The notes under the pieces: generated by a model | What the model saw: the letters and a program-made list of their open reading frames with translations, nothing else | What the model was told of the DNA's origin: nothing | The model's database searches: none | Translations under genes and position numbers: made by a program | From: Bradyrhizobium sp. BR 10289 | GTDB lineage: Bacteria > Pseudomonadota > Alphaproteobacteria > Rhizobiales > Xanthobacteraceae | Assembly: GCF_019455385.1 (NCBI RefSeq) | Contig: NZ_JACOFR010000002.1 | Location: 186,001 to 250,000, forward strand | Length of the DNA stretch: 64,000 nt | Direction: 5' to 3' | Shown here: positions 1 through 64,000 of the stretch, piece by piece | Layout of the letters: every line of letters starts with the position of its first letter | Numbering within the stretch: position 1 is the first letter of the stretch

Positions 1-6
1 GGGGGG

Positions 7-1926
7 TTGCCTTTGTCCAGTACGCCCGCAGTCGCTTCCGGCCGTCACCACCCCGATCCACTGCCGATTGCCATGACCATGGGCGCCCTCGGGGTGGTCT
101 ATGGGGATATCGGCACCAGCCCCCTCTACGCCCTGAAGGAAGCCGCCAAGGCGGCCGCCCATGGCGCAACGGTGACGCCGGACGCTGTCCTGGGCGTTGC
201 CTCGCTGATCCTCTGGGCGCTGCTGCTGATCATCTCGCTGAAATATGCGCTGCTGATTCTGCGCGCGGACAATCGCGGCGAAGGCGGCATCGTCGCGCTG
301 CTGGCGCTGCTGCATGCCCGCCACGCGCAACCCGGCACCTGGCGCGCGCATCTTCTGGTCGTCGGCCTCGTCGGCGCCGCGCTGCTTTACGGCGACGGCG
401 CGATCACGCCGGCGATCTCGGTGCTGTCAGCCATCGAAGGCCTCAAGGTCGATGCGCCGTCGCTCGCACCCATCGTGGTGCCCGTCACCGTCGCCATCCT
501 GATCGGCCTGTTCATGATGCAGAAACAGGGCACCGGCTTCATCGGCCGCATCTTCGGACCTGTCATGCTGGCCTGGTTCGTCGTGCTCGCAGCCCTCGGC
601 ATCCACGGCATCGTCAAGGCGCCGGCGGTGCTGGCGGCGCTCAGCCCGTTCTATGCCTTCGACTTCCTGATCCACCAGGATTTTCACGTCTCCTTCGCCA
701 TCCTCGGCGCCGCCTTCCTCGCGGTCACAGGTGGCGAGGCGATGTATGCCGACATGGGCCATTTCGGTCGCATGCCGATCCGGCTCGCCTGGTTCGCGAT
801 CTGCCTGCCCGCACTCGTGCTGAACTATTTTGGCCAGGCCGCGCTGCTGATCACCGATCCCGCGATGATCGAGAATCCGTTCTTCCAGCTCTGCCCTGAT
901 TTTCTGCACTACCCGCTGGTGGCCTTCTCGGCGGTCGCCACCGTGATCGCCTCGCAGGCGATCATCTCGGGCGTGTTCTCGCTGACCCAGCAGTCGATCC
1001 AGCTCGGCTTCCTGCCGCGCATGCAGATCCGCCACACCCAGAGCGACGCGATCGGCCAGATCTACGTGCCGCTGGTGAACTGGCTGCTGGCCGCAGCGAC
1101 GCTCGGCGCCGTCTTCAGCTTCGGCACCTCCGACGCACTCGCCGGCGCCTACGGCATCGCGGTGTCGCTGCTGATGGCCATCACCACGCTGCTGGCCGCG
1201 CTCGTTGCGATCCAGTGGGGTTATTCGCCCTGGCTCATCGTGGCCGTGAACGGCTTCTTCTTCGTCATCGACCTGATCTTCTTCTCGGCCAACTCGGTCA
1301 AGCTGTTCGAGGGCGGCTGGTTTCCGCTGCTGCTCGCGGCCATCGTCGCCTTCATGATGCTGACCTGGCGCAGCGGCGTGAAGCTGGTCGAGGCCGCGCG
1401 CGCAAAACTGCGCCAGCCCGAGGAGGATCTGATCGAGACCGCGGTGAACAAGTGCAGCGCGCGCCTGCCCGGCACGGCCGTGTTCCTGGCATCGGCGCCG
1501 AAAGGCGTGCCGCTGGCGCTGACGCAGTTCGTCAAGCACAACCACGTCCTGCACGAGCGCATCATCCTCGTCACTGTGCTGATCGAGGAGATGCCTCACA
1601 TACCCGAGGCGGACCGCGCCGAGGTGATCGAGATCATCCCCGGCATCACCCGCGTGATCCTGCATTACGGCTTCATGCAGAACCCGACCATCTACGAGGG
1701 CCTGACGCTCGCCTGCCGCCAGGGCAAGCTGACCGGCATCGACCTCTCCGACATCACCTATTATGTCGGCCGCGAGACCATCATCCCGCGCGAGGACGTG
1801 CCGGGCATGTGGGTCTGGCGCGAAGGCCTGTTCGCCTTCCTCCAGCGCAACGCCGAGCGCTCCGCCGCGTTCTTCGGCGTGCCGACCAAGCAGGTGGTGG
1901 AATTCGGGACGGAGCTGGAGATCTAG
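7..1926 (+). CDS. kup: KUP-family potassium uptake protein
   Basis: Inner-membrane K+ uptake permease, probably a K+/H+ symporter. The family signature GVVYGDIGTSPLYALKE lies near residues 29-45 and is followed by about twelve hydrophobic segments through roughly residue 460 and a hydrophilic C-terminal domain ending near VEFGTELEI. The length of 639 residues matches full-length Kup proteins. The start used here is a TTG at the very edge of the window, so the true start may lie upstream and the N-terminus is uncertain. No partner gene is visible downstream; the next gene is on the opposite strand. Confidence 0.95.
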   Translation: MPLSSTPAVASGRHHPDPLPIAMTMGALGVVYGDIGTSPLYALKEAAKAAAHGATVTPDAVLGVASLILWALLLIISLKYALLILRADNRGEGGIVALLALLHARHAQPGTWRAHLLVVGLVGAALLYGDGAITPAISVLSAIEGLKVDAPSLAPIVVPVTVAILIGLFMMQKQGTGFIGRIFGPVMLAWFVVLAALGIHGIVKAPAVLAALSPFYAFDFLIHQDFHVSFAILGAAFLAVTGGEAMYADMGHFGRMPIRLAWFAICLPALVLNYFGQAALLITDPAMIENPFFQLCPDFLHYPLVAFSAVATVIASQAIISGVFSLTQQSIQLGFLPRMQIRHTQSDAIGQIYVPLVNWLLAAATLGAVFSFGTSDALAGAYGIAVSLLMAITTLLAALVAIQWGYSPWLIVAVNGFFFVIDLIFFSANSVKLFEGGWFPLLLAAIVAFMMLTWRSGVKLVEAARAKLRQPEEDLIETAVNKCSARLPGTAVFLASAPKGVPLALTQFVKHNHVLHERIILVTVLIEEMPHIPEADRAEVIEIIPGITRVILHYGFMQNPTIYEGLTLACRQGKLTGIDLSDITYYVGRETIIPREDVPGMWVWREGLFAFLQRNAERSAAFFGVPTKQVVEFGTELEI

Positions 1927-2003
1927 CGGTGAGGCAACAACCCGTGCTCGCCGGGTACCCTAAGGACGGCAACGGCTGACCTCTAAGTCCGGAAGTGAGG
2001 AAG

Positions 2004-2035
2004 GCTTGGGAGCCGCCATGGTATGGCTCCCAAGC
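2004..2035 (-). terminator. Hairpin terminator after BA14K gene
   Basis: An 11-bp perfect stem (GCTTGGGAGCC / GGCTCCCAAGC) with a 10-nt loop sits 8 bases past the stop of the BA14K gene and about 80 bases past kup. On the minus strand it is followed by CTTCCTC, a weak pyrimidine tract, so it may serve both convergent genes. Confidence 0.6.
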
Positions 2036-2043
2036 TGTCTCTG

Positions 2044-2424
2044 TTATGGACAGGCGTAACGCTGTCCATCGTAGGCCAAATAGGTTCCCGATGCCGGATC
2101 GTAGGACTTGTAGCGCTGGGCGCAATAGCTCACGGCATCCTGGCGAGCCTGGCTGTTGGCGATCGCGCCGCCGATGATCGCTCCGGCTGCCAGTCCGCCG
2201 ATCACGGCTGCACCGGTCCCGTAGCCTCGATGTCCGTAGCCATGGTGATAGCCGTAATGTCCATGGCGCCAGCCGTGGCGGTACTGGATCGTCTCGACAT
2301 TAGCGCCGCCAGTCATACCGAGCGCACGATCTGCCTGGAGCGGCGCAGCCGAGGCAGATTGCATAGTGGCCAGAGCGGTCGCACCAGCCAGAGCGCCAGC
2401 AAGCAGGGTTCGGAATTGTCGCAT
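2044..2424 (-). CDS. BA14K-family small secreted protein
   Basis: A 126-residue exported protein. An N-terminal signal peptide (cleavage near ASAAPLQ) is followed by a His/Gly/Tyr-rich segment (RHGWRHGHYGYHHGYGHRGY), a glycine-zipper-like hydrophobic stretch (AAVIGGLAAGAIIGGAIA) and the BA14K C-terminus with YCAQRYKSYDPASGTYLAYD and a final CP. The family is named after a Brucella immunoreactive protein with lectin-like activity; the function here is inferred only from similarity. Two cysteines in the C-terminal domain could form a disulphide. A candidate general-stress promoter lies upstream (2457-2482). Confidence 0.85.
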   Translation of the reverse strand: MRQFRTLLAGALAGATALATMQSASAAPLQADRALGMTGGANVETIQYRHGWRHGHYGYHHGYGHRGYGTGAAVIGGLAAGAIIGGAIANSQARQDAVSYCAQRYKSYDPASGTYLAYDGQRYACP

Positions 2425-2456
2425 CGTAAGCTCCGTCGTTTCATGAACACGGAGCC

Positions 2457-2482
2457 AACAACGCGCGTCGTCATGCAGTTCC
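2457..2482 (-). promoter_or_regulatory. Candidate EcfG-type promoter
   Basis: On the minus strand GGAAC is followed after 17 bases by TGTT, 32 bases before the BA14K start codon. The alphaproteobacterial EcfG (general stress sigma factor) consensus is GGAAC-N16/17-CGTT, so there is one mismatch in the -10 element. A second CGTT is present but at a spacing of only 14. This is a pattern match only. Confidence 0.35.
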
Positions 2483-2555
2483 CTGAGATGAAGCAGGTTT
2501 AATCCATCGCGTCACAAGGTCACACGCGCGAATGGAGCCGCGCAAACGGAGCGCA

Positions 2556-5300
2556 TCACTCCCCGTTCGCCTCCCCATTCGCCCCATTCCCGCTCTCCGC
2601 CTCTTCCGTGATGTGCTCGACCGAGACCACGTGCTCGTCCTCGGCGGTGTCGAACACGATCACCCCTTGGGTCGAGCGGCCGGCGATGCGGATGCCTTCG
2701 ACCGGGCAGCGGATCAGCTGGCCCTTGTCCGTGACCAGCATGATTTGATCGGCGTCCTCCACTGGGAAGGACGCGACCAGATTGCCGTTGCGGTTATTGA
2801 CGCTCATGGCGACGATGCCTTTGCCGCCGCGCCCTGTGGTGCGGTACTCGTAGGACGAGGTCCGCTTGCCGTAGCCATTGACGGAGACGGTCAGCACGAC
2901 CTGCTCCTGCGCCGACATCTCGACATAGCGCTCCTGGGCGAGCTGGAAGCTGCCTGAGGTCTCCTCGGCCTCGGCATCGGCGGGGGCCTCTTCCGCACTG
3001 GCTTCACCGGCGACCGCGCGGCGCATCTTCAAATAGGCCGAGCGCTCGTCCGAGGTGGTCTCGACGTGGCGCAGGATCGCCAGCGAGATGACCTTGTCGC
3101 CTTCGCCGAGCGCAATGCCGCGCACGCCCATCGAGGTGCGCCCGGTGAACACGCGCACGTCGGGAACCGGGAAGCGGATGCACTGGCCGCCGGCAGCGGT
3201 CAGCAGCACGTCGTCGCGCTCGGTGCAGATCTGCACGTCGACGATCGCCTCGCCCTCGTCGAGCTTCATCGCGATGATGCCGGAGCGGCGGACGTCGACG
3301 AAGTCGGACAGCTTGTTGCGCCGGACATTGCCGCCGGTGGTGGCGAACATCACGTCGAGATTGCCCCAGGTCGATTCATCCTCGGGCAGCGGCATGATGG
3401 TGGTGATGCGCTCGCCCTGCTCCAGCGGCAGGATGTTGATCAGCGCCTTGCCGCGCGCGTTTGGCGCTGCCATCGGCAGGCGCCAGACCTTTTCCTTGTA
3501 GACCTGGCCACGGGAGGAGAAGAACAGCACCGGCGTGTGCGTCGACGCCACAAACAGGCGGGAGACAAAGTCCTCGTCGCGGGTCTGCATGCCGGCGCGG
3601 CCCTTGCCGCCGCGGCGCTGGGCGCGATAGGCCGACAGCGGCACGCGCTTGACGTAACCGGCGTGCGAGACAGTGACGACCATGTCCTCGCGCTGGATCA
3701 GATCCTCGTCCTCGACTTCGCCCTCCTGCTCCATGATCACGGTGCGGCGCGGGGTGGCGAACTCGGCCTTCACCTCAGCGAGCTCGGTCTTGATGATGTC
3801 GAGGATGCGGGCGCGCGAGCGCAGGATCTCGAGATAGTCGCCGATCTCGCCGGCGAGCTTGGCCAGTTCGCCGCCGATCTCGTCGCGGCCAAGCGCGGTG
3901 AGGCGCGCAAGGCGCAGTTCGAGGATCGCCCTGGCCTGATCCAGCGACAGGCGGATGGTACCGTCCTCGTTGATGCGGTGGCGGGGATCATCGATCAGCG
4001 TGATGATGTCCTCGACGTCGCGCGCCGGCCAGTCGCGTGTCATCAGGGTGTCGCGGGCGACAGCCGGCGTCGGCGAGTGCCTGATGACCTTGATGATCTC
4101 GTCAATATTGGCGACCGCAATGGCGAGGCCGACCTGCTCATGGGCGCGCTCGCGCGCCTTGCGCAGCTTGTACTTGGTGCGGCGGGTGACGACCTGCTCG
4201 CGGAAGCCGACGAAGATCGTCAGCATGTCTTTCAGGTTCATCGTCTGCGGACGGCCGGAATCGAGCGCGACCGCGTTGACGCCGAAAGAGGTCTGGAGCG
4301 GCGTGAACTTGTAGAGCTGGTTCAGCACCACGTCGGGCACCGCATCGCGCTTGAGCTCGACGACGACGCGGTAGCCGTCGCGGTCGGACTCGTCGCGCAG
4401 ATCGGAGATGCCCTCGATCTTCTTTTCCTTGTAGAGCTCGGCGATGCGCTCGACCATCGTCGCCTTGTTCACCTGATACGGGATCTCGGTGATGACGATC
4501 GCCTCGCGATCCTTGCGGATGGTCTCGAACGTGATCTTGCCGCGCATCACGATGGAGCCGCGGCCGAGGTGATAGGCGCTGCGGATGCCCTGGCGTCCAA
4601 GGATGATGCCGCCGGTCGGGAAATCCGGGCCAGGAATGATGTTGTTGAGCTCGTCGATCGTCAACGACGGATTGTCGATCAGGGCCAGACAGGCGTCGAT
4701 GACCTCGCCGAGATTGTGCGGCGGGATGTTGGTGGCCATGCCGACGGCGATGCCGCCGGCGCCGTTGACGAGCAGGTTCGGGAACCGCGCCGGCAGGACC
4801 ACCGGCTCCTTGGTCGAACCGTCGTAGTTGTCCTGGAAGTCGACCGTCTCGTTGTCGATGTCATCGAGCAGCTTCAGCGCGATCTTGGTCAGGCGCGACT
4901 CGGTGTAGCGCATCGCCGCCGGGGGATCGCCGTCAACCGAGCCGAAATTGCCTTGGCCATCCACCAGCAGCTCGCGCATCGAGAACGGCTGCGCCATACG
5001 CACCAAGGCGTCGTAGATCGCCTGGTCGCCATGGGGATGGTATTGGCCCATGACGTCGCCGACGATACCGGCCGACTTCTTGTGCTTCTTGTCGGGCGTG
5101 TAGCCTTCCTCGTTCATCGAGAACAGGATGCGGCGATGCACCGGCTTCAGGCCGTCGCGCGCATCGGGCAGCGCACGCGACACGATCACGCTCATGGCGT
5201 AATCGAGATAGGACTTCTTCATCTCGTCGAGGATGGAGACGGGGCGAATGTCCGAGGGTTGCGCCGGCTGGTCGCCGGGCTTGTTGTCGTCGTCAGCCAA
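2556..5300 (-). CDS. gyrA: DNA gyrase subunit A
   Basis: The breakage-reunion subunit of DNA gyrase, which with GyrB introduces negative supercoils. The 914-residue protein starts its conserved core at [20 protein letters not shown]; the active-site tyrosine is Y132 in AAMRYTESR. The quinolone-contact helix reads [17 protein letters not shown], so the position equal to E. coli Ser83 is Gln93, while the Asp87 equivalent (Asp97) is kept. The C-terminal domain has the GyrA box QRRGGKG and pinwheel blades. An acidic Ala/Glu-rich insertion (about [15 protein letters not shown]) interrupts the C-terminal domain, and the tail is Gly/Asn/Glu-rich. It is transcribed alone. Confidence 0.98.
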
Positions 5301-5468
5301 GGGGGAATCCGGTGAAATTTTATCTGGGAATCATATAGCGCATTGGCCCCCTGATAACCACCCTTGCCCGGGTCTGGGAAGCGCTTTTTCCGATTGTTTT
5401 TCCAGAGACTTACGCCGTTCCCGGGACTGCCCTTGGCGGGGCCGGAACGAGCCTGAGAGGACAGCCCT

Positions 5469-5867
5469 CTAACCGCCGAAAATCACCTGGTGCATGATCC
5501 GCCCGGGCATCAGGGTGAACAGCCCGGCGATCACGAGTGCGCCGAAGAAGATCGAGATCATCGTGATCTTGTGGCGCCGGATATTGCGGGTGCGCGCGGC
5601 CGCCACGCCGAACGCCAGCATCACGAGCGCGAAGACCGAGAGCAGATGGATCGGGCTCCACGGGCCCATCAGACGGATCTGGTGGATCCAGAACGAGCTG
5701 AGCGCCACGACCAGCATCAGCACGATCCAGACCCAGCCCAGAGCCCGGTGCGGCAGCGTGCCCTTCGGGGCCGCTAGCTGGACAGTCCCAAGGACGAGCG
5801 CCGCCATGGCGGCGAAGGCATGCAGCGGGATCGCCGGGGCGGCCTCAAGCAGCGGCGCGAAGCTCAT
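5469..5867 (-). CDS. DUF2306-type four-helix membrane protein
   Basis: A 132-residue predicted inner-membrane protein with four hydrophobic segments and the conserved pattern LPHRALGWVW ... SSFWIHQI ... SPIHLLS ... NIRRHKITM, which matches the DUF2306 family (unknown function). I chose the internal ATG at 5867 because AGAGG precedes it at a good distance; the longer frame would start at a TTG with no ribosome site. The intramembrane His residues (in PLHAF, WIHQI, PIHLL, RRHK) are typical of the family and could bind a cofactor, but this is speculation. Confidence 0.75.
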   Translation of the reverse strand: MSFAPLLEAAPAIPLHAFAAMAALVLGTVQLAAPKGTLPHRALGWVWIVLMLVVALSSFWIHQIRLMGPWSPIHLLSVFALVMLAFGVAAARTRNIRRHKITMISIFFGALVIAGLFTLMPGRIMHQVIFGG

Positions 5868-6074
5868 GCGATGCATCCTCTCGTCCGCCGGCGGCAAGCG
5901 GCCATGTGAATAGGATTAACATGAAGTTAATACCATTCACATCACAGCCCGTCAAAGACTTGAGGCAGCACATGAGGCAAGCCCGGAAAAGCCGAGCCTG
6001 ACCCGCCAATTGGCAAGAAATCCTGTCGCTCTGGACGAACAGGACGACATCAGGGGCGAAGCGCCCCGCCCGCA

Positions 6075-6569
6075 TCAGAACGGGATATCGTCGTCCATGT
6101 CGTTGTTGCGGCCACCACCGCCAGCGGCCACCGCACGGCGCGGCGCGCTGCTGACGGGACCGGACGCGCCGAAATCGTCGCCCGGACCTTCGCCGAAGCT
6201 GCCGCCTCCCCCGCCGCCGCGGCCGTCGAGCATCGTCAGGGTCGAGTTGAAGCCCTGCAGCACGACCTCGGTGGAGTACTTCTCGACGCCGCTCTGGTCG
6301 GTCCATTTGCGGGTCTGCAGCGCGCCCTCGATGTAAACCTTGGCGCCCTTCTTCAGGTACTGCTCGGCGACCTTGCAAAGCCCTTCATTGAAGATCACGA
6401 CGCGGTGCCACTCGGTCTTTTCCTTGCGTTCGCCGCTGTTCTTGTCGCGCCAGGTCTCGGATGTCGCGATGCTCAGATTCGCGATCGGCCGCCCGTCCTG
6501 GGTGCGGCGGATTTCCGGATCCTTGCCGAGATTTCCAACCAGAATGACCTTGTTGACGCTTCCCGCCAT
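6075..6569 (-). CDS. ssb: Single-stranded DNA-binding protein
   Basis: Binds single-stranded DNA in replication, recombination and repair. The OB-fold domain begins [15 protein letters not shown] and includes [22 protein letters not shown] and [15 protein letters not shown]. It is followed by a glycine-rich linker and the acidic C-terminal tip DMDDDIPF that recruits partner proteins. The length of 165 residues is normal. The start at 6569 is the family start; the reading frame stays open upstream to 6635 but that part is unlike Ssb. uvrA lies about 4.2 kb away in this window rather than adjacent. Confidence 0.97.
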
Positions 6570-7018
6570 CGCCGCTCTCCACTCCAAATGCCACTGAATT
6601 CGTAAGGCCGGGCCGCGCCGCGCGGTCCCCTGCAACGTGTTGAGGCGACCCTATACGCTTGCGGGCCCCGGTCAGCCCGCCACCGCTCAACTTATCCCCA
6701 CATATAGCATCGACACCTCGTCCGTTCCAGCTTTGTTCTTGCACACCAGTATGGCTGAATGGGAGGGGGCCGATGAGGCTGGAATTGCTCAGAACCGTTT
6801 CGCGACGCAGGGAACCCTGCCGGTTCCCGCGACGAGGAGAAACCATATAACATTCATCAAGTTGCAACCGCTTCATCGAGCGACCGAGTGTTGCATTTCG
6901 GAAACGGACTTCCACCGCTTGCTGGGCTACGATCGAGTCGGAATTGGTTCATATGGGCGCAGAGCCTGATCACCGCTTCGGGGACTTCGAGGAGCGGACC
7001 GAACCCGGGGAGACTGCA
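6570..7018. other. Intergenic region between ssb and outer membrane gene
   Basis: This 449-bp divergent spacer holds the promoters of ssb (leftward) and the outer membrane gene (rightward). I see one clear inverted repeat, GGAACC-N5-GGTTCC at 6811-6827, with no assignable regulator. GGGGAG just before 7019 is the ribosome site of the downstream gene. No coding signal or RNA gene was recognised. Confidence 0.5.
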
Positions 7019-7786
7019 ATGAATAAGATTTTGATTGCTGCGATCGGTGCGGTCGCATTGGGCCTATCGGCTCCCGCAAGCGCGGCGGATCTCGCCGCCC
7101 GTCCCTACACCAAGGCGCCGCCGATGGTCGCCACCGTCTACGACTGGAGCGGCTTCTACATCGGCATCAACGGCGGTGGCGGCTCAAGCCGCAAATGCTG
7201 GGACTTCGTCTCTCCGACCGCCGGCGCGGTCATCGCCGATGGCTGCCACGACGCAGTCGGCGGCACGGTCGGTGGCCAAGTCGGCTATCGCTGGCAATCG
7301 GTCAATTGGGTGTTCGGCCTCGAGGGCCAAGGCAACTGGGCCGATTTTTCGGGTGACAACATCGGCACGTTGAGTGGCTTGCGCAATCGCTCCAAGATCG
7401 ATTCCTTCGGCCTGATCACGGGTCAGGTCGGCTACGCCTGGAACAGCGTGCTGTTCTATGTGAAGGGCGGCGGCGCCGTCGTCGGCGACCGCTACCGGAG
7501 CTACGGTGTCGCCACCGGTCTCGAATTCGACCGTGCCAACGAAACGCGTTGGGGCGGCGCCGTGGGCGCCGGCCTTGAATTCGGTTTCGCGCCGAACTGG
7601 TCGGTGGGTATTGAATATGACCATCTTTTCCTCGGCCATCGTACGATCACTTTCACCGGTTCGGGCAATCTGCCCGGTGGCGCGCTCGGCGTCGCCACCC
7701 GCTCCGAACGCATCGGCCAGGACGTCGATATCGGCCTGATCCGCGTGAACTACCGCTGGGGCGGTCCTGTGATCGCGAAATACTGA
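7019..7786 (+). CDS. Outer membrane beta-barrel protein (Omp25/31-like)
   Basis: A 255-residue outer membrane protein. The signal peptide (MNKILIAAIGAVALGLSAPA ... SAADL) is followed by the mature start ADLAARPYTKAPP and DWSGFYIGINGGGG, which marks the opacity/Omp25-Omp31-like eight-stranded barrel family of rhizobia. The last strand ends VNYRWGGPVIAKY, with a terminal aromatic residue as expected for BAM-dependent insertion. The ATG at 7019 is preceded by GGGGAG; the frame is open upstream but that part lacks a signal peptide. A second, diverged paralogue follows at 8023. Confidence 0.92.
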   Translation: MNKILIAAIGAVALGLSAPASAADLAARPYTKAPPMVATVYDWSGFYIGINGGGGSSRKCWDFVSPTAGAVIADGCHDAVGGTVGGQVGYRWQSVNWVFGLEGQGNWADFSGDNIGTLSGLRNRSKIDSFGLITGQVGYAWNSVLFYVKGGGAVVGDRYRSYGVATGLEFDRANETRWGGAVGAGLEFGFAPNWSVGIEYDHLFLGHRTITFTGSGNLPGGALGVATRSERIGQDVDIGLIRVNYRWGGPVIAKY

Positions 7787-7812
7787 TATCTCTCTGATCA
7801 CACTTGGAAATC

Positions 7813-7838
7813 AAAGGCCGGCCTCGCGCCGGCCTTTT
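7813..7838 (+). terminator. Rho-independent terminator
   Basis: A 10-bp perfect stem AAAGGCCGGC / GCCGGCCTTT with a 5-nt loop (CTCGC) lies 27 bases after the stop of the first outer membrane gene and is followed by T residues. The same stem recurs after the second outer membrane gene. Confidence 0.9.
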
Positions 7839-8022
7839 GCTTGAGAGTTCCATTTCCGGAACAATCGATCAGCGATTATTACGTTTTGTGACTGTTGTGG
7901 CTTTTGAGAGACTCAACTTACGGCTTCGCTGGTGTAAGCACGCGTGAGTTGGACCGCAGCGTCCGATCCTGCTTCCGACGCACGGAAGTCAAAATAGAAA
8001 CTGGGACTGGGATTTGTTGAAA

Positions 8023-8682
8023 ATGAAGAAGATTCTCTTGGCTTCGGCCGCTCTGATCGCTCTCACCGGCGCTGCTTCGGCTGCCGATCTGGCGGCTCGC
8101 CCCTACACCAAGGCTCCGGTCGCTGTGGCCTCGGTCTACAACTGGACCGGATTCTACCTCGGTCTCGTCGGTGGCGGCGCCTGGGAAGACTCGGGCAGCC
8201 CGCGCATGGAAGGTGGCTTCGTCGGCGGCACCGCCGGCTACAACTGGCAGACCGGCAACGTCGTGTTCGGCGTCGAGGCCGATGGCGCCTGGGCTGACGT
8301 GAACGCCTCGGCGACCGCGCTCGGCATCACGGCGACCTCCAAGACCGACGCGCTCGGCACCGTCCGCGGCCGCATCGGCTACGCCGTCAATCAGGTCCTG
8401 TTCTACGGCACCGGCGGTTACGCCTGGATCGACAACAAGATCACGCTCTCGGCGCTCGGCGTGAGCGTTTCCGACAGCAAGTGGCACTCGGGGTGGACCG
8501 TCGGCGCGGGCGTCGAAGCCTTCATCGCTCCGCAGTGGTCGATCAAGGGCGAGTACCTCTATCGCAGCCTCGGCGGCGAGACCTATTTCTCGGGCACCCT
8601 GCCCACCGGCACGCTCAACCTCCACACCGTGCAGTTCGGCGTGAACTATCACTTCAACGGCCCGATCGTCGCGAAGTACTGA
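8023..8682 (+). CDS. Outer membrane beta-barrel protein, second paralogue
   Basis: A 219-residue barrel protein. The signal peptide MKKILLASAALIALTGAASA is followed by ADLAARPYTKAPVAVASVYN and WTGFYLGLVGGGAW, the same mature start as the gene at 7019, and the protein ends VNYHFNGPIVAKY. It is shorter than its neighbour, mainly in the loop regions. The ATG at 8023 opens a clean signal peptide; in-frame TTG codons just upstream are less likely starts. Each copy has its own spacer and terminator, so they are probably transcribed separately. Confidence 0.92.
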   Translation: MKKILLASAALIALTGAASAADLAARPYTKAPVAVASVYNWTGFYLGLVGGGAWEDSGSPRMEGGFVGGTAGYNWQTGNVVFGVEADGAWADVNASATALGITATSKTDALGTVRGRIGYAVNQVLFYGTGGYAWIDNKITLSALGVSVSDSKWHSGWTVGAGVEAFIAPQWSIKGEYLYRSLGGETYFSGTLPTGTLNLHTVQFGVNYHFNGPIVAKY

Positions 8683-8710
8683 TCGTCGCGACCGACGCCA
8701 CATCGTCACG

Positions 8711-8740
8711 AAAGGCCGGCCTTGCGCCGGCCTTTTTGTT
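8711..8740 (+). terminator. Rho-independent terminator
   Basis: The stem AAAGGCCGGC / GCCGGCCTTT with loop CTTGC and a following T run lies 28 bases after the second outer membrane gene. The stem is identical to the one at 7813, with one base changed in the loop. Confidence 0.92.
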
Positions 8741-8764
8741 TCTCAACGCAGCCTCGCGGGGCCG

Positions 8765-10495
8765 CTACATCAGGCCCACCGTTCCGAAGCCGGTCTTGAC
8801 CGCTCTGGCTTCGCTGCTCTCGGCGCCGTGCGATTTCACCGCCGTGTCGTAGATGATCTTTGCAGCCGTGCGCATGTCCAGATGCGGCTTGAACCGCTCG
8901 AGGCTGTCGATCCAGATCTTTCCGGCAACCTCCGAGCCGATCTGAATTGCGGTCTGGTAGAAGGCGCGGTTTGGAATTCCGGAGTTGATGTGAACACCGC
9001 CATTGTCATCGGTCGCACTGGATGAGAGCACGACGAGCTTGCTGAAATGATCGGGCTGCGCATCCTTCCCCAGGATCGGGTCGTCGTAGGCCGTGCCCGG
9101 AGCCTTCAATGACTTCAGCGGCCGCACATCCGCAGGATCGTTCTTGCCGGTGACCCAGGACACCGCGCCGGGAGCGATGATCCAATCCGCCGCCTGCGCC
9201 GTCTGGCCCTGCATCTTCTGCTTGATCAGCGACGTCAGGACGTCCGTGTAGGACTGTACGATCGCACCCTCCTGTCCCGAATATTGGTACTTCCATCGCT
9301 TCTCGATGAACGGGAACGTCGCTTCGTGATAGACGATATCGGGGATGTCCTGGACCTGCGGCGGCGCGTTGATCTTCTCGCCGTCCCAATAGGCATTACG
9401 ATAATCGTTGGCGAGCAGGTTGATGTCCGGCGTAGCCAGGTCCAACCCGAACAGGCCGTTGAGGATGCGGGTCGCATCCGCAGCGTGCTTCTTCATCTTC
9501 TGCATGGCCAGCTGATCGCGGTCGGGGGCCGCCTTTGCGACCAGCGCTTCCAGCGCGGCGATCTTCGTCGTCAGGCTCTGCGCGTCAAATTTGGCATCCT
9601 TGGATGGCTGGACCCGACGATACAGCGCGAGCGCCCGCTCGAAATTTTCCGCCCCTTCGGCGATCGAGGCCGCGAAATAGGTCAGCTCGTTCCATCCGGA
9701 CATACGATCCGTCAGCGGCCCGACCATGACGAAGATGCGCTCGAAATCGGATTTGGCCGCGACCTTGTAGGTGATGACGCGCCGGTTGATGCGCGCGATC
9801 TCACCGATCGAGTTGACCAGATTGGCAAACTCATCGTCCTGCAGCTCGCCGAACTCGGGACTGTCCTTGGCCCATCGCCGGTGGATCAGCGCCAGGGCGA
9901 TGGCGTCAGCGACCGATTTCTCGGTTGCCTCGTCGATCGTCATCCAGAGCGGCTTCGTCTTGCCGAGCCCCAGCGCATCGATGTTGCCCGCAACCGTCGC
10001 CGATTTTCCGTCCCAGGAGACGGCAAACGACAGCGTCCGATCCTGCGCGAACCAGCGCTGGATGGTCGGCAGCAATCCCCCGACGTCGACCCCGCCGACC
10101 TTGACGTCGATATTGGTCGGCTCGAACAATTGCGCGTCCAGCACGGCTGTCTTCGGCGTTCCCAGGATGCCGGCCGTCACGCCGTGGGGAACGCCGTCCG
10201 GAGCGGCCGCGGCCGCCTCCTGCTTCTCGAGTCTGGCCTGCTGCTTCTCTTCCTTGAGCGAGGACTGGGACTGTTGCAGTTCCCATTCGCGGGTGTGGAG
10301 GCGCGCGATGATCAATCGCGCCAGTGTCTCGCCCTCCGCAGCGGCATTGCCGGTTCCTCCAATGACCTTGACCGGCGCAATCACGAGGTCGCCACCAGCA
10401 ACGGCCTGGAAGATGGCGGTCGCAAACCAGATGTTGCAGGCCAGTAGCACTAGGCCGGCCGCTATGAAAAACGCAATCTTCGCAAAGATTTCCAT
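8765..10495 (-). CDS. Membrane-anchored protein with degenerate thermolysin-like domain
   Basis: A 576-residue protein of unknown function. An N-terminal membrane helix (IAFFIAAGLVLLACNIWFA) is followed by a Gln/Glu/Lys-rich coiled segment (near LQQSQSSLKEEKQQARLEK), a middle region with helical repeat-like content and a C-terminal part aligning with M4 (thermolysin) peptidases. HEATF at residues 390-394 replaces HELTH, and exactly 24 residues after the first His the zinc ligand Glu is Gln414 in GAIVQSYTD (thermolysin GAINEAISD). The catalytic-type His is kept in DNGGVHINSGI (His502), as is NRAFY and the end VKTGFGTVGLM. Two of three zinc ligands are thus lost, so it is probably not an active metallopeptidase. 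The ATG at 10495 is preferred over an upstream TTG. Confidence 0.75.
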   Translation of the reverse strand: MEIFAKIAFFIAAGLVLLACNIWFATAIFQAVAGGDLVIAPVKVIGGTGNAAAEGETLARLIIARLHTREWELQQSQSSLKEEKQQARLEKQEAAAAAPDGVPHGVTAGILGTPKTAVLDAQLFEPTNIDVKVGGVDVGGLLPTIQRWFAQDRTLSFAVSWDGKSATVAGNIDALGLGKTKPLWMTIDEATEKSVADAIALALIHRRWAKDSPEFGELQDDEFANLVNSIGEIARINRRVITYKVAAKSDFERIFVMVGPLTDRMSGWNELTYFAASIAEGAENFERALALYRRVQPSKDAKFDAQSLTTKIAALEALVAKAAPDRDQLAMQKMKKHAADATRILNGLFGLDLATPDINLLANDYRNAYWDGEKINAPPQVQDIPDIVYHEATFPFIEKRWKYQYSGQEGAIVQSYTDVLTSLIKQKMQGQTAQAADWIIAPGAVSWVTGKNDPADVRPLKSLKAPGTAYDDPILGKDAQPDHFSKLVVLSSSATDDNGGVHINSGIPNRAFYQTAIQIGSEVAGKIWIDSLERFKPHLDMRTAAKIIYDTAVKSHGAESSEARAVKTGFGTVGLM

Positions 10496-10791
10496 CGCGA
10501 AGGACCAGAAATGGATGTGCAGCAATGCGTTTAGTCTAGCACAATGCAATCTAGCCTAGTAGCCGCAAACGGTGCCCGCATGGAAAGCGGAGGCCGCGAC
10601 GCCCGTCCTCCTGCCAGATGCCGCCAGCGCGCCAACAATCCGTTGACGATTCGCAAGTCCCACTGGAAATCCGTCCTCGTTCTTCCTACGTTCGCTGACA
10701 ACCCCATCGGCGCCGATCCCGGTTCCGGGCGAAGCGTGCCTCTTCATTGGCGCGATCGCGCAGCTTTTGGGATTCCTTGAGGGCAACCCGG

Positions 10792-13770
<2,979 letters not shown>

Positions 13771-13862
13771 CGGCTAGCATCGATGCCGCAGGGCGGACCG
13801 CGGACAAGCAAAGCATAGTCCGCCCCTGCTCGTCTGGTGAGACCAACGATCCGGGGAAGAAC

Positions 13863-14426
13863 ATGTCCGCTGGACTTGTGCAAACTTATCGGGCCTTCGC
13901 CTACAACAATGCCTGGGCGAACCATCGCCTGCTCACCGCCTGCGCCTCGCTGTCCCAGCATGAATTCGAAGCTCACCGCACCGGCTTCTTCCCGAGCATC
14001 CAACGCACGCTGAACCACATCTACGTCATCGATCTCTTCTACATCGATGCACTGGAAGGTGGCTGGCTCGGACCGGCAGCCTGGAAGAACGAGGTGCCTT
14101 TTCCTGCCCTTGCCGCCTTGAAGCCCGCCCAGGCCGCAATGGACAAGCGCCTGATTGCCATCTGCGATGCGCTGACGCCCGCGCGGCTCGATGACGCCGT
14201 CAAGATCAACCGCGATACGCGCGTGTAGACCGAGCGGGCTGACCGGCTGCTCATGCATCTGTTCCAGCACCAGATCCATCACCGCGGACAGGCGCACGCC
14301 ATGCTGTCGGAAACGAGCATCGCTCCACCTCAACTCGACGAATTCTTTGCCGAGGGTGAAGCGCCGCTCCGGGCTGCCGAATTCGCCGAGCTCAGGTGGA
14401 CCGAGAAGACGGTTTGGAAGTTCTAG
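13863..14426 (+). pseudogene. DinB-family protein interrupted by an amber codon
   Basis: The frame starting MSAGLVQTYRAFAYNNAWAN reads as a DinB/YfiT four-helix protein with the metal-ligand type His in LNHIYVIDLFY, then meets TAG at 14226-14228. Beyond it the same frame continues TERADRLLMHLFQHQIHHRG and PPQLDEFFAEGEAP to a TAG at 14424, which is the expected C-terminal half with the HxxHH-type ligands. A single C-to-T change (CAG to TAG) would explain it. The full frame is 187 codons, a normal family length. It is either a recent pseudogene, a sequencing error or read through; no frameshift is needed. Confidence 0.8.
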
Positions 14427-14470
14427 CCAAACACGATCAGCCGCCGACCTCGGGTTCTCATGAGTCAGCG

Positions 14471-14794
14471 ATGCCCAGCCGAACGTACACGCTCTTCCGC
14501 AATGCCATCCTCGCCGAACAGCAGGTGACCTGCGTCTACGAGGGCCACTACCGCGAGCTTTGCCCGCATATCATCGGCATCAACAAAACCGGCGAGGAAG
14601 CCGTGCTGGCCTGGCAATTTGCCGGCGAGAGCAGCGGACCGCTGCCGCAATGGCGGTGCCTGAAGTTGGCCAATGTCAGTGGCGCCCGGGCACGCAATGG
14701 GCGCTGGCACGAGGGCGGCTCACATCGGACGACACAGACCTGCATCAAGAACATCGATCTCGACGTCAATGTTCACGTGCGCAAATTGCGATGA
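14471..14794 (+). CDS. Hypothetical protein, possibly WYL-like fold
   Basis: A 107-residue protein I do not recognise with certainty. The pattern FRNAILAEQQVTCVYEGHYR, then CPHIIGINKTGEEAVLAWQF, then WRCLKLANVSG resembles a stand-alone WYL-type beta domain (conserved positions R, Y, H in a small SH3-like sheet). It starts at ATG 14471, 44 bases after the broken DinB gene, on the same strand. The C-terminus carries DLDVNVHVRKLR. Its function is unknown. Confidence 0.6.
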   Translation: MPSRTYTLFRNAILAEQQVTCVYEGHYRELCPHIIGINKTGEEAVLAWQFAGESSGPLPQWRCLKLANVSGARARNGRWHEGGSHRTTQTCIKNIDLDVNVHVRKLR

Positions 14795-14813
14795 GCAGCA
14801 GTCTTTCGATGTG

Positions 14814-15164
14814 CTACAGAGGGCGAGACCGAAAGCGAACCTCGTCGATCACGAGATAGCGGCCGAATAGTTGCTCCCCGAACTGGTCTACAGCCTCAAG
14901 CAAACGCGTCCTACCGAGTTGTCGATTTTCCGGATCGATGCGCAGCAAGATCAGGCCTGGAACGGTCAGGCCGCGGCGAAACACCAGTTCTCCAAAATCC
15001 TTGTCAGCCGTAAGAAGAATGCGCCCTTCTCGGGACGCCAGCGCGATGACCTCTACATCGCTCACGCTAGCTGCAAATTCGGCAATGTAGAGTACATCGT
15101 GACCGGCGCCGCGCAGCTCTCGAACCAGAGAGACCGTGACGCACTCGTCAGCGAGCCAGAGCAC
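14814..15164 (-). CDS. DUF5615 PIN-like protein (putative toxin)
   Basis: A 116-residue PIN-fold-like protein. The N-terminal LADECV (acidic pair), DVEVIALASREGRILLTADK and DFGEL give the acidic residues expected of a PIN/Mut7-C-type nuclease site, as in the DUF5615 family. It starts with GTG at 15164, three bases after the stop of the DUF433 gene, so both are one transcript. DUF433-DUF5615 pairs are widespread and treated as type II toxin-antitoxin-like modules; toxicity here is inferred from family and arrangement only. Confidence 0.8.
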   Translation of the reverse strand: MLWLADECVTVSLVRELRGAGHDVLYIAEFAASVSDVEVIALASREGRILLTADKDFGELVFRRGLTVPGLILLRIDPENRQLGRTRLLEAVDQFGEQLFGRYLVIDEVRFRSRPL

Positions 15165-15167
15165 AAT

Positions 15168-15389
15168 TTAGCGGTAAATGATGTCTTCGTCGGCCAGATA
15201 GTCGGCCGCGAACGCCTGGGCTGCCCGAACATCGTCGGGCGTCAGCCGCGGGTGCTCCGCGATGATGGCCTCGGTGGTCATGCCAGCGCCCAGCTCCCGC
15301 AGCACCAGCTCGACCGGCACACGCGTCCCGCGGATTACAGGCTTGCCGTCCATGATTGCCGGGTTGATTTCAATCCGCTCGTGCCGCAT
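15168..15389 (-). CDS. DUF433 protein (putative antitoxin)
   Basis: A 73-residue protein with the DUF433 pattern: RIEINPAIMDGKPVIRGTRV, then LREL-AGMTTEAIIAEHPRL and DDVRAAQAFAADYL. The family has a helix-turn-helix-like core and usually precedes a PIN-like partner, as here (DUF5615 gene three bases downstream). It is probably a DNA-binding antitoxin that represses its own operon. The start is the ATG at 15389, divergent from the HAD gene at 15462. Confidence 0.85.
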   Translation of the reverse strand: MRHERIEINPAIMDGKPVIRGTRVPVELVLRELGAGMTTEAIIAEHPRLTPDDVRAAQAFAADYLADEDIIYR

Positions 15390-15461
15390 GGCTATCCTCG
15401 AACTTTACTCGACAATAACATATTAGATCTCGCCTGTCAGTGGGCCTCGACATCCAGCTCA

Positions 15462-16121
15462 ATGCCCTACGCCCTCGCCATCTTCGACCTCGACGGCACC
15501 CTCGCCGACAGTTTTCCGTGGTTCTTGCGCACCATCAATGATGTCGCGGATCGCTTCGATTTCCGCCGCGTTACGCATGAGGAGATCGAAGAGCTGCGGC
15601 ATGCGTCGAGCCGGGAGATCCTCAGCCGGCTCGAAGTGCCTTTGTGGAAGCTGCCGGCGATCGCGCGGCATGCGCGGCGGCTGAAGGCGGAGGCGGCTGG
15701 CGAGATTCCGCTGTTTGCCGGCGTCGACGCCATGCTGCGGACGCTGGCCGGAAACGGCGTGCAGCTCGCGCTGGTCACGTCGGACAGCGAAGCCAATGCG
15801 CGCGAGAAGCTCGGCGAGGCCGCCGCATTGTTCTCGCATTACGCCTGCTCGGCATCGCTGTTCGGCAAATCGGCGAAATTCCGCCGGGTCATCCGCCGCG
15901 TCGGCGTGGCGCCGGGCGAAGTCATCGCGATCGGCGACGAAGTCCGCGACATCGAGGCGGCGCGGGCTGCGGGCATCGCCTGCGGCGCGGTTTGCTGGGG
16001 CTATGCGGCTCCGGCGGCGCTGCGGGCGCTGGGGCCGGACCACGCGTTCGAGCGGATCGAGGACATTGCGCCAGCCTTGCTGCGCGGCGCCGTCAATTTG
16101 CGCGATCCGACGCCGGCCTAG
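15462..16121 (+). CDS. HAD-superfamily phosphatase (Gph/phosphonatase-like)
   Basis: A 219-residue HAD-IA hydrolase. Motif I is IFDLDGTLADS (nucleophile and acid Asp), motif II is ALVTSDSEAN, the conserved Lys lies in LFGKSAKF, and motif IV is IAIGDEVRDIEAARAAG. The helical cap between motifs I and II is of the subfamily seen in phosphoglycolate phosphatases; the natural substrate cannot be read from sequence. The stop overlaps the stop of the convergent gene at 16118 by three bases within CTAG. Confidence 0.85.
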   Translation: MPYALAIFDLDGTLADSFPWFLRTINDVADRFDFRRVTHEEIEELRHASSREILSRLEVPLWKLPAIARHARRLKAEAAGEIPLFAGVDAMLRTLAGNGVQLALVTSDSEANAREKLGEAAALFSHYACSASLFGKSAKFRRVIRRVGVAPGEVIAIGDEVRDIEAARAAGIACGAVCWGYAAPAALRALGPDHAFERIEDIAPALLRGAVNLRDPTPA

Positions 16122-16342
16122 CCACCGCGCGGCGGCTCGTGCTTCTCCATGGTCACCGCAATGCGCTCCAGAAAGCCGTTCATGCGCCGGGTCTCGGCGA
16201 CCTGCTGTTCATAGAGCTCGATCAGGCTCACGCCCGACTTGCTGCGCGCCTGCATGCCCTGCCGCCGCGAAAACCAGAACCATAGCCCGATCAGCAGCAG
16301 AAACGGCAGCCACGAGACGGCGAGCTCAACCCATTTATCCAT
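16118..16342 (-). CDS. Small single-pass membrane protein
   Basis: A 74-residue protein with one N-terminal membrane helix (LAVSWLPFLLLIGLWFWF) followed by a basic stretch RRQGMQARSK and a helical cytoplasmic tail ELYEQQVAETRRMNGFLERI. The segment resembles the second transmembrane helix of FtsH (WLPFLLLIGLWFWF), so it may be a fragment-like FtsH relative or an independent small protein. Function unknown. Confidence 0.7.
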   Translation of the reverse strand: MDKWVELAVSWLPFLLLIGLWFWFSRRQGMQARSKSGVSLIELYEQQVAETRRMNGFLERIAVTMEKHEPPRGG

Positions 16343-16434
16343 CGCAAACGTCTCCCCTCAGCGCATGTCGCGGCGTAATGAATCCTGGATAGCATCTGTC
16401 GCGGCAACACAGCATCAAGTTCGATCGTCGCGCC

Positions 16435-17388
16435 CTACTCCATCCTGCGCAAGAACGCCCCGAACGCGCGCGGGCCGTCGCCGGTCCTGACCTCGCCGAT
16501 CTTCTTCAGCTCGGTCGCATCGATGATCGCGAGCGTGTTGCTTTCCCAGCAGGCCACGATGACGCGCTTGCCGTCGGCGGTGGCCGCAATGCCTTCAGGA
16601 TAATCGCCGACATTGATGCGCTTGACCGGCTTCAGCGTCGCAACGTCGAACACGCTGACAGTGCCGCCATATTGGTCGGTGACGAAGCCGCGGCCCAGCG
16701 TCAGCGCCACCGCATAGGGGCGCATGCCGACCGGCACGCGGGCGATCTCGCGCGCTTCGGCGAGGTCGATCACGGAGACATCGTCGGAGCCGACATTGGC
16801 GGTGTAGGCGCGCCTGCCCTCGGCGTCGATGGTAACGCCGAACGGGCGGGTGCCGACCTTGATCACCGCCTTGCGCTGGCGCGTCGCGGTGTCCACGACC
16901 GAGACGCTGTCGTCGTCGCGGTCGGCCGAGAGCAACAACTTGCCGTCGGGCGTCACCGCAAGGCCCGAGGGCGAGGCGCCGACCGCGATGCTGGCGGTGA
17001 CGCTGCGCGAGGCCGCATCGATCACCCGCACCGCCGCTGCATACCAGTCGGCGACATAGACGGTCCGGCCGTCAGGCGCGACCGCAATGCCGAGCGGCCC
17101 GCCACCGACGTCGATGCGGCCGGCCACCTGCCGCGTGGCCGCGTCGACCACCGTCACCGCCTTGGCGTCGGGGCTGGTCACATAGGCAAACCGCCCGTCC
17201 GCGCTGACCGCGACGCCGGCCGGTTTGCCCCCGATTGGGATGGTTGCGACGCTGCGCGCCGTGGCGAGGTCAACGATCATGAGATCGTCGCTGAGCTGAT
17301 CGGTGACGAAGGCCTCCTCAGCAAACGCACAACCAACACTCGCATGGCAAAGGCTGGCGGCGAGCGCCGCCAGAACCGGGATGCGCAC
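16435..17388 (-). CDS. YVTN-repeat beta-propeller protein, PQQ-system-associated type
   Basis: A 317-residue exported beta-propeller. A signal peptide (RIPVLAALAASLCHASVGCA) precedes about seven repeats of the form PxGVAVSADGRFAYVTSPDA / VTVVDAATRQVAGRIDVG. The type is close to the propellers annotated as associated with PQQ-dependent alcohol catabolism. It starts with GTG at 17388, two bases after the stop of the SRPBCC gene, so the two are co-transcribed. No dehydrogenase or cytochrome gene is present in the window, so the link to PQQ enzymes is inference. Confidence 0.8.
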   Translation of the reverse strand: MRIPVLAALAASLCHASVGCAFAEEAFVTDQLSDDLMIVDLATARSVATIPIGGKPAGVAVSADGRFAYVTSPDAKAVTVVDAATRQVAGRIDVGGGPLGIAVAPDGRTVYVADWYAAAVRVIDAASRSVTASIAVGASPSGLAVTPDGKLLLSADRDDDSVSVVDTATRQRKAVIKVGTRPFGVTIDAEGRRAYTANVGSDDVSVIDLAEAREIARVPVGMRPYAVALTLGRGFVTDQYGGTVSVFDVATLKPVKRINVGDYPEGIAATADGKRVIVACWESNTLAIIDATELKKIGEVRTGDGPRAFGAFLRRME

Positions 17389-17390
17389 CG

Positions 17391-17945
17391 TCAGCTTCCG
17401 CTCTCGATCTTCTTCTTCAGCGCTTCGAGGCCGGTCTTGTAGAGCCCGCTCACTGCGGTCTTGGCGGCTTCGTCGTTCAGCTCCGGCGGCGGATCGTTGT
17501 TGGGAAAGCCGCGGTAGAACGCGCCGGCCCATTCCAGCGTCGCGCCCTTGCCGTCGGCGCCGGGCGTCACCGTCAGCGTCGAGGAATAATTGGTGACCGG
17601 CAGCACCTTCACGTCGACATTGGTGATCCGGTAGGAATAGCTCATCGCGTCGGCGTCGAACTTGTAAAGCTCCTCGTCGATGGTGGCCCCGCCGGCCAGG
17701 GTCAGTTTCCGCGTGGCGCCGATCTCGTTGCCCTTCTCGCCCACGGTCCTGGCCACCTGCGGCAGCCAGTTCATGTCCTGGAAATTGCCGATCGCCGCCC
17801 ACACCTTGGCCGGCGGCGCATTGATCTCGATGGATTCCCTCACCTTCTGCCGGGTCGGCCCGTGGGCCCATGCCGTGGTCAAGGCCATTCCCGCCACGGC
17901 CAGCGCCGCTACCCCGGCGAACGCCGTTCCGCTTCTCATCCGCAT
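17391..17945 (-). CDS. SRPBCC-family exported protein (MxaD-like)
   Basis: A 184-residue protein with a signal peptide (cleavage near AWAHGP) and a START/polyketide cyclase-like fold: VRESIEINAPPAKVWAAIGN, FQDMNWLPQVARTV, then GATRKLTLAGGATIDEEL and a C-terminal long helix SGLYKTGLEALKKKIES. MxaD-like proteins of this fold accompany methanol dehydrogenase genes and have been linked to electron transfer to cytochrome cL. Its pairing with a PQQ-type beta-propeller supports that setting. It may start at either of two nearby Met codons. Confidence 0.75.
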   Translation of the reverse strand: MRMRSGTAFAGVAALAVAGMALTTAWAHGPTRQKVRESIEINAPPAKVWAAIGNFQDMNWLPQVARTVGEKGNEIGATRKLTLAGGATIDEELYKFDADAMSYSYRITNVDVKVLPVTNYSSTLTVTPGADGKGATLEWAGAFYRGFPNNDPPPELNDEAAKTAVSGLYKTGLEALKKKIESGS

Positions 17946-18159
17946 GTCGTTTCCTCACCCTTGAATCTGCGCGACTTGAGGCGCGCTGAGGTCATGGTAG
18001 CGCATTTTTGGACCTGGCGAGACCCGGTTCACGGTAGGGCCGTGGCGGCGCCTCGCCTCATCCACACCATCCCTTGCGCTGCCCGACGGGCAAAACACGC
18101 CAGATCAGGGGCAATACGTTGAGATCGAAATAATTCGCTTTACACGAATTCGGAATTAT

Positions 18160-18660
18160 CGCATGTTGCCGCCTTCCCGTCCCTGGCCGAGGGGCGTATC
18201 GCGATCGTCACGAACGCGGGATGGGACGTGGTGGACGCGGGCAGCATCGGCGTGTCAGGTTCGCAGGGCGGAGAGCCGTGAGCGAAAACCAGCGCGCCAA
18301 CGACAGGTGATGTCCGCGTACGGCAAAATCGTGTGGTCCTGGCGCCCGGGGTCTGTGCGCCAAGTCTTGCAGTGATGCGGCGGCCCGACCGGGTGCGCAC
18401 ATCAGCCATCGGCAAGGCGACGGGGGCAATAGTGCAACGCTCCCCGGGGAGAGCGCGACATAAGCCGTAAAACCACTGCGCAGGGAAGGCCGGATGTTTG
18501 GCTTCACCTGTATGCCGCTGTGCAGCCTTCTGTAGCGCAAGTTTCGCACAGTGGACCGCGGGTGCCAGCCGGCACTCGGCTTTCCCTGCGCCCTCGGCAC
18601 TTTTGGGGGCGGCGAATGCAGCAAAGCTCGGGCATGATGTGCCGCGAGGACAAAAGGCTA
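18160..18660. repeat. Long dispersed repeat element with conserved stem-loop
   Basis: No credible gene is present in the 1.3 kb between 17946 and 19253. This part has features I recognise from a repeat scattered through Bradyrhizobium genomes: the translated remnants RIAIVTNAGWDVVDA (near 18195) and YGKIVWSWRP (near 18313), which appear in many spurious rhizobial proteins, and the segment around 18440-18600. Arms GCGCAGGGAAGGCC (18478-18491) and GGCTTTCCCTGCGC (18578-18591) pair over 14 bases with one G-U. The boundaries are approximate. It looks like a structured non-coding element, not a transposon. Confidence 0.55.
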
Positions 18661-18682
18661 TGATCGCGTTTCAAACGGCAGT

Positions 18683-18822
18683 CTCGTGCCCCGGACGCGG
18701 CGCAGCGCCTCTTCGGCGGTGCGCTGCTGAGCCGGGGCCCATGCTGCAGAGATCCGTCTCGCCCGCTGGGTCCCGGCTCTGCGCCGCAACGCTCCGCGTC
18801 GCAGCTTGTCCGGGACACGAGA
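18683..18822. repeat. Palindromic dispersed repeat (GTGCCCCGGAC type)
   Basis: The ends CTCGTGCCCCGGACG and TGTCCGGGACACGAG are inverted and nearly perfect, with internal arms GCCGGGGCCC and GGGTCCCGGCTC. I associate this type with intergenic repeats in Bradyrhizobium. It encodes nothing credible. Confidence 0.65.
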
Positions 18823-18847
18823 GTGGTTGCGCCGCCACCGTCCACTC

Positions 18848-18932
18848 CGTCATTGCGAGGAGCTCCTGCGACGAAGCAATCCGGAGGGCCGCCGCGGAAA
18901 GAGTCCGGATTGCTCGCTGCGCTCGCAAGACG
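18848..18932. repeat. Palindromic dispersed repeat (CGTCATTGCGAGGAGC type)
   Basis: It begins CGTCATTGCGAGGAGC and ends GCTCGCAAGACG, with the inner arms AGCAATCCGGA and TCCGGATTGCT. The same type recurs at 25163-25250 in this window, with matching ends and the shared inner TCCGGATTGCT-like arm. It is a mobile-repeat footprint of unknown mechanism; such elements can act as transcription terminators. Confidence 0.8.
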
Positions 18933-19253
18933 TGGAGAGACCGGGTGTCAATGACGACCCTCGCCTACTCTGCCAGCTTCGCCTCCACGAATCCGCGCGG
19001 ATCGGCGCAAAATTCCCGCATCAGCCGTTCAGATCCATCTCGCGACAGGAACATACAGGGAACGCAATCCTCGCGAAAGCTGCATTTGAGAAACATACGG
19101 AAACAACTTGAAACAAAGTCGGCATCCGTCCGCCGGGTGCGGATTAAGAAGACGCAGCTACTACTCAGTTTGCCGGCATGAAGCCGGCTCCCACCTCGCG
19201 ACCCCGGCAATGATTGGCGGACGTCCGGGACAGTAAGCCGCGAGGAATGCGCG

Positions 19254-21314
19254 ATGGTATCGACCTATTTCAGCTACAGCTACATCACGCGCAATCTCCA
19301 GCAGTCGCTGACGCGGGTCGGACAGCAAACCGACGTGGCGCGCGAGGCCGCCTACTACAAGGCCAACATCGGCAAGGTGAAGTCCGTCGATGATCTGATG
19401 AAGGACTACCGCCTCTACCACTACGCCATGAAGGCCTACGGCCTGGAAGACATGGCCTATGCCAAGGCCTTCATGAAGAAGGTGCTGGAGAGCGACCTCA
19501 ACGACTCCAACAGCTTCGTCAACAAGCTCGTGGACAAGCGTTACCGCGAGTTTGCCGCAGCGTTCTCCTTCAAGGGCACGGCCACGCCGGTCGCGCAATC
19601 GGACACCCAGACCGACGACATGATCGGCCTGTACACCGCGACCAAGAAGAGCCAGGTCGATGCCCTTGCAAGTGACAAGGACTACTACAATTCCAAAATC
19701 GGCGGCATCACCAGCGCAGACCAGCTGCTGAACGACGATCGCCTTCGCAACTATGTCTATTCAGCCTTCGGGATCGACGAAAGCAAATGGCCACGTGACA
19801 CGATCAGCCAGGTGCTGCGCAGCGATCCCTCCGACCCCAACAGCTACGTCAACACCACCTTCACGTCCCAGCTGACGGGCCTCAACGCCCAGCTCACGCA
19901 AGCCAAATCGGATGTCAGCGCCACCAACACGAAGATCGCCGACTACACCGCCCAGCTCAAGCAACCGGGCGCAGACGTCGCCCAGTTGAACGTCCAGATC
20001 CTGGTCGAGAAATACCATCTGGAGACCTACACGAAGAGCGTTTCCGACCTCAGCGACCAGATCTCGACGATCGGCGAGTTTACAGACCTGGCCGGCGCGT
20101 ACGAGTTTTCGGCCGATGGCTCGCTTCCGTCCGGTGTGCCTGCGCAGACGGCAGCGAACATCACGCTCACGACAAAGCGGTTCGACGACAGCAAGTCCGC
20201 CATCTATGCGGCGGCAAGCCCGCTGAGCGAAGCCTTCGCAATCAATCAGTTCAGAAATGCTGTCGTCAAGATCGACTCGCTCAAGGCATTCGTATCGACA
20301 CCGGCCGTCTACGATTTTGCGCTGGGTGCCGTCGGCCTCGATCCCGCAACGGTCTCGCAGGATACCATCAAGTCCGTCCTCGAAAGCGATCTCACCAACC
20401 CCAAGAGCTTCGTCTATACGCTCAAGGACAATCGGTATGTCGAGCTAGCACACGCCTTCAACTTCGACGCAAAGGGCAATCTGACGACGCCCCTGGTGGC
20501 CCAGGATCCGGCAGAGGTCCTCCAGATCTCGAAGGACTACGTCATAGCGGCGGTGAAACAGGCCAGCCCCCAGCAGCAGGCGGCGGTCAAGGCACAAGCC
20601 GCGAAAGATGCGACCGCTTATCAGGAAGCGATCGCAGGCATCGACAGCGTGTCCGACCTGCTTGCGAACCGGAAGGTGATCAATTTCGTTCTCGTCGCCA
20701 AGGGCCTCGACCCCAAGAAGGTCAGCGACGAATATCTCAAGAAGATCTTCGCCTCTGATCTGAACGATCCCAAGAGCTTCGTCAACAAGGAGAGCGATCC
20801 GCGCTTTGCCGAGATCGTGGCGTCGTTCAACTTCGACAGCAAGGGCAACGTCGCGCGTCTGTCCATGATGGGGCCCCAGAAACGGGATCAATTCCGGGAA
20901 ACGCAAGGCAACTATCTCCAGCAAACCCTGGAGCAGCAGCAGGGCGATACCAATCCGGGCGTGCGCCTCGCGCTCTATTTCCAGCGCAAGGCGGGCGACA
21001 TCACCTCCGCCTATGACATCCTTGCCGACAAGGCTCTCTCGGAGGTGTTCAGAACCACCTTCGATCTGCCTGACTCGATGGCGGCGATGCCGATCGATCA
21101 GCAGGCCAAGTTCGTCGACAAATTCATGAAGATCAAGGATCTCTCCGATCCCGCGAAGGTCGCCAAGCTGCTGAGCCGTTTCACCGCCATGTATGACGTC
21201 AAGAACAGCGAGAGCACCGGGCAGGTTCAGTCTCCCTTGCTCAACCTCTTTCAGGGTTCGAGCTCGGGGATCAGCGACGCGACGTATCTGGCCATCGCCA
21301 AGCTCGGCCGATGA
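19254..21314 (+). CDS. Large DUF1217 repeat protein (flagellum-associated family)
   Basis: A 686-residue protein with no signal peptide. It contains at least four repeats of a roughly 130-residue DUF1217 unit, with recurring VLESDLNDSNSFVNK-like motifs near residues 80, 190, 375 and 500 and a weaker fifth unit near the C-terminus. A Gln/Ala-rich coiled segment lies near residues 205-260. DUF1217 genes usually sit in flagellar clusters of rhizobia, but no flagellar gene is near here. GAGGAA precedes the ATG. Role in motility is inferred from family only; secretion through the flagellar export route is possible. Confidence 0.8.
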   Translation: MVSTYFSYSYITRNLQQSLTRVGQQTDVAREAAYYKANIGKVKSVDDLMKDYRLYHYAMKAYGLEDMAYAKAFMKKVLESDLNDSNSFVNKLVDKRYREFAAAFSFKGTATPVAQSDTQTDDMIGLYTATKKSQVDALASDKDYYNSKIGGITSADQLLNDDRLRNYVYSAFGIDESKWPRDTISQVLRSDPSDPNSYVNTTFTSQLTGLNAQLTQAKSDVSATNTKIADYTAQLKQPGADVAQLNVQILVEKYHLETYTKSVSDLSDQISTIGEFTDLAGAYEFSADGSLPSGVPAQTAANITLTTKRFDDSKSAIYAAASPLSEAFAINQFRNAVVKIDSLKAFVSTPAVYDFALGAVGLDPATVSQDTIKSVLESDLTNPKSFVYTLKDNRYVELAHAFNFDAKGNLTTPLVAQDPAEVLQISKDYVIAAVKQASPQQQAAVKAQAAKDATAYQEAIAGIDSVSDLLANRKVINFVLVAKGLDPKKVSDEYLKKIFASDLNDPKSFVNKESDPRFAEIVASFNFDSKGNVARLSMMGPQKRDQFRETQGNYLQQTLEQQQGDTNPGVRLALYFQRKAGDITSAYDILADKALSEVFRTTFDLPDSMAAMPIDQQAKFVDKFMKIKDLSDPAKVAKLLSRFTAMYDVKNSESTGQVQSPLLNLFQGSSSGISDATYLAIAKLGR

Positions 21315-21327
21315 TCGCTCGCCGGAA

Positions 21328-22188
21328 TCAGCTCAACACCTCGAGCACCAGCTCCATGGTCATCAGCACGGGATTGTCGCCGCGGACCAGGCGCCCCTCC
21401 GCGAGGCCGCCGGTATAGTCGATCAGGGCAATGTCGAGGGTCGCCTCCGGCGCGCCGGACGGGCCGGACGCGACCGTGCCCGCCGTGATCGCCAGCTCCG
21501 TGGCGAACGGCTCGGTCACCCCCCCATGGGTGAAGCGCGCACCGATCGTGGAGCCGACGCCGCCGTGAATCTTCGCGCGTGCAATGCCATGCGCACGGCA
21601 AAATTCCTCGAGAGAGAACGCGACATCCTGATTGGGCCGCAGCCGGAGCGCGAAGGCGCGGCTCGTCGTGCGAGCGCCGCTGCTCGCGGCAGCTACGGGG
21701 CCGAACAGCTTGAAATTGGTCTCGGGATCAGGCTCGGCGACGAACATCGCGCCATCGAGGCCGAACGCCTCGACCGCGAACGGCTCGGCGACGACGGTCT
21801 CGTCCGGCATCATGTGGCCGCCGCCCGCCCTGCCGTCCGCCTCGGTCCACAGCCCGTGGCAATGAAAGAATGGCGCGCCGTCGCGCATGCCCAGCGTCAT
21901 GCTGCCGAGCCTGGTGTGCGTCACGCCCGCAGGCCGATAGGTGTCGCTGTAGAATGCCGCATTCTCGCCGGTCTTCGACAGCGCCGGCATGACATAGGCG
22001 AACGGCCCGAGCGCACCGCGGCGGAAGTTCAGCACGCCGCCGGCAAAACCCTCCGCCGCAAAGCCGCCGCGCGCGGCTTCCAGCAGCGGCACGCCCGCCT
22101 CGAGTCGAAACGAGAAGGCGCGTCCCCTCGCCTCCACCCATTGGATTCGGTCCGTGACGGGCGCGCCCGGCTGCTTGATACTCCGCAT
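21328..22188 (-). CDS. Tandem PCC (DUF296) domain protein
   Basis: A 286-residue protein made of two PCC/DUF296 units. The N-terminal unit keeps the metal-type pattern FHCHGLWTEADG and GGHMMPDE; the C-terminal unit (ALRLRPNQDVAFSLEEFCRA, then IHGGVGSTIGARF) has lost the HxH and GGH histidines. In plants PCC domains are part of AT-hook regulators; in bacteria their role is largely unknown. It starts 9 bases after the stop of the acyl-CoA synthetase, so both are one operon. I prefer ATG 22188, which follows GCAGG, to the GTG one codon earlier. Confidence 0.8.
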   Translation of the reverse strand: MRSIKQPGAPVTDRIQWVEARGRAFSFRLEAGVPLLEAARGGFAAEGFAGGVLNFRRGALGPFAYVMPALSKTGENAAFYSDTYRPAGVTHTRLGSMTLGMRDGAPFFHCHGLWTEADGRAGGGHMMPDETVVAEPFAVEAFGLDGAMFVAEPDPETNFKLFGPVAAASSGARTTSRAFALRLRPNQDVAFSLEEFCRAHGIARAKIHGGVGSTIGARFTHGGVTEPFATELAITAGTVASGPSGAPEATLDIALIDYTGGLAEGRLVRGDNPVLMTMELVLEVLS

Positions 22189-22197
22189 CACCTGCGC

Positions 22198-23805
22198 TCA
22201 GCCCGTCCTGGTCTTGTCGAGGTCGAGCAGCCCGCGCGCCTCCAGTTCGTCGCGCACCATCCGCTTCGGCACCTTGCCGTAGCCGGATTTCGGCAGCGCC
22301 TCCCAGAAGAAGAACCGTTTTGGCATTTTGTAGCGCGGCACCTTCGGGAGAAGGAACGCCGCCATCTCGGCCTCGCTCACAGCGGTCTCGCCCTCGCGCG
22401 CAACGCAGACGGCGACGCCGACCTCCCCCCAGGTCGCATCGGGCACGCCGAGCACGGCGACCTCACCGACCGCGGGATGGGTCAGGATCTTCTCCTCGAT
22501 CTCGCGCGGATAGATGTTGGAGCCGCCGGAGATGTACATGTCCGACGCGCGTCCGGTGATGTAGACAAAACCCTCCTCGTCCATGTGGCCGAGATCGCCG
22601 GTGCGGAACCAGCCGTTGCGGAACGCCTTCGCATTGGCCTCGGGGTTGTCGTAATAGCCGGCGAGCACGGCCGGCCCGATCACGCAGATCTCACCGCTCT
22701 GGTTCGCCGCAAGTTCGCGCCCCTCGTCGTCCTGGATCGAGACCTGCATGCCGGTACGCTCGAAGCCGCAGGTGCCGATCCTGGCGTAAGGGCCGTCCTC
22801 GGGATCGTGCAGCGCCGCCGGCAGCACCGTGATGTTGCCGGTGACCTCGCCCAGGCCAAAATACTGCACGATGACCTTGCCGAGTTTCTTCAGCGCGGCC
22901 TTCTGGTCCTCGCGATACATCGGCGCGCCCGCATAGATCACGTGACGCAGCGAAGAGTGGTCGTATTTGTCGACGGCGGGATGCTCGACCATCATCTTCA
23001 GAATCGTCGGTACGGTGAAGAGATTAGCAACCCGGTGCCTCTCGATCAGCCGGAACGCCTCGTCGATATCGAACTTCTCGGTCGGCAGCAGCACGGTGCA
23101 GACGCCGCGCGCGGTCTGCACCAGCTGGTGCACACCGGCACCATGCGACAGCGGCGCCACCACCAGCGAGGCATCCGCCTCGGTCACGCCCGGCGTGAGA
23201 TCGGCGAGATGGTTGGTGACGACAAAGCCCATCTGACCGTGCGTCAGCACAGCGGCCTTGGAACGGCCGGTGGTACCTGACGTGAAGAAGAACCAGCAAG
23301 GATCGTCGTGCTCGACAGCAACGTTCTCGACCACCCGGCCGGCCTGCGAGGCGATCGCCTCAGCCACCGAGCGCTCGCCGAACGCGGCCTTGCCCTCGAG
23401 GCTCCAGGTGAACTCCAGCGCACCGCCGGTCACGGCCGCCGCGTGCTCGGGAAAATCGACATGGCACAGAAACGCCTTCGCGCCCGAGGCCTGCGCGAGA
23501 TAGGTGACCTCGTCCGGCATCAGGCGGAAATTGGTGGGCACCCAGACCGCGCCGAGCCGGAACGCGGCGAACATCGAGACAAACATCTCCTCGCCATTCT
23601 TGGAATGGACGAGGATACGATCGCCCTTGGCGATGCCGCGCGCCGCAAGGGCCGCAGCCAGCGCCGAAACCTGCGCATCGATCTCGCGCCAGGTCCAGGA
23701 TTTCTCGCCCCAGACGAAGCCGGGCCGCGATCCATGCCGCCGCGCATTCTGGGTCAGCATATAGGCGAGATTCATGACGCGGCGGGACATGCGCAGGGGC
23801 TGCAT
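22198..23805 (-). CDS. AMP-dependent acyl-CoA synthetase
   Basis: Activates a carboxylic acid to its CoA thioester via an acyl-adenylate. The 535-residue protein has the P-loop FFTSGTTGRSKAAVLTHG, the core motifs YFGLGEVTGN and GWFRTGDLGHMDEEGFVYIT, and the C-terminal GRASDMYISGGSNIYPREIE with the final catalytic Lys in PKSGYGKVPK. The class covers medium- and long-chain fatty acyl as well as aryl ligases; the substrate cannot be assigned. It is first in an operon with a tandem PCC-domain gene. Confidence 0.92.
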   Translation of the reverse strand: MQPLRMSRRVMNLAYMLTQNARRHGSRPGFVWGEKSWTWREIDAQVSALAAALAARGIAKGDRILVHSKNGEEMFVSMFAAFRLGAVWVPTNFRLMPDEVTYLAQASGAKAFLCHVDFPEHAAAVTGGALEFTWSLEGKAAFGERSVAEAIASQAGRVVENVAVEHDDPCWFFFTSGTTGRSKAAVLTHGQMGFVVTNHLADLTPGVTEADASLVVAPLSHGAGVHQLVQTARGVCTVLLPTEKFDIDEAFRLIERHRVANLFTVPTILKMMVEHPAVDKYDHSSLRHVIYAGAPMYREDQKAALKKLGKVIVQYFGLGEVTGNITVLPAALHDPEDGPYARIGTCGFERTGMQVSIQDDEGRELAANQSGEICVIGPAVLAGYYDNPEANAKAFRNGWFRTGDLGHMDEEGFVYITGRASDMYISGGSNIYPREIEEKILTHPAVGEVAVLGVPDATWGEVGVAVCVAREGETAVSEAEMAAFLLPKVPRYKMPKRFFFWEALPKSGYGKVPKRMVRDELEARGLLDLDKTRTG

Positions 23806-23910
23806 GGGGCTTCCTCTTCGACAGCGGACGGCATGCCAGCCGTTCGTTCATTGCAGCCCATTTATCGCGATCGCCCGCGCCCCTGCAAGGCCGCCGGCTG
23901 CGCAGCCGCC

Positions 23911-24408
23911 TTACGGCTGCTTGAACGCAAAGGGCCTCGCCGTGATCGCCCTCTCCTTGGAACAGGCTTGCGCACCAAAGCCGCCGCAGAAGCTGCCATG
24001 CAGATCGAAGCGGATGGTGCGCGCGGCACCGCGCTTCATCGGCGGCGCCACGATCGTGTAGCTGCGGACATAGCCGTCGAAAACGGGGCGCACCTCGCCA
24101 TCAGGCAGCGTCACCAGGATGGTCATGACGCAGCCGCCGGTTCCGCAATAGGTCGTCTCCCGCTCGCCGCAACGGGTGTTGCTGAAATCAACAATGTAGT
24201 CGTCGCGTCCATCGCCGGTGAGATCGATCCTGCGCACCGTATCGGGTGCGAAGCTCACCGCGCCGCCGCCCTGGCTCTCGCATTCCTCGTTGGCGTAACG
24301 CACGGCCTTCTGCACGCCGGGCGGATAGTCCGAAGGACTGAACGGCTTCGCGTCTTCGGCGTGCGCAGCGGTGGCGAACAGAACGAGCAGGAGGATCAGA
24401 TGGCGCAT
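23911..24408 (-). CDS. Hypothetical exported protein
   Basis: A 165-residue protein with a signal peptide (MRHLILLLVLFATAAHAEDA) and a DLTGDGRDDYIVDF motif of the FG-GAP/EF-hand-like type, which may bind calcium. Six or more cysteines in the mature part (ECESQ, NTRCGE, TYCGTGGC, GSFCGGF, QACSKE) suggest a disulphide-rich periplasmic fold. It lies upstream of the acyl-CoA synthetase on the same strand, about 105 bases away. Function unknown. Confidence 0.7.
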   Translation of the reverse strand: MRHLILLLVLFATAAHAEDAKPFSPSDYPPGVQKAVRYANEECESQGGGAVSFAPDTVRRIDLTGDGRDDYIVDFSNTRCGERETTYCGTGGCVMTILVTLPDGEVRPVFDGYVRSYTIVAPPMKRGAARTIRFDLHGSFCGGFGAQACSKERAITARPFAFKQP

Positions 24409-24502
24409 GCGCGTTTGTCGCCGGCAGGGCCGCGATCGTTCAGGGAATTTTAAACATGATCAGCGCAACCTTCATCAGTCCTCGCGTACAGAGTGCCGCA
24501 TC

Positions 24503-24841
24503 ATGGTCAAAGCGCCCGCCCTCCTCCTGTTGTCGCTGGCGCTCGGTGGATGTGCCATGGCTCCTCAAGCCCATTTCGCCGCCGATCCCGCCTTCAAGCC
24601 GGCGCGCTATGCCTGGGATGGCGCCGGCGAGAACCCCAATCGGCCGCGCACGGCCGCCGGCTCCGAGCGCGACAGGTCGCAAGCCGCAGTTCCGACTTCT
24701 GCAAAGGACCGCTGGCAGGCGCAGGACGGCGTTGAGGCCGAGCGTGACGCCAGGATCAGCCGCTCCCTCGTCATCTGCCAGGGCTGCCTTCGCCAAGAGC
24801 CGCAGGCGGAAGATTCCAGGCTTGCCAAAGCGAGCGATTGA
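24503..24841 (+). CDS. Small putative lipoprotein
   Basis: A 112-residue protein with a lipoprotein signal (MVKAPALLLLSLALGGCAMA; lipobox LGGC with the acceptor Cys at residue 17). The mature part is hydrophilic, with many Ala, Arg and Glu residues, and has a C-terminal CQGC pair. I do not recognise the family. The ATG at 24503 is the only start giving a signal peptide. Confidence 0.65.
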   Translation: MVKAPALLLLSLALGGCAMAPQAHFAADPAFKPARYAWDGAGENPNRPRTAAGSERDRSQAAVPTSAKDRWQAQDGVEAERDARISRSLVICQGCLRQEPQAEDSRLAKASD

Positions 24842-24883
24842 ACCGAACGGCCGCTCTCCGCCTTATAAAGATACGGAGACGAC

Positions 24884-25159
24884 ATGAGCGACATCATCAA
24901 CAACAAGGCCCAACACCGCTTTGAGCTCGAGGTGGAGGGCCATCTCGCCACCGAGCACTACAAGCTCGACGGCAATGTCATCACATTCGAGCACACCGAA
25001 GTGCCGAAGGAGCTTGGCGGCAGAGGCGTCGGCGGAAAGCTGGTCCAAGGCGCACTCGACCAGGTCCGCGCTGCCGGCCTGAAGCTGATCCCGCAATGCC
25101 CGTTCGTGAAGGCGTGGATCGAGAAGCACCCGGAGTATCAGGACCTGGTCGGGACCTAA
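24884..25159 (+). CDS. Small GNAT-family protein (NATD1/YidJ-like), copy 1
   Basis: A 91-residue minimal acetyltransferase-fold protein. It has the acetyl-CoA loop ELGGRGVGGKLVQGALD and the typical end PQCPFVKAWIEKHPEYQDLV with the conserved Cys and Tyr. Family members are predicted N-acetyltransferases but the substrate is unknown. A second, diverged copy of the same length lies at 26298. ATACGGAGACG precedes the ATG. Confidence 0.85.
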   Translation: MSDIINNKAQHRFELEVEGHLATEHYKLDGNVITFEHTEVPKELGGRGVGGKLVQGALDQVRAAGLKLIPQCPFVKAWIEKHPEYQDLVGT

Positions 25160-25162
25160 TCC

Positions 25163-25250
25163 CGTTATCGCGAGGAGCCCTTGCGGCGAAGCAATGCAGG
25201 CTGCCTCAGCGGACGAATTTCCGGATTGCTTCGCTTCGCCCGCAATGACG
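25163..25250. repeat. Palindromic dispersed repeat (CGTCATTGCGAGGAGC type), second copy
   Basis: It begins CGTTATCGCGAGGAGC three bases after the GNAT stop codon and ends CGCAATGACG just before the TPR gene stop (25256), with the inner arms AGCAATGCAGG and TTTCCGGATTGCT. The ends match the copy at 18848-18932. Located between two convergent genes, it probably works as their bidirectional terminator. Confidence 0.8.
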
Positions 25251-25255
25251 GGCGG

Positions 25256-26191
25256 CTACATTACGCCGAGCTTCCTCAACGACTCCTGGGCCGTCTGCAG
25301 CCCCGGCTCCAGCTCCAGCGCCTTTCTCAGGTCGGCGATCGCCCGCTGCTTGTCGCCAAGACGCAAGCGGGCCTCCCCACGGTTATTCCAGGAGTCGGCG
25401 TCCGAGGGATCGTATTGCAGCGCCTTGTCGTAGTCGGCAATGCCGCGTTTCATGTCGCCCTGGAATAGCCGAACCAGGCCGCGATTGCGCCAGCCGCGCG
25501 CGTCCGTCGGGGCGAGCCGGATCGCCTCGCCATAGTCGGCAGCGGCGCGGTCGAGCTGCTCGCTGTCGCGATAGACGTTGCCGCGGTCGATATACGCGAT
25601 CAGGTCCGGGGCGAGCTTGATCCGCACCGTGAAGTCGGCGAGTGCATGCGCGGTATCGTGCTTTTGCGCGTAGGCGTAGCCGCGATTGGCGTAGGCGCGG
25701 GCATAGGCGGGATTGCGCTTGATCGCCGCGTCGAAATCGGCGATCGCGCCGTCGAGGTCGCCCTTGTTGTAACGGGCGTCGCCGCGATTGTTATAGGCCA
25801 GCGCCAGCGAAGGATCGAGCTTGATGGCCTGGGTGTAATCGGCGATGGCCCGATCATAATCGCGCTTGAAGTTGTAGACGCGACCGCGATTATTGTAGGC
25901 GCAGGCATATTCGGGATCGAGCCTGATCGCTTCGTCGAGATCGGACAACGCGGCGTCGAGCTCGCGCTTCTCGGTGAGGCCATGCCCGCGGCTGCAATAG
26001 GCGCCGGCGAGCCTGCTGCCAGTCTCGCTCTTGCTGTCAATCACTGTCGAGCAGGCAGTCACCCGCTGATCCGGTGTGCTGCTCGGCGCAAAGCAGGCCT
26101 CCCAGGCCGGACCGCCCTCGGCGGCGGCCGGGACCGGCGCCGCCGAAGCGAGCACGGCAAGCAAGGCCATCAGACTGAGCTGGACACGCAT
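25256..26191 (-). CDS. Exported TPR-repeat protein
   Basis: A 311-residue protein with a signal peptide (cleavage near VPAAAEG), a short Cys-containing region (AWEACFAP, RVTACSTVID, GAYCSRG) and about six tetratricopeptide repeats of the NNRGxxxxxKGDxDxAIADYxxAIKLDP form from about residue 65 to the end. It is expected in the periplasm as a scaffold for protein contacts. No partner is indicated. It sits between the two small GNAT genes on the opposite strand. Confidence 0.88.
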   Translation of the reverse strand: MRVQLSLMALLAVLASAAPVPAAAEGGPAWEACFAPSSTPDQRVTACSTVIDSKSETGSRLAGAYCSRGHGLTEKRELDAALSDLDEAIRLDPEYACAYNNRGRVYNFKRDYDRAIADYTQAIKLDPSLALAYNNRGDARYNKGDLDGAIADFDAAIKRNPAYARAYANRGYAYAQKHDTAHALADFTVRIKLAPDLIAYIDRGNVYRDSEQLDRAAADYGEAIRLAPTDARGWRNRGLVRLFQGDMKRGIADYDKALQYDPSDADSWNNRGEARLRLGDKQRAIADLRKALELEPGLQTAQESLRKLGVM

Positions 26192-26297
26192 TTTGCAGAT
26201 ATCTCCCCTGCGGCAACCTCCCTTGGTCGCGCCTTGGCAAGCGCGGGTTCAGACGCCTAGATCAGGGGGCAGGCATTTCGCTGCAGAAGGATCAGCC

Positions 26298-26573
26298 ATG
26301 ACGGCATCGGTACGCGACAACAAGGACAGGAGCCGCTTCGAGCTCGATGTCGGCAGCGAGCTCGCCTTCGCCAATTACCGGCTGACGCCATCGGCCGTCA
26401 TCATTACCCACACCGAGACGCCGCGCGCGCTGCGCGGCCGCGGCATCGCCTCCGAGCTGGTGAGGGGTGCGCTGGAGCTGATCCGCCGCGACGGCAAGAA
26501 GGTGATCGCCGGCTGCGGCTTTGTCGTCGACTATCTCGACAAGCACCCGGAGGATGCGGATCTCGTCGCCTGA
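26298..26573 (+). CDS. Small GNAT-family protein (NATD1/YidJ-like), copy 2
   Basis: A 91-residue relative of the gene at 24884: the acetyl-CoA loop is ALRGRGIASELVRGALELI and the end is AGCGFVVDYLDKHPEDADLV. The conserved Cys is kept and the Tyr of copy 1 is replaced by Asp. The start at ATG 26298 gives a protein collinear with copy 1; the open frame upstream has no similarity. Substrate unknown. Confidence 0.82.
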   Translation: MTASVRDNKDRSRFELDVGSELAFANYRLTPSAVIITHTETPRALRGRGIASELVRGALELIRRDGKKVIAGCGFVVDYLDKHPEDADLVA

Positions 26574-26580
26574 TTGCAAA

Positions 26581-26608
26581 AGGGCCTGCAAGAGATCGCA
26601 GGCCCTTC
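26581..26608. terminator. Bidirectional terminator hairpin
   Basis: A 10-bp perfect stem AAGGGCCTGC / GCAGGCCCTT with an 8-nt loop lies between the convergent GNAT (stop 26573) and DUF3597 (stop 26628) genes. The minus-strand product ends in TTTTGC, so it best terminates the DUF3597 gene. Confidence 0.8.
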
Positions 26609-26627
26609 GCAACGACCGAAAAATCGA

Positions 26628-27035
26628 TCAGTGCTTGATCTCGGGCGGCAACTTGCCGCCATTGGCGGCGAGCTTGGACATCACCTGCTTGTGCAGCCAG
26701 ACGTTCATGCTCGCGGAGTCGTTCATGTCGCCGCTGTAGCCGAGCTCCTTGGCGAGATCCTTGCGCGCAGCAAGGCTAGAGTCGATGTCGAGCGCCTTCA
26801 TCAGGTCGACGATCGAGGTGCGCCATTCCAGCTTCTCGCCCTTATGGGCGGCGACGGCCGCATCGACGATCGCGGCAACATCGACCGTTGCCGCGGGCGC
26901 GGCGGGCGCTGACGGCGCCGATGCGCTCGGCGCGGCCCCAGCCGGGGCGCCGCCCGGACCTGCGCCACCGGCGGGCGCGGCGGAAGCCGAATGGCTGCCG
27001 AAGATCGCGCCCATGATTTTCCCGAAAATGCTCAT
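26628..27035 (-). CDS. DUF3597-family protein
   Basis: A 135-residue protein of a family of unknown function, with the family start MSIFGKIMGAIFG, a Pro/Ala/Gly linker, and a conserved C-terminal helical domain (DLMKALDIDSSLAARKDLAK, then ELGYSGDMNDSASMNVWLHK). GGGGAGAAGAC precedes the ATG at 27035, which supports this start over an upstream in-frame codon. It resembles a small peptidoglycan-binding-like helical domain, but I would not assign a function. Confidence 0.8.
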   Translation of the reverse strand: MSIFGKIMGAIFGSHSASAAPAGGAGPGGAPAGAAPSASAPSAPAAPAATVDVAAIVDAAVAAHKGEKLEWRTSIVDLMKALDIDSSLAARKDLAKELGYSGDMNDSASMNVWLHKQVMSKLAANGGKLPPEIKH

Positions 27036-27370
27036 GTCTTCTCCCCGAAAAGGATCCGTTGGAAGGGCCTTGAGTGGCACTTATAAACCAAGTTTCTGCG
27101 TTGCGCCCGCGGCGTTCCGCGAACCCGCAACCAGCATCAGCTTATCTGCGGCGAAATGACGGCCGCATGACACATTCGAGGTTGCACCGCGGCATCGAAT
27201 TTCACCCAAGCGTGAGGGACAGGACTCGGAATTGGGAGTAGCTTCTTGGTTCAAGTCGCGATCCGGCCCGGAATTCGCGCCTGGTTGGAATCGCGAAACT
27301 CAGAGAAGAGCGGCCGCTTGCGCCGTTTGCCGGCGCCGGATTCGGCCGCCCGGCAAGGGAGCTAGCGACC
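27036..27370. other. Intergenic region between DUF3597 and DUF2189 genes
   Basis: A 335-bp divergent spacer holding promoters for both genes. I see no hairpin, repeat or RNA gene, and the short frames present lack coding character. Confidence 0.4.
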
Positions 27371-28279
27371 ATGGCCACACTCTACCAGGGCAATGTCCCC
27401 ACAATGGCCCAGCCCACCGACGCGGCTGGACCTGTCATCCGGACCATCCATTTGTCCGACCTGCACGAGGCGCTCAGGCGCGGCTGGGAGGATTTCAAGG
27501 CGGTTCCGAGCCACGCCATCATCCTCTGTGTGATTTATCCGGTGCTGGGCATCGTGCTCGCGCGCGTCGTGATGGGCTATTCGGTACTGCCGCTGCTGTT
27601 TCCGCTGGCGGCGGGCTTCGCCCTGATCGGGCCATTCGCGGCGCTCGGTCTCTATGAGCTCTCCAGCCGGCGCGAACGCCATGAAGAAGCCAGCGCCTGG
27701 GATGCCATGGAGGTGCTGCGCTCGCCTTCGTTCGGCGCCATGCTCGGCCTCGGCACGCTGCTGCTCGCTCTGTTCGTGACCTGGGTTGCGACCGCGCAGG
27801 CGATCTATGTCGCGGCCTTCGGCTATGAGGGCGTGACTGGACTCTCCGATTTCGTGACGCGCGTGCTGACGACCCGGCAAGGCTGGTGGCTGATCGTGAT
27901 CGGCTGCGGCACCGGCTTCCTGTTCGCGCTCGCCGCGCTCTGCATCAGCGCCGTGTCGTTCCCATTGATGCTCGACCGCCATGCCGGCGCGTTCGAGGCA
28001 ATGGTGACCTCGCTCCGCGTCGTCGCGAAGAACCCGGTGCCGATGGCGGCGTGGGGCGTGATCGTGGCGGTGCTGCTGGCACTCGGCACGATCCCGGCGT
28101 TCCTCGGGCTCGCCGTGGTCATCCCCCTGCTCGGCCACGCCACCTGGCATCTCTACCGCAAGGCGATCGCCTCCGATCCCGGCGCGCGGCCGGTGCCGCC
28201 CCCGCCGCATCGTCCGCGCAAGCCGGCCGCCGACTTCCCCGCCAACCTGTTCCCCTGGCGTAACAGGACGGACACTTGA
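27371..28279 (+). CDS. DUF2189-family integral membrane protein
   Basis: A 302-residue membrane protein with six predicted helices. It has the N-terminal motif IRTIHLSDLHEALRRGWEDF, then ILCVIYPVLGIVLARV, LLFPLAAGFALIGPFAALGL and the central EASAWDAMEVLRSPS, all typical of DUF2189. The C-terminus is Pro/Arg-rich and cytoplasmic. The family is widespread in alphaproteobacteria, sometimes next to respiratory genes, but its function is unknown. Confidence 0.85.
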   Translation: MATLYQGNVPTMAQPTDAAGPVIRTIHLSDLHEALRRGWEDFKAVPSHAIILCVIYPVLGIVLARVVMGYSVLPLLFPLAAGFALIGPFAALGLYELSSRRERHEEASAWDAMEVLRSPSFGAMLGLGTLLLALFVTWVATAQAIYVAAFGYEGVTGLSDFVTRVLTTRQGWWLIVIGCGTGFLFALAALCISAVSFPLMLDRHAGAFEAMVTSLRVVAKNPVPMAAWGVIVAVLLALGTIPAFLGLAVVIPLLGHATWHLYRKAIASDPGARPVPPPPHRPRKPAADFPANLFPWRNRTDT

Positions 28280-28291
28280 CGATCGCGTGAC

Positions 28292-28326
28292 ATCCGGTCC
28301 TGCCCGTCCGCCGGGCAGGACCGGAT
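28292..28326 (+). terminator. Strong hairpin after DUF2189 gene
   Basis: A perfect 15-bp stem ATCCGGTCCTGCCCG / CGGGCAGGACCGGAT with a 5-nt loop starts 13 bases after the stop codon. No T run follows, so it may be a processing or attenuation hairpin rather than a classical terminator. Confidence 0.6.
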
Positions 28327-28409
28327 CGCCTGATGCCTTGCTTTGGCCGCGGTTCCGGCAGAGATTGCACGCGCTGGCCGGACCACTTCACGGAATCACA
28401 TTTCATCTG

Positions 28410-29234
28410 ATGACCCCGACGATTTCTCGTCTCGCTCTCGCAGCCCTCGCCCTCTCCGCGTCCATCCTGTCCGCCGCACCAGCGCTCGCCGCTGTTGCCT
28501 GCGGCTCGGGCAATTTCGACGCCTGGCTTGCGGACTTCAAAACCGAAGCTGCGGCCAAGGGCATCTCGCAGCAGGCCATCACCGCCGGCCTTGCCGGCGT
28601 GACGCTCGACCAGAGCGTGCTCAACCGCGACAAGTCGCAGAAGGTCTTCACCCAGACCTTCGAGGAGTTTTCCGGCCGTATGGTGCCGCCGCGGATGACG
28701 CGCGGCTCCAACATGATGAAACAATACGGCTCGGTGCTGTCGCGCATCGAGCAGACCTATGGCGTGCCCGGCGAGGTGCTGGTTGCGATCTGGGGGCTCG
28801 AGACCGATTTCGGCGTCAACACCGGCAAGTTCTCCACCATCCGCTCGCTGGCGACGCTGGCCTATGACTGCCGCCGTTCGGAGCAGTTTCGCGGCGAGCT
28901 GCTGGATGCGCTGCGCATCGTCCAGCGCGGCGATCTTGCGCCCGGCGACATGAAGGGTGCCTGGGCCGGCGAGCTCGGCCAGACCCAGTTCATGCCGTCA
29001 TCCTGGATGAAATACGCGGTCGATTTCGACGGCAACGGCAAGCGCGATCTCCTGCACAACGCGCCCGACGTGCTCGCTTCCACCGCCAACTATCTCGCCG
29101 GCTACGGCTGGCAGCGCGGCAAGGACTGGCAGCCCGGCGCGCCGAATTTTGCGGTGCTCCAGCAGTGGAACAAGAGCGAGGTCTATTCCAAGACCGTCGC
29201 CTATTTCGCCACCCAGCTGGCCCACGCCCCTTAA
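28410..29234 (+). CDS. Lytic murein transglycosylase, MltB type
   Basis: Cleaves peptidoglycan glycan strands with formation of 1,6-anhydromuramyl ends. The 274-residue protein has a signal peptide (LALAALALSASILSAAPALA) and the GH103 core: FSGRMVPPRMTRGSNMM, the catalytic Glu131 in IWGLETDFGVNTG, then SLATLAYDCRRSEQF, GELGQTQFMPSSWMKYAVDF and NAPDVLASTANYLAGYGW. It has no lipobox, so it is soluble in the periplasm. The ATG at 28410 gives a proper signal peptide. It could be coupled to the DUF2189 gene, but the hairpin at 28292 separates them. Confidence 0.92.
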   Translation: MTPTISRLALAALALSASILSAAPALAAVACGSGNFDAWLADFKTEAAAKGISQQAITAGLAGVTLDQSVLNRDKSQKVFTQTFEEFSGRMVPPRMTRGSNMMKQYGSVLSRIEQTYGVPGEVLVAIWGLETDFGVNTGKFSTIRSLATLAYDCRRSEQFRGELLDALRIVQRGDLAPGDMKGAWAGELGQTQFMPSSWMKYAVDFDGNGKRDLLHNAPDVLASTANYLAGYGWQRGKDWQPGAPNFAVLQQWNKSEVYSKTVAYFATQLAHAP

Positions 29235-29254
29235 AACGCGGTCGACAAAGGCGT

Positions 29255-29286
29255 AGGGCCGATCGCCCGGCGACCGGCCCTCTCTT
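29255..29286. terminator. Terminator hairpin between convergent genes
   Basis: The inverted arms AGGGCCGATCG and CGACCGGCCCT pair with one mismatch-like G-U and are followed by CTCTTGG. It lies between the transglycosylase stop and the small exported protein. Confidence 0.6.
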
Positions 29287-29309
29287 GGATTTGCGCTATC
29301 CCACCCGTT

Positions 29310-29573
29310 TTACTTGGCCATCGTGGCCTGCATCGCCTTGTTCAGGTGCATGCCGCACACACCCATCTTGCCGTTGAGCAGCGCGTCCTGCGCAGCCGTG
29401 ATCTCTTTCTCGGCGACCCACTTGCTGTCGCCATCGGCCATGGCCTCGATCGCGGTCTCCGTCTTCTCCAGATTGGAGCCGCTGCAGCCGCCCATGGCGT
29501 GCTTGGCGGCCTGGGCCGGTGCGACGGCGAAAGCGACGGCGGCAATTGCGATAACCCCGAGTAACTTCGTCAT
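29310..29573 (-). CDS. Small exported protein, unknown family
   Basis: An 87-residue protein with a signal peptide (MTKLLGVIAIAAVAFAVAPA) and a mature part of about 65 residues with two short cysteine-containing segments, GGCSGSNLEKTETAI and MGVCGMHLNKAMQA, that could form one disulphide. AGGAAAG precedes the ATG. I recognise similar small proteins in Bradyrhizobium but no function. Confidence 0.75.
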   Translation of the reverse strand: MTKLLGVIAIAAVAFAVAPAQAAKHAMGGCSGSNLEKTETAIEAMADGDSKWVAEKEITAAQDALLNGKMGVCGMHLNKAMQATMAK

Positions 29574-30338
29574 GATGTTACTTTCCTTCTCTTGTTCTTG
29601 GGACAGAGCCGGCGACATCGCCGGAATCTGCGAATATGACTTTCCTCGGACGCGGCAACTTGCCGCAATAAATTCCCCGCGAGAACTGCGTGATGTTGCG
29701 CGCTGCGCAGAGCCACATGCGAAAATTCTGAGTTTCATTACAGTTTTGTAATCGGACGAATACACGCAGGGCGCGTGTGCGCCGCACCAACCGATCCATC
29801 TGGCCGACCCCGGACCAGCGAGCCTCATCGTTGCCCCTAGGTCACGCCAGCGCGACGGATACATGCGCTTGGCGGGCGGACCGACGGGCTCTGACTCCGA
29901 CGCGTCGTCGCGATGGATTTCGTGTCATCGGCAGGACGAATCACCGGGCTCCCGGCGAGTCGCGAAGATCTAAACAATATGAATATAAATTCACTTCTAT
30001 GGTCCGTGGAAATATGCGATCCGCGCATGCGAGACTTGGGCTGACTAGCTGCCGCGTCGCCTTGCCGGTCACGAGAAGACAACTTATTTCAACCGTCACG
30101 GGAACCGCAGGAATTGCTATAAACCCGTGATTTCACGGACTTTTATTGCATTTTATCGGGACCTCCGCCCAGTCATTGGGCGGGACTGCCAAGAGGTTAA
30201 TCGCTCATTACCAACGCCATGCATTCTTCGCTTAGCTGCATCGCAACATCGGAACTTTCGCACTGCACCACTCTCACCTATATTCATTTCAACGATGACG
30301 CCCGGGCAAGGGCTGAATCGAACTACAGGAGACTACCA
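29574..30338. other. Long intergenic region with two inverted repeats
   Basis: No credible gene in 765 bp. Two inverted repeats are visible: ATTACA-GTTT-TGTAAT at 29737-29752, about 165 bases upstream of the small exported gene, and CCGTGA-TT-TCACGG at 30125-30138, about 200 bases upstream of the DUF1127 gene. Both could be operators. AT content rises near 29970-30000. A small RNA in this stretch cannot be excluded. Confidence 0.4.
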
Positions 30339-30491
30339 ATGCTGCTCTCGCTCATCCGCATGATCCAGGCGTTCCGGGACTATCAGCGCAATGTTGCCGA
30401 GCTGTCCCAGCTCAGCGATCGCGAACTGGCCGACATCGGCCTCGATCGCTCGGACATCCCGCGCGTTGCCGCCGGTCAGTATCAGGGCTGA
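30339..30491 (+). CDS. DUF1127 small protein (YjiS-like)
   Basis: A 50-residue protein: MLLSLIRMIQAFRDYQRNVA, then ELSQLSDRELADIGLDRSDI. The LSDxxLxDIGLxRxDI pattern defines DUF1127, arginine-rich small proteins that in Rhodobacter and Agrobacterium affect small-RNA and stress physiology. ACAGGAGACT gives a strong ribosome site before ATG 30339. It is followed by its own terminator. Confidence 0.9.
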   Translation: MLLSLIRMIQAFRDYQRNVAELSQLSDRELADIGLDRSDIPRVAAGQYQG

Positions 30492-30525
30492 TATCCTTCA
30501 GCCCTTTACCGGACGAACCGATAGC

Positions 30526-30556
30526 GCCCGCCTCGTGCGGGCGTTGTCGTTTCTGA
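30526..30556 (+). terminator. Rho-independent terminator
   Basis: The stem CGCCCGC / GCGGGCG with a 5-nt loop followed by TTGTCGTTTCT lies 34 bases after the DUF1127 stop and before trmFO. Confidence 0.75.
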
Positions 30557-30617
30557 TGGCAGAAAACTCGATCTCGGCGATTCCACTCCTCGCCGAAAAG
30601 CGCTACCTGTCCGCCCC

Positions 30618-32045
30618 ATGACAGGACCCCTATCCCAACCCGTGCACGTCATTGGTGCCGGCCTTGCCGGCTCCGAAGCCGCCTGGCAGGTGGCCAAGGC
30701 AGGCGTGCCCGTGGTGCTGCACGAGATGCGGCCGGACCGCATGACCGAGGCACACCGCACCGACGGGCTCGCCGAGCTCGTCTGCTCCAATTCGTTCCGC
30801 TCGGACGATGCCGCCAATAACGCAGTCGGCCTGCTCCATGCCGAGATGCGCCGGCTCGATTCGCTCATCATGCGGGCGGCCGACGCCAACCAGGTGCCCG
30901 CCGGCGGCGCGCTCGCGGTCGACCGCGACGGCTTCTCGGCTGCCGTCACCAAGGCGCTGAACGATCATCCGCTGATCGAGATCGCCCGCGGCGAGATCAA
31001 GGGCCTGCCGCCGGCCGACTGGAGCAACGTCATCATTGCCACCGGCCCCCTCACTTCCGCGCCGCTGGCCGACGCTATCCGCGAGCTGACCGACGAGAGC
31101 GCGCTCGCCTTCTTCGACGCGATCGCGCCGATCGTGCACCGCGAATCCGTCGACATGTCGGTGGCCTGGTTCCAGTCGCGCTACGACAAGGTCGGTCCCG
31201 GCGGCAACGGCGCCGATTACATCAACTGCCCCATGACCAAGGAGCAGTATGATGGCTTCGTCGCCGCGCTGATCGCGGGCGAGAAGACCGAGTTCAAGGA
31301 GTGGGAGACCAACACGCCCTATTTCGACGGCTGCCTGCCGATCGAGGTGATGGCGGAGCGCGGCCCGGAGACCTTGCGCCACGGCCCGATGAAGCCGGTC
31401 GGCCTCACCAACCCGCACGATCCCACGACCAAGGCCTATGCCATCGTGCAGCTGCGCCAGGACAACAAGCTCGGTACGCTCTACAACATCGTCGGCTTCC
31501 AGACGAAGCTGAAATACGGCGAGCAGCAGCGCATCTTCCGCACCATTCCGGGCTTGGAGAAGGCCGAGTTCGCCCGCCTCGGCGGCCTGCATCGCAACAC
31601 CTTCCTCAACTCGCCAAAGCTGCTCGATAGCCAGCTGCGTCTGCGCGCGCAGCCGCGGCTGCGCTTTGCCGGCCAGATGACCGGCTGCGAGGGCTATGTG
31701 GAATCTGCCAGCGTCGGCCTGATTGCCGGCCTCTATGCAGCTGCCGACGCGCGCGGTGAGCAGCTTGCGAGCCCACCTGCGACGACGGCACTCGGATCGC
31801 TGCTCGGCCACATCACTGGCGGCCATATCGAGACCGTCGAACCCGGCACGCGCTCGTTCCAGCCGATGAACATCAATTTCGGCCTGTTTCCGCCGCTCGC
31901 GAGCGCCCCGACGAAGAAGCCCGACGGCTCGCGCCTGCGCGGCAACGAGAAGACGGTGGCGAAGAAGCAAGCGATGAGTGCGCTGGCGCTCGCCGATCTC
32001 GATCGCTGGATCGCCGATCATTTGCGCATCGCCGCCGCCGCGTGA
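30618..32045 (+). CDS. trmFO: Folate-dependent tRNA (uracil-54-C5)-methyltransferase TrmFO
   Basis: FAD- and methylenetetrahydrofolate-dependent enzyme making ribothymidine at position 54 of tRNA. The 475-residue protein has the FAD-binding start [16 protein letters not shown], the family motifs HEMRP and [12 protein letters not shown], and the C-terminal [17 protein letters not shown] and [11 protein letters not shown]. The length is normal. The ATG at 30618 gives the family N-terminus. The next gene starts 7 bases after the stop, so the two are probably one operon. Confidence 0.97.
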
Positions 32046-32052
32046 GTTTGCA

Positions 32053-33147
32053 ATGAGCCTCCCCAAAGACGACGCCGCGACACTCTCGGCGCGCTGGACC
32101 GAGGGCGTGCTGCTCAAGCGCGACGTGTTCTCGACCGTCGAGCGCGGCCGTTTCCGCGGCGAGAACGGCGAGGTCGACGCGGTGCTGCGCCGGCTGGATG
32201 AGGTGCCGTGGTGGTCGTTCCTGCTGGCGCGCCATCTGTTCGCACGCGAGAAGCATGCGCTGGCATTGGCGAAAGGCCTGAACGTCGGTCCCGAGTTGCT
32301 GTGGGCCGGCCGCCGCGCGCTTGTGCGCGGCTTCGTCGACGGCGTCGCCCTGCATCTGGCCAAGCCGCATGGCGACCTCGCCTATTTTCGCTCGGCCAAG
32401 GCGGCGCTGCGCCGGCTGCGCCGCGCCGGTATCTGCCACAACGACCTTGCCAAGGAGCAGAACTGGCTGGTCGGCCGCGACGGCCGCGCCTATGTAACCG
32501 ACTTCCAGCTCGCGGCCTGCTTTATCAGGCGCGGCCGGCTCTATCGCATCCTCGCCTATGAGGATCTGCGGCACCTGCTCAAGCACAAGCGCTCCTATGC
32601 GCCCGAGGCGCTGACGCCGCGCGAGCGAAAGATCCTGGCCAAGAAATCCTTCGCCGCGAGCCTGTGGCTTGCCACCGGCAAAAAGGTCTATCGCGCGATC
32701 ACGCGCGGCCTGTTCAACTTCACCGACCGCGAGGGCGGCGGCCGCCGGCTCGTCAACGATGCGCCAGTGCTGGCCGAGCTGATCCGCAAAAACCCGGCGG
32801 TGCGCGATACCGCCATCGTCGCCTTCGCCGACCGCCGCTCCGGCGTCGGGCTCTATGCCTTCGTCGAGGCCGATCAGGCCGCACTCGAAGGCGAGCTCCG
32901 TAGCGCGCTCACGGCCGCCAAGGGCCCGAAGCCGCCGGAACACATCCAGGTGGTGCATGCGCTGCCGCGTGATGCCGGCGGCAAGCCGCGCACCGAGATC
33001 CTGCAGCTGGTCGCCATGAACCAGCTCGACCTGATCGAGCCGATGATGAAGAACGACCAGGACCGCGCTTTTCTCAAGGACATCCTGGAGCAGCGCAAGA
33101 ACCTGCGCGACCGCTTCAATTTCGAAGCGGACCTGCCGGCAGGCTGA
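32053..33147 (+). CDS. Protein-kinase-like domain fused to AMP-binding C-terminal domain
   Basis: A 364-residue protein. The N-terminal part has a compact kinase core: catalytic loop CHNDLAKEQNWLV (His129, Asp131, Asn137), metal-binding DFQ at Asp150 in YVTDFQLA, and a downstream RILAYEDLRHLLKH region like small RIO/lipopolysaccharide kinases. The C-terminal part from about residue 236 matches the small mobile domain of acyl-CoA synthetases: PVLAELIRKNPAVRDTAIVA, then YAFVEADQAALEGEL and LPRDAGGKPRTEIL, with Lys311 at the catalytic Lys position. The adenylation core is absent. It starts 7 bases after trmFO. Substrate unknown; the kinase assignment is good, the second domain moderately so. Confidence 0.75.
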   Translation: MSLPKDDAATLSARWTEGVLLKRDVFSTVERGRFRGENGEVDAVLRRLDEVPWWSFLLARHLFAREKHALALAKGLNVGPELLWAGRRALVRGFVDGVALHLAKPHGDLAYFRSAKAALRRLRRAGICHNDLAKEQNWLVGRDGRAYVTDFQLAACFIRRGRLYRILAYEDLRHLLKHKRSYAPEALTPRERKILAKKSFAASLWLATGKKVYRAITRGLFNFTDREGGGRRLVNDAPVLAELIRKNPAVRDTAIVAFADRRSGVGLYAFVEADQAALEGELRSALTAAKGPKPPEHIQVVHALPRDAGGKPRTEILQLVAMNQLDLIEPMMKNDQDRAFLKDILEQRKNLRDRFNFEADLPAG

Positions 33148-33240
33148 CGGACTGTCCGCGCCTTGAAGCGTCCACATTGGCCATAGAGAAGCGTCGGATC
33201 ATTCGGGCTTGGCGGGGTTATGAGAATTCGGGGGACGATG

Positions 33241-33807
33241 ATGCATCGTGTGGTTGGCGGCGTGATCGCCGGCTTGCTGCTGACCATAGCACCCGCAATG
33301 GCCGAATCTCCGGCCGAGCTGATCTCCAGCTTCCGCCTCAAGCACGGCGAAGTCCGGGTCGTCCGCGATTCAACGCTGGACCGCATCGCCATGGACCAGG
33401 CGAAGGCGATGGCGGCGAAGGACGACCTCAGCCACGACGCGCTTGGCCCGTTCAACCGCCGCGTCGCACCGGCCGGTGCGGGGCGAGCCGCTGAAAACAT
33501 CGCCTATGGCTACGACAATTTCGAGAAGACGCTGGGCCAGTGGATCGACTCCTCCGGGCATCGCAAGAACCTCCTGCTGCACAATGCCTCGCGGGTCGGC
33601 ATCGCCAGCGCGAAGAATGCCAGCGGCAAGCGCACCTACTGGGCCATGGTGATCGCCGGCGACTATGAGCCCAAAGGCAAGGGCAAAGGCAAGAAGGACG
33701 GGGAACCGCTGGTTGCTGTGAAGCGCAAGGCCGCGCCGGCCAGCAAGCCCAAATCTCAGTCCAATTCCAGCAATTGCCACGTCAAGCTACTCGGCCTTTG
33801 CATCTGA
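33241..33807 (+). CDS. CAP-domain (SCP/PR1) exported protein
   Basis: A 188-residue protein with a signal peptide (cleavage near PAMAES) and a CAP domain: LDRIAMDQAKAMAAKDDLSH, then AENIAYGYDNFEKTLGQWID, SSGHRKNLLLHNASRVGIAS and TYWAMVIAGD. The cavity His and Glu residues (DLSHD, AENI, GHRKN) are present. The C-terminal tail is Lys/Ser-rich, ending in NCHVKLLGLC. I chose ATG 33241 because GGGGGA lies 6 bases before it; an upstream ATG at 33220 is possible. Bacterial members are poorly characterised. Confidence 0.85.
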   Translation: MHRVVGGVIAGLLLTIAPAMAESPAELISSFRLKHGEVRVVRDSTLDRIAMDQAKAMAAKDDLSHDALGPFNRRVAPAGAGRAAENIAYGYDNFEKTLGQWIDSSGHRKNLLLHNASRVGIASAKNASGKRTYWAMVIAGDYEPKGKGKGKKDGEPLVAVKRKAAPASKPKSQSNSSNCHVKLLGLCI

Positions 33808-33885
33808 GTCTGCCGGACGTCTTGTTCGCACGGCTCAACGCGTCTAACTCCTGCACTGACATCGCGAAAGATGGAGGCGCTGTTG

Positions 33886-35061
33886 ATGGACATCGACAAA
33901 ATCCGTGCCGACACGCCGGCGGCTTCGCGGCGTGCCTATCTCCATAACGCGGGCGCGGCTCTGATGCCGACCTCCGTTGTCGAAGCGATGAAAGAGCATA
34001 TTGATCTGGAAAGCGAGATCGGCGGCTATGCCGCTGCCGATCGCGAATCCGACCGGCTCGATTCTGTCTACGGCTCGATTGCGCATCTGCTCAATGCCGC
34101 GCCCGACGAAATCGCTCTGGTGGAGAACGCGACGGTCGCCTGGCAGATGGCGTTCTATTCGCTGCCGTTTCGCGAGGGCGACAGAATCCTCACCGCCGAG
34201 GCGGAATACGCCGCCAACTATGTCGCGTTCCTCCAGGTCGCCAAGCGCACGGGCGCAGTCATCGAGGTGGTGCCCAGCGATGCCAGCGGCGAGCTCGACG
34301 TCGGCGCGCTCGAACGCATGATCGACGAGCGGGTGAAACTCATCGCGATCACCTGGGTCCCAACCAATGGCGGGCTGGTCAATCCGGCAGCGGCGATCGG
34401 CAAGATCGCGCGGGCGCACGGAATTCCCTATCTGCTCGACGCCTGCCAGGCCGTCGGCCAGATGCTTGTCGACGTTGAGGCGATCGGCTGCGACATGCTG
34501 TCGGCGACGGGCCGCAAATTCCTGCGCGGCCCCCGCGGCACCGGCTTTCTCTATGTCCGCCGGGCGCTGCTAAAGCAGCTCGAGCCGCCGATGATCGATC
34601 ATTTCGCCGCGCCCTGGGTGTCGCGGGGCGCCTATCAACTGCGGGACGACGCCCGGCGCTTCGAGACCTGGGAGAACAATTACGCGGCAAGGCTCGGTCT
34701 CGGCGCGGCTGTCGACTACGCCCTCGCGATCGGCATCGGTCCGATCGAGCAACGCTGCCGCCTGCTTGCGAACCGTCTTCGCGGCGGCCTGTCGTCGTTG
34801 CGCGGCATTACCATTCGCGATCTCGGGCGCAACCCCGGCGCGATCGTCAGCTTCACCGTGGATGGATATGAGGCGGATGAGGTTGTTCGCAGCGCCGCCG
34901 CGGCGAGCATCATCATCGGCACATCGGATCCGTCGAGCACCCGCATCGACGCGGAGATGCGGGGGCTACCGCCGCTCGTGCGCGCCTCCCCGCATTACTA
35001 CAACACGGAAGCCGAGATCGATCGGCTGATCGCTCACGTCGCGGGTTTCGCGCCACGTTAG
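33886..35061 (+). CDS. Class V aminotransferase / cysteine desulfurase-like enzyme
   Basis: A 391-residue PLP enzyme of fold type I. Key features are YLHNAGAALMPTSVVEAM, the Asp-containing DACQAVGQML (pyridine nitrogen contact), and the Schiff-base Lys211 in SATGRKFLRGPRGTGF. The C-terminal domain runs to LIAHVAGFAPR. GGAGG lies 8 bases before ATG 33886, so that start is preferred over the ATG five codons upstream. Members act as desulfurases, C-S lyases or aminotransferases; the substrate is not evident. The next gene is convergent. Confidence 0.88.
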   Translation: MDIDKIRADTPAASRRAYLHNAGAALMPTSVVEAMKEHIDLESEIGGYAAADRESDRLDSVYGSIAHLLNAAPDEIALVENATVAWQMAFYSLPFREGDRILTAEAEYAANYVAFLQVAKRTGAVIEVVPSDASGELDVGALERMIDERVKLIAITWVPTNGGLVNPAAAIGKIARAHGIPYLLDACQAVGQMLVDVEAIGCDMLSATGRKFLRGPRGTGFLYVRRALLKQLEPPMIDHFAAPWVSRGAYQLRDDARRFETWENNYAARLGLGAAVDYALAIGIGPIEQRCRLLANRLRGGLSSLRGITIRDLGRNPGAIVSFTVDGYEADEVVRSAAAASIIIGTSDPSSTRIDAEMRGLPPLVRASPHYYNTEAEIDRLIAHVAGFAPR

Positions 35062-35087
35062 TGTGGCACCAGAGCGGCGGCGCAGAC

Positions 35088-35549
35088 CTAGGCTCTTGTC
35101 GTCAGTGCCGACAACTGGTCGGTGTCGAAGCGAGCGCGCAGCTCGCTGATCGCTTTGGCGTCCGGTGTTCCGCTGGCGGTGAGTTTCGCCAGTTCCTCGA
35201 AGTAGTGCTCATGCCCCGGCGGAGACACGGTCATGAGCACGCGCGCGGGCTTGTCGCTGACATTGGTGATGTTGTGGGAAACGCCTGGGGGAATGAAGAG
35301 GTACGTCCCGGGCGTAGCCCGGACAACCTCGTCGGCGACGTGCCATTCGCACTCGCCTTCAAGCATGTAAAAGGTCTCTTCCTGCACGCGATGAACATGC
35401 CGGCCCGTAGCAAACCCGGCCGGTATGGTCCAATCGAACATGCTGGTGTGACGGGTATCCTGTCCCGTCACCAGAAAAGCCATCGGCTGACCGCGTAGCA
35501 TCACTCCCCTGGCTTCGCCGGGCCGACGGACGAGTGGCTTTGCATTCAT
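35088..35549 (-). CDS. Cupin-domain protein
   Basis: A 153-residue single-cupin protein. The metal site is seen in GRHVHRVQEETFYMLEGECE (His, His, Glu) and in PPGVSHNITNVSDKP (His). GGAGGAG directly precedes ATG 35549. It lies divergent to the CadC-like regulator gene 108 bases away, which may control it. Cupins of this type are often dioxygenases or isomerases or simple sugar or phenolic binders; none is specified here. Confidence 0.85.
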   Translation of the reverse strand: MNAKPLVRRPGEARGVMLRGQPMAFLVTGQDTRHTSMFDWTIPAGFATGRHVHRVQEETFYMLEGECEWHVADEVVRATPGTYLFIPPGVSHNITNVSDKPARVLMTVSPPGHEHYFEELAKLTASGTPDAKAISELRARFDTDQLSALTTRA

Positions 35550-35657
35550 GTGCTCCTCCATGGTTGGTCGTCAAATTGCGCGATAACGACCTCATCATGG
35601 GCCGCCTGCTCGGGAAGTCGCGAAGCAGAGCGGAAATGGTTGCAAAAAACCTCCGAA

Positions 35658-37217
35658 ATGTGCCCTTCTCTGGCGATGGCCCCCATCCTTGAATTTGGAC
35701 CGTTCCGCCTCGACGCCGAAGCTGGGATTCTGTACCGCGGGGCCGAGCCCACCCCGCTCGGCCAGCGCGCCGTGCAGATTTTGGCCTTGCTGGTGCAGCG
35801 GGCCGGCGTGCCGGTCGCGAAGGACGCCTTGATCGAAGCGGCGTGGCCCGGCCAGGCCATTGAAGACAGCAACCTGACCGTCCAGATGACTGCTGTCCGG
35901 CGTACACTGGCGGACGTCGGGGGACAGGCGCGATGGATCGAGACCCTGCCGCGGCGCGGCTATCGCTATGTTGGCCCGGTGGTGACGACATCCAATCTGG
36001 ACAAAGCATCCGCAGCATTGCTGACTGTGCCCGACAGGCCATCAGTCGCAGTGTTGCCCTTTGCAAACCTGAGCGGCGATGCGGAGCAGGACTATTTTGC
36101 CGACGGAATGGTCGACGACATCATCACCGGCCTGTCCCGGATCAATTGGCTGTTCGTGATCGCGCGAAACTCTACGTTCACGTACAAGGGACGAGCGGTC
36201 GATGTGAAGCAGGTCGGTCGCGAGCTTGGCGTGCGCTACGTACTAGAAGGCAGCATCCGGAAGACCGGCGGCACTGTGCGTATCACTGGCCAGTTGATCG
36301 ATACGTCGACCGGCATGCATGTGTGGGCCGAACGCTATGACCGCCACTCCGATGATATTTTCGCGCTTCAGGACGACCTCGCCATCTCCGTCGTCGGCGC
36401 CATCGCGCCGAGCCTACGCCGCGCCGAAATCAACCGGGTCAAACGCAAACGGCCTGACAGTCTCGATGCCTATGACCTCGTCCTGCGAGCCCAACCGGAT
36501 GTTGATTCCGGCATGCCGGAGCAAGTTAAACAGGCACTCGTCCTGCTCGAGCGCGCCATCACGCTGGAGCCCTCCTACGCGCTGGCGCACGGTAACGCTG
36601 CGATGTGCCATCATTGCCTGTTCCTCCGCGCTGGTTTGCAGGAGGCGAGCCGCGCAGCCTCGATCAAGCATGCGCGATCGGCCATCGCTCACGGGCAGGA
36701 TGATGCCGTTGCGCTCACGCTCGCGGGATTTTCGATTGGGATGGATGGGCACGATCGCTCCGCGGCATTCACCGCGCTCGACGCTGCTCTTGCGATCAGC
36801 CCGTCATCGGCGCTGACTTACATCCTCGGCAGCGTCATGCTGGGCTGGGGCGGCGATGCCGACCGGGCCATCGAATGGAGCGAGCGCGGCATGCGGCTCA
36901 GCCCGTTCGATTCCTGGGCCTTCGCTGCCTTCGATGCACAGGCGATGGGGCACTTCCACCGCGGACGGTTTGAAGAGGCCTGCCGTGCGGCCTACCGCTC
37001 GGTTCAGGCCAATCCGCGTCACAGCATAACCCACGTGCAACTGGCGGCGGCGCTTGCAAAGCTCGGGCGATTGCAGGAAGCGAGAGCGGCCGCGGCACGG
37101 GTGCTGGAATTGCACCCGACCTTTCGCTATGGCCGCCAATTCCAGGGCGTTAATTGCGCACCGGCACTGGCGGCATCGCTTGGTGAAGCGCTTCGGGCCG
37201 CAGGGCTGCCGGAGTAA
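35658..37217 (+). CDS. CadC-like regulator with TolB-like and TPR domains
   Basis: A 519-residue protein. An OmpR-type winged helix covers about residues 7-105 (FGPFRLDAEAGILYRG, then LTVQMTAVRRTLADV and IETLPRRGYRYVGPV). It is followed by a TolB-N/adenylate-cyclase-associated domain (VAVLPFANLSGDAEQDYFAD, GMVDDIITGLSRI) and by TPR-like helices to the end. The type is usually cytoplasmic or membrane-linked and has no receiver domain; signals are unknown. No transmembrane helix is obvious. The start may be ATG 35658 or ATG 35676. It is divergent from the cupin gene. Confidence 0.85.
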   Translation: MCPSLAMAPILEFGPFRLDAEAGILYRGAEPTPLGQRAVQILALLVQRAGVPVAKDALIEAAWPGQAIEDSNLTVQMTAVRRTLADVGGQARWIETLPRRGYRYVGPVVTTSNLDKASAALLTVPDRPSVAVLPFANLSGDAEQDYFADGMVDDIITGLSRINWLFVIARNSTFTYKGRAVDVKQVGRELGVRYVLEGSIRKTGGTVRITGQLIDTSTGMHVWAERYDRHSDDIFALQDDLAISVVGAIAPSLRRAEINRVKRKRPDSLDAYDLVLRAQPDVDSGMPEQVKQALVLLERAITLEPSYALAHGNAAMCHHCLFLRAGLQEASRAASIKHARSAIAHGQDDAVALTLAGFSIGMDGHDRSAAFTALDAALAISPSSALTYILGSVMLGWGGDADRAIEWSERGMRLSPFDSWAFAAFDAQAMGHFHRGRFEEACRAAYRSVQANPRHSITHVQLAAALAKLGRLQEARAAAARVLELHPTFRYGRQFQGVNCAPALAASLGEALRAAGLPE

Positions 37218-37230
37218 TCGTCAAACCGCT

Positions 37231-38475
37231 TCACGTGCAGCGCGCGCTCAGTCCGGACGCACCGAGCTTGGCCATGACCTCGTCAAGATGCGCGCTGTCG
37301 CGGGTCTCGATGACGAGCTGAAGCAGCGTTGCCTTGGCCGGCAGGTCGGAGAAGGTCCGCTGATGCGAGACCTCGATGATGTTGGCGCCGGCCTCGGCCA
37401 ATAGCGCGGCGACCGCAGCCAACTGGCCCGGCCGATCGGGGATGTCGAGCGACAGCTGCGTCAGCCGCCCCTCGCGCGCCAGCTCGCGCGTCAGCACGGA
37501 AGCGATCAGCCGCGTGTCGATGTTGCCGCCACTCAGGACGAGGCCGACCTTCTGGCCTTCGAACCGGGAGGGATCGGACATCAAAGCGGCAAGGCCCGCG
37601 GCGCCGGCGCCCTCTACCACCGTCTTCTCGATCGAGATCAGGGTCGCGACCGCACGCTCGAGCTCGGCCTCGTTGACGAGCGCGATGTCGTCGACGAGGC
37701 GGCGGACGATCTCGGTCGTGATCTTGCCCGGCGATTTCACCGCGATGCCTTCGGCCAGCGTATCGCCCCGCGCCGGCAAATTGCCGTCATGGATGGCGTT
37801 GTACATCGAGGGATAAAGCCAGGCCTCGACGCCCAGAATCCGCAGCGACGGCTTGATTGATTTGGCGGCAATGGCGATGCCGCTGATCAGCCCGCCGCCC
37901 CCGATCGGAACGACCAGCGTGTCGAGCTCCGGCACCGCCTTCATGATCTCCAGCCCGACGGTGCCCTGCCCCGCGATCACGAGCGGGTCGTCATAGGGAT
38001 GGATGAAGATCATGCCGCGGGCCTCGCCATGGCTGCGCGCATAGGCGGCGGCTTCCTCCAGCGTCGCGCCCGTCACCACCACCTCGGCGCCGTGGTGCCT
38101 GGTGTTCTCGACCTTCACCATGGGCGTGCCGACCGGCATCACGATGGTGGCGGGAATGCCGAGCCGTTTGGCGTGGTAAGCAACGCCCTGCGCGTGGTTG
38201 CCCGCAGACATCGCGATGACACCCCGCGCGCGCTCATCCGGCGTCAGCGCCGTCAGGCGATTGAGCGCGCCGCGCTCCTTGAACGAGGAGGTGAACTGGA
38301 GGTTCTCGAATTTCAGCCAAACATCGCAGCCGCAGATACCGCTCAGCGTGCGGCTGTAGCTACAGGGCGTCTCGACGACGGCGCCGCGGATAGTCTCGGC
38401 GGCGGCGTGAATATCATCCGGAGCGACCGGAAGGCCGCTGAGATCGGAGGAATTGGTTTGGTTCAACTCAGCCAT
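37231..38475 (-). CDS. ilvA: Threonine ammonia-lyase with ACT domain
   Basis: Converts threonine to 2-oxobutanoate and ammonia, the first step of isoleucine synthesis or threonine catabolism. The 414-residue protein has the PLP lysine Lys66 in SSFKERGALN, GNHAQGVAYHAKRLG, PIGGGGLISGIAI (phosphate-binding glycine loop) and a C-terminal ACT-type domain (SLDIPDRPGQLAAVAALLAE). The length and single ACT suggest the biodegradative or mixed type rather than E. coli IlvA with two regulatory domains. ATG 38475 is the family start. It follows the phytoene-synthase-like gene by 45 bases and may share its transcript. Confidence 0.93.
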   Translation of the reverse strand: MAELNQTNSSDLSGLPVAPDDIHAAAETIRGAVVETPCSYSRTLSGICGCDVWLKFENLQFTSSFKERGALNRLTALTPDERARGVIAMSAGNHAQGVAYHAKRLGIPATIVMPVGTPMVKVENTRHHGAEVVVTGATLEEAAAYARSHGEARGMIFIHPYDDPLVIAGQGTVGLEIMKAVPELDTLVVPIGGGGLISGIAIAAKSIKPSLRILGVEAWLYPSMYNAIHDGNLPARGDTLAEGIAVKSPGKITTEIVRRLVDDIALVNEAELERAVATLISIEKTVVEGAGAAGLAALMSDPSRFEGQKVGLVLSGGNIDTRLIASVLTRELAREGRLTQLSLDIPDRPGQLAAVAALLAEAGANIIEVSHQRTFSDLPAKATLLQLVIETRDSAHLDEVMAKLGASGLSARCT

Positions 38476-38520
38476 GGAACAGCATAGAGCATTTGCCCGG
38501 TCCGGGCGATAAGCCAACCG

Positions 38521-39384
38521 CTATTTGGTAAATTCCCGGGAACGTGAAGCCCGCCATAGCGTCCACAGCGTCCGCAAGCGTGACGTCGGCTGCGGCGCAA
38601 ACGGATTGCGCGCGGGCTGCGACAGGCGCTTGAGGTCGGCCCGCACCTGGCTCAGCGGCAGAAAGGCAGGCCGCACCGCGGGCGGCACCTGCGCCAGCAG
38701 CGACATGGCCGTGGTCAAATGCTGCTGCGCCTCGCCTGTCAGCTGCGCGAGCACCGCCCGCAGGGCCGGCGTATCCTTGCCCGCGAACACGTCTTCCATC
38801 CCGCAGCCGTGGCTCGCGAGCAGCTGCTGCGGCACGAACAGCTGCCGGTGCGCCGCGTCGCGCGGCAGGTTGGCGATCACCTGCGCGATGCCTTGTGCGA
38901 GCCCCGCATGCCGCGCCAGATGCTCGGCGGCGTCGGACGGTGCGCCCATGATACGGGCGGCGAGGTCGAACAGCGCCGAGGACGTCGCGGCCAGATAGCC
39001 CTCCAGCGCCGCCATCGTCGGCATCGGGTCGTTGTAGAGGTCGAACTGGTGCTCATCGACGAGAAGCGACAGCGGCTCGACCGGCAGGCCGAAATCGCGC
39101 ACCGCACGCAACAGCTCGGCCGCGACCGGATTGCCCTCGGCGCTGCCATGGACGAGGCCCGACAACAGGTCGGTCCACCACTGAAAGCGGATCTCGCCGG
39201 GCAAGGGCTGGCTGACCTGGTCGCGGACGCGGACGATCTCGACGTTGAAGGCATAGAGCGCCAGCAGCGCGCGGCGCTCGGCGGCAGGTGCGAACAGGGT
39301 TGCCGCATAGCGCGCAAAATCGTGGCTGCGCACGAGATCGGCGCAGAAGGTCACGGTGTCGGGCGGCGGCGTCGGATTGTTCAT
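38521..39384 (-). CDS. Squalene/phytoene synthase-like protein (NDUFAF6 family)
   Basis: A 287-residue all-helical protein of the trans-isoprenyl diphosphate synthase fold. The region EIVRVRDQVSQPLPGEIRFQ replaces the first Asp-rich motif and DEHQFDLYND lies near the second, so the Asp-rich motifs are weak and the protein may not be a true synthase. It resembles the family of the mitochondrial complex I assembly factor NDUFAF6. Its start overlaps the stop of the Mth938-like gene (ATGA at 39381-39384). It is the last but one gene of the sec operon. Confidence 0.82.
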   Translation of the reverse strand: MNNPTPPPDTVTFCADLVRSHDFARYAATLFAPAAERRALLALYAFNVEIVRVRDQVSQPLPGEIRFQWWTDLLSGLVHGSAEGNPVAAELLRAVRDFGLPVEPLSLLVDEHQFDLYNDPMPTMAALEGYLAATSSALFDLAARIMGAPSDAAEHLARHAGLAQGIAQVIANLPRDAAHRQLFVPQQLLASHGCGMEDVFAGKDTPALRAVLAQLTGEAQQHLTTAMSLLAQVPPAVRPAFLPLSQVRADLKRLSQPARNPFAPQPTSRLRTLWTLWRASRSREFTK

Positions 39385-39764
39385 GGCACCGCGATCAGCG
39401 CGGCGGCGACGCGGCGCCGCTCGCCGATCATGATGTTGTAGGTGCGCACGGCAGGACCAGTCTGCATCGTGTCCAGCACCACCCTCACCGCTTTGAGCGC
39501 CTGGCGCAGCTCCGGCGGCGGCAGCCAGAGCCCGGTTCCGGTACCCACCAGCAGCGTGTCGATGCCGTTGGCGGCCGCGAACACCCGGTCCAGCGAATAG
39601 CGATCGATCCTGGTCGGGTCGGTCACGTCCCACGCCCAGATCGCATTGGGCAGGCACAGCAGCGAGCCCCGGTGCGACATGCCGGCAAAGGCGAAGCCGC
39701 CCTTGCCATAGGCATCAATCGGCGCCGAGCGCGGGAAATGCGGTGCGTTGGGATCGCCGGCCAT
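39381..39764 (-). CDS. Mth938-like domain protein (NDUFAF3 family)
   Basis: A 127-residue DUF498/Mth938-fold protein: APIDAYGKGGFAFAGMSHRG, then ANGIDTLLVGTGTGLWLPPP, and VVLDTMQTGPAVRTYNIMIG near the end. The family includes the human mitochondrial complex I assembly factor NDUFAF3. The bacterial role is not established to my knowledge. It lies 60 bases after secF and overlaps the next gene by ATGA, so it is translated with it. Confidence 0.9.
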   Translation of the reverse strand: MAGDPNAPHFPRSAPIDAYGKGGFAFAGMSHRGSLLCLPNAIWAWDVTDPTRIDRYSLDRVFAAANGIDTLLVGTGTGLWLPPPELRQALKAVRVVLDTMQTGPAVRTYNIMIGERRRVAAALIAVP

Positions 39765-39824
39765 CTGTTTCGTCCGAATGGGCTACCTACCCCCGCAAAC
39801 GCGTGCGAGGGCGCGCGGTTCGGA

Positions 39825-40844
39825 TCACGCCTTGCTTTTCTTCGCCGACGGAGCCTCGTCCTTCGCATCTTCGCGATGCTCGCCAACGCCGAGATAGATC
39901 AGGATCGGCGCCGCGATGAAGATCGAGGTGTAGGTACCGACCAGCACCACGCCGAACATCATCACCGCCGTGAAGCTGTGGATCGCATGACCGCCGAACA
40001 GCAGCAGCGCCAGCAGCGCCAGGGTCACTGTGACGTGGGTGATGATCGAGCGCGACAGCGTCGAGTTGATGGATTCGTTGAGCAGCTGTGGCATCGGCAT
40101 CTTCTTGTACCGCCGCAGCATTTCACGGATGCGGTCATAGATGACGACGGTGTCGTTGAGCGAATAACCGAGAATGGTCAGCAGCGCCGCGATGCTGGTC
40201 AGGTCGAAATCGACCTGGCTGATCGACATGAAGCCGATCGTCAGCACGATATCATGCACGTTGGCGATCATGGCGCCGAGCGCGAACTGCCATTCGAAGC
40301 GGAACCAGAGATAGATCAGGATCGAGACGATCGCGAGCATCAGGCCCAGCATGCCGTAGGCCAGGAGTTCGCCGGCGACGCGCGGACCGAGCACCTCGAC
40401 ACGGCGGTATTCGATGGAATCGCCGAGCGCGTTGCGGACCTTCTGGACGGCATCCTGCTGCGCCTTGTCGCCGCCGGGCTGCTCGGCAACGCGGATCAGC
40501 ACGTTCTCGGGGCCGCCGAACTGCTGTAGCTGGATTTCGCCGAGGCGCAGGCCGTCCAGCGTCGTGCGCATCGCCGCGATATCGGCGGCACCGGACTTGG
40601 CCCGCACCTCAAGCAGTGTGCCGCCCTTGAAATCGATGCCCAAATTCAGGCCATGGGTGAAGAACAGCGTGATGGCGACGATCGACAGCGCCGCCGAGAT
40701 CGGGAAGCTGATGCGGCGGAACCTCGTGAAGTCGAAATGCGTATTGTCCGGGACGATGCGCAGCGACGGCAGCAGGCCCATGGCCGCGACCACGGTGAGA
40801 ATGGCGATGAGGACGCCGAGCCCGATGAGAACGGTGTGATTCAC
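39825..40844 (-). CDS. secF: Protein translocase subunit SecF
   Basis: With SecD uses the proton motive force to complete Sec-dependent export. The 339-residue protein has six predicted membrane helices, the large periplasmic P1-like domain following GIDFKGGTLLEVRAK, and the conserved GYSLNDTVVIYDRIREMLRR. It is separated from secD by 11 bases. The C-terminus is Lys-rich (APSAKKSKA). Confidence 0.96.
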   Translation of the reverse strand: MNHTVLIGLGVLIAILTVVAAMGLLPSLRIVPDNTHFDFTRFRRISFPISAALSIVAITLFFTHGLNLGIDFKGGTLLEVRAKSGAADIAAMRTTLDGLRLGEIQLQQFGGPENVLIRVAEQPGGDKAQQDAVQKVRNALGDSIEYRRVEVLGPRVAGELLAYGMLGLMLAIVSILIYLWFRFEWQFALGAMIANVHDIVLTIGFMSISQVDFDLTSIAALLTILGYSLNDTVVIYDRIREMLRRYKKMPMPQLLNESINSTLSRSIITHVTVTLALLALLLFGGHAIHSFTAVMMFGVVLVGTYTSIFIAAPILIYLGVGEHREDAKDEAPSAKKSKA

Positions 40845-40855
40845 GGGTCAAGCTC

Positions 40856-42460
40856 CTAGATCGGCACGCTCTGCGGCCGCTTCCACCGCACCCACCAGGC
40901 GACGATCAGCCGCGTCATGGTGAAGGCGGTGAACACCGTGGTGATGATGCCGATCCCGAGCGTCACGGCAAAGCCGCGCACCGGGCCGGTGCCGATGTAG
41001 AACAGCACCGCGGCGGCAATGAAGGTGGTGATGTTGGAATCGAGGATGGTCGCGAGCGCCCGCTTGAAGCCGGCGTCGATCGCCGAGATCGCGTTGCGGC
41101 CGCCGCGCAGTTCCTCGCGGATACGCTCGTAGATCAGCACGTTGGAGTCCACCGCGATACCGACGGTGAGCACGATGCCGGCGATGCCGGGCAGCGTCAG
41201 CGTGGCGTTGAGCAGCGACAGCAGGCCGAAGATCATGGCGACGTTGATGGCGACCGCGATGTTGGCGAACACGCCGAACAGCCGGTAGGTCACGAGCATG
41301 AACACGATGACCAGGATCGAGCCGACGTAAGCTGCAAGCTCGCCCTTTTCGATCGAGTCCTGGCCGAGTCCGGGACCGACGGTGCGCTCCTCGACTACGG
41401 TGAGCGGCGCCGGCAGCGCGCCGGCGCGCATCAGGATCGCAAGATCGTTGGCGGACTGGACCGTGAAGCTGCCGGAGATCTGTCCCTGCCCGCCCGTGAT
41501 CGGCTCGTTGATCCTGGGCGCCGAGATCACCTTGTTGTCGAGCACGATCGCGAAAGGCAATCCGACATTCTCTTGCGTGGCCTGCGCGAACTTGCGCGCG
41601 CCCGACGTGTTGAACTTGAAGCTGACGACCGGCTCGCTGGTCCGCTGGTCGAAGGTCGCCTGGGCATCGATCAGATCGCCGCCGGCAACCAGCACCTGCT
41701 TCTTGACCACATAGGGCGTTGGCGGGGGCGAAGCGCTCATCAGCAACTCGGATTCCGGCGGCAACTTGCCCTGCTGCGCCTGGTCGGGCGACACGGACGT
41801 GTCGACCATGCGGAATTCCATCTTCGCGGTCTTGCCCAGAATATCCTTCAGGCGCGTCGGATCCTGAAGACCAGGGACCTGCACCAGGATGCGGTCATTG
41901 CCCTGGCGCTGGATCACCGGCTCGACGGTGCCGAGCTCGTTGACCCGGCGCTCGACGATCTGGATCGACTGCTCGATGGTCTTGCGCATGCGGTCGAGCA
42001 TCGCGGCCTGCGGAACGTTGAGGCGGATCACGCCGCCGCCGGCGTCGCTCACCTCGAGGTCGCGCTGACCGCTCGATCCCATCAGGCCGCCGAGCGGCTG
42101 GGACAGTTCGCGCAGCTTGGCGAGCGCCGGCTGAAAGTCGGTCTCCTTGGTGATGCGGACCTCGACAGCGTCGTTGCGCACGGTGACGCCGCCGGTGAAG
42201 CCGATCTTGGCATCGCGCAGCGTCCGGCGAACGTCGTCGCGGACCTGCTCCAGCCGTTCCTTCTTCACATAGTTGGAATCGACCTCAAGCAGCAAATAGG
42301 AGCCGCCCTGCAAATCTAGGCCGAGCACGAGCCGGCGCTGCGCCCAGGCGGGCCAGGTCTTGACCTGCGCTTCGGGGAAGAAGTTCGGGACCGCGCAGAG
42401 GCACACGATCAGCGCCGTCAGGATAATCCCCAGCGCCTTCCACCGCGTGAAATACAACAT
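40856..42460 (-). CDS. secD: Protein translocase subunit SecD
   Basis: The 534-residue partner of SecF. It starts MLYFTRWKALGIILTALIVC and has the periplasmic P1 domain (after GLDLQGGSYLLLEVD), the second conserved region (FLLVQVPGLQ-like RILVQVPGLQDPTRLKDIL) and the SecD/F helices with AVDSNVLIYERIREELR. It is transcribed with yajC upstream and secF downstream. Confidence 0.97.
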   Translation of the reverse strand: MLYFTRWKALGIILTALIVCLCAVPNFFPEAQVKTWPAWAQRRLVLGLDLQGGSYLLLEVDSNYVKKERLEQVRDDVRRTLRDAKIGFTGGVTVRNDAVEVRITKETDFQPALAKLRELSQPLGGLMGSSGQRDLEVSDAGGGVIRLNVPQAAMLDRMRKTIEQSIQIVERRVNELGTVEPVIQRQGNDRILVQVPGLQDPTRLKDILGKTAKMEFRMVDTSVSPDQAQQGKLPPESELLMSASPPPTPYVVKKQVLVAGGDLIDAQATFDQRTSEPVVSFKFNTSGARKFAQATQENVGLPFAIVLDNKVISAPRINEPITGGQGQISGSFTVQSANDLAILMRAGALPAPLTVVEERTVGPGLGQDSIEKGELAAYVGSILVIVFMLVTYRLFGVFANIAVAINVAMIFGLLSLLNATLTLPGIAGIVLTVGIAVDSNVLIYERIREELRGGRNAISAIDAGFKRALATILDSNITTFIAAAVLFYIGTGPVRGFAVTLGIGIITTVFTAFTMTRLIVAWWVRWKRPQSVPI

Positions 42461-42507
42461 CGCCTGGACCTGTCAGATCGGGAGACTTGAGGTGCTCGCG
42501 GAAGCGC

Positions 42508-42906
42508 TCACTTCGACGCGGCGTCGTCCTTTGCGTTTTCCTTGGCACTTTCCTTGGCGGCGTCCTTGCTCTCCTTGGAGTCTTTCGCCGGCTCGCCCTT
42601 GGCGCGCACGCCCGAGATCATCTGGCGCATCTGCCGCACGCGCACGCCGTCGGAAATCTCGAACTCGATCTGGTCGTCGTCGACGACCTTGGTGACCTTG
42701 CCGACGAGGCCGCCTGAGGTCACCACGGTGTCACCGCGGCGGATGTTCTTCACGAGATCGGCATGGTCGCGGACCTTCTTCTGCTGCGGGCGCAGAATCA
42801 GGAAGTACATGATCACGAAGATCAGGGCGAACGGCAGCAGCGACATCAACATGCTGTTGGTGTCGCCGGCGCCCGCGGCCTGGGCATACGCAGGGGTAAT
42901 GAACAT
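42508..42906 (-). CDS. yajC: Preprotein translocase subunit YajC
   Basis: A 132-residue protein with a single helix (LLPFALIFVIMYFLILRPQQ), the KKVRDHADLVKNIRRGDTVV beta core and GGLVGKVTKVVDD. The C-terminal tail is unusually Lys/Ala/Glu/Ser-rich (KDSKESKDAAKESAKEN) and presumably cytoplasmic. First gene of the sec operon; a divergent promoter region of about 180 bases separates it from the DUF815 gene. Confidence 0.95.
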   Translation of the reverse strand: MFITPAYAQAAGAGDTNSMLMSLLPFALIFVIMYFLILRPQQKKVRDHADLVKNIRRGDTVVTSGGLVGKVTKVVDDDQIEFEISDGVRVRQMRQMISGVRAKGEPAKDSKESKDAAKESAKENAKDDAASK

Positions 42907-43087
42907 TCGGACGATCCTCGTGGAAACGGGAGAAGGCCAGTCAGGCCCTCAAAGGCGACCGGCTCGGTCAAATTCGCGCGGACTATAGCGGCCATTGCCC
43001 CAATTGCAACGCTGCCAGACCGGCGATTTGGCCACCTTGCGGCCCGCCGTCAGGCCCGATAAGGCTGCATTCTCAGGAACTTCGGAC

Positions 43088-44080
43088 ATGCCCCAAAAAC
43101 CAAGCAAAAGCCCGGCCGGCAAAGGCCCCCGTACCCCTGCCAGAAAGCCCGCCCAGGTCGCGGCAAATCGCCCCAAGGCAAGCGTCAAGAAAGCGGTCAA
43201 GGCAGCCCCCGACGTCGCCCAGGAGCGCCTCGTCCGCGCGCTGGAGACCATCGCGGCGCACCTTGCCGCCCAGGGCAAGCCGGCCGTCGAACGCGAGTCG
43301 TTTGACCGGGCCGACGCCTTCGTCTGGCACCCCGACGGGCGCCTTGCTGCGGTGCCGCGGGTCAGCCGCGTCGAGCTGTTCCTTCTCAAGGGCGTCGACC
43401 GGATGCGCGACATCCTGATGGAGAATACCGAACGCTTCGCCAATGGGCTGCCCGCCAACAATGCCCTGCTCTGGGGCGCGCGCGGTATGGGCAAGTCGTC
43501 GCTGGTGAAGGCGGCGCATGCCAGCATCAATGCGGAGCGCAAACCCGCCGATAAGCTCAAGCTGATCGAGATCCATCGCGAGGATATCGAAACGCTGCCG
43601 ATGCTGATGGAGAAGCTGCGCGACTCCGACTTCCGCTTCATCGTCTTCATCGACGACCTCTCCTTCGACGGCAATGATGCGTCCTACAAATCGCTCAAGG
43701 CCGTGCTCGAAGGCGGCATCGAGGGCCGGCCCGACAACGTCATCCTCTACGCCACCTCCAACCGCCGCCATCTGCTGGCGCGCGACATGATCGAGAACGA
43801 GCGCTCGACCGCGATCAATCCCAGCGAAGCAGTCGAGGAAAAGGTCTCGCTGTCGGATCGCTTCGGCCTGTGGCTCGGCTTCCATCGGTGCAGCCAGGAC
43901 GAATATCTCGCCATGGTGCGCGGCTATTGCAGCCATTTTGGCATCAAGGTCGATGACGAGGCCCTGGAGCGCGAAGCCCTGGAATGGTCGACCACGCGCG
44001 GCTCGCGTTCAGGCCGCGTCGCCTGGCAGTTCGTGCAGGAACTGGCGGGACGGTTGGGCGTGAAGCTGACGGGGAAGTAG
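43088..44080 (+). CDS. DUF815-family AAA-type ATPase
   Basis: A 330-residue ATPase. It has a basic Pro/Lys/Ala-rich N-terminal extension of about 45 residues, Walker A GARGMGKSSL, Walker B-like FRFIVFIDDLSF, and a sensor-like TSNRRHLLARDM. The RFGLWLGFHRCSQDEYLAMV and ALEWSTTRGSRSGRVAWQFV segments match DUF815. The family is conserved but uncharacterised. Divergent from yajC, so a link to the sec operon is possible. Confidence 0.88.
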   Translation: MPQKPSKSPAGKGPRTPARKPAQVAANRPKASVKKAVKAAPDVAQERLVRALETIAAHLAAQGKPAVERESFDRADAFVWHPDGRLAAVPRVSRVELFLLKGVDRMRDILMENTERFANGLPANNALLWGARGMGKSSLVKAAHASINAERKPADKLKLIEIHREDIETLPMLMEKLRDSDFRFIVFIDDLSFDGNDASYKSLKAVLEGGIEGRPDNVILYATSNRRHLLARDMIENERSTAINPSEAVEEKVSLSDRFGLWLGFHRCSQDEYLAMVRGYCSHFGIKVDDEALEREALEWSTTRGSRSGRVAWQFVQELAGRLGVKLTGK

Positions 44081-44106
44081 CGGAAGCTATTGCCCCACCC
44101 ACAACC

Positions 44107-44209
44107 GTCATTCCCCGCGAAAGCGGGGAATCCAGTACGCCGCGGGCTATCGGCTCAACAACAACCGTCTCTGGAATACTGAATCGCCCGGTCGAAGCCG
44201 GGCGATGAC
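44107..44209. repeat. Double-hairpin dispersed repeat, copy 1
   Basis: Hairpin A (TTCCCCGC-GAAA-GCGGGGAA, 44111-44130), the spacer TCCAGTACGCCGCGG, an unconserved part, CGTCTCTGGAATACTG, then hairpin B (ATCGCCCGG-TCGAAG-CCGGGCGAT, 44183-44206). A second, inverted copy is at 49911-50010. It lies between convergent DUF815 and LysM genes and may terminate both. Confidence 0.85.
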
Positions 44210-44253
44210 AGCGGGCCTGTGGTGATGGCGCGCCCCGAACTGGAGCCCGCGCC

Positions 44254-45657
44254 TCAGGCCCCGTTCAGGAATTGAAGCGGGTCAACCGGGCTCGATCCCT
44301 TGCGGATCTCGAAGTGGAGCTGCGGCGACGCCACCTCCCCGGATTGACCCGACTTGGCAATCACCTGACCGCGCTTGATGGTATCGCCGCGCTTCACCAA
44401 CAGCTCACTCGCATGGGCATAGGCGGTGACGTAGCCGTTGGAGTGCCGAACCAGAACCAGATTGCCGTAACCCTTCAGCTCATTGCCGGAGTAGGCAACG
44501 ACGCCGTCTTCGGCCGCCTTGACCGGCGTCCCCTCAGGCACCGCGAGATTGATGCCGTCATTGGACTTGCCGTTGGTCTTGGCGCCGTAGCTCGTGACGA
44601 CCTTGCCGCGTACCGGCCAGCGGAACGTCGGCAGCGCGCTGGTGGTCTCAGCAGCCTTCGCCGGAGCCTCGGTAGCCGGCTTCTCTTCGACATTGGTCGT
44701 GGCCTGGGCGAGGCGCGCGCTCTGCACGGGCGCGGCAACAGCGGCCATCTTGGTGGCGGGCGCGGGAGCGGCCGCGACCGGCTGGAGCGTACCGGCAACC
44801 GGGGCGGCTCCGACCGGAGCCGCAGCAATCGGCGCCGCGAGGGCAGCCGTCTTGGCGCCGGGCACGGTCAGCTTGGTGCCGAGCTTGAGCTTGGCCGAGG
44901 GATCGAGGCCGTTGGCACGAGCGAGCTCAGCCGAAGAGATGTGGTTCTTGCGGGCGATGCTGGCGAGCGTGTCGCCGCGATTGACGAAGTGCGAGCTCGC
45001 CGGCGCGGCCATGGCGGCCACCGGCTTCGCAGCGGGTGCCATCGCGGGAGCAGCCGCGACCGGAGCCATCACTGGCGCGGGAGCAGCGGCGACCGCCGCC
45101 GGATGCGGGATGATCAGCTGCTGGCCGGGCGACAGCGCGCGCGGACCCTTGTAGCCGTTGGCGGCGAGGATCGCCTGCGGCGTGACGTGGTAGCGCTTGG
45201 CGAGCACGTCGAGCGTGTCGCTGGTGCCGACGATGATCTTGGTCCCACCGGCCGGCTGGGCAGCCGCGACCGAGCGCGGCGGCACGGCGGCCGTGGTCTC
45301 AAGATGAGGCTGCGCCGGGGGCGCGTAGGAGCTGACGCCGCGCCCGCCTCCGGACACGCCACCATTCGATGTGACGGGATAGGATTGCGGCGCTGACACG
45401 ACGGGCGGCGGCAAGGCCTGCGACTGATAATATCCGGGCTGGGTCTGCGGCCGCGCATATTGCGGCAGCTCGCGCTGCGGCGGCGGGGCCTGCTGTACCG
45501 AGCCGGTCTGCTCAGACGAGAAGGGATTGGAGAAGTTCGACTGGGACAGACGCGACGACATGTCGGCGCTGCACCCTGCGAAGCTGAAGGAAATCAGCGC
45601 CAGCACCGCGACCTGCGGTACGCGGCGCGAGTAAAGCAACTCGGCGACAACGGACAT
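44254..45657 (-). CDS. LysM-LytM lipoprotein (DipM/NlpD-like amidase activator)
   Basis: A 467-residue envelope protein. The lipobox FAGC lies near residues 26-29 (CSADMS after it). Two LysM repeats follow (GTSDTLDVLAKRYHVTPQAI and NRGDTLASIARKNHISSAEL), with Pro/Ala-rich linkers. The C-terminal LytM/M23 domain has SNDGINLAVPEG where active enzymes have HxGxD, so the first zinc His and Asp are Asn-type substitutions, while YAHAS and LHFEI are kept. This is the pattern of NlpD-like factors that activate cell-wall amidases at division. The best match is the alphaproteobacterial DipM/NlpD class. Confidence 0.85.
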   Translation of the reverse strand: MSVVAELLYSRRVPQVAVLALISFSFAGCSADMSSRLSQSNFSNPFSSEQTGSVQQAPPPQRELPQYARPQTQPGYYQSQALPPPVVSAPQSYPVTSNGGVSGGGRGVSSYAPPAQPHLETTAAVPPRSVAAAQPAGGTKIIVGTSDTLDVLAKRYHVTPQAILAANGYKGPRALSPGQQLIIPHPAAVAAAPAPVMAPVAAAPAMAPAAKPVAAMAAPASSHFVNRGDTLASIARKNHISSAELARANGLDPSAKLKLGTKLTVPGAKTAALAAPIAAAPVGAAPVAGTLQPVAAAPAPATKMAAVAAPVQSARLAQATTNVEEKPATEAPAKAAETTSALPTFRWPVRGKVVTSYGAKTNGKSNDGINLAVPEGTPVKAAEDGVVAYSGNELKGYGNLVLVRHSNGYVTAYAHASELLVKRGDTIKRGQVIAKSGQSGEVASPQLHFEIRKGSSPVDPLQFLNGA

Positions 45658-45766
45658 GGTTACTCACTCGTACGCAACAGAACTGATTTTTTAAGTAAAC
45701 ACGCGTCGAGTAAATAACGGCTTAACCCTCCCAATAAGATGTTGGTGGCACAGCTGATCCGGAATT

Positions 45767-46417
45767 CTACAGCTCTCGCGCCACCCCGGGCAGCGCCGGC
45801 ACGAAGCGGACCTCGACGAGTTCCTTGCGCTCGATCCCGGTCTCGGTGCGGCTCAGCCGGACCAGCGTCTGCACGCCCTGATGCGGACCGACCGGCGCGA
45901 TCAGGATGCCGCCGACCTCGAGCCGCTCGACCAGGTTCTCCGGAAGCTGCTCGACCGCGGCGGTGACGATGATGCGGTCGAACGGGCCGATATTGGGCGG
46001 CAGATTGAGCCCGTCGCCGAGCATCACCTCAACATTGTGATAGCCGAGCTTCTCGATCCTCGCGCGTGCGACGTCTGCCAGCTTGCGATAGCGCTCGACC
46101 GTCAGCACCTGCCCTGCCAGCCGCGACAGCACAGCGGCCTGATAGCCGGAGCCCGTGCCGATCTCCAGCACGCGATGCGCCTTTTGGAGCTGGAGCTGCT
46201 CGGTCATGTAGGCGACGACGAAGGGCTGGCTGATGGTCTGCCCGCAGGCGATCGGCAGAGCGCTATCGCGATAGGCCCCTTCGCGATCGGCCTCGTCGAC
46301 GAATTCGTCGCGCGGCACCTCCTCCATGGTCCGCAGCACCGCCTGATCGCTGATGCCCCGACGCCTCAGCGTGAGCTGAAACATCATCTTTTCCGGCGGG
46401 GGCTGATTGGAGATCAT
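45767..46417 (-). CDS. pcm: Protein-L-isoaspartate O-methyltransferase
   Basis: Repairs isoaspartyl residues using S-adenosylmethionine. The 216-residue protein has the PCMT motif [20 protein letters not shown] and the substrate loop [20 protein letters not shown]. The C-terminal [20 protein letters not shown] is also typical. It lies downstream of surE, as in many proteobacteria, although the response regulator gene separates them here on the other strand. Confidence 0.95.
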
Positions 46418-46658
46418 CGCTGATTGTATCGTCTGTCAGGGTCCGGATCGTCACTTGCCTTGCGGCAAGCGCAGGGCAGCAATCTTGTTCCTGCTCAGGA
46501 ACTCATGATAGCCTTTGGCGGAAGTATTTGACCACAAATTGGCTTGCAGCGGGCTGGCCGCAAAGGCCAATTTCGGGTGGCCGTTCGTCGAAACGCGCAT
46601 TGCGTCGATTCGTGTTATCTGCGAACGTTTTCCGGGAATGGGCAAGGACTCACCGACA

Positions 46659-47030
46659 ATGACCGCGACAGGGCTTTCCGGCCGCTCTGTATTCCTCGTC
46701 GAGGACGAGGTGATGATCAGGATGATGGTCGCGGACATGCTCGAGGAGCTGGGCTACAAGGTCGCCGCCGAAGCCGGCGATATTACCGAGGCCATGCGGC
46801 TCGCCCAGGCGACCGAGTTCGACATCGCCATCCTCGACGTCAACGTCAACGGCAAGGTGATCTCGCCGGTCGCCGACGTCATCAAGGCCAAGGGCTGCCC
46901 GTTCATCTTCGCCACCGGCTATGGCTCCTCGGGCCTGCCCGAGCAGTATCGCGACCGGCCGGCGCTGCAAAAGCCGTTTCAGCTCGATGCGCTCGGCAAG
47001 ACCATCGAGGCAGCCCTCCGAGGCGGCTAG
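46659..47030 (+). CDS. Single-domain response regulator
   Basis: A 123-residue receiver domain only: acidic pair Glu15-Asp16, phosphoacceptor Asp60 in FDIAILDVNVNG, then FATGYGSSGLP and the conserved Lys in ALQKPFQLDALG. There is no output domain, so it probably works by contact with another protein or as a phosphate shuttle (CheY-like). AAGGACT lies about 12 bases before ATG 46659; an earlier ATG at 46638 is possible. It interrupts the surE-pcm block on the opposite strand, which suggests insertion. Confidence 0.9.
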   Translation: MTATGLSGRSVFLVEDEVMIRMMVADMLEELGYKVAAEAGDITEAMRLAQATEFDIAILDVNVNGKVISPVADVIKAKGCPFIFATGYGSSGLPEQYRDRPALQKPFQLDALGKTIEAALRGG

Positions 47031-47033
47031 CCG

Positions 47034-47801
47034 CTATTTCAACGTCGCACTCAGCGCTTCCGAGAACGCCTCATTGGTGCGGTCGAGCCGGAGCGGCGTG
47101 ACCGAGACACACCGCTCGCGCAGTGCCGCCAGATCCGTGCCCTCCGCAGGCGTATCCATCATCGCCGTGCGTTCGAAGCCGATCCAGAAATAGGGATTGT
47201 TGCGACCATCCTTGCGCTCGTCGATCTTGAGGAAGCCGAGATTGCGCTTGCCCTGGCGGGTGACGCGAATGCCTTGCACGTCCTCCGGCACACAGGCCGG
47301 GAAGTTGACGTTGATGACGGTGTCCTTGGGGATGCCGGCCTTGATCACCTTGCGCAGGATGTCGGGCCCGAACTGGCGCGCGGTGTCCCAGAGCGGCCGG
47401 TCGCGCGTCTCGACACTGAACTCCTGCGACAGCGCGAAAGACGGCAGCCCCAGAATGGTGCCTTCCAGCGCGCCGGCGATGGTGCCGGAATAGACCACGT
47501 CCTCGGCGACGTTGCGGCCCTTGTTGACGCCCGACAGCACGAGGTCCGGCGGCTTGGTGCCGAGGATATGCCGCGCGCCCATGATGACGCAGTCGGTCGG
47601 CGTGCCGCGCACGGCGAAGTGCCGTTCGCCGACCTCGCGCAACCGCAAGGGGTCGTTCAGCGACAGCGAATGCGACACGCCGGACTGGTCGAGCTCGGGC
47701 GCGACCACCCAGACGTCGTCGGAGAGCGCCCTGGCGATCTCCTCCACCACCTTGAGGCCGGGGGCGTGAATGCCGTCGTCATTGGTGCAGAGGATGCGCA
47801 T
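47034..47801 (-). CDS. surE: 5'-nucleotidase SurE
   Basis: A 255-residue acid phosphatase acting on nucleoside 5'-monophosphates. Motifs are ILCTNDDGIHAPGLKVVEEI (metal Asp pair), APELDQSGVSHSLS, VLSGVNKGRNVAED and YSGTIAGALEGTILG. ATG 47801 gives the family start; frames upstream are unlike SurE. It lies downstream of serS in the conserved alphaproteobacterial cluster, with a hypothetical gene between. Confidence 0.96.
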   Translation of the reverse strand: MRILCTNDDGIHAPGLKVVEEIARALSDDVWVVAPELDQSGVSHSLSLNDPLRLREVGERHFAVRGTPTDCVIMGARHILGTKPPDLVLSGVNKGRNVAEDVVYSGTIAGALEGTILGLPSFALSQEFSVETRDRPLWDTARQFGPDILRKVIKAGIPKDTVINVNFPACVPEDVQGIRVTRQGKRNLGFLKIDERKDGRNNPYFWIGFERTAMMDTPAEGTDLAALRERCVSVTPLRLDRTNEAFSEALSATLK

Positions 47802-47979
47802 GGACAAGGTCGATTCCTGAAGCCGTTTGCGCCGTATTATCCGGCTATGGCCGGTGAGGCAAACCGCCGGAGAGCTATCGCTCAACTCGCCGCCGCAGCG
47901 CAGCAAGGATCCCCGTTCTCGGTCGATATTTGCTGGTTTCGGCTGGATACCCGGCTGTCCGAGCCCCATGCCTTATTAG

Positions 47980-48342
47980 CTAGCGGCGGATGCGCCATTG
48001 CGGCAGGAAGCGTGCGAGCCGGCCTTCTGCACGCAGCTTCATCGCCGGCACGACCGGCGTTTCGATCACGCCGAGCGCTTTCATCTGTGCAAGGATCGGA
48101 TCCGGCGCCGCCGCTTCAACAGCTGCATTGGGAAAACGTTCGCGCGCGACCGTCAGCGCCTCGTCGAAATCTGCGGCGTTCACGCCGGGCTTCGCCCGCC
48201 GGCTCTGCACGAGATCGTCGTCCCACAGCCGCGCGAGTTCGATGTCGAGCACGCCGCGCAGCCGCTGATCGACGGCCTGGATGCCGGCACCCGTCACCGC
48301 CCATTGTCGGCCGACCCAGAAGATGTCGCGGTGTAAAGCCAT
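47980..48342 (-). CDS. Hypothetical protein
   Basis: About 120 residues starting MALHRDIFWVGRQWAVTGAG; the start could also be two codons earlier (48348). It has the pattern ARLWDDDLVQSRRAKPGVNA and ALTVARERFPN, with a basic C-terminus (RLARFLPQWRIRR). I do not recognise a domain, but the position between serS and surE and the clean frame suggest a real gene conserved in Bradyrhizobiaceae. Confidence 0.65.
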   Translation of the reverse strand: MALHRDIFWVGRQWAVTGAGIQAVDQRLRGVLDIELARLWDDDLVQSRRAKPGVNAADFDEALTVARERFPNAAVEAAAPDPILAQMKALGVIETPVVPAMKLRAEGRLARFLPQWRIRR

Positions 48343-48497
48343 GAACATTTGGTTCGTGCTGTCGGTAGCCGGCAGGATAACCCGCCCCCCGATCTTCGCA
48401 ACCAAACGTTCCAACGTTTCAGACGGGCACCGCGATTCTTATTTTGACGCGTTTTCTTGACGCGAACCGGTGCCCACTTCGCTTGAAAACGCTTTTG

Positions 48498-49868
<1,371 letters not shown>

Positions 49869-49910
49869 TCATGCCAGTCTTTCGCGGCGGGGCATCCACT
49901 AGCACAGGTG

Positions 49911-50010
49911 TCGTCACCCGCGAAGGCGGGTGACCCAGTATTCCAGAGACGACAGTGATTCTCCGAGGAGCCGCGGCGTACTGGATTCCCCGCTTTCGCG
50001 GGGAATGACA
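49911..50010. repeat. Double-hairpin dispersed repeat, copy 2 (inverted)
   Basis: Read on the minus strand it has the same order as copy 1: hairpin A (ATTCCCCGC / GCGGGGAAT, 49985-50006 on plus), TCCAGTACGCCGCGG, spacer, CGTCTCTGGAATACTG, then hairpin B. Hairpin B here is GTCACCCGC-GAAG-GCGGGTGAC (49913-49934), with different bases from copy 1 but still fully paired. It lies between tatC and serS. Confidence 0.85.
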
Positions 50011-50025
50011 CCGAGGATGGGGCGC

Positions 50026-50835
50026 CTACTCGGCCGGGTTGACCGGCGTCGACACGTCAGTGCCGGTAGAGGCTTGCGCCGCCTTCTTCTCCACCATCGC
50101 CACCGCGATGATCGAGCCCTCATAGAGCGCCAGCAGGGGAATCGCCAGGGAGCACTGGCTGATCACGTCGGGCGGCGTCAGCACGGCCGCGATGACGAAG
50201 GCGATGACGATGAAATAGCGCCGCTTCTCGCGCAGCATCTTCGAGGTGATGATGCCGATGCGGCCGAGCAGCGTCAGGATCACCGGCAGCTGGAAGGCGA
50301 TGCCGAAGGCGAAGATCAGCGACATCATCAGCGACAGATATTCGCCGACCTTCGGCAACAGCTCGATCTTGGCGGTCTCGTCGCTGCCGAGCTGCTGCAT
50401 GCCCAGCGAGAAGCGCGCCAGCATCGGGAACACCACGAAATAGACCAGCGCCGCGCCGAGCACGAAGAAGAACGGCGTTGCGACCAGATACGGCAGGAAG
50501 GCCTGCTTCTCGTGCTTGTAGAGCCCGGGCGCCACGAACTTGTAGATCTGCGTCGCCACGATCGGGAACGAGATGAAGCCGGCCCCGAACAACGCCAGCT
50601 TCAACTGGGTCAGGAAATATTCCAGGAACGCGGTGTAGATCAGCTTGGCGTTGCCGCCGTCTCCGACCGCCAGGACGTAGGGCCACACCAGAACGTTGAA
50701 GATCTGCTTGGCGAAGAAGAAGCAGACGATGAAGGCCAGGCCAAAGCCGACCAGCGCCTTGATCAGCCGCGACCGCAGCTCGATCAGATGGTCCATCAAG
50801 GGGGCTTTGCTGGCCTCGATATCGGCGTCGGTCAT
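50026..50835 (-). CDS. tatC: Sec-independent translocase subunit TatC
   Basis: The 269-residue core of the twin-arginine translocase, which binds the RR signal peptide. Six helices; conserved [40 protein letters not shown]-type segment and the second-loop [19 protein letters not shown]. Its start overlaps the tatB stop by ATGA, indicating coupling. The C-terminus has an Ala/Thr-rich extension. Confidence 0.97.
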
Positions 50836-51341
50836 GACGCTTTGACGTCCTTGATCGCTTCGGGCGGCGCGGTGTCCTGGGTCACCGAAGTCTGCGCAGC
50901 CTGCGCCTGCTCGACCTCACGGGTGATGGCGAGCGGCTCGTTCACCGCCGCATGGGCCTCGGCCTCCACGAAGGTCTCGGGCGTCGGCGCTTCGGGCGTG
51001 CTCGGCGCAACGGGCGGTTCGACCGTGGTGTTGGTGGGCGTCTCGGCCGGCTTGTCCAGCGCATCGACGCGAAGCGCGTCGCTGACGTCCTTCTGGAGCG
51101 AGCTCAGCGGATTGAAGCCGGTGGCGGCCTCCTTGACCTCGTCAAAGCTCTTCTTGAGGTCGGCCATCTCGGCCTCGCGCATCGCTTCCTGGAACTGGCC
51201 CTGGAATTCGGCGGCCATCTTGCGGGCCTTGGCCATCCACTGGCCGACCATGCGCAGCACGCCCGGTAGCTCTTTCGGGCCGATGGCGATCAGGGCCACG
51301 ACCCCGATCAGGACCAGTTCACTCCACCCGATGTCGAACAT
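50832..51341 (-). CDS. tatB: Sec-independent translocase subunit TatB
   Basis: A 169-residue protein with the N-terminal helix [20 protein letters not shown] (Glu8 conserved), the [20 protein letters not shown] amphipathic helix and a long Pro/Thr/Glu-rich tail. The tail ([20 protein letters not shown]) is typical of alphaproteobacterial TatB. It is followed by tatC with a 4-bp overlap. Confidence 0.95.
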
Positions 51342-51431
51342 GAGGTCTTCCGTTCACGCCAGCCGGAGCCGGCCCAATCCCTTGCGCGCAGGATCGGGTC
51401 CGCACCCCGCGTCTCGCGTGCTTGCTTCGGC

Positions 51432-51665
51432 TCAGACGGCCTTGCTGCCGACGTCGGACCGTGCCGCGGTCGGCGCGGCGTTGTGCTCGATGGACTTCGA
51501 GGGCTCGGGCTTCTCGGCGGGCTTGTCGTCGTCCTGCATGCCCTTCTTGAACGCCTTGATGCCCTGCGCCACGTCGCCCATCAGGTCCGAAATCTTGCCG
51601 CGGCCGAACAGCAGCAGGACCACTGCGATCACCAAGATCCAGTGCCAAATGCTGAGTGAACCCAT
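51432..51665 (-). CDS. tatA: Sec-independent translocase subunit TatA
   Basis: A 77-residue pore subunit: [20 protein letters not shown] with the [20 protein letters not shown] amphipathic helix and a charged tail. GGAGGG lies before ATG 51665. First gene of tatABC; 90 bases separate it from tatB. The length is typical. Confidence 0.95.
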
Positions 51666-51833
51666 CCTGCAACCCTCCAAACACGCATGGCCGGGGACCC
51701 GGCCGATCTTCCCCGAAACCTAGGCGCGGCAGGCCTCAAAAACAAGGACCAAGGCAGCGCCAATTCGCTGTTGGCGCTAGGTAATCCTGCTAGTGTTAAC
51801 TGGTCGCAGTCAGCCCGTAGAAGGCCGCAAGGA

Positions 51834-52586
51834 TCACTCTTCGCTGCCGCCCTCGCCGCCCTCGTGGCCGCTTTCCGGCGGCGTCTCGGGCTCGACCGCA
51901 GGGGCCAGCGCCAGATCGAGGTCCTCGCCGGGTTCCAGCGGATCCTCGTCCTCGCGCAGCTGCGGATCATCCGACGGCGTCGGCACGCTGAAGCCGGTCG
52001 GCAGGCGCGAATCCAGCAGGCCCGTGCCCTTCAGCTCCTCCAGACCCGGGAGGTCGCCGAGCTGTTCCAGGGTGAACTGCGACAGGAATTCCTCGGTGGT
52101 TCCGAAGGTCAAGGGGCGGCCGGGCGTCTTGCGGCGGCCGCGCGGCTTGATCCAGCCGGTCTCCAGGAGCACGTCGAGCGTGCCCTTCGAGGTCACGACG
52201 CCGCGGATCTCCTCGATCTCGGCGCGCGTCACCGGCTGGTGATAGGCGATGATCGCCAGCACCTCGATCGCCGCGCGCGACAGGCGGCGGGTCTCGTGGC
52301 TCTCGCGCGTCATCAGCCAGGACAGATCGCCGGCGGTGCGGAACGTCCATTTGTTGGCAACCTTCACGAGGTTGACCCCGCGCGAGGCGTAGTCGGCCTG
52401 GAGCTGCTCGAGCGCGACCTTGACGTCAACGCCCTCGGGCATGCGCTTGGCCAGCGTTGCGGTGTCCAGCGGTTCACTCGAGGCAAACAGCAGCGCTTCC
52501 AGCAGCCGCAGTTCTTCGGGACGTGCCTGGGGCTCGTTCTCCATCGGCTCGGCCTCTTCTACCCGCACTTCAGCCAGGCTTGCCAT
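51834..52586 (-). CDS. scpB: Segregation and condensation protein B
   Basis: The kleisin-associated winged-helix subunit that works with Smc and ScpA. The 250-residue protein has LRLLEALLFASSEPLDTATL and the second winged helix (SRAAIEVLAIIAYHQPVTRA), then EIEEIRGVVTSKGTLDVLLE. The C-terminal 60 residues are acidic and less conserved. AGGAG precedes ATG 52586; a GTG directly after the scpA stop is less likely. Operon with scpA. Confidence 0.95.
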   Translation of the reverse strand: MASLAEVRVEEAEPMENEPQARPEELRLLEALLFASSEPLDTATLAKRMPEGVDVKVALEQLQADYASRGVNLVKVANKWTFRTAGDLSWLMTRESHETRRLSRAAIEVLAIIAYHQPVTRAEIEEIRGVVTSKGTLDVLLETGWIKPRGRRKTPGRPLTFGTTEEFLSQFTLEQLGDLPGLEELKGTGLLDSRLPTGFSVPTPSDDPQLREDEDPLEPGEDLDLALAPAVEPETPPESGHEGGEGGSEE

Positions 52587-52607
52587 GGCAGATTCTCCTT
52601 CTTGCAC

Positions 52608-53447
52608 TTAAGCGACCGGCGCGTCGGGCGCAGGAGCTGCGTCCGGGACCGGTTTAGGACGCCCCTTCCGGAAATAGATGGGCGCAAACGCCTCTTTCTG
52701 GTTCAGCTCGAGCTGGCCTTCGCGCACCAGCTCGAGCGCCGCGGCGAAGCTCGAGGCGAACACCGTCGCGCGCTGGGTTGGATCGGCGACATGACGGATC
52801 AGGAAGTCGTCGAGCACGCCCCAATCGTCCTGCTCGCTGATGCTGCCGACCAGCCGCTCCAGCGTGGCGCGTGCTTCGGCGAGCGACCACACGGTGCGCT
52901 TGGCCAGATGCACGCTCGCCAGCACGCGCGACTGGCGCTGCGAGGCATAGGCGGTGAGCAGATCGTACAGGGTTGCGGTGTATTTCGGATGCTTGATCTC
53001 GGCGATCTGCTCGGGCTCGCCGCGCGGGAACACGTCGCGCTGCAATTGCGCCCGGTTCATCAGCCGGTTGGCCGCTTCGCGAATGGCCTCGAGACGGCGC
53101 AGGCGGTTGGCGAGCGCCGTCGCCATGTCCTCGGCGCTCGGACCTTCCGCGCTCGGCGGCTCCGGCAGCAGCAGGCGCGATTTCAGGAAAGCGAGCCACG
53201 CCGCCATCACCAGATAATCGGCGGCAAGCTCCAGCCGGATCTTTCGCGCGGCTTCGATGAAGTGGAGGTACTGGTCGGCCAAGGCCAGGATCGAGATCTT
53301 GGCGAGATCGACCTTCTGCTGGCGGGCGAGCGCGAGCAGCAGGTCGAGCGGGCCCTCATAGCCCTCGACGTCCACCACCAGCGCCGGCTCGCCCTCGGCG
53401 AGCTCTGCGGGCCGCCCGGTCTCAAACGATAGGATTTCTGCGGTCAT
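52608..53447 (-). CDS. scpA: Segregation and condensation protein A
   Basis: The kleisin that bridges the Smc heads. The 279-residue protein has VDVEGYEGPLDLLLALARQQ near the start, then KVDLAKISILALADQYLHFI, DYLVMAAWLAFLKSRLLLPE and the C-terminal winged helix. Its start overlaps the stop of nagZ (ATGA 53444-53447). Together with scpB and Smc (not in the window) it forms the condensin-like complex. Confidence 0.95.
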   Translation of the reverse strand: MTAEILSFETGRPAELAEGEPALVVDVEGYEGPLDLLLALARQQKVDLAKISILALADQYLHFIEAARKIRLELAADYLVMAAWLAFLKSRLLLPEPPSAEGPSAEDMATALANRLRRLEAIREAANRLMNRAQLQRDVFPRGEPEQIAEIKHPKYTATLYDLLTAYASQRQSRVLASVHLAKRTVWSLAEARATLERLVGSISEQDDWGVLDDFLIRHVADPTQRATVFASSFAAALELVREGQLELNQKEAFAPIYFRKGRPKPVPDAAPAPDAPVA

Positions 53448-54472
53448 GCGGATGCCGTGTTAGCCCGTGCGATCAATGCGTCCAGTTCAGCGCGCCCGGC
53501 CGCGCGGTCGAACGGAAGCGGTGCCTTGCGTGCGGCGAGCGCGGCGTTCGCGCGCGCCAGTGCCCTGCCCGACAATTCAGGTGTCTGGCCGGCGACCTCG
53601 CGCATCTCCTCGATGTTGCCGTTGCAATGCAGGGCGATGTCGCAACCGGCTGCGAAGATGGCGCGAGTCCGTTCGGCGATATTCCCCGACAGCGCGTTCA
53701 TCGACACGTCATCACTCATTAACAAACCCTGGAACCCGATTGCGCCGCGAATCACCTGAGCAATCATTGTCGCAGAAGTCGTCGCCGGATGGGCGGGGTC
53801 GACCGCGCTAAACACAACATGTGCAGTCATGGCCATCGGCAGATCGGCCAGCGGCTTGAATGCAGCGAAGTCGGTCCGCTCCAGCTCGGCCCTCGGTGTA
53901 TCGACCGTCGGCAGCTTGAAATGGGTGTCGGCGGTGGCCCGACCATGGCCGGGAATGTGCTTGAGCACCGGCAGCACGCCGCCCTGCTCCAGACCGTCGG
54001 TGACTGCGCGGGCGATCGCCGCAACCTTGCCCGGCTCCGTGCCATAGGCCCGGTTCCCGATGACGGCGTCAGCGCCCGCAACCGGCACGTCGGCCAGCGG
54101 CAAGCAATCCACGGTAATGCCGAGATCGGCGAGATCCGCGGCGATCAGCCGGGCGCTGAGGCGCGCCGCGGTGAGCCCGAGCGCCGAATCAGCGTCGTAC
54201 AAGGTCGAGAAGATCGCCCCCGGCGGATAGACCGGCCAGTGCGGCGGACCGAGCCGCTGCACCCGCCCACCCTCCTGGTCGATCAGGACAGGCGCATCGG
54301 GCGCTTCTCCGGCCGCCCGCAATTCCGCAACCAGCGCAGCCACTTGAGCCGGGGTCGCGACATTCCGCTTGAAGAGGATGAAGCCCCATGGGCGGTGCGC
54401 ACGGATAAACTCCCGCTCGACAGCGGTCAGTTCCGTTCCGGATACGCCCGTAATGAAGGCCCGCGTGCTCAT
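53444..54472 (-). CDS. nagZ: Beta-N-acetylhexosaminidase NagZ
   Basis: A GH3 cytoplasmic enzyme that removes GlcNAc from muropeptides during cell-wall recycling. The 342-residue protein has VLKHIPGHGRATADTHFKLP, in which the Asp-His dyad (ADTH) is the acid/base of this subfamily, and the nucleophile in LMSDDVSMNALSG. It lies between the SPOR-domain gene and scpA and overlaps scpA by 4 bases. In many bacteria it influences AmpC induction. Confidence 0.96.
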   Translation of the reverse strand: MSTRAFITGVSGTELTAVEREFIRAHRPWGFILFKRNVATPAQVAALVAELRAAGEAPDAPVLIDQEGGRVQRLGPPHWPVYPPGAIFSTLYDADSALGLTAARLSARLIAADLADLGITVDCLPLADVPVAGADAVIGNRAYGTEPGKVAAIARAVTDGLEQGGVLPVLKHIPGHGRATADTHFKLPTVDTPRAELERTDFAAFKPLADLPMAMTAHVVFSAVDPAHPATTSATMIAQVIRGAIGFQGLLMSDDVSMNALSGNIAERTRAIFAAGCDIALHCNGNIEEMREVAGQTPELSGRALARANAALAARKAPLPFDRAAGRAELDALIARANTASA

Positions 54473-54524
54473 AACGGCCGATTAACCCTGCCCCGTCAGG
54501 GGGTCAAGGAAACGGCCGATAATA

Positions 54525-56084
54525 CTACGGGATAAAGCACTGCCCGCCGGCCGCCATCAGCTCCTTGCAGAACTGCGAGGCCTCCTGGCGCGTCCGGTAA
54601 GGGCCGACCAGCGCACGGTATTTGACCTTGCCGTCCGACAATTCGGTCCGCCGGATCACCGCCGAGCGTGAGCCCAGAACCGACGGATATTTGCCCTGCG
54701 TCACGCGGTACGATTCCCTTGCCGCAGCTTCGGTGTCTTGGGACGACACCGACACCATGACGCCCTGGCTCTCGGGAGGAGCCGCGCTTGGCGCGATCTG
54801 GGTGGGATTGGTGGCCGCCATCCGCTGCGTCGGCTCGGCGGCGGGCGCCGATTGCGGTGCCAGCGAGAGCGGCTGGTTGGCACTGGCATTGGCCGAGGTC
54901 GGCGGATTGCGTGGCGCGGCAACAGGCTTCGGCGCCGTTGCGGCGGGCTTTGCAGCAGTTTGCGGCGCAGCGCTGTCGGTCTGGTCGCCCTTCACGGCGA
55001 CGGTACGGATCGGGCGCGGCGTGTTGGCCGGCATCGTGCCGTTGCTCGGGATCGGACCCGCGCTCGGCGGCGGCAAGGTGGACGGCGACACGCTCGCAAC
55101 CGACGGCGGGTTCGTATTCGGGGTCAGCGGCGGCAGCACGACACGGGGACCGCTCGCCCTGGCGTTGACGTCGACAGGCGCTTCCTCGCGCGGCACGATC
55201 TTCTCGGTGCCGTCGCCACTCGCCATGCGATCGGGCACCTTGGCCGAAGAATCCGTCGGCGCCGGCACGATCTTGGTCGGGGTGTTGTCGGCCTTGATGA
55301 TCGGCGGCTCGCCGCTGCGAGGCGAACCGACATAGGTCTTGTAGGCGAACGCAGCGCCCGTCCCGACCACGGCCAGCGCCAGGATCGCTGCGACCGTCAT
55401 GAGGCCGCCGCGCTGCTTCTTCGGCTCGTCGAGATCGGCCTCGGGATAATCGCTCTGGAACGCGTAAGGATCGTCAGGATAAGCGGGATCGCGCTGATAG
55501 TCTTGCTCGCCCGCCTCCAGCCGTCCGTAGAGCTGATCGTCATAGCGCGACGGATCGGGCTGCTGGTGCGGCTCCTGATAAGCCTGGTCCTGATAGGCCT
55601 GATCGTGCTGCTGGTAGGCCTGATCCTGATAAGCCTGATCCTGGTAAGCGTGATCCTGACGGGCCTGAGCTTGATAGGCCTGCGACTGATGGAAATCAGG
55701 TGCGGGCGCGGCCGGCTGGGCGGAATAACGATGCAACGGATGAACCGGGTTGACCGAGACGGGATAGTCAGGTTCCGGCGCGGGCGCCGGCGGCGCCTGC
55801 ACGTTGGCGCGGCGCATCCATGAGGGCGGACCGGGCGGCGGCGCAGCCGGCTCGGCATAGTCCTGCTGATCATCGTCCTGCTGATAGTCGTCGCGATAGC
55901 CTTCCGACGGCGGAGGCGGTGTCGGCGAGTGCGCGCTGGGCCGGCCCTGCGCAGCGAATGGATCGGTCTGTCCGATCAGGCGGGCGAGCTCGGCCAGGGG
56001 ATCATTTTCCACCTTGCCATGCTGGTCGCCACCGCGACCGTAGTCATCGGAGGGAAACGGTCTATCCTGATATCGTTCGGCCAT
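54525..56084 (-). CDS. SPOR-domain membrane protein with Tyr/Gln-rich repeats
   Basis: A 519-residue bitopic protein. The cytoplasmic part (about residues 1-228) is low-complexity; near residues 139-170 it contains YQDQA-type repeats in tandem (AYQDQAYQDQAYQQ). A membrane helix follows (LMTVAAILALAVVGTGAAFA), then a Pro/Ala-rich periplasmic stalk and a C-terminal SPOR domain (VMVSVSSQDTEAAARESYRV to AAGGQCFIP). SPOR domains bind denuded glycan strands at division sites, so it is probably a division or septal protein. Located between argS and nagZ. Confidence 0.88.
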   Translation of the reverse strand: MAERYQDRPFPSDDYGRGGDQHGKVENDPLAELARLIGQTDPFAAQGRPSAHSPTPPPPSEGYRDDYQQDDDQQDYAEPAAPPPGPPSWMRRANVQAPPAPAPEPDYPVSVNPVHPLHRYSAQPAAPAPDFHQSQAYQAQARQDHAYQDQAYQDQAYQQHDQAYQDQAYQEPHQQPDPSRYDDQLYGRLEAGEQDYQRDPAYPDDPYAFQSDYPEADLDEPKKQRGGLMTVAAILALAVVGTGAAFAYKTYVGSPRSGEPPIIKADNTPTKIVPAPTDSSAKVPDRMASGDGTEKIVPREEAPVDVNARASGPRVVLPPLTPNTNPPSVASVSPSTLPPPSAGPIPSNGTMPANTPRPIRTVAVKGDQTDSAAPQTAAKPAATAPKPVAAPRNPPTSANASANQPLSLAPQSAPAAEPTQRMAATNPTQIAPSAAPPESQGVMVSVSSQDTEAAARESYRVTQGKYPSVLGSRSAVIRRTELSDGKVKYRALVGPYRTRQEASQFCKELMAAGGQCFIP

Positions 56085-56225
56085 CGTGATGATGCGTCCC
56101 TTCGGGAAAGCCGCGCGCCCCCTCGACCAAGGTACGGCTTTCGACCCACAAGGCTTTCAACCAAATCTAAGCGATCCGGCTTCTGCCGGTACCCCCGATA
56201 TTCCCCTTAAGTAGTTCGCCCCAAA

Positions 56226-58016
56226 CTACCGCATCTCGTCCGGAGCATGGACGCCGAGGATGGCGAGGCCCGATGCCAGGACAGAGACGACGCCCTGGAC
56301 CATAGCCAGTCGCGCCTTTGTTAGAACTGCATCATTATTGATAATGAAGCGTAAATAGGGCAAATCGCGCCCTTTCGTCCAAAGTGCGTGAAATTCGCTC
56401 GCTAAGTCATAGAGATAAAAGGCAATACGGTGCGGCTCGTGGGCCGCGGCGGCGGCTTCCAGCATCCGCGGATAAATTGCGAGGCGCTTGAGAAGATCGA
56501 GCTCCACGGGGTCCGACAGCCGTTCCACCTCCGACTCACCCAGCCAGGCGATGCGCTTGCCGGCATCCTCGGGCAGGTCCGGGAACATCTCCGCCCGGGC
56601 GTTGCGGAAGATCGAGTGGCCGCGGGCGTGGCCGTACTGGACGTAGAACACCGGGTTGTCGCGCGACTGTTCCATGACCTTGGCGAGGTCGAAGTCGAGC
56701 ACCGCGTCATTCTTGCGGTAGAGCATCATGAAGCGGACGGCATCCTGGCCGACTTCATCCACCACCTCACGCAAGGTGACGAAGTCCCCGCTCCGCTTGG
56801 ACATTTTCACCGGCTCGCCGTTGCGCAGCAGCTTCACGAGCTGGACGATCTTGACGTCGAGAGAGCCTTTGCCCGAGGTCGTCGCCTTCACCGCCGCCTG
56901 CATGCGCTTGATGTAGCCGCCATGGTCGGCGCCCCAGACGTCGATCATCTCCGCAAAACCACGGTCGAACTTGTTCTTGTGGTAGGCGATGTCGGAGGCG
57001 AAGTAGGTGTAGGAATTGTCCGACTTGATCAGCGGACGATCGACGTCGTCGCCGTAAGCGGTCGCCTTGAACAGCAACTGCTCGCGGTCTTCCCAGTCCT
57101 CGACCGGCGCCCCCTTCGGCGGCGGCAGGCGCCCCTCGTAGATGTCGCCCTTGGCCCTGAGGAAATCGATGGTCTCGGCAACCTTGTTGTTGCCGGTCTC
57201 GATCAGCGAGCGCTCCGAGAAGAACACGTCGTGGCGGATGTTGAGCGCGGCGAGATCATCCTTGATCTCGTCCATCATCATCGCGATCGCCTTGGCGCGC
57301 ACCGTCGGCAGCCATTGTGCCTCGCTCATCGCGAGCAGCTTGTCGCCGTGCTCCTTGGCGAGCGCCGCACCGACAGGCTTGAGGTAGTCGCCGGGATAGA
57401 GGCCTTCCGGGATCGCGCCGATGTCCTGGCCGAGCGCCTCGCGATAACGAAGGAACGCCGAGCGCGCGAGCACGTCGACCTGCGCACCGGCGTCGTTGAT
57501 GTAATATTCGCGGGTGACGTCGTGACCGCCGAACTCGAGCAGGCTCGCCAGCGCATCGCCGAACACGGCGCCGCGGCAATGGCCGACATGCATCGGGCCG
57601 GTCGGGTTGGCAGAGACGTATTCGACATTGACCTTGGAGCCGCCGCGGACACGGCCGTAATCGGCACCCTCGCGCAGCACGGTGCGCAGCGCCTCGGCCC
57701 AGGCGGCAGGCTTCAGGGTCAGATTGATGAAGCCGGGACCGGCGACGTCGACCTTGGCGATCAGCGCGTCCGCCCTCAGCTTCTCGGCGATCTGCTCGGC
57801 CAGATCGCGCGGCTTTGCCTTTGCCTCTTTCGCAAGCACCATGGCAGCGTTGGTCGCCATATCGCCATGGGAGGCATCGCGCGGCGGCTCGACCACCACG
57901 CGCGAAAAATCGATGCCCTCGGGCCAGTTGGCGTCCGCGGCGAGCGCGCGGCAGGCGGCGTGCACGCGTGCGAGCACGTCGGCGAACAGATGCGGTGCTG
58001 AAGCTGTGTCGGGCAT
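56226..58016 (-). CDS. argS: Arginyl-tRNA synthetase
   Basis: Class I synthetase of 596 residues. The HIGH-type motif is [20 protein letters not shown] and the KMSKS-type motif is [20 protein letters not shown]. The C-terminal anticodon-binding domain includes [20 protein letters not shown]. It lies 9 bases after the dgt stop and upstream of the SPOR gene. Confidence 0.98.
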
Positions 58017-58025
58017 GGCCGCCGC

Positions 58026-59222
58026 CTAACGCAAATCCGGGGTCGAGTCAAAGAGCCGCTGGTGCTCGGTCAGGGCGAAACGGTCGGTCATTCCGGCAAT
58101 GAAATTGCCGATCCGGCGGGCCCGGTCGCCCTCATTATCAGCCTCAGCGCCGAGCAGCCATTCCGGCGGCAGGTCGGCCGGCGATTTCAGGTATTTTTCG
58201 AACAGGTCAAACAGGATCTGCTCGGCCTCCCCCATCACCCGCATCACCCGCTTGTGGCGATACATGTGCTGGTACAAGAAGCGCTTGATGGCGGCCTCCT
58301 CCTCGGCGACCTCCTGGGGGAACGCGACCAGCGCCCGGCTGTGCTGGCGCACGTCTTGGGCCGATTGCGGCTTCGCCGCATCGAGGTTCTTTCGCGTCTG
58401 GCTGAACACCGCGCCGATCAGGTGCGAGATCAGCTCGCGCACCAGTTCAGCCCCGCGCCTGACATCTTCGAGGTCGGGGTAATGCGCCGAGGTCTCGGCG
58501 ATGATCTCCGCGGTCAGCGGCATCACCTTGAGATCGTCGAGCTGGAATAGGCCGGCGCGCAGGCCGTCATCGATGTCGTGCGCGTCATAGGCGATGTCGT
58601 CGGCGAGCGCGGCGACCTGGGCTTCGAGCGAGGCAAAACTCCACAGCTCGAGATCATAGGTCTTGATGTAGTCGGCGATCCCGATGGGAACGCCGTACTC
58701 GCGATACCGGCCAACCGGCGCACCGCTGCGGTCGGTGAGCGGGCCGTTGTGCTTGACGATGCCCTCCAGCGACTCCCAAGTCAGATTCAGGCCGTCGAAC
58801 TCGGGATAGCGGTGCTCCAGCGAGCCGACGACGCGCAAGGTCTGGGCGTTGTGGTCGAAGCCGCCAAAGTCCTTCAGGCAGGCATCCAGCGCCCGCTCGC
58901 CGGCATGGCCGAACGGCGGATGGCCGAGATCGTGGGCGAGCGCCAAGGTTTCGGTGAGATCCTCGTCCAGCCCGAGCTGGCGCGCCAGCGCGCGGGCGAT
59001 CTGGGCCACCTCCAGAGAATGGGTCAGCCGGGTCCGGTAATGGTCGCCCTCGTGGAACACGAACACCTGGGTCTTGTACTTCAGGCGGCGGAACGCGGTG
59101 GAATGGATCACCCGATCGCAATCCCGCCGGAACGGGCTGCGGGTCCGGCTCGGGGGCTCGGCGACCAGCCGGCCGCGGCTGCGGTCGGGATCGCAGGCAT
59201 AGGGCGCGCGGGGAGCTGCCAT
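58026..59222 (-). CDS. dgt: dGTPase-like HD-domain phosphohydrolase
   Basis: A 398-residue member of the deoxyguanosinetriphosphate triphosphohydrolase-like family; it hydrolyses dNTPs to deoxynucleosides and triphosphate. HD metal ligands are in [20 protein letters not shown] and [20 protein letters not shown], with the N-terminal [20 protein letters not shown]. The ATG at 59222 is preferred to a GTG four codons upstream. First gene of a run with argS; divergent from the Fe-S carrier gene. Confidence 0.95.
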
Positions 59223-59357
59223 TCCGACGGACACGACGAATTTAGTCCCTATCCATTTGATTCTGCGTATCCTTGCACTTAACTATGCCGGACGCGGGAT
59301 ACCAAATGAATTGGCCAAATGAACTTGGTGTGACCGCGGGCCTATCGGAGACGAGCC

Positions 59358-59687
59358 ATGACGACTGCCGTGACCATCAGTGACCGTGCCGCCCGCCGGA
59401 TCGGGGAGATCCTCAAGGGCGAAGGCACAGGCGCGATGCTGCGCATCTCGGTCGAGGGCGGCGGCTGCTCCGGCTTCCAGTACAAGTTCGACATCGACCG
59501 CGCGCGCGGCGAGGACGATCTCGTGATCGAGCAGGAGAATGCGGTGGTGCTGGTCGATTCCGCCTCGCAGCCGTTCCTCGCGGGCTCCCAAGTCGATTTT
59601 GTCGACGACCTGATCGGCGCCTCGTTCCGCGTCAACAATCCGAACGCGACGGCGTCCTGCGGCTGCGGGACAAGCTTCTCGATCTGA
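59358..59687 (+). CDS. erpA: A-type iron-sulfur carrier (ErpA/IscA family)
   Basis: A 109-residue carrier that passes Fe-S clusters to target proteins. Conserved Cys ligands are in EGGGCSGFQYKFDI and SCGCGTSFSI. Of the IscA, SufA and ErpA types the sequence fits ErpA well, including the NNPNATASCGCGTSF end. It is divergent from dgt by about 135 bases. The exact subtype is not certain. Confidence 0.93.
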   Translation: MTTAVTISDRAARRIGEILKGEGTGAMLRISVEGGGCSGFQYKFDIDRARGEDDLVIEQENAVVLVDSASQPFLAGSQVDFVDDLIGASFRVNNPNATASCGCGTSFSI

Positions 59688-59855
59688 CGGGCGGCTTAGT
59701 CAGGCACGCGCCTGGCAGCTTGGAAACGGCGTGATCCGTAGCAGGCAGATACTACAAGAACGCGCGAAGCTCGTCAGTTGCGCCAGTTGACACCCAAACC
59801 CGAGAGAGCGCCCAGGCTCGGCCGTCGTCCCGGATGCCGGCCGCCTCGATCGAGG

Positions 59856-60512
59856 TCAGGTATGGGTCCAGACATCATCCCACCCTCCTTCGTCGTACCC
59901 GATCAGCCAATTTAAGGCGTGGTGTCTTTCCTGGGTCACGCCGGGATCGAGACCTGCAGGTACTGGCTGTCCTTTGATGCGCGCGTTTGTTACAGCCCAG
60001 TGATATCTGTAGATCAGATCGGCCTGATCAAGAATCTGGTCGATCGGACGAAGTTCGGAGTCTGCGATGAACTGAGAGGTTGTCCTTTCGGCCATCGTTC
60101 CTGCGGCATATTCCACGTCGCAAATCCGATCTGGCTTGCCCAGCTCCGCCACGAAGCCCAATGCCCAAAGCAAAGCCCACGCAGCTTCGTGCCTCCATGT
60201 GAACTGTATCCGGTCGTGCTCAGAAGGGGATTTGTCGAGGACGAAGGCAAGCTCCTTGGGAGTGAGATGCGGCCGGAGTTCGTAGGATTCCAGAAGATGT
60301 TCGGCTAACTCCTCTCCAAGTCCTTCGCCCTTTGCAGCAACGAAAAGGACACAGAGAGCGCGGAACGCGACCTCCTCCTTGGATCGTTTCAGCGCCTCAG
60401 CGGCTGTATCGATCACGGGCAGTTGGGCAAAGAAAGGTACGCCCTCGGCTCGAAGGACCGCTTCCGATCTGAGCTTTCTCTCAGCAGCTTCCGCCGGCAC
60501 TTCCCAGTTCAT
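59856..60512 (-). CDS. DUF4272-family protein
   Basis: A 218-residue soluble protein of unknown function. The pattern RKLRSEAVLRAEGVPFFAQL, then KEEVAFRALCVLFVAAKGEG, WRHEAAWALLWALGFVAELG and HWAVTNARIKGQPVPAGLD matches DUF4272. No signal peptide or membrane helix. It is expressed from the strand opposite to the Fe-S carrier gene. The 168-bp spacer before it shows nothing. Confidence 0.75.
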   Translation of the reverse strand: MNWEVPAEAAERKLRSEAVLRAEGVPFFAQLPVIDTAAEALKRSKEEVAFRALCVLFVAAKGEGLGEELAEHLLESYELRPHLTPKELAFVLDKSPSEHDRIQFTWRHEAAWALLWALGFVAELGKPDRICDVEYAAGTMAERTTSQFIADSELRPIDQILDQADLIYRYHWAVTNARIKGQPVPAGLDPGVTQERHHALNWLIGYDEGGWDDVWTHT

Positions 60513-60633
60513 GGCGACCTCAAACGCTTGCGACGGACGCTATATCACGAGACGTGAAAGCCGAACAGCGAAGGTTGTCAAGCGATCAAGAAACTAGTCT
60601 GGATTGTTGTGGCAGATAAACGGTTCTGCGCGG

Positions 60634-62943
60634 TTACGCACCGATGATCTGTCTCTCGTCGTCCGTCGACTCGACATCGTCAGGCATCAGTTCGGGCTGC
60701 AGCGGCGCGTCCTCCGCCATCACGTGGCCGTCCAGCGCGCGCAGCAGCGCCGTGACCAGCGCCGGCTTGCGCAGCGGCTTGGCCAAAAAGTCCGACATAC
60801 CGGCCTCGCGGCAGATCTTGACGTCCTCAGGGAAGGCATTGGCGGTCAGCGCGATGATCGGCAGCGAGGAAAAGCGCCCGCCTTCCGCGCGGATCGCGCG
60901 GGTTGCGGCGAGGCCGTCCATCTCGGGCATGCGCACGTCCATCAGCACGATGTCGTAATCGCCTTCGGACACCGCCGCGACAGCCTCGACGCCGTCGCTG
61001 ACGACGCGCAGCTCGACCTCGAACGCACCGAGCATCTTGCTCACGACCATGCGGTTGACGGCATCGTCCTCGGCGACCAGCACCTTCAAGGGCCGATCAA
61101 GTTCGGCAATACGCGCCTTGAGTTCGTCGATCTCGTCACGGCCTGCATCCTGGTCGGACGCCTGCGCCTGGCTCCAGGGCAGCACCAGCGTGAAGCGGAA
61201 GGTCGAGCCCTCGCCCGGCGTCGAGGTGACGCCGATGGTGCCGCCCATCTGCTCGATGATGCGCCGTGAGATCGCAAGGCCAAGCCCGGTGCCGCCGAAG
61301 CGGCGGCTGATCGAGGCGTCGGCCTGGGCGAAGTCGCTGAACAGCTGTCCGAGTTTTTCGGGCGCAATGCCGATGCCGCTGTCGGTGACCGTCCATTCGA
61401 CGGTGGCGAGCAGATCGCGGCGCGCCTGACACCGCGCCGAGATCGTCACCTCGCCGCTATCCGTGAACTTCACCGCGTTGGAGGCGAGGTTGAGCAGCAC
61501 CTGGCGGATGCGCGCGACATCGCCGCGCAGCGTCGGCGGCAGGTTCGGATCGAGCTCGACCTTCACCGCGATCCCCTTGCTCTTGGCGCTCGCGCGCGCA
61601 ACGGTCGCGACTGTCTCGACCAGCGCCTGTGGCGCGAAGTCGATCGCCTCGAACTGGAAGCGTCCGGCCTCCAGCTTGGACAGGTCGAGGATGTCGTTGA
61701 GGATGCGCTGGAGATTGTCACCGGACTCGCGGATCGTGGTGACGGCCTCGCGCTGCTCCGCATCGAGTTTGGTCTCCAGCAGCATGCTGGCAAGGCCGAG
61801 CACGCCGTTCATCGGCGTGCGGATCTCGTGGCTCATCACCGCCAGAAAGTCCGACTTGGCGCGGCTTTCGGCCTCGGCCTTCTCGGCGCGCCAGCGCTCG
61901 GTGACGTCGCGGCCGAAGCCGCGATAGCCCAGAAATTGCCCGTCGCGGTCATAGGCCGGCTTTGCCGTCAGCGACCACAGCCGCGCCTCGCCGCCGGCGA
62001 CGACCTTGATGTTCATCTCGTGCAGCGGCTCGGCGTGCTCCATCAGGCCGACGACATTGTAGGCGGCCGCCTTGTCCTCGGGGCAGAGCATGTCGAGCAC
62101 GTCCGCAAAGTGCGAGCCTTTCAGCAGCGGCAACGGCAGCTGCGCGACATCAGCGAAGCGCTGGGGGACGTCGACAAGGTGTCCCTCGGCGTCGGTCTGC
62201 CACAGCCAGTCGCTGGCGTTCTCCTGAAAGTCCTTCAGCAGCAGCGAGATGATCTCGGTCTGCCGTTCGAGCTCGAGCTGGGCCTTGAGATTGCCGAGGA
62301 ACAGATTGCCTTGCGAGACGATGTTGCGCGCCATGAAGAAGGCGAACAGCATCAGGAACACCGCCGTCACCAGATACGGCCCGGTGCCGCACAGCAGCAG
62401 CGCACCGGCGCAGCCGACGGTCATGGTGGCGAGATAGACGAGGCCCGCGCGCGGGAACGTCGACAGCGTGAAGGCGCCGCCCGACATCATGCCGACCATC
62501 AGGCAGGCCAGGATCAGCTGGCTGGTCGGCTCGATCCGGCTGAACAACGCGAGCGGCAGCGTGCCCCAGATCGCGGCGAGGAAGAACGCCTGCCGCAGCA
62601 TCTGCCGCGCGGCGCGGGGCGAAGCTTCCTGGGGCGGGTTCTTGTGCGAGCGCCGCCATGAGCGCACCGCGAGCGAGGCGGTGGCACCAAGCGTCAGGCC
62701 CCAGATCGCGAGAAAATCGTTCCAGCCCCGGCCCCAGAACAGGATCAGCACGATGGCGACGTTGAGCATGGTGACGGCCATCGTCACCGGGATCAGCCGG
62801 GTCACCGCGTCGATCTGCTTGGCGCGGATCCGGCGCAGCTCGCGCTCGCTGAGACCCACGGTCAAACCGTCCTCGATCTCGAAGCCACCGAGCCAGTACA
62901 GGAAGGCACCGATCAGGCCGTCTTGCGGCTCAATTCGCTTCAT
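60634..62943 (-). CDS. Hybrid sensor histidine kinase with receiver domain
   Basis: A 769-residue membrane kinase. About six helices occupy residues 45-215, followed by a PAS domain ([20 protein letters not shown] to [15 protein letters not shown]), HisKA with His372 in [13 protein letters not shown], HATPase motifs (N box [15 protein letters not shown]1 [11 protein letters not shown]2 [13 protein letters not shown]) and a C-terminal receiver with Asp669 in [14 protein letters not shown]. The signal is unknown; no separate response regulator lies nearby. It is divergent from xthA. Confidence 0.93.
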
Positions 62944-63097
62944 GAATTTTGTCCGGCCATCCCGTTCGAAAACCTTTCAGTATCAATGGCGCGGAGCCGG
63001 CTTAAGCCGGGTTAATTTTGTGGGAGATTTTGCGGCGTCCTTGACGGGAGCGTTAGCGGTTTGTTCTAACCGTGGCCCCTGGTCCGGAGCCGCCCCT

Positions 63098-63895
63098 ATG
63101 CCCATCAGAGTTGCCACCTGGAACGTCAATTCGGTCCGGCAGCGGATCGACCTGCTGCTGACCTGGCTGAAGGAGTGCCAGCCGGACATCGTCTGCCTGC
63201 AGGAGATCAAATGCGTCGACGAGGCGTTCCCGCGGCTGGAGATCGAGGCGCTGGGCTACAACGTCGTCACCCACGGGCAGAAGACCTTCAACGGCGTCGC
63301 GCTGCTCTCAAAGCTCCGCTTCGACGAGACCAAGTCGGGCCTCGCCGGTGACGACGAGGACGCCCATGCCCGCTTCCTCGAGGGCGTGGTGACGCTCAAA
63401 TCCGGCGTGCTGCGCATCGCCTGCCTTTATCTGCCCAACGGCAACCCGGTCGGGACCGAGAAATATCCCTACAAGCTCAAATGGATGTCGCGGCTTCTTG
63501 AGTATTCGAAGGAGCGCCTCAAGACCGAGGAGCCGCTGATCCTCGCAGGCGACTTCAACGTCATCCCGCATGCCCGCGACGTCCATAACCCGGCCGCCTG
63601 GACCGAGGACGCCCTGTTCAAGCCGGCGACGCGGGAGAGCTTTCAGGCCCTGCTCGGCCTCGGCCTGACCGATGCGCTGCGGGCCGTCACCGACGAGGGC
63701 GGGCTCTACACCTTCTGGGATTACCAGGCCGGTGCCTGGCAGAAGAACCACGGCCTGCGGATCGACCATCTGCTGCTGTCGCCGCAGGCCAGCGACAAGC
63801 TCGCCAATGTCGGGATCGACAGCTATGTGCGGGCCTGGGAGAAGCCGTCGGACCACGTGCCGGTGTGGGCGGACCTGGATCTGGAGGCGGCGTAA
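63098..63895 (+). CDS. xthA: Exodeoxyribonuclease III
   Basis: Mg-dependent AP endonuclease and 3'-5' exonuclease. The 265-residue protein has VATWNVNSVRQRIDLLLTWL, LQEIKCVDEAFPRLEI (metal Glu), LILAGDFNVIPHARD and the final KPSDHVPVWADLDLE with the catalytic Asp-His. ATG 63098 gives the family start. The length is normal. Confidence 0.96.
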   Translation: MPIRVATWNVNSVRQRIDLLLTWLKECQPDIVCLQEIKCVDEAFPRLEIEALGYNVVTHGQKTFNGVALLSKLRFDETKSGLAGDDEDAHARFLEGVVTLKSGVLRIACLYLPNGNPVGTEKYPYKLKWMSRLLEYSKERLKTEEPLILAGDFNVIPHARDVHNPAAWTEDALFKPATRESFQALLGLGLTDALRAVTDEGGLYTFWDYQAGAWQKNHGLRIDHLLLSPQASDKLANVGIDSYVRAWEKPSDHVPVWADLDLEAA

Positions 63896-63921
63896 CGCCG
63901 CCTCACCCGACCTTACCCGCC

Positions 63922-64000
63922 CTACTCGCGGCGGCCCTGCACCCACTGCTCCAGCATCTGCAGGCACATGGCGCGGTCGTCGTCGGAGGCTTTGGCGAAA
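63922..64000 (-). CDS. Partial gene, C-terminal end
   Basis: The last 26 codons of a minus-strand gene that runs off the window: the frame reads FAKASDDDRAMCLQMLEQWV to a TAG at 63922-63924. It is convergent with xthA. Too short to identify. Confidence 0.45.
   Translation of the reverse strand, partial: FAKASDDDRAMCLQMLEQWVQGRRE

Follow-up and report, generated by a model that had tools for sequence, protein, structure and literature searches.

Metallo-pseudopeptidases have, to our knowledge, mostly been studied in eukaryotes. A review likewise presents them, in its accessible sections, as mostly eukaryotic and describes the M12 ADAMs and M14 members as non-catalytic metallopeptidase folds kept for interactions; the terms 'thermolysin' and 'family M4' are absent from these sections (PMC11266112). 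The clear bacterial pseudoprotease found in the literature searched, as far as its accessible text goes, is of the CspC type: CspC of Clostridioides difficile, a pseudoprotease resembling subtilisin, has been described as sensing germinants (accessible parts of PMC6636752 and PMC6199464). No M4 pseudopeptidase and no membrane-anchored bacterial one was recognised in the open-access literature searched, and no description was found there of the architecture reported here, a membrane anchor followed by an N-terminal module (N-module) and an M4 core with an incomplete zinc site.

Protealysin of Serratia proteamaculans (structure 2vqx) is an active zinc enzyme. According to the accessible parts of the sources, it has an inactive precursor form (PMC6778150), is intracellular, shares one operon with emfourin and cleaves RecA and FtsZ, and it has been proposed to act as an effector, emfourin being the matching immunity protein (PMC9505478). 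The protein described here resembles it in the M4 core and shares the NAxW and GGVHxNSGIPN motifs with the closest catalytic-type M4s of the genus. It differs from protealysin in lacking two zinc ligands and an adjoining emfourin gene and in carrying an anchor and a module of about 300 residues in front of the core. From the eukaryotic pseudometallopeptidases (M12 ADAMs, M14) it differs in family. Its closest working analogue is most likely CspC, also a dead bacterial peptidase fold described as a sensor, although CspC has a serine-peptidase fold, unlike the M4 core, and is soluble and found in spores.

The gene lies at 8765..10495 (-) of the window, the whole stretch of 64,000 nucleotides of Bradyrhizobium sp. 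BR 10289 that was analysed and to which all coordinates refer. It encodes 576 amino acids plus stop from an ATG start, is free of internal stops in the ORF translation and has three further full-length orthologues (in genomes G007, G047 and G645); an alternative TTG start upstream at 10549 is possible. An N-terminal membrane anchor (about residues 7-31; 10403..10477, -) was recognised from hydropathy and from the aligned start of the orthologues. Cys20 within it is invariant in the orthologues, and the hydropathy signal is clear for the window protein and that of G645 and weaker for G007. The N-module (residues ~101-300; 9596..10195, -) was defined by homology to a protein of genome G025 with a shuffle control (see below), residues ~122-300 being the portion common to both. 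Pfam reported no family above cut-off in the region of about 300 residues between the membrane helix and the core. The original prediction had placed an N-terminal helix before a long helical middle domain. The helix was borne out by hydropathy, but the middle is not simply helical in the full-length model, where a long helix is followed by a mixed alpha/beta part and then more helices (pLDDT 42, low confidence). This model, made from three sequences, was discarded as a basis for fold claims. The thermolysin-like core occupies residues 318-576 (8768..9544, -), as placed by Pfam, phmmer, AF2, Foldseek and structure overlay.

The window protein is homologous to M4 peptidases. Peptidase_M4_C (PF02868) matched residues 404-574 (E=3.3e-25) and scored 89.3 bits where the curated cut-off is 24.4, in agreement with the M4-like C-terminal half proposed at the outset. 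In phmmer searches protealysin was the best solved relative (E=1.5e-28, residues 362-546), and thermolysin matched with E=2.4e-8. PF01447, the model of the N-terminal part of the M4 catalytic domain, had no match in the window protein up to E=1 and does match a catalytic-type paralogue. The protealysin propeptide model (PF16485) had no match either; it is a short model and stayed below cut-off in the catalytic-type paralogue too. AF2 predicted residues 318-576 with pLDDT 91.1 and pTM 0.90 from an alignment of 11 further sequences, two orthologues and nine catalytic-type relatives from viral contigs, and these nine lean the model towards the M4 fold. The homology of the core was established without the model, because the sequence match alone suffices. 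The predicted core overlaid best on protealysin (Z 29.7, 2.4 A, 242 residues) and also on residues 58-316 of thermolysin 1kei (Z 28.1, 2.0 A, 234 residues), so that the likeness to thermolysin is not spurious. When compared with a viral structure library, the core model gave one clear M4-like match, the unnamed A0A386K830 (E=1.1e-12; next 0.028).

Two of the three zinc ligands are replaced in this core. HELTH of thermolysin reads HEATF (residues 390-394; 9314..9328, -), with Phe for the zinc ligand His146 (Trp in two orthologues), and Gln414 (9254..9256, -) replaces the ligand Glu166. Gln414 lies exactly 24 residues beyond His390, a spacing that we take to be that from His142 to Glu166 in thermolysin numbering. 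Both replacements had been predicted and were recovered in the translation and the alignment; likewise, His502 in DNGGVHINSGI (residues 497-507; 8975..9007, -; His231 and Asp226 equivalents kept), NRAFY and GTVGLM were all found in the translation. The ungapped spacing between the two zinc motifs, also part of the prediction, holds for the window protein but not for two orthologues, which have one extra residue there.

The same losses are found throughout the family. The zinc motif is HExx[FW] in all four orthologous proteins (HEATF, HEAAF, HEVAW and HEVAW), and Gln stands at the Glu-ligand position in each of them, whereas Glu166 is present in 26/26 catalytic-type relatives. The second zinc His has thus become an aromatic residue in both lineages and Glu has become Gln in all four. 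A survey of 265 genomes of the genus found HExxH or the Glu ligand in 0/4 orthologues. The protein is therefore not an M4 member in the enzyme sense, and going by its sequence it very probably does not catalyse. The 26 relatives were chosen by a script requiring HExxH, so that H142, E143 and H146 are invariant among them by construction; all 26 loci supplied had the motif and none was dropped. Repeat loci of the same genes had been omitted, and one subfamily contributes eight near-copies to the set of 26.

We also compared the positions that surround the lost zinc site, using position names that we take from thermolysin for the active-site residues. In all four pseudopeptidases the residues at 112, 113, 115, 142, 143, 157, 170 and 231 are still N, A, W, H, E, Y, D and H. 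The first of these fall in NAYW (residues 367-370; 9386..9397, -), the kept substrate-binding edge strand, which reads NAxW in the 26 catalytic-type relatives. Arg203 is kept in three of the four (Lys in the window copy), and Asn165, beside the lost Glu ligand, is changed in all of them. There are 30 columns in which 25 or all of the 26 relatives agree; 4/4 pseudopeptidases retain 16 of these columns, and the other 14 are changed or deleted. Near-invariant columns were kept at 7/8 non-zinc cleft positions versus 8/19 elsewhere (one-sided Fisher p=0.038), a comparison in which the four sequences amount in effect to two lineages and the cleft positions were chosen by us from the biochemistry of thermolysin. 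Preferential retention of cleft residues is thus suggestive, not strong, and selection seems to act on the substrate cleft as well as on the fold. The original prediction of selection on fold rather than catalysis is supported as to non-catalysis and is refined here, since the non-zinc cleft residues are also largely kept.

To trace the distribution of the family, the 265 genomes of the genus were searched with a profile made from alignment A2 of the middle module. Five genomes matched, namely the window's own, G007, G047, G025 and G645; four of them had supplied rows of the profile and G645 was new. The M4-type protein is encoded in four of these genomes, with a full-length open frame in each, and the G025 protein differs. 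In a pattern search of a genome collection, a method that can miss relatives, 0/25 pattern matches were confirmed with the window protein as sole query, and two orthologues were confirmed among 101 pattern matches with the N-module alignment. By sequence, their carriers Bradyrhizobium guangdongense SM32 and B. liaoningense SZCCT0420 are G645 and G007, respectively. The N-module had no match at E<=0.01 in plasmids and phages, and 0/54 pattern matches were confirmed in viral contigs. Among 385 genomes of the class, four marginal matches (E 0.0050-0.0097) were seen besides the window's genome and were taken as chance because their ORFs, judged by eye, look unrelated; a search of 339 phylum genomes gave, at E<=0.001, the module of the window's genome and no other. 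The genus, class and phylum sets are samples that partly overlap. When used alone, the M4 part matched 42 plasmid records, none of which covered 80 % of the protein.

Whole-gene dN/dS was 0.14 (window-G645), 0.24 (window-G007), 0.23 (G645-G007) and 0.11 (G007-G047), compared with 0.21-0.30 in the neighbouring outer-membrane-protein (omp) gene and 0.02-0.06 in uvrA. The pseudopeptidase gene is constrained, roughly as the neighbouring omp gene.

Active M4 enzymes and their inhibitors were also searched for. All four carriers have at least one catalytic-type M4 gene and an emfourin gene. In the window's genome the M4 subfamily closest to the pseudopeptidase core is missing; its one M4 gene is of a more distant kind and is accompanied by an emfourin gene. 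Emfourin (PF20242) gave seven hits in six of the seven genomes searched, all beside catalytic-type M4 genes and none at the pseudopeptidase locus. The missing inhibitor gene fits with a protein that does not cut. As a separate observation, a second M4 subfamily of the genus (L008, L010-L014, L017 and L018; e.g. G000:C5:28749-29288) keeps HELTH and NES and has PHY[SA]SG where thermolysin has GGVHxNSG (six sequences inspected); an emfourin gene adjoins it in both genomes examined (G000 and G047).

The reading that we favour, at somewhat better than an even chance, is a membrane-anchored pseudopeptidase which binds a peptide or protein and serves as receptor or scaffold. That the protein is a pseudopeptidase had been proposed before, and the loss of HExxH and the Glu ligand from the orthologues (0/4 retain them) together with the thermolysin-like predicted fold supports it. 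Among the roles then suggested (inhibitor, receptor or scaffold), receptor or scaffold fits best, while nothing specific speaks for an inhibitor of a partner protease because the closest M4 subfamily is absent and no emfourin gene stands beside the locus. One N-terminal helix would hold a module of probably mixed fold, with the M4-type core and its incomplete zinc site behind. Phe or Trp probably fills the former metal cavity. Most likely, a peptide or an exposed segment of a protein is still bound in the cleft and left uncut, because the substrate strand and the Glu143, His231, Tyr157 and Asp170 positions are kept; judged from these residues, the chance that the cleft is used for binding is about even or slightly better. 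Binding may be passed on to the membrane-side module or may be used for tethering a partner, and the signal-anchor pattern hints that the core could face the periplasm. A bacterial M4 protein without zinc ligands and with most of its cleft kept would be a natural version of the thermolysin fold that binds but does not cut. Since it would be a natural non-cutting form of a well-studied metalloprotease fold, its ligand is directly searchable.

Other explanations were weighed against the receptor or scaffold reading. The core may be a structural leftover; importance would then rest with the anchor and the N-module alone, and the dead core would be carried along as a stable passenger or dimerisation part with a non-binding cleft. 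This agrees with the 14 of 30 near-invariant columns that are changed or deleted and with a dN/dS that is lower in the N-module than in the M4-like part for window-G645 (0.11 vs 0.19) and window-G007 (0.22 vs 0.25). However, the order is reversed for G645-G007 (0.22 vs 0.21) and G007-G047 (0.15 vs 0.09), dN/dS of the core is low throughout (0.09-0.25) and cleft residues are preferentially kept, and we consider a leftover unlikely. Outright decay of the gene is extremely improbable. Its presence is patchy (4/265 genomes of the genus), but the full-length frame is intact in 4/4, both lineages have the same ligand losses, and these losses with a dN/dS of 0.11-0.24 therefore argue against the decay of one copy; the simply decayed copy that had been named as an alternative fails with the survey.

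It was also considered that the protein is a decoy or regulator of active M4 proteases, whose dead core mimics them and soaks up their emfourin, propeptide or substrates, perhaps as immunity in contests between bacteria. Protealysin, the nearest solved relative of the core, which cleaves RecA and FtsZ and is a proposed effector with emfourin as the proposed immunity protein (accessible parts of PMC9505478), would suit such a role, as would the catalytic-type M4 and emfourin genes of each of the four carriers. This co-occurrence is unspecific, however: G012 and G088, which match in the M4 part only, also have M4 and emfourin. In addition, the closest M4 subfamily is absent from the window's genome, which has the one distant M4 with its own emfourin, in the tree a long branch (2.07 changes per column) separates the core from all active relatives, and a decoy leaves the membrane anchor and the N-module unexplained. 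We regard this explanation as distinctly improbable. Less probable still, and very unlikely, is that the protein hydrolyses by a different chemistry or at a different metal site through the retained Glu391, His502 and Asp497: the equivalents of Glu143, His231 and Asp226 are invariant in 4/4, but only one zinc ligand is left, the other two are replaced by an aromatic residue and Gln, and none of the positions examined showed an evident substitute ligand. We know of no M4-fold enzyme that works without a metal.

The N-module of the putative receptor or scaffold occurs on a second protein. The G025 protein (L007:544-2811, -; G025:C1:7866743-7869010) has 756 residues and resembles the M4-type proteins in having the same N-module behind membrane helices; it differs in that it has four hydrophobic segments near the N-terminus, by hydropathy, and a weakly subtilisin-like C-terminus instead of the M4 core. 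Residues 122-332 of the window protein matched it with E=5.9e-8 (reverse search E=1.1e-8 and 3.7e-7), and a profile of the four M4-type N-termini found it with E=3.4e-11, the best of 3000 shuffles reaching 0.027. The hhalign probability of the N-module against the G025 protein was 96 %. By these alignments the N-module link between the M4-type proteins and the G025 protein is shown.

The C-terminus of the G025 protein had no Pfam match. With a profile of 27 subtilisin (S8) sequences, mostly one close subfamily, the C-terminal part ranked first among 3147 sequences (E=0.0027, 14.4 bits with bias 5.3) and the whole protein second (E=0.015); the best shuffle was 0.069. The set searched consisted of 3000 shuffles, 145 real ORFs and the G025 protein as a whole and as a part. 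The profile was built from 36 S8 loci, of which 34 were used (two of another type, by eye, were omitted) and seven of the 34 were then dropped, as the motif rule found no domain in them. With a five-sequence S8 profile the G025 protein ranked second of 2002 and was not separated from the shuffles, and hhalign gave probabilities of 42 % (five-sequence profile) and 11 % (27-sequence profile). In the weak profile alignment, which is affected by composition, GSP of the G025 protein is aligned with GTS of active subtilisins, which would put Pro in place of the catalytic Ser. A dead subtilisin is thus a plausible but unproven identity for this C-terminus. MHETase/tannase-like proteins were matched as well (PDB, E=1.6e-5 over about 100 residues). 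This identity was judged to be chance or composition, though by E-value it is stronger than the subtilisin link, and was set aside in view of the longer collinear stretch covered by the match to the subtilisin profile (profile positions 69-240). An ORF of G048 that looks tannase/MHETase-like by eye (L039, G048:C28:64600-64908) shares 39 % over 102 residues with the G025 end (E=2.1e-6). PADLOC models of defence systems matched neither the window pseudopeptidase nor the G025 protein.

Since the N-module is also found on another, possibly dead peptidase fold, it may be the part that stays constant, with ligands bound by the former peptidase. A wider and rather doubtful reading is a small family of bacterial membrane receptors made of one conserved module and dead peptidases of different clans (M4 and S8), which would be interchangeable peptide binders swapped between strains at a fixed chromosomal site; jointly with this, and equally doubtful, every such peptidase would have lost its catalytic centre, while the cleft would be kept in the M4 type at least. 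If the module does join a second dead peptidase fold, bacteria would recruit peptidase folds as receptor domains.

In all four carriers the pseudopeptidase gene lies between the omp gene and uvrA and is divergent from uvrA. The uvrA upstream regions of 20 genus members that lack the gene showed no trace of it at E<=1e-3, and in the four of these non-carriers that were inspected the terminator on the omp side is followed by the uvrA upstream region within tens of bases. In the window, the left edge of the insertion site is a terminator-like site of the omp gene (8710..8736, +), found by a scan whose count was no better than in shuffles. The divergent intergenic region holds GTTC-N7-GTTC (10679..10693, +), a site resembling a LexA box, which is also present in the four non-carriers inspected; four matches were found in the window versus 1.46 expected by chance. 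The box likely belongs to uvrA, and the pseudopeptidase gene may share it.

Synonymous divergence of the pseudopeptidase gene was 1.26 for window-G007 vs 0.36-0.69 in four neighbouring genes (values above 1 approach saturation and are approximate) and 0.63 for window-G645 vs 0.34-0.55 in four neighbours, while for G007-G047 it was 0.19, below the 0.24-0.53 of the neighbours. By uvrA score against the window, 24 non-carriers outrank the carrier G007 in a set of 60 genomes without G645. From this pattern we infer that old alleles seem to have been exchanged or lost at one site, in the fashion of accessory genes. One of the 20 non-carriers, G027, has a quinoprotein/PQQ-dehydrogenase-like gene (by eye) at the omp-uvrA site (G027:C1:4706321-4711420, ORF 2024-4462, -, in coordinates after turning locus L084), and the site may be an insertion hotspot because another gene is held there. 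Tandem outer-membrane beta-barrel genes lie beside ssb and uvrA at 6944-8682 of the window, and the copy number of the beta-barrel genes in the uvrA upstream region varies between strains (20 relatives).
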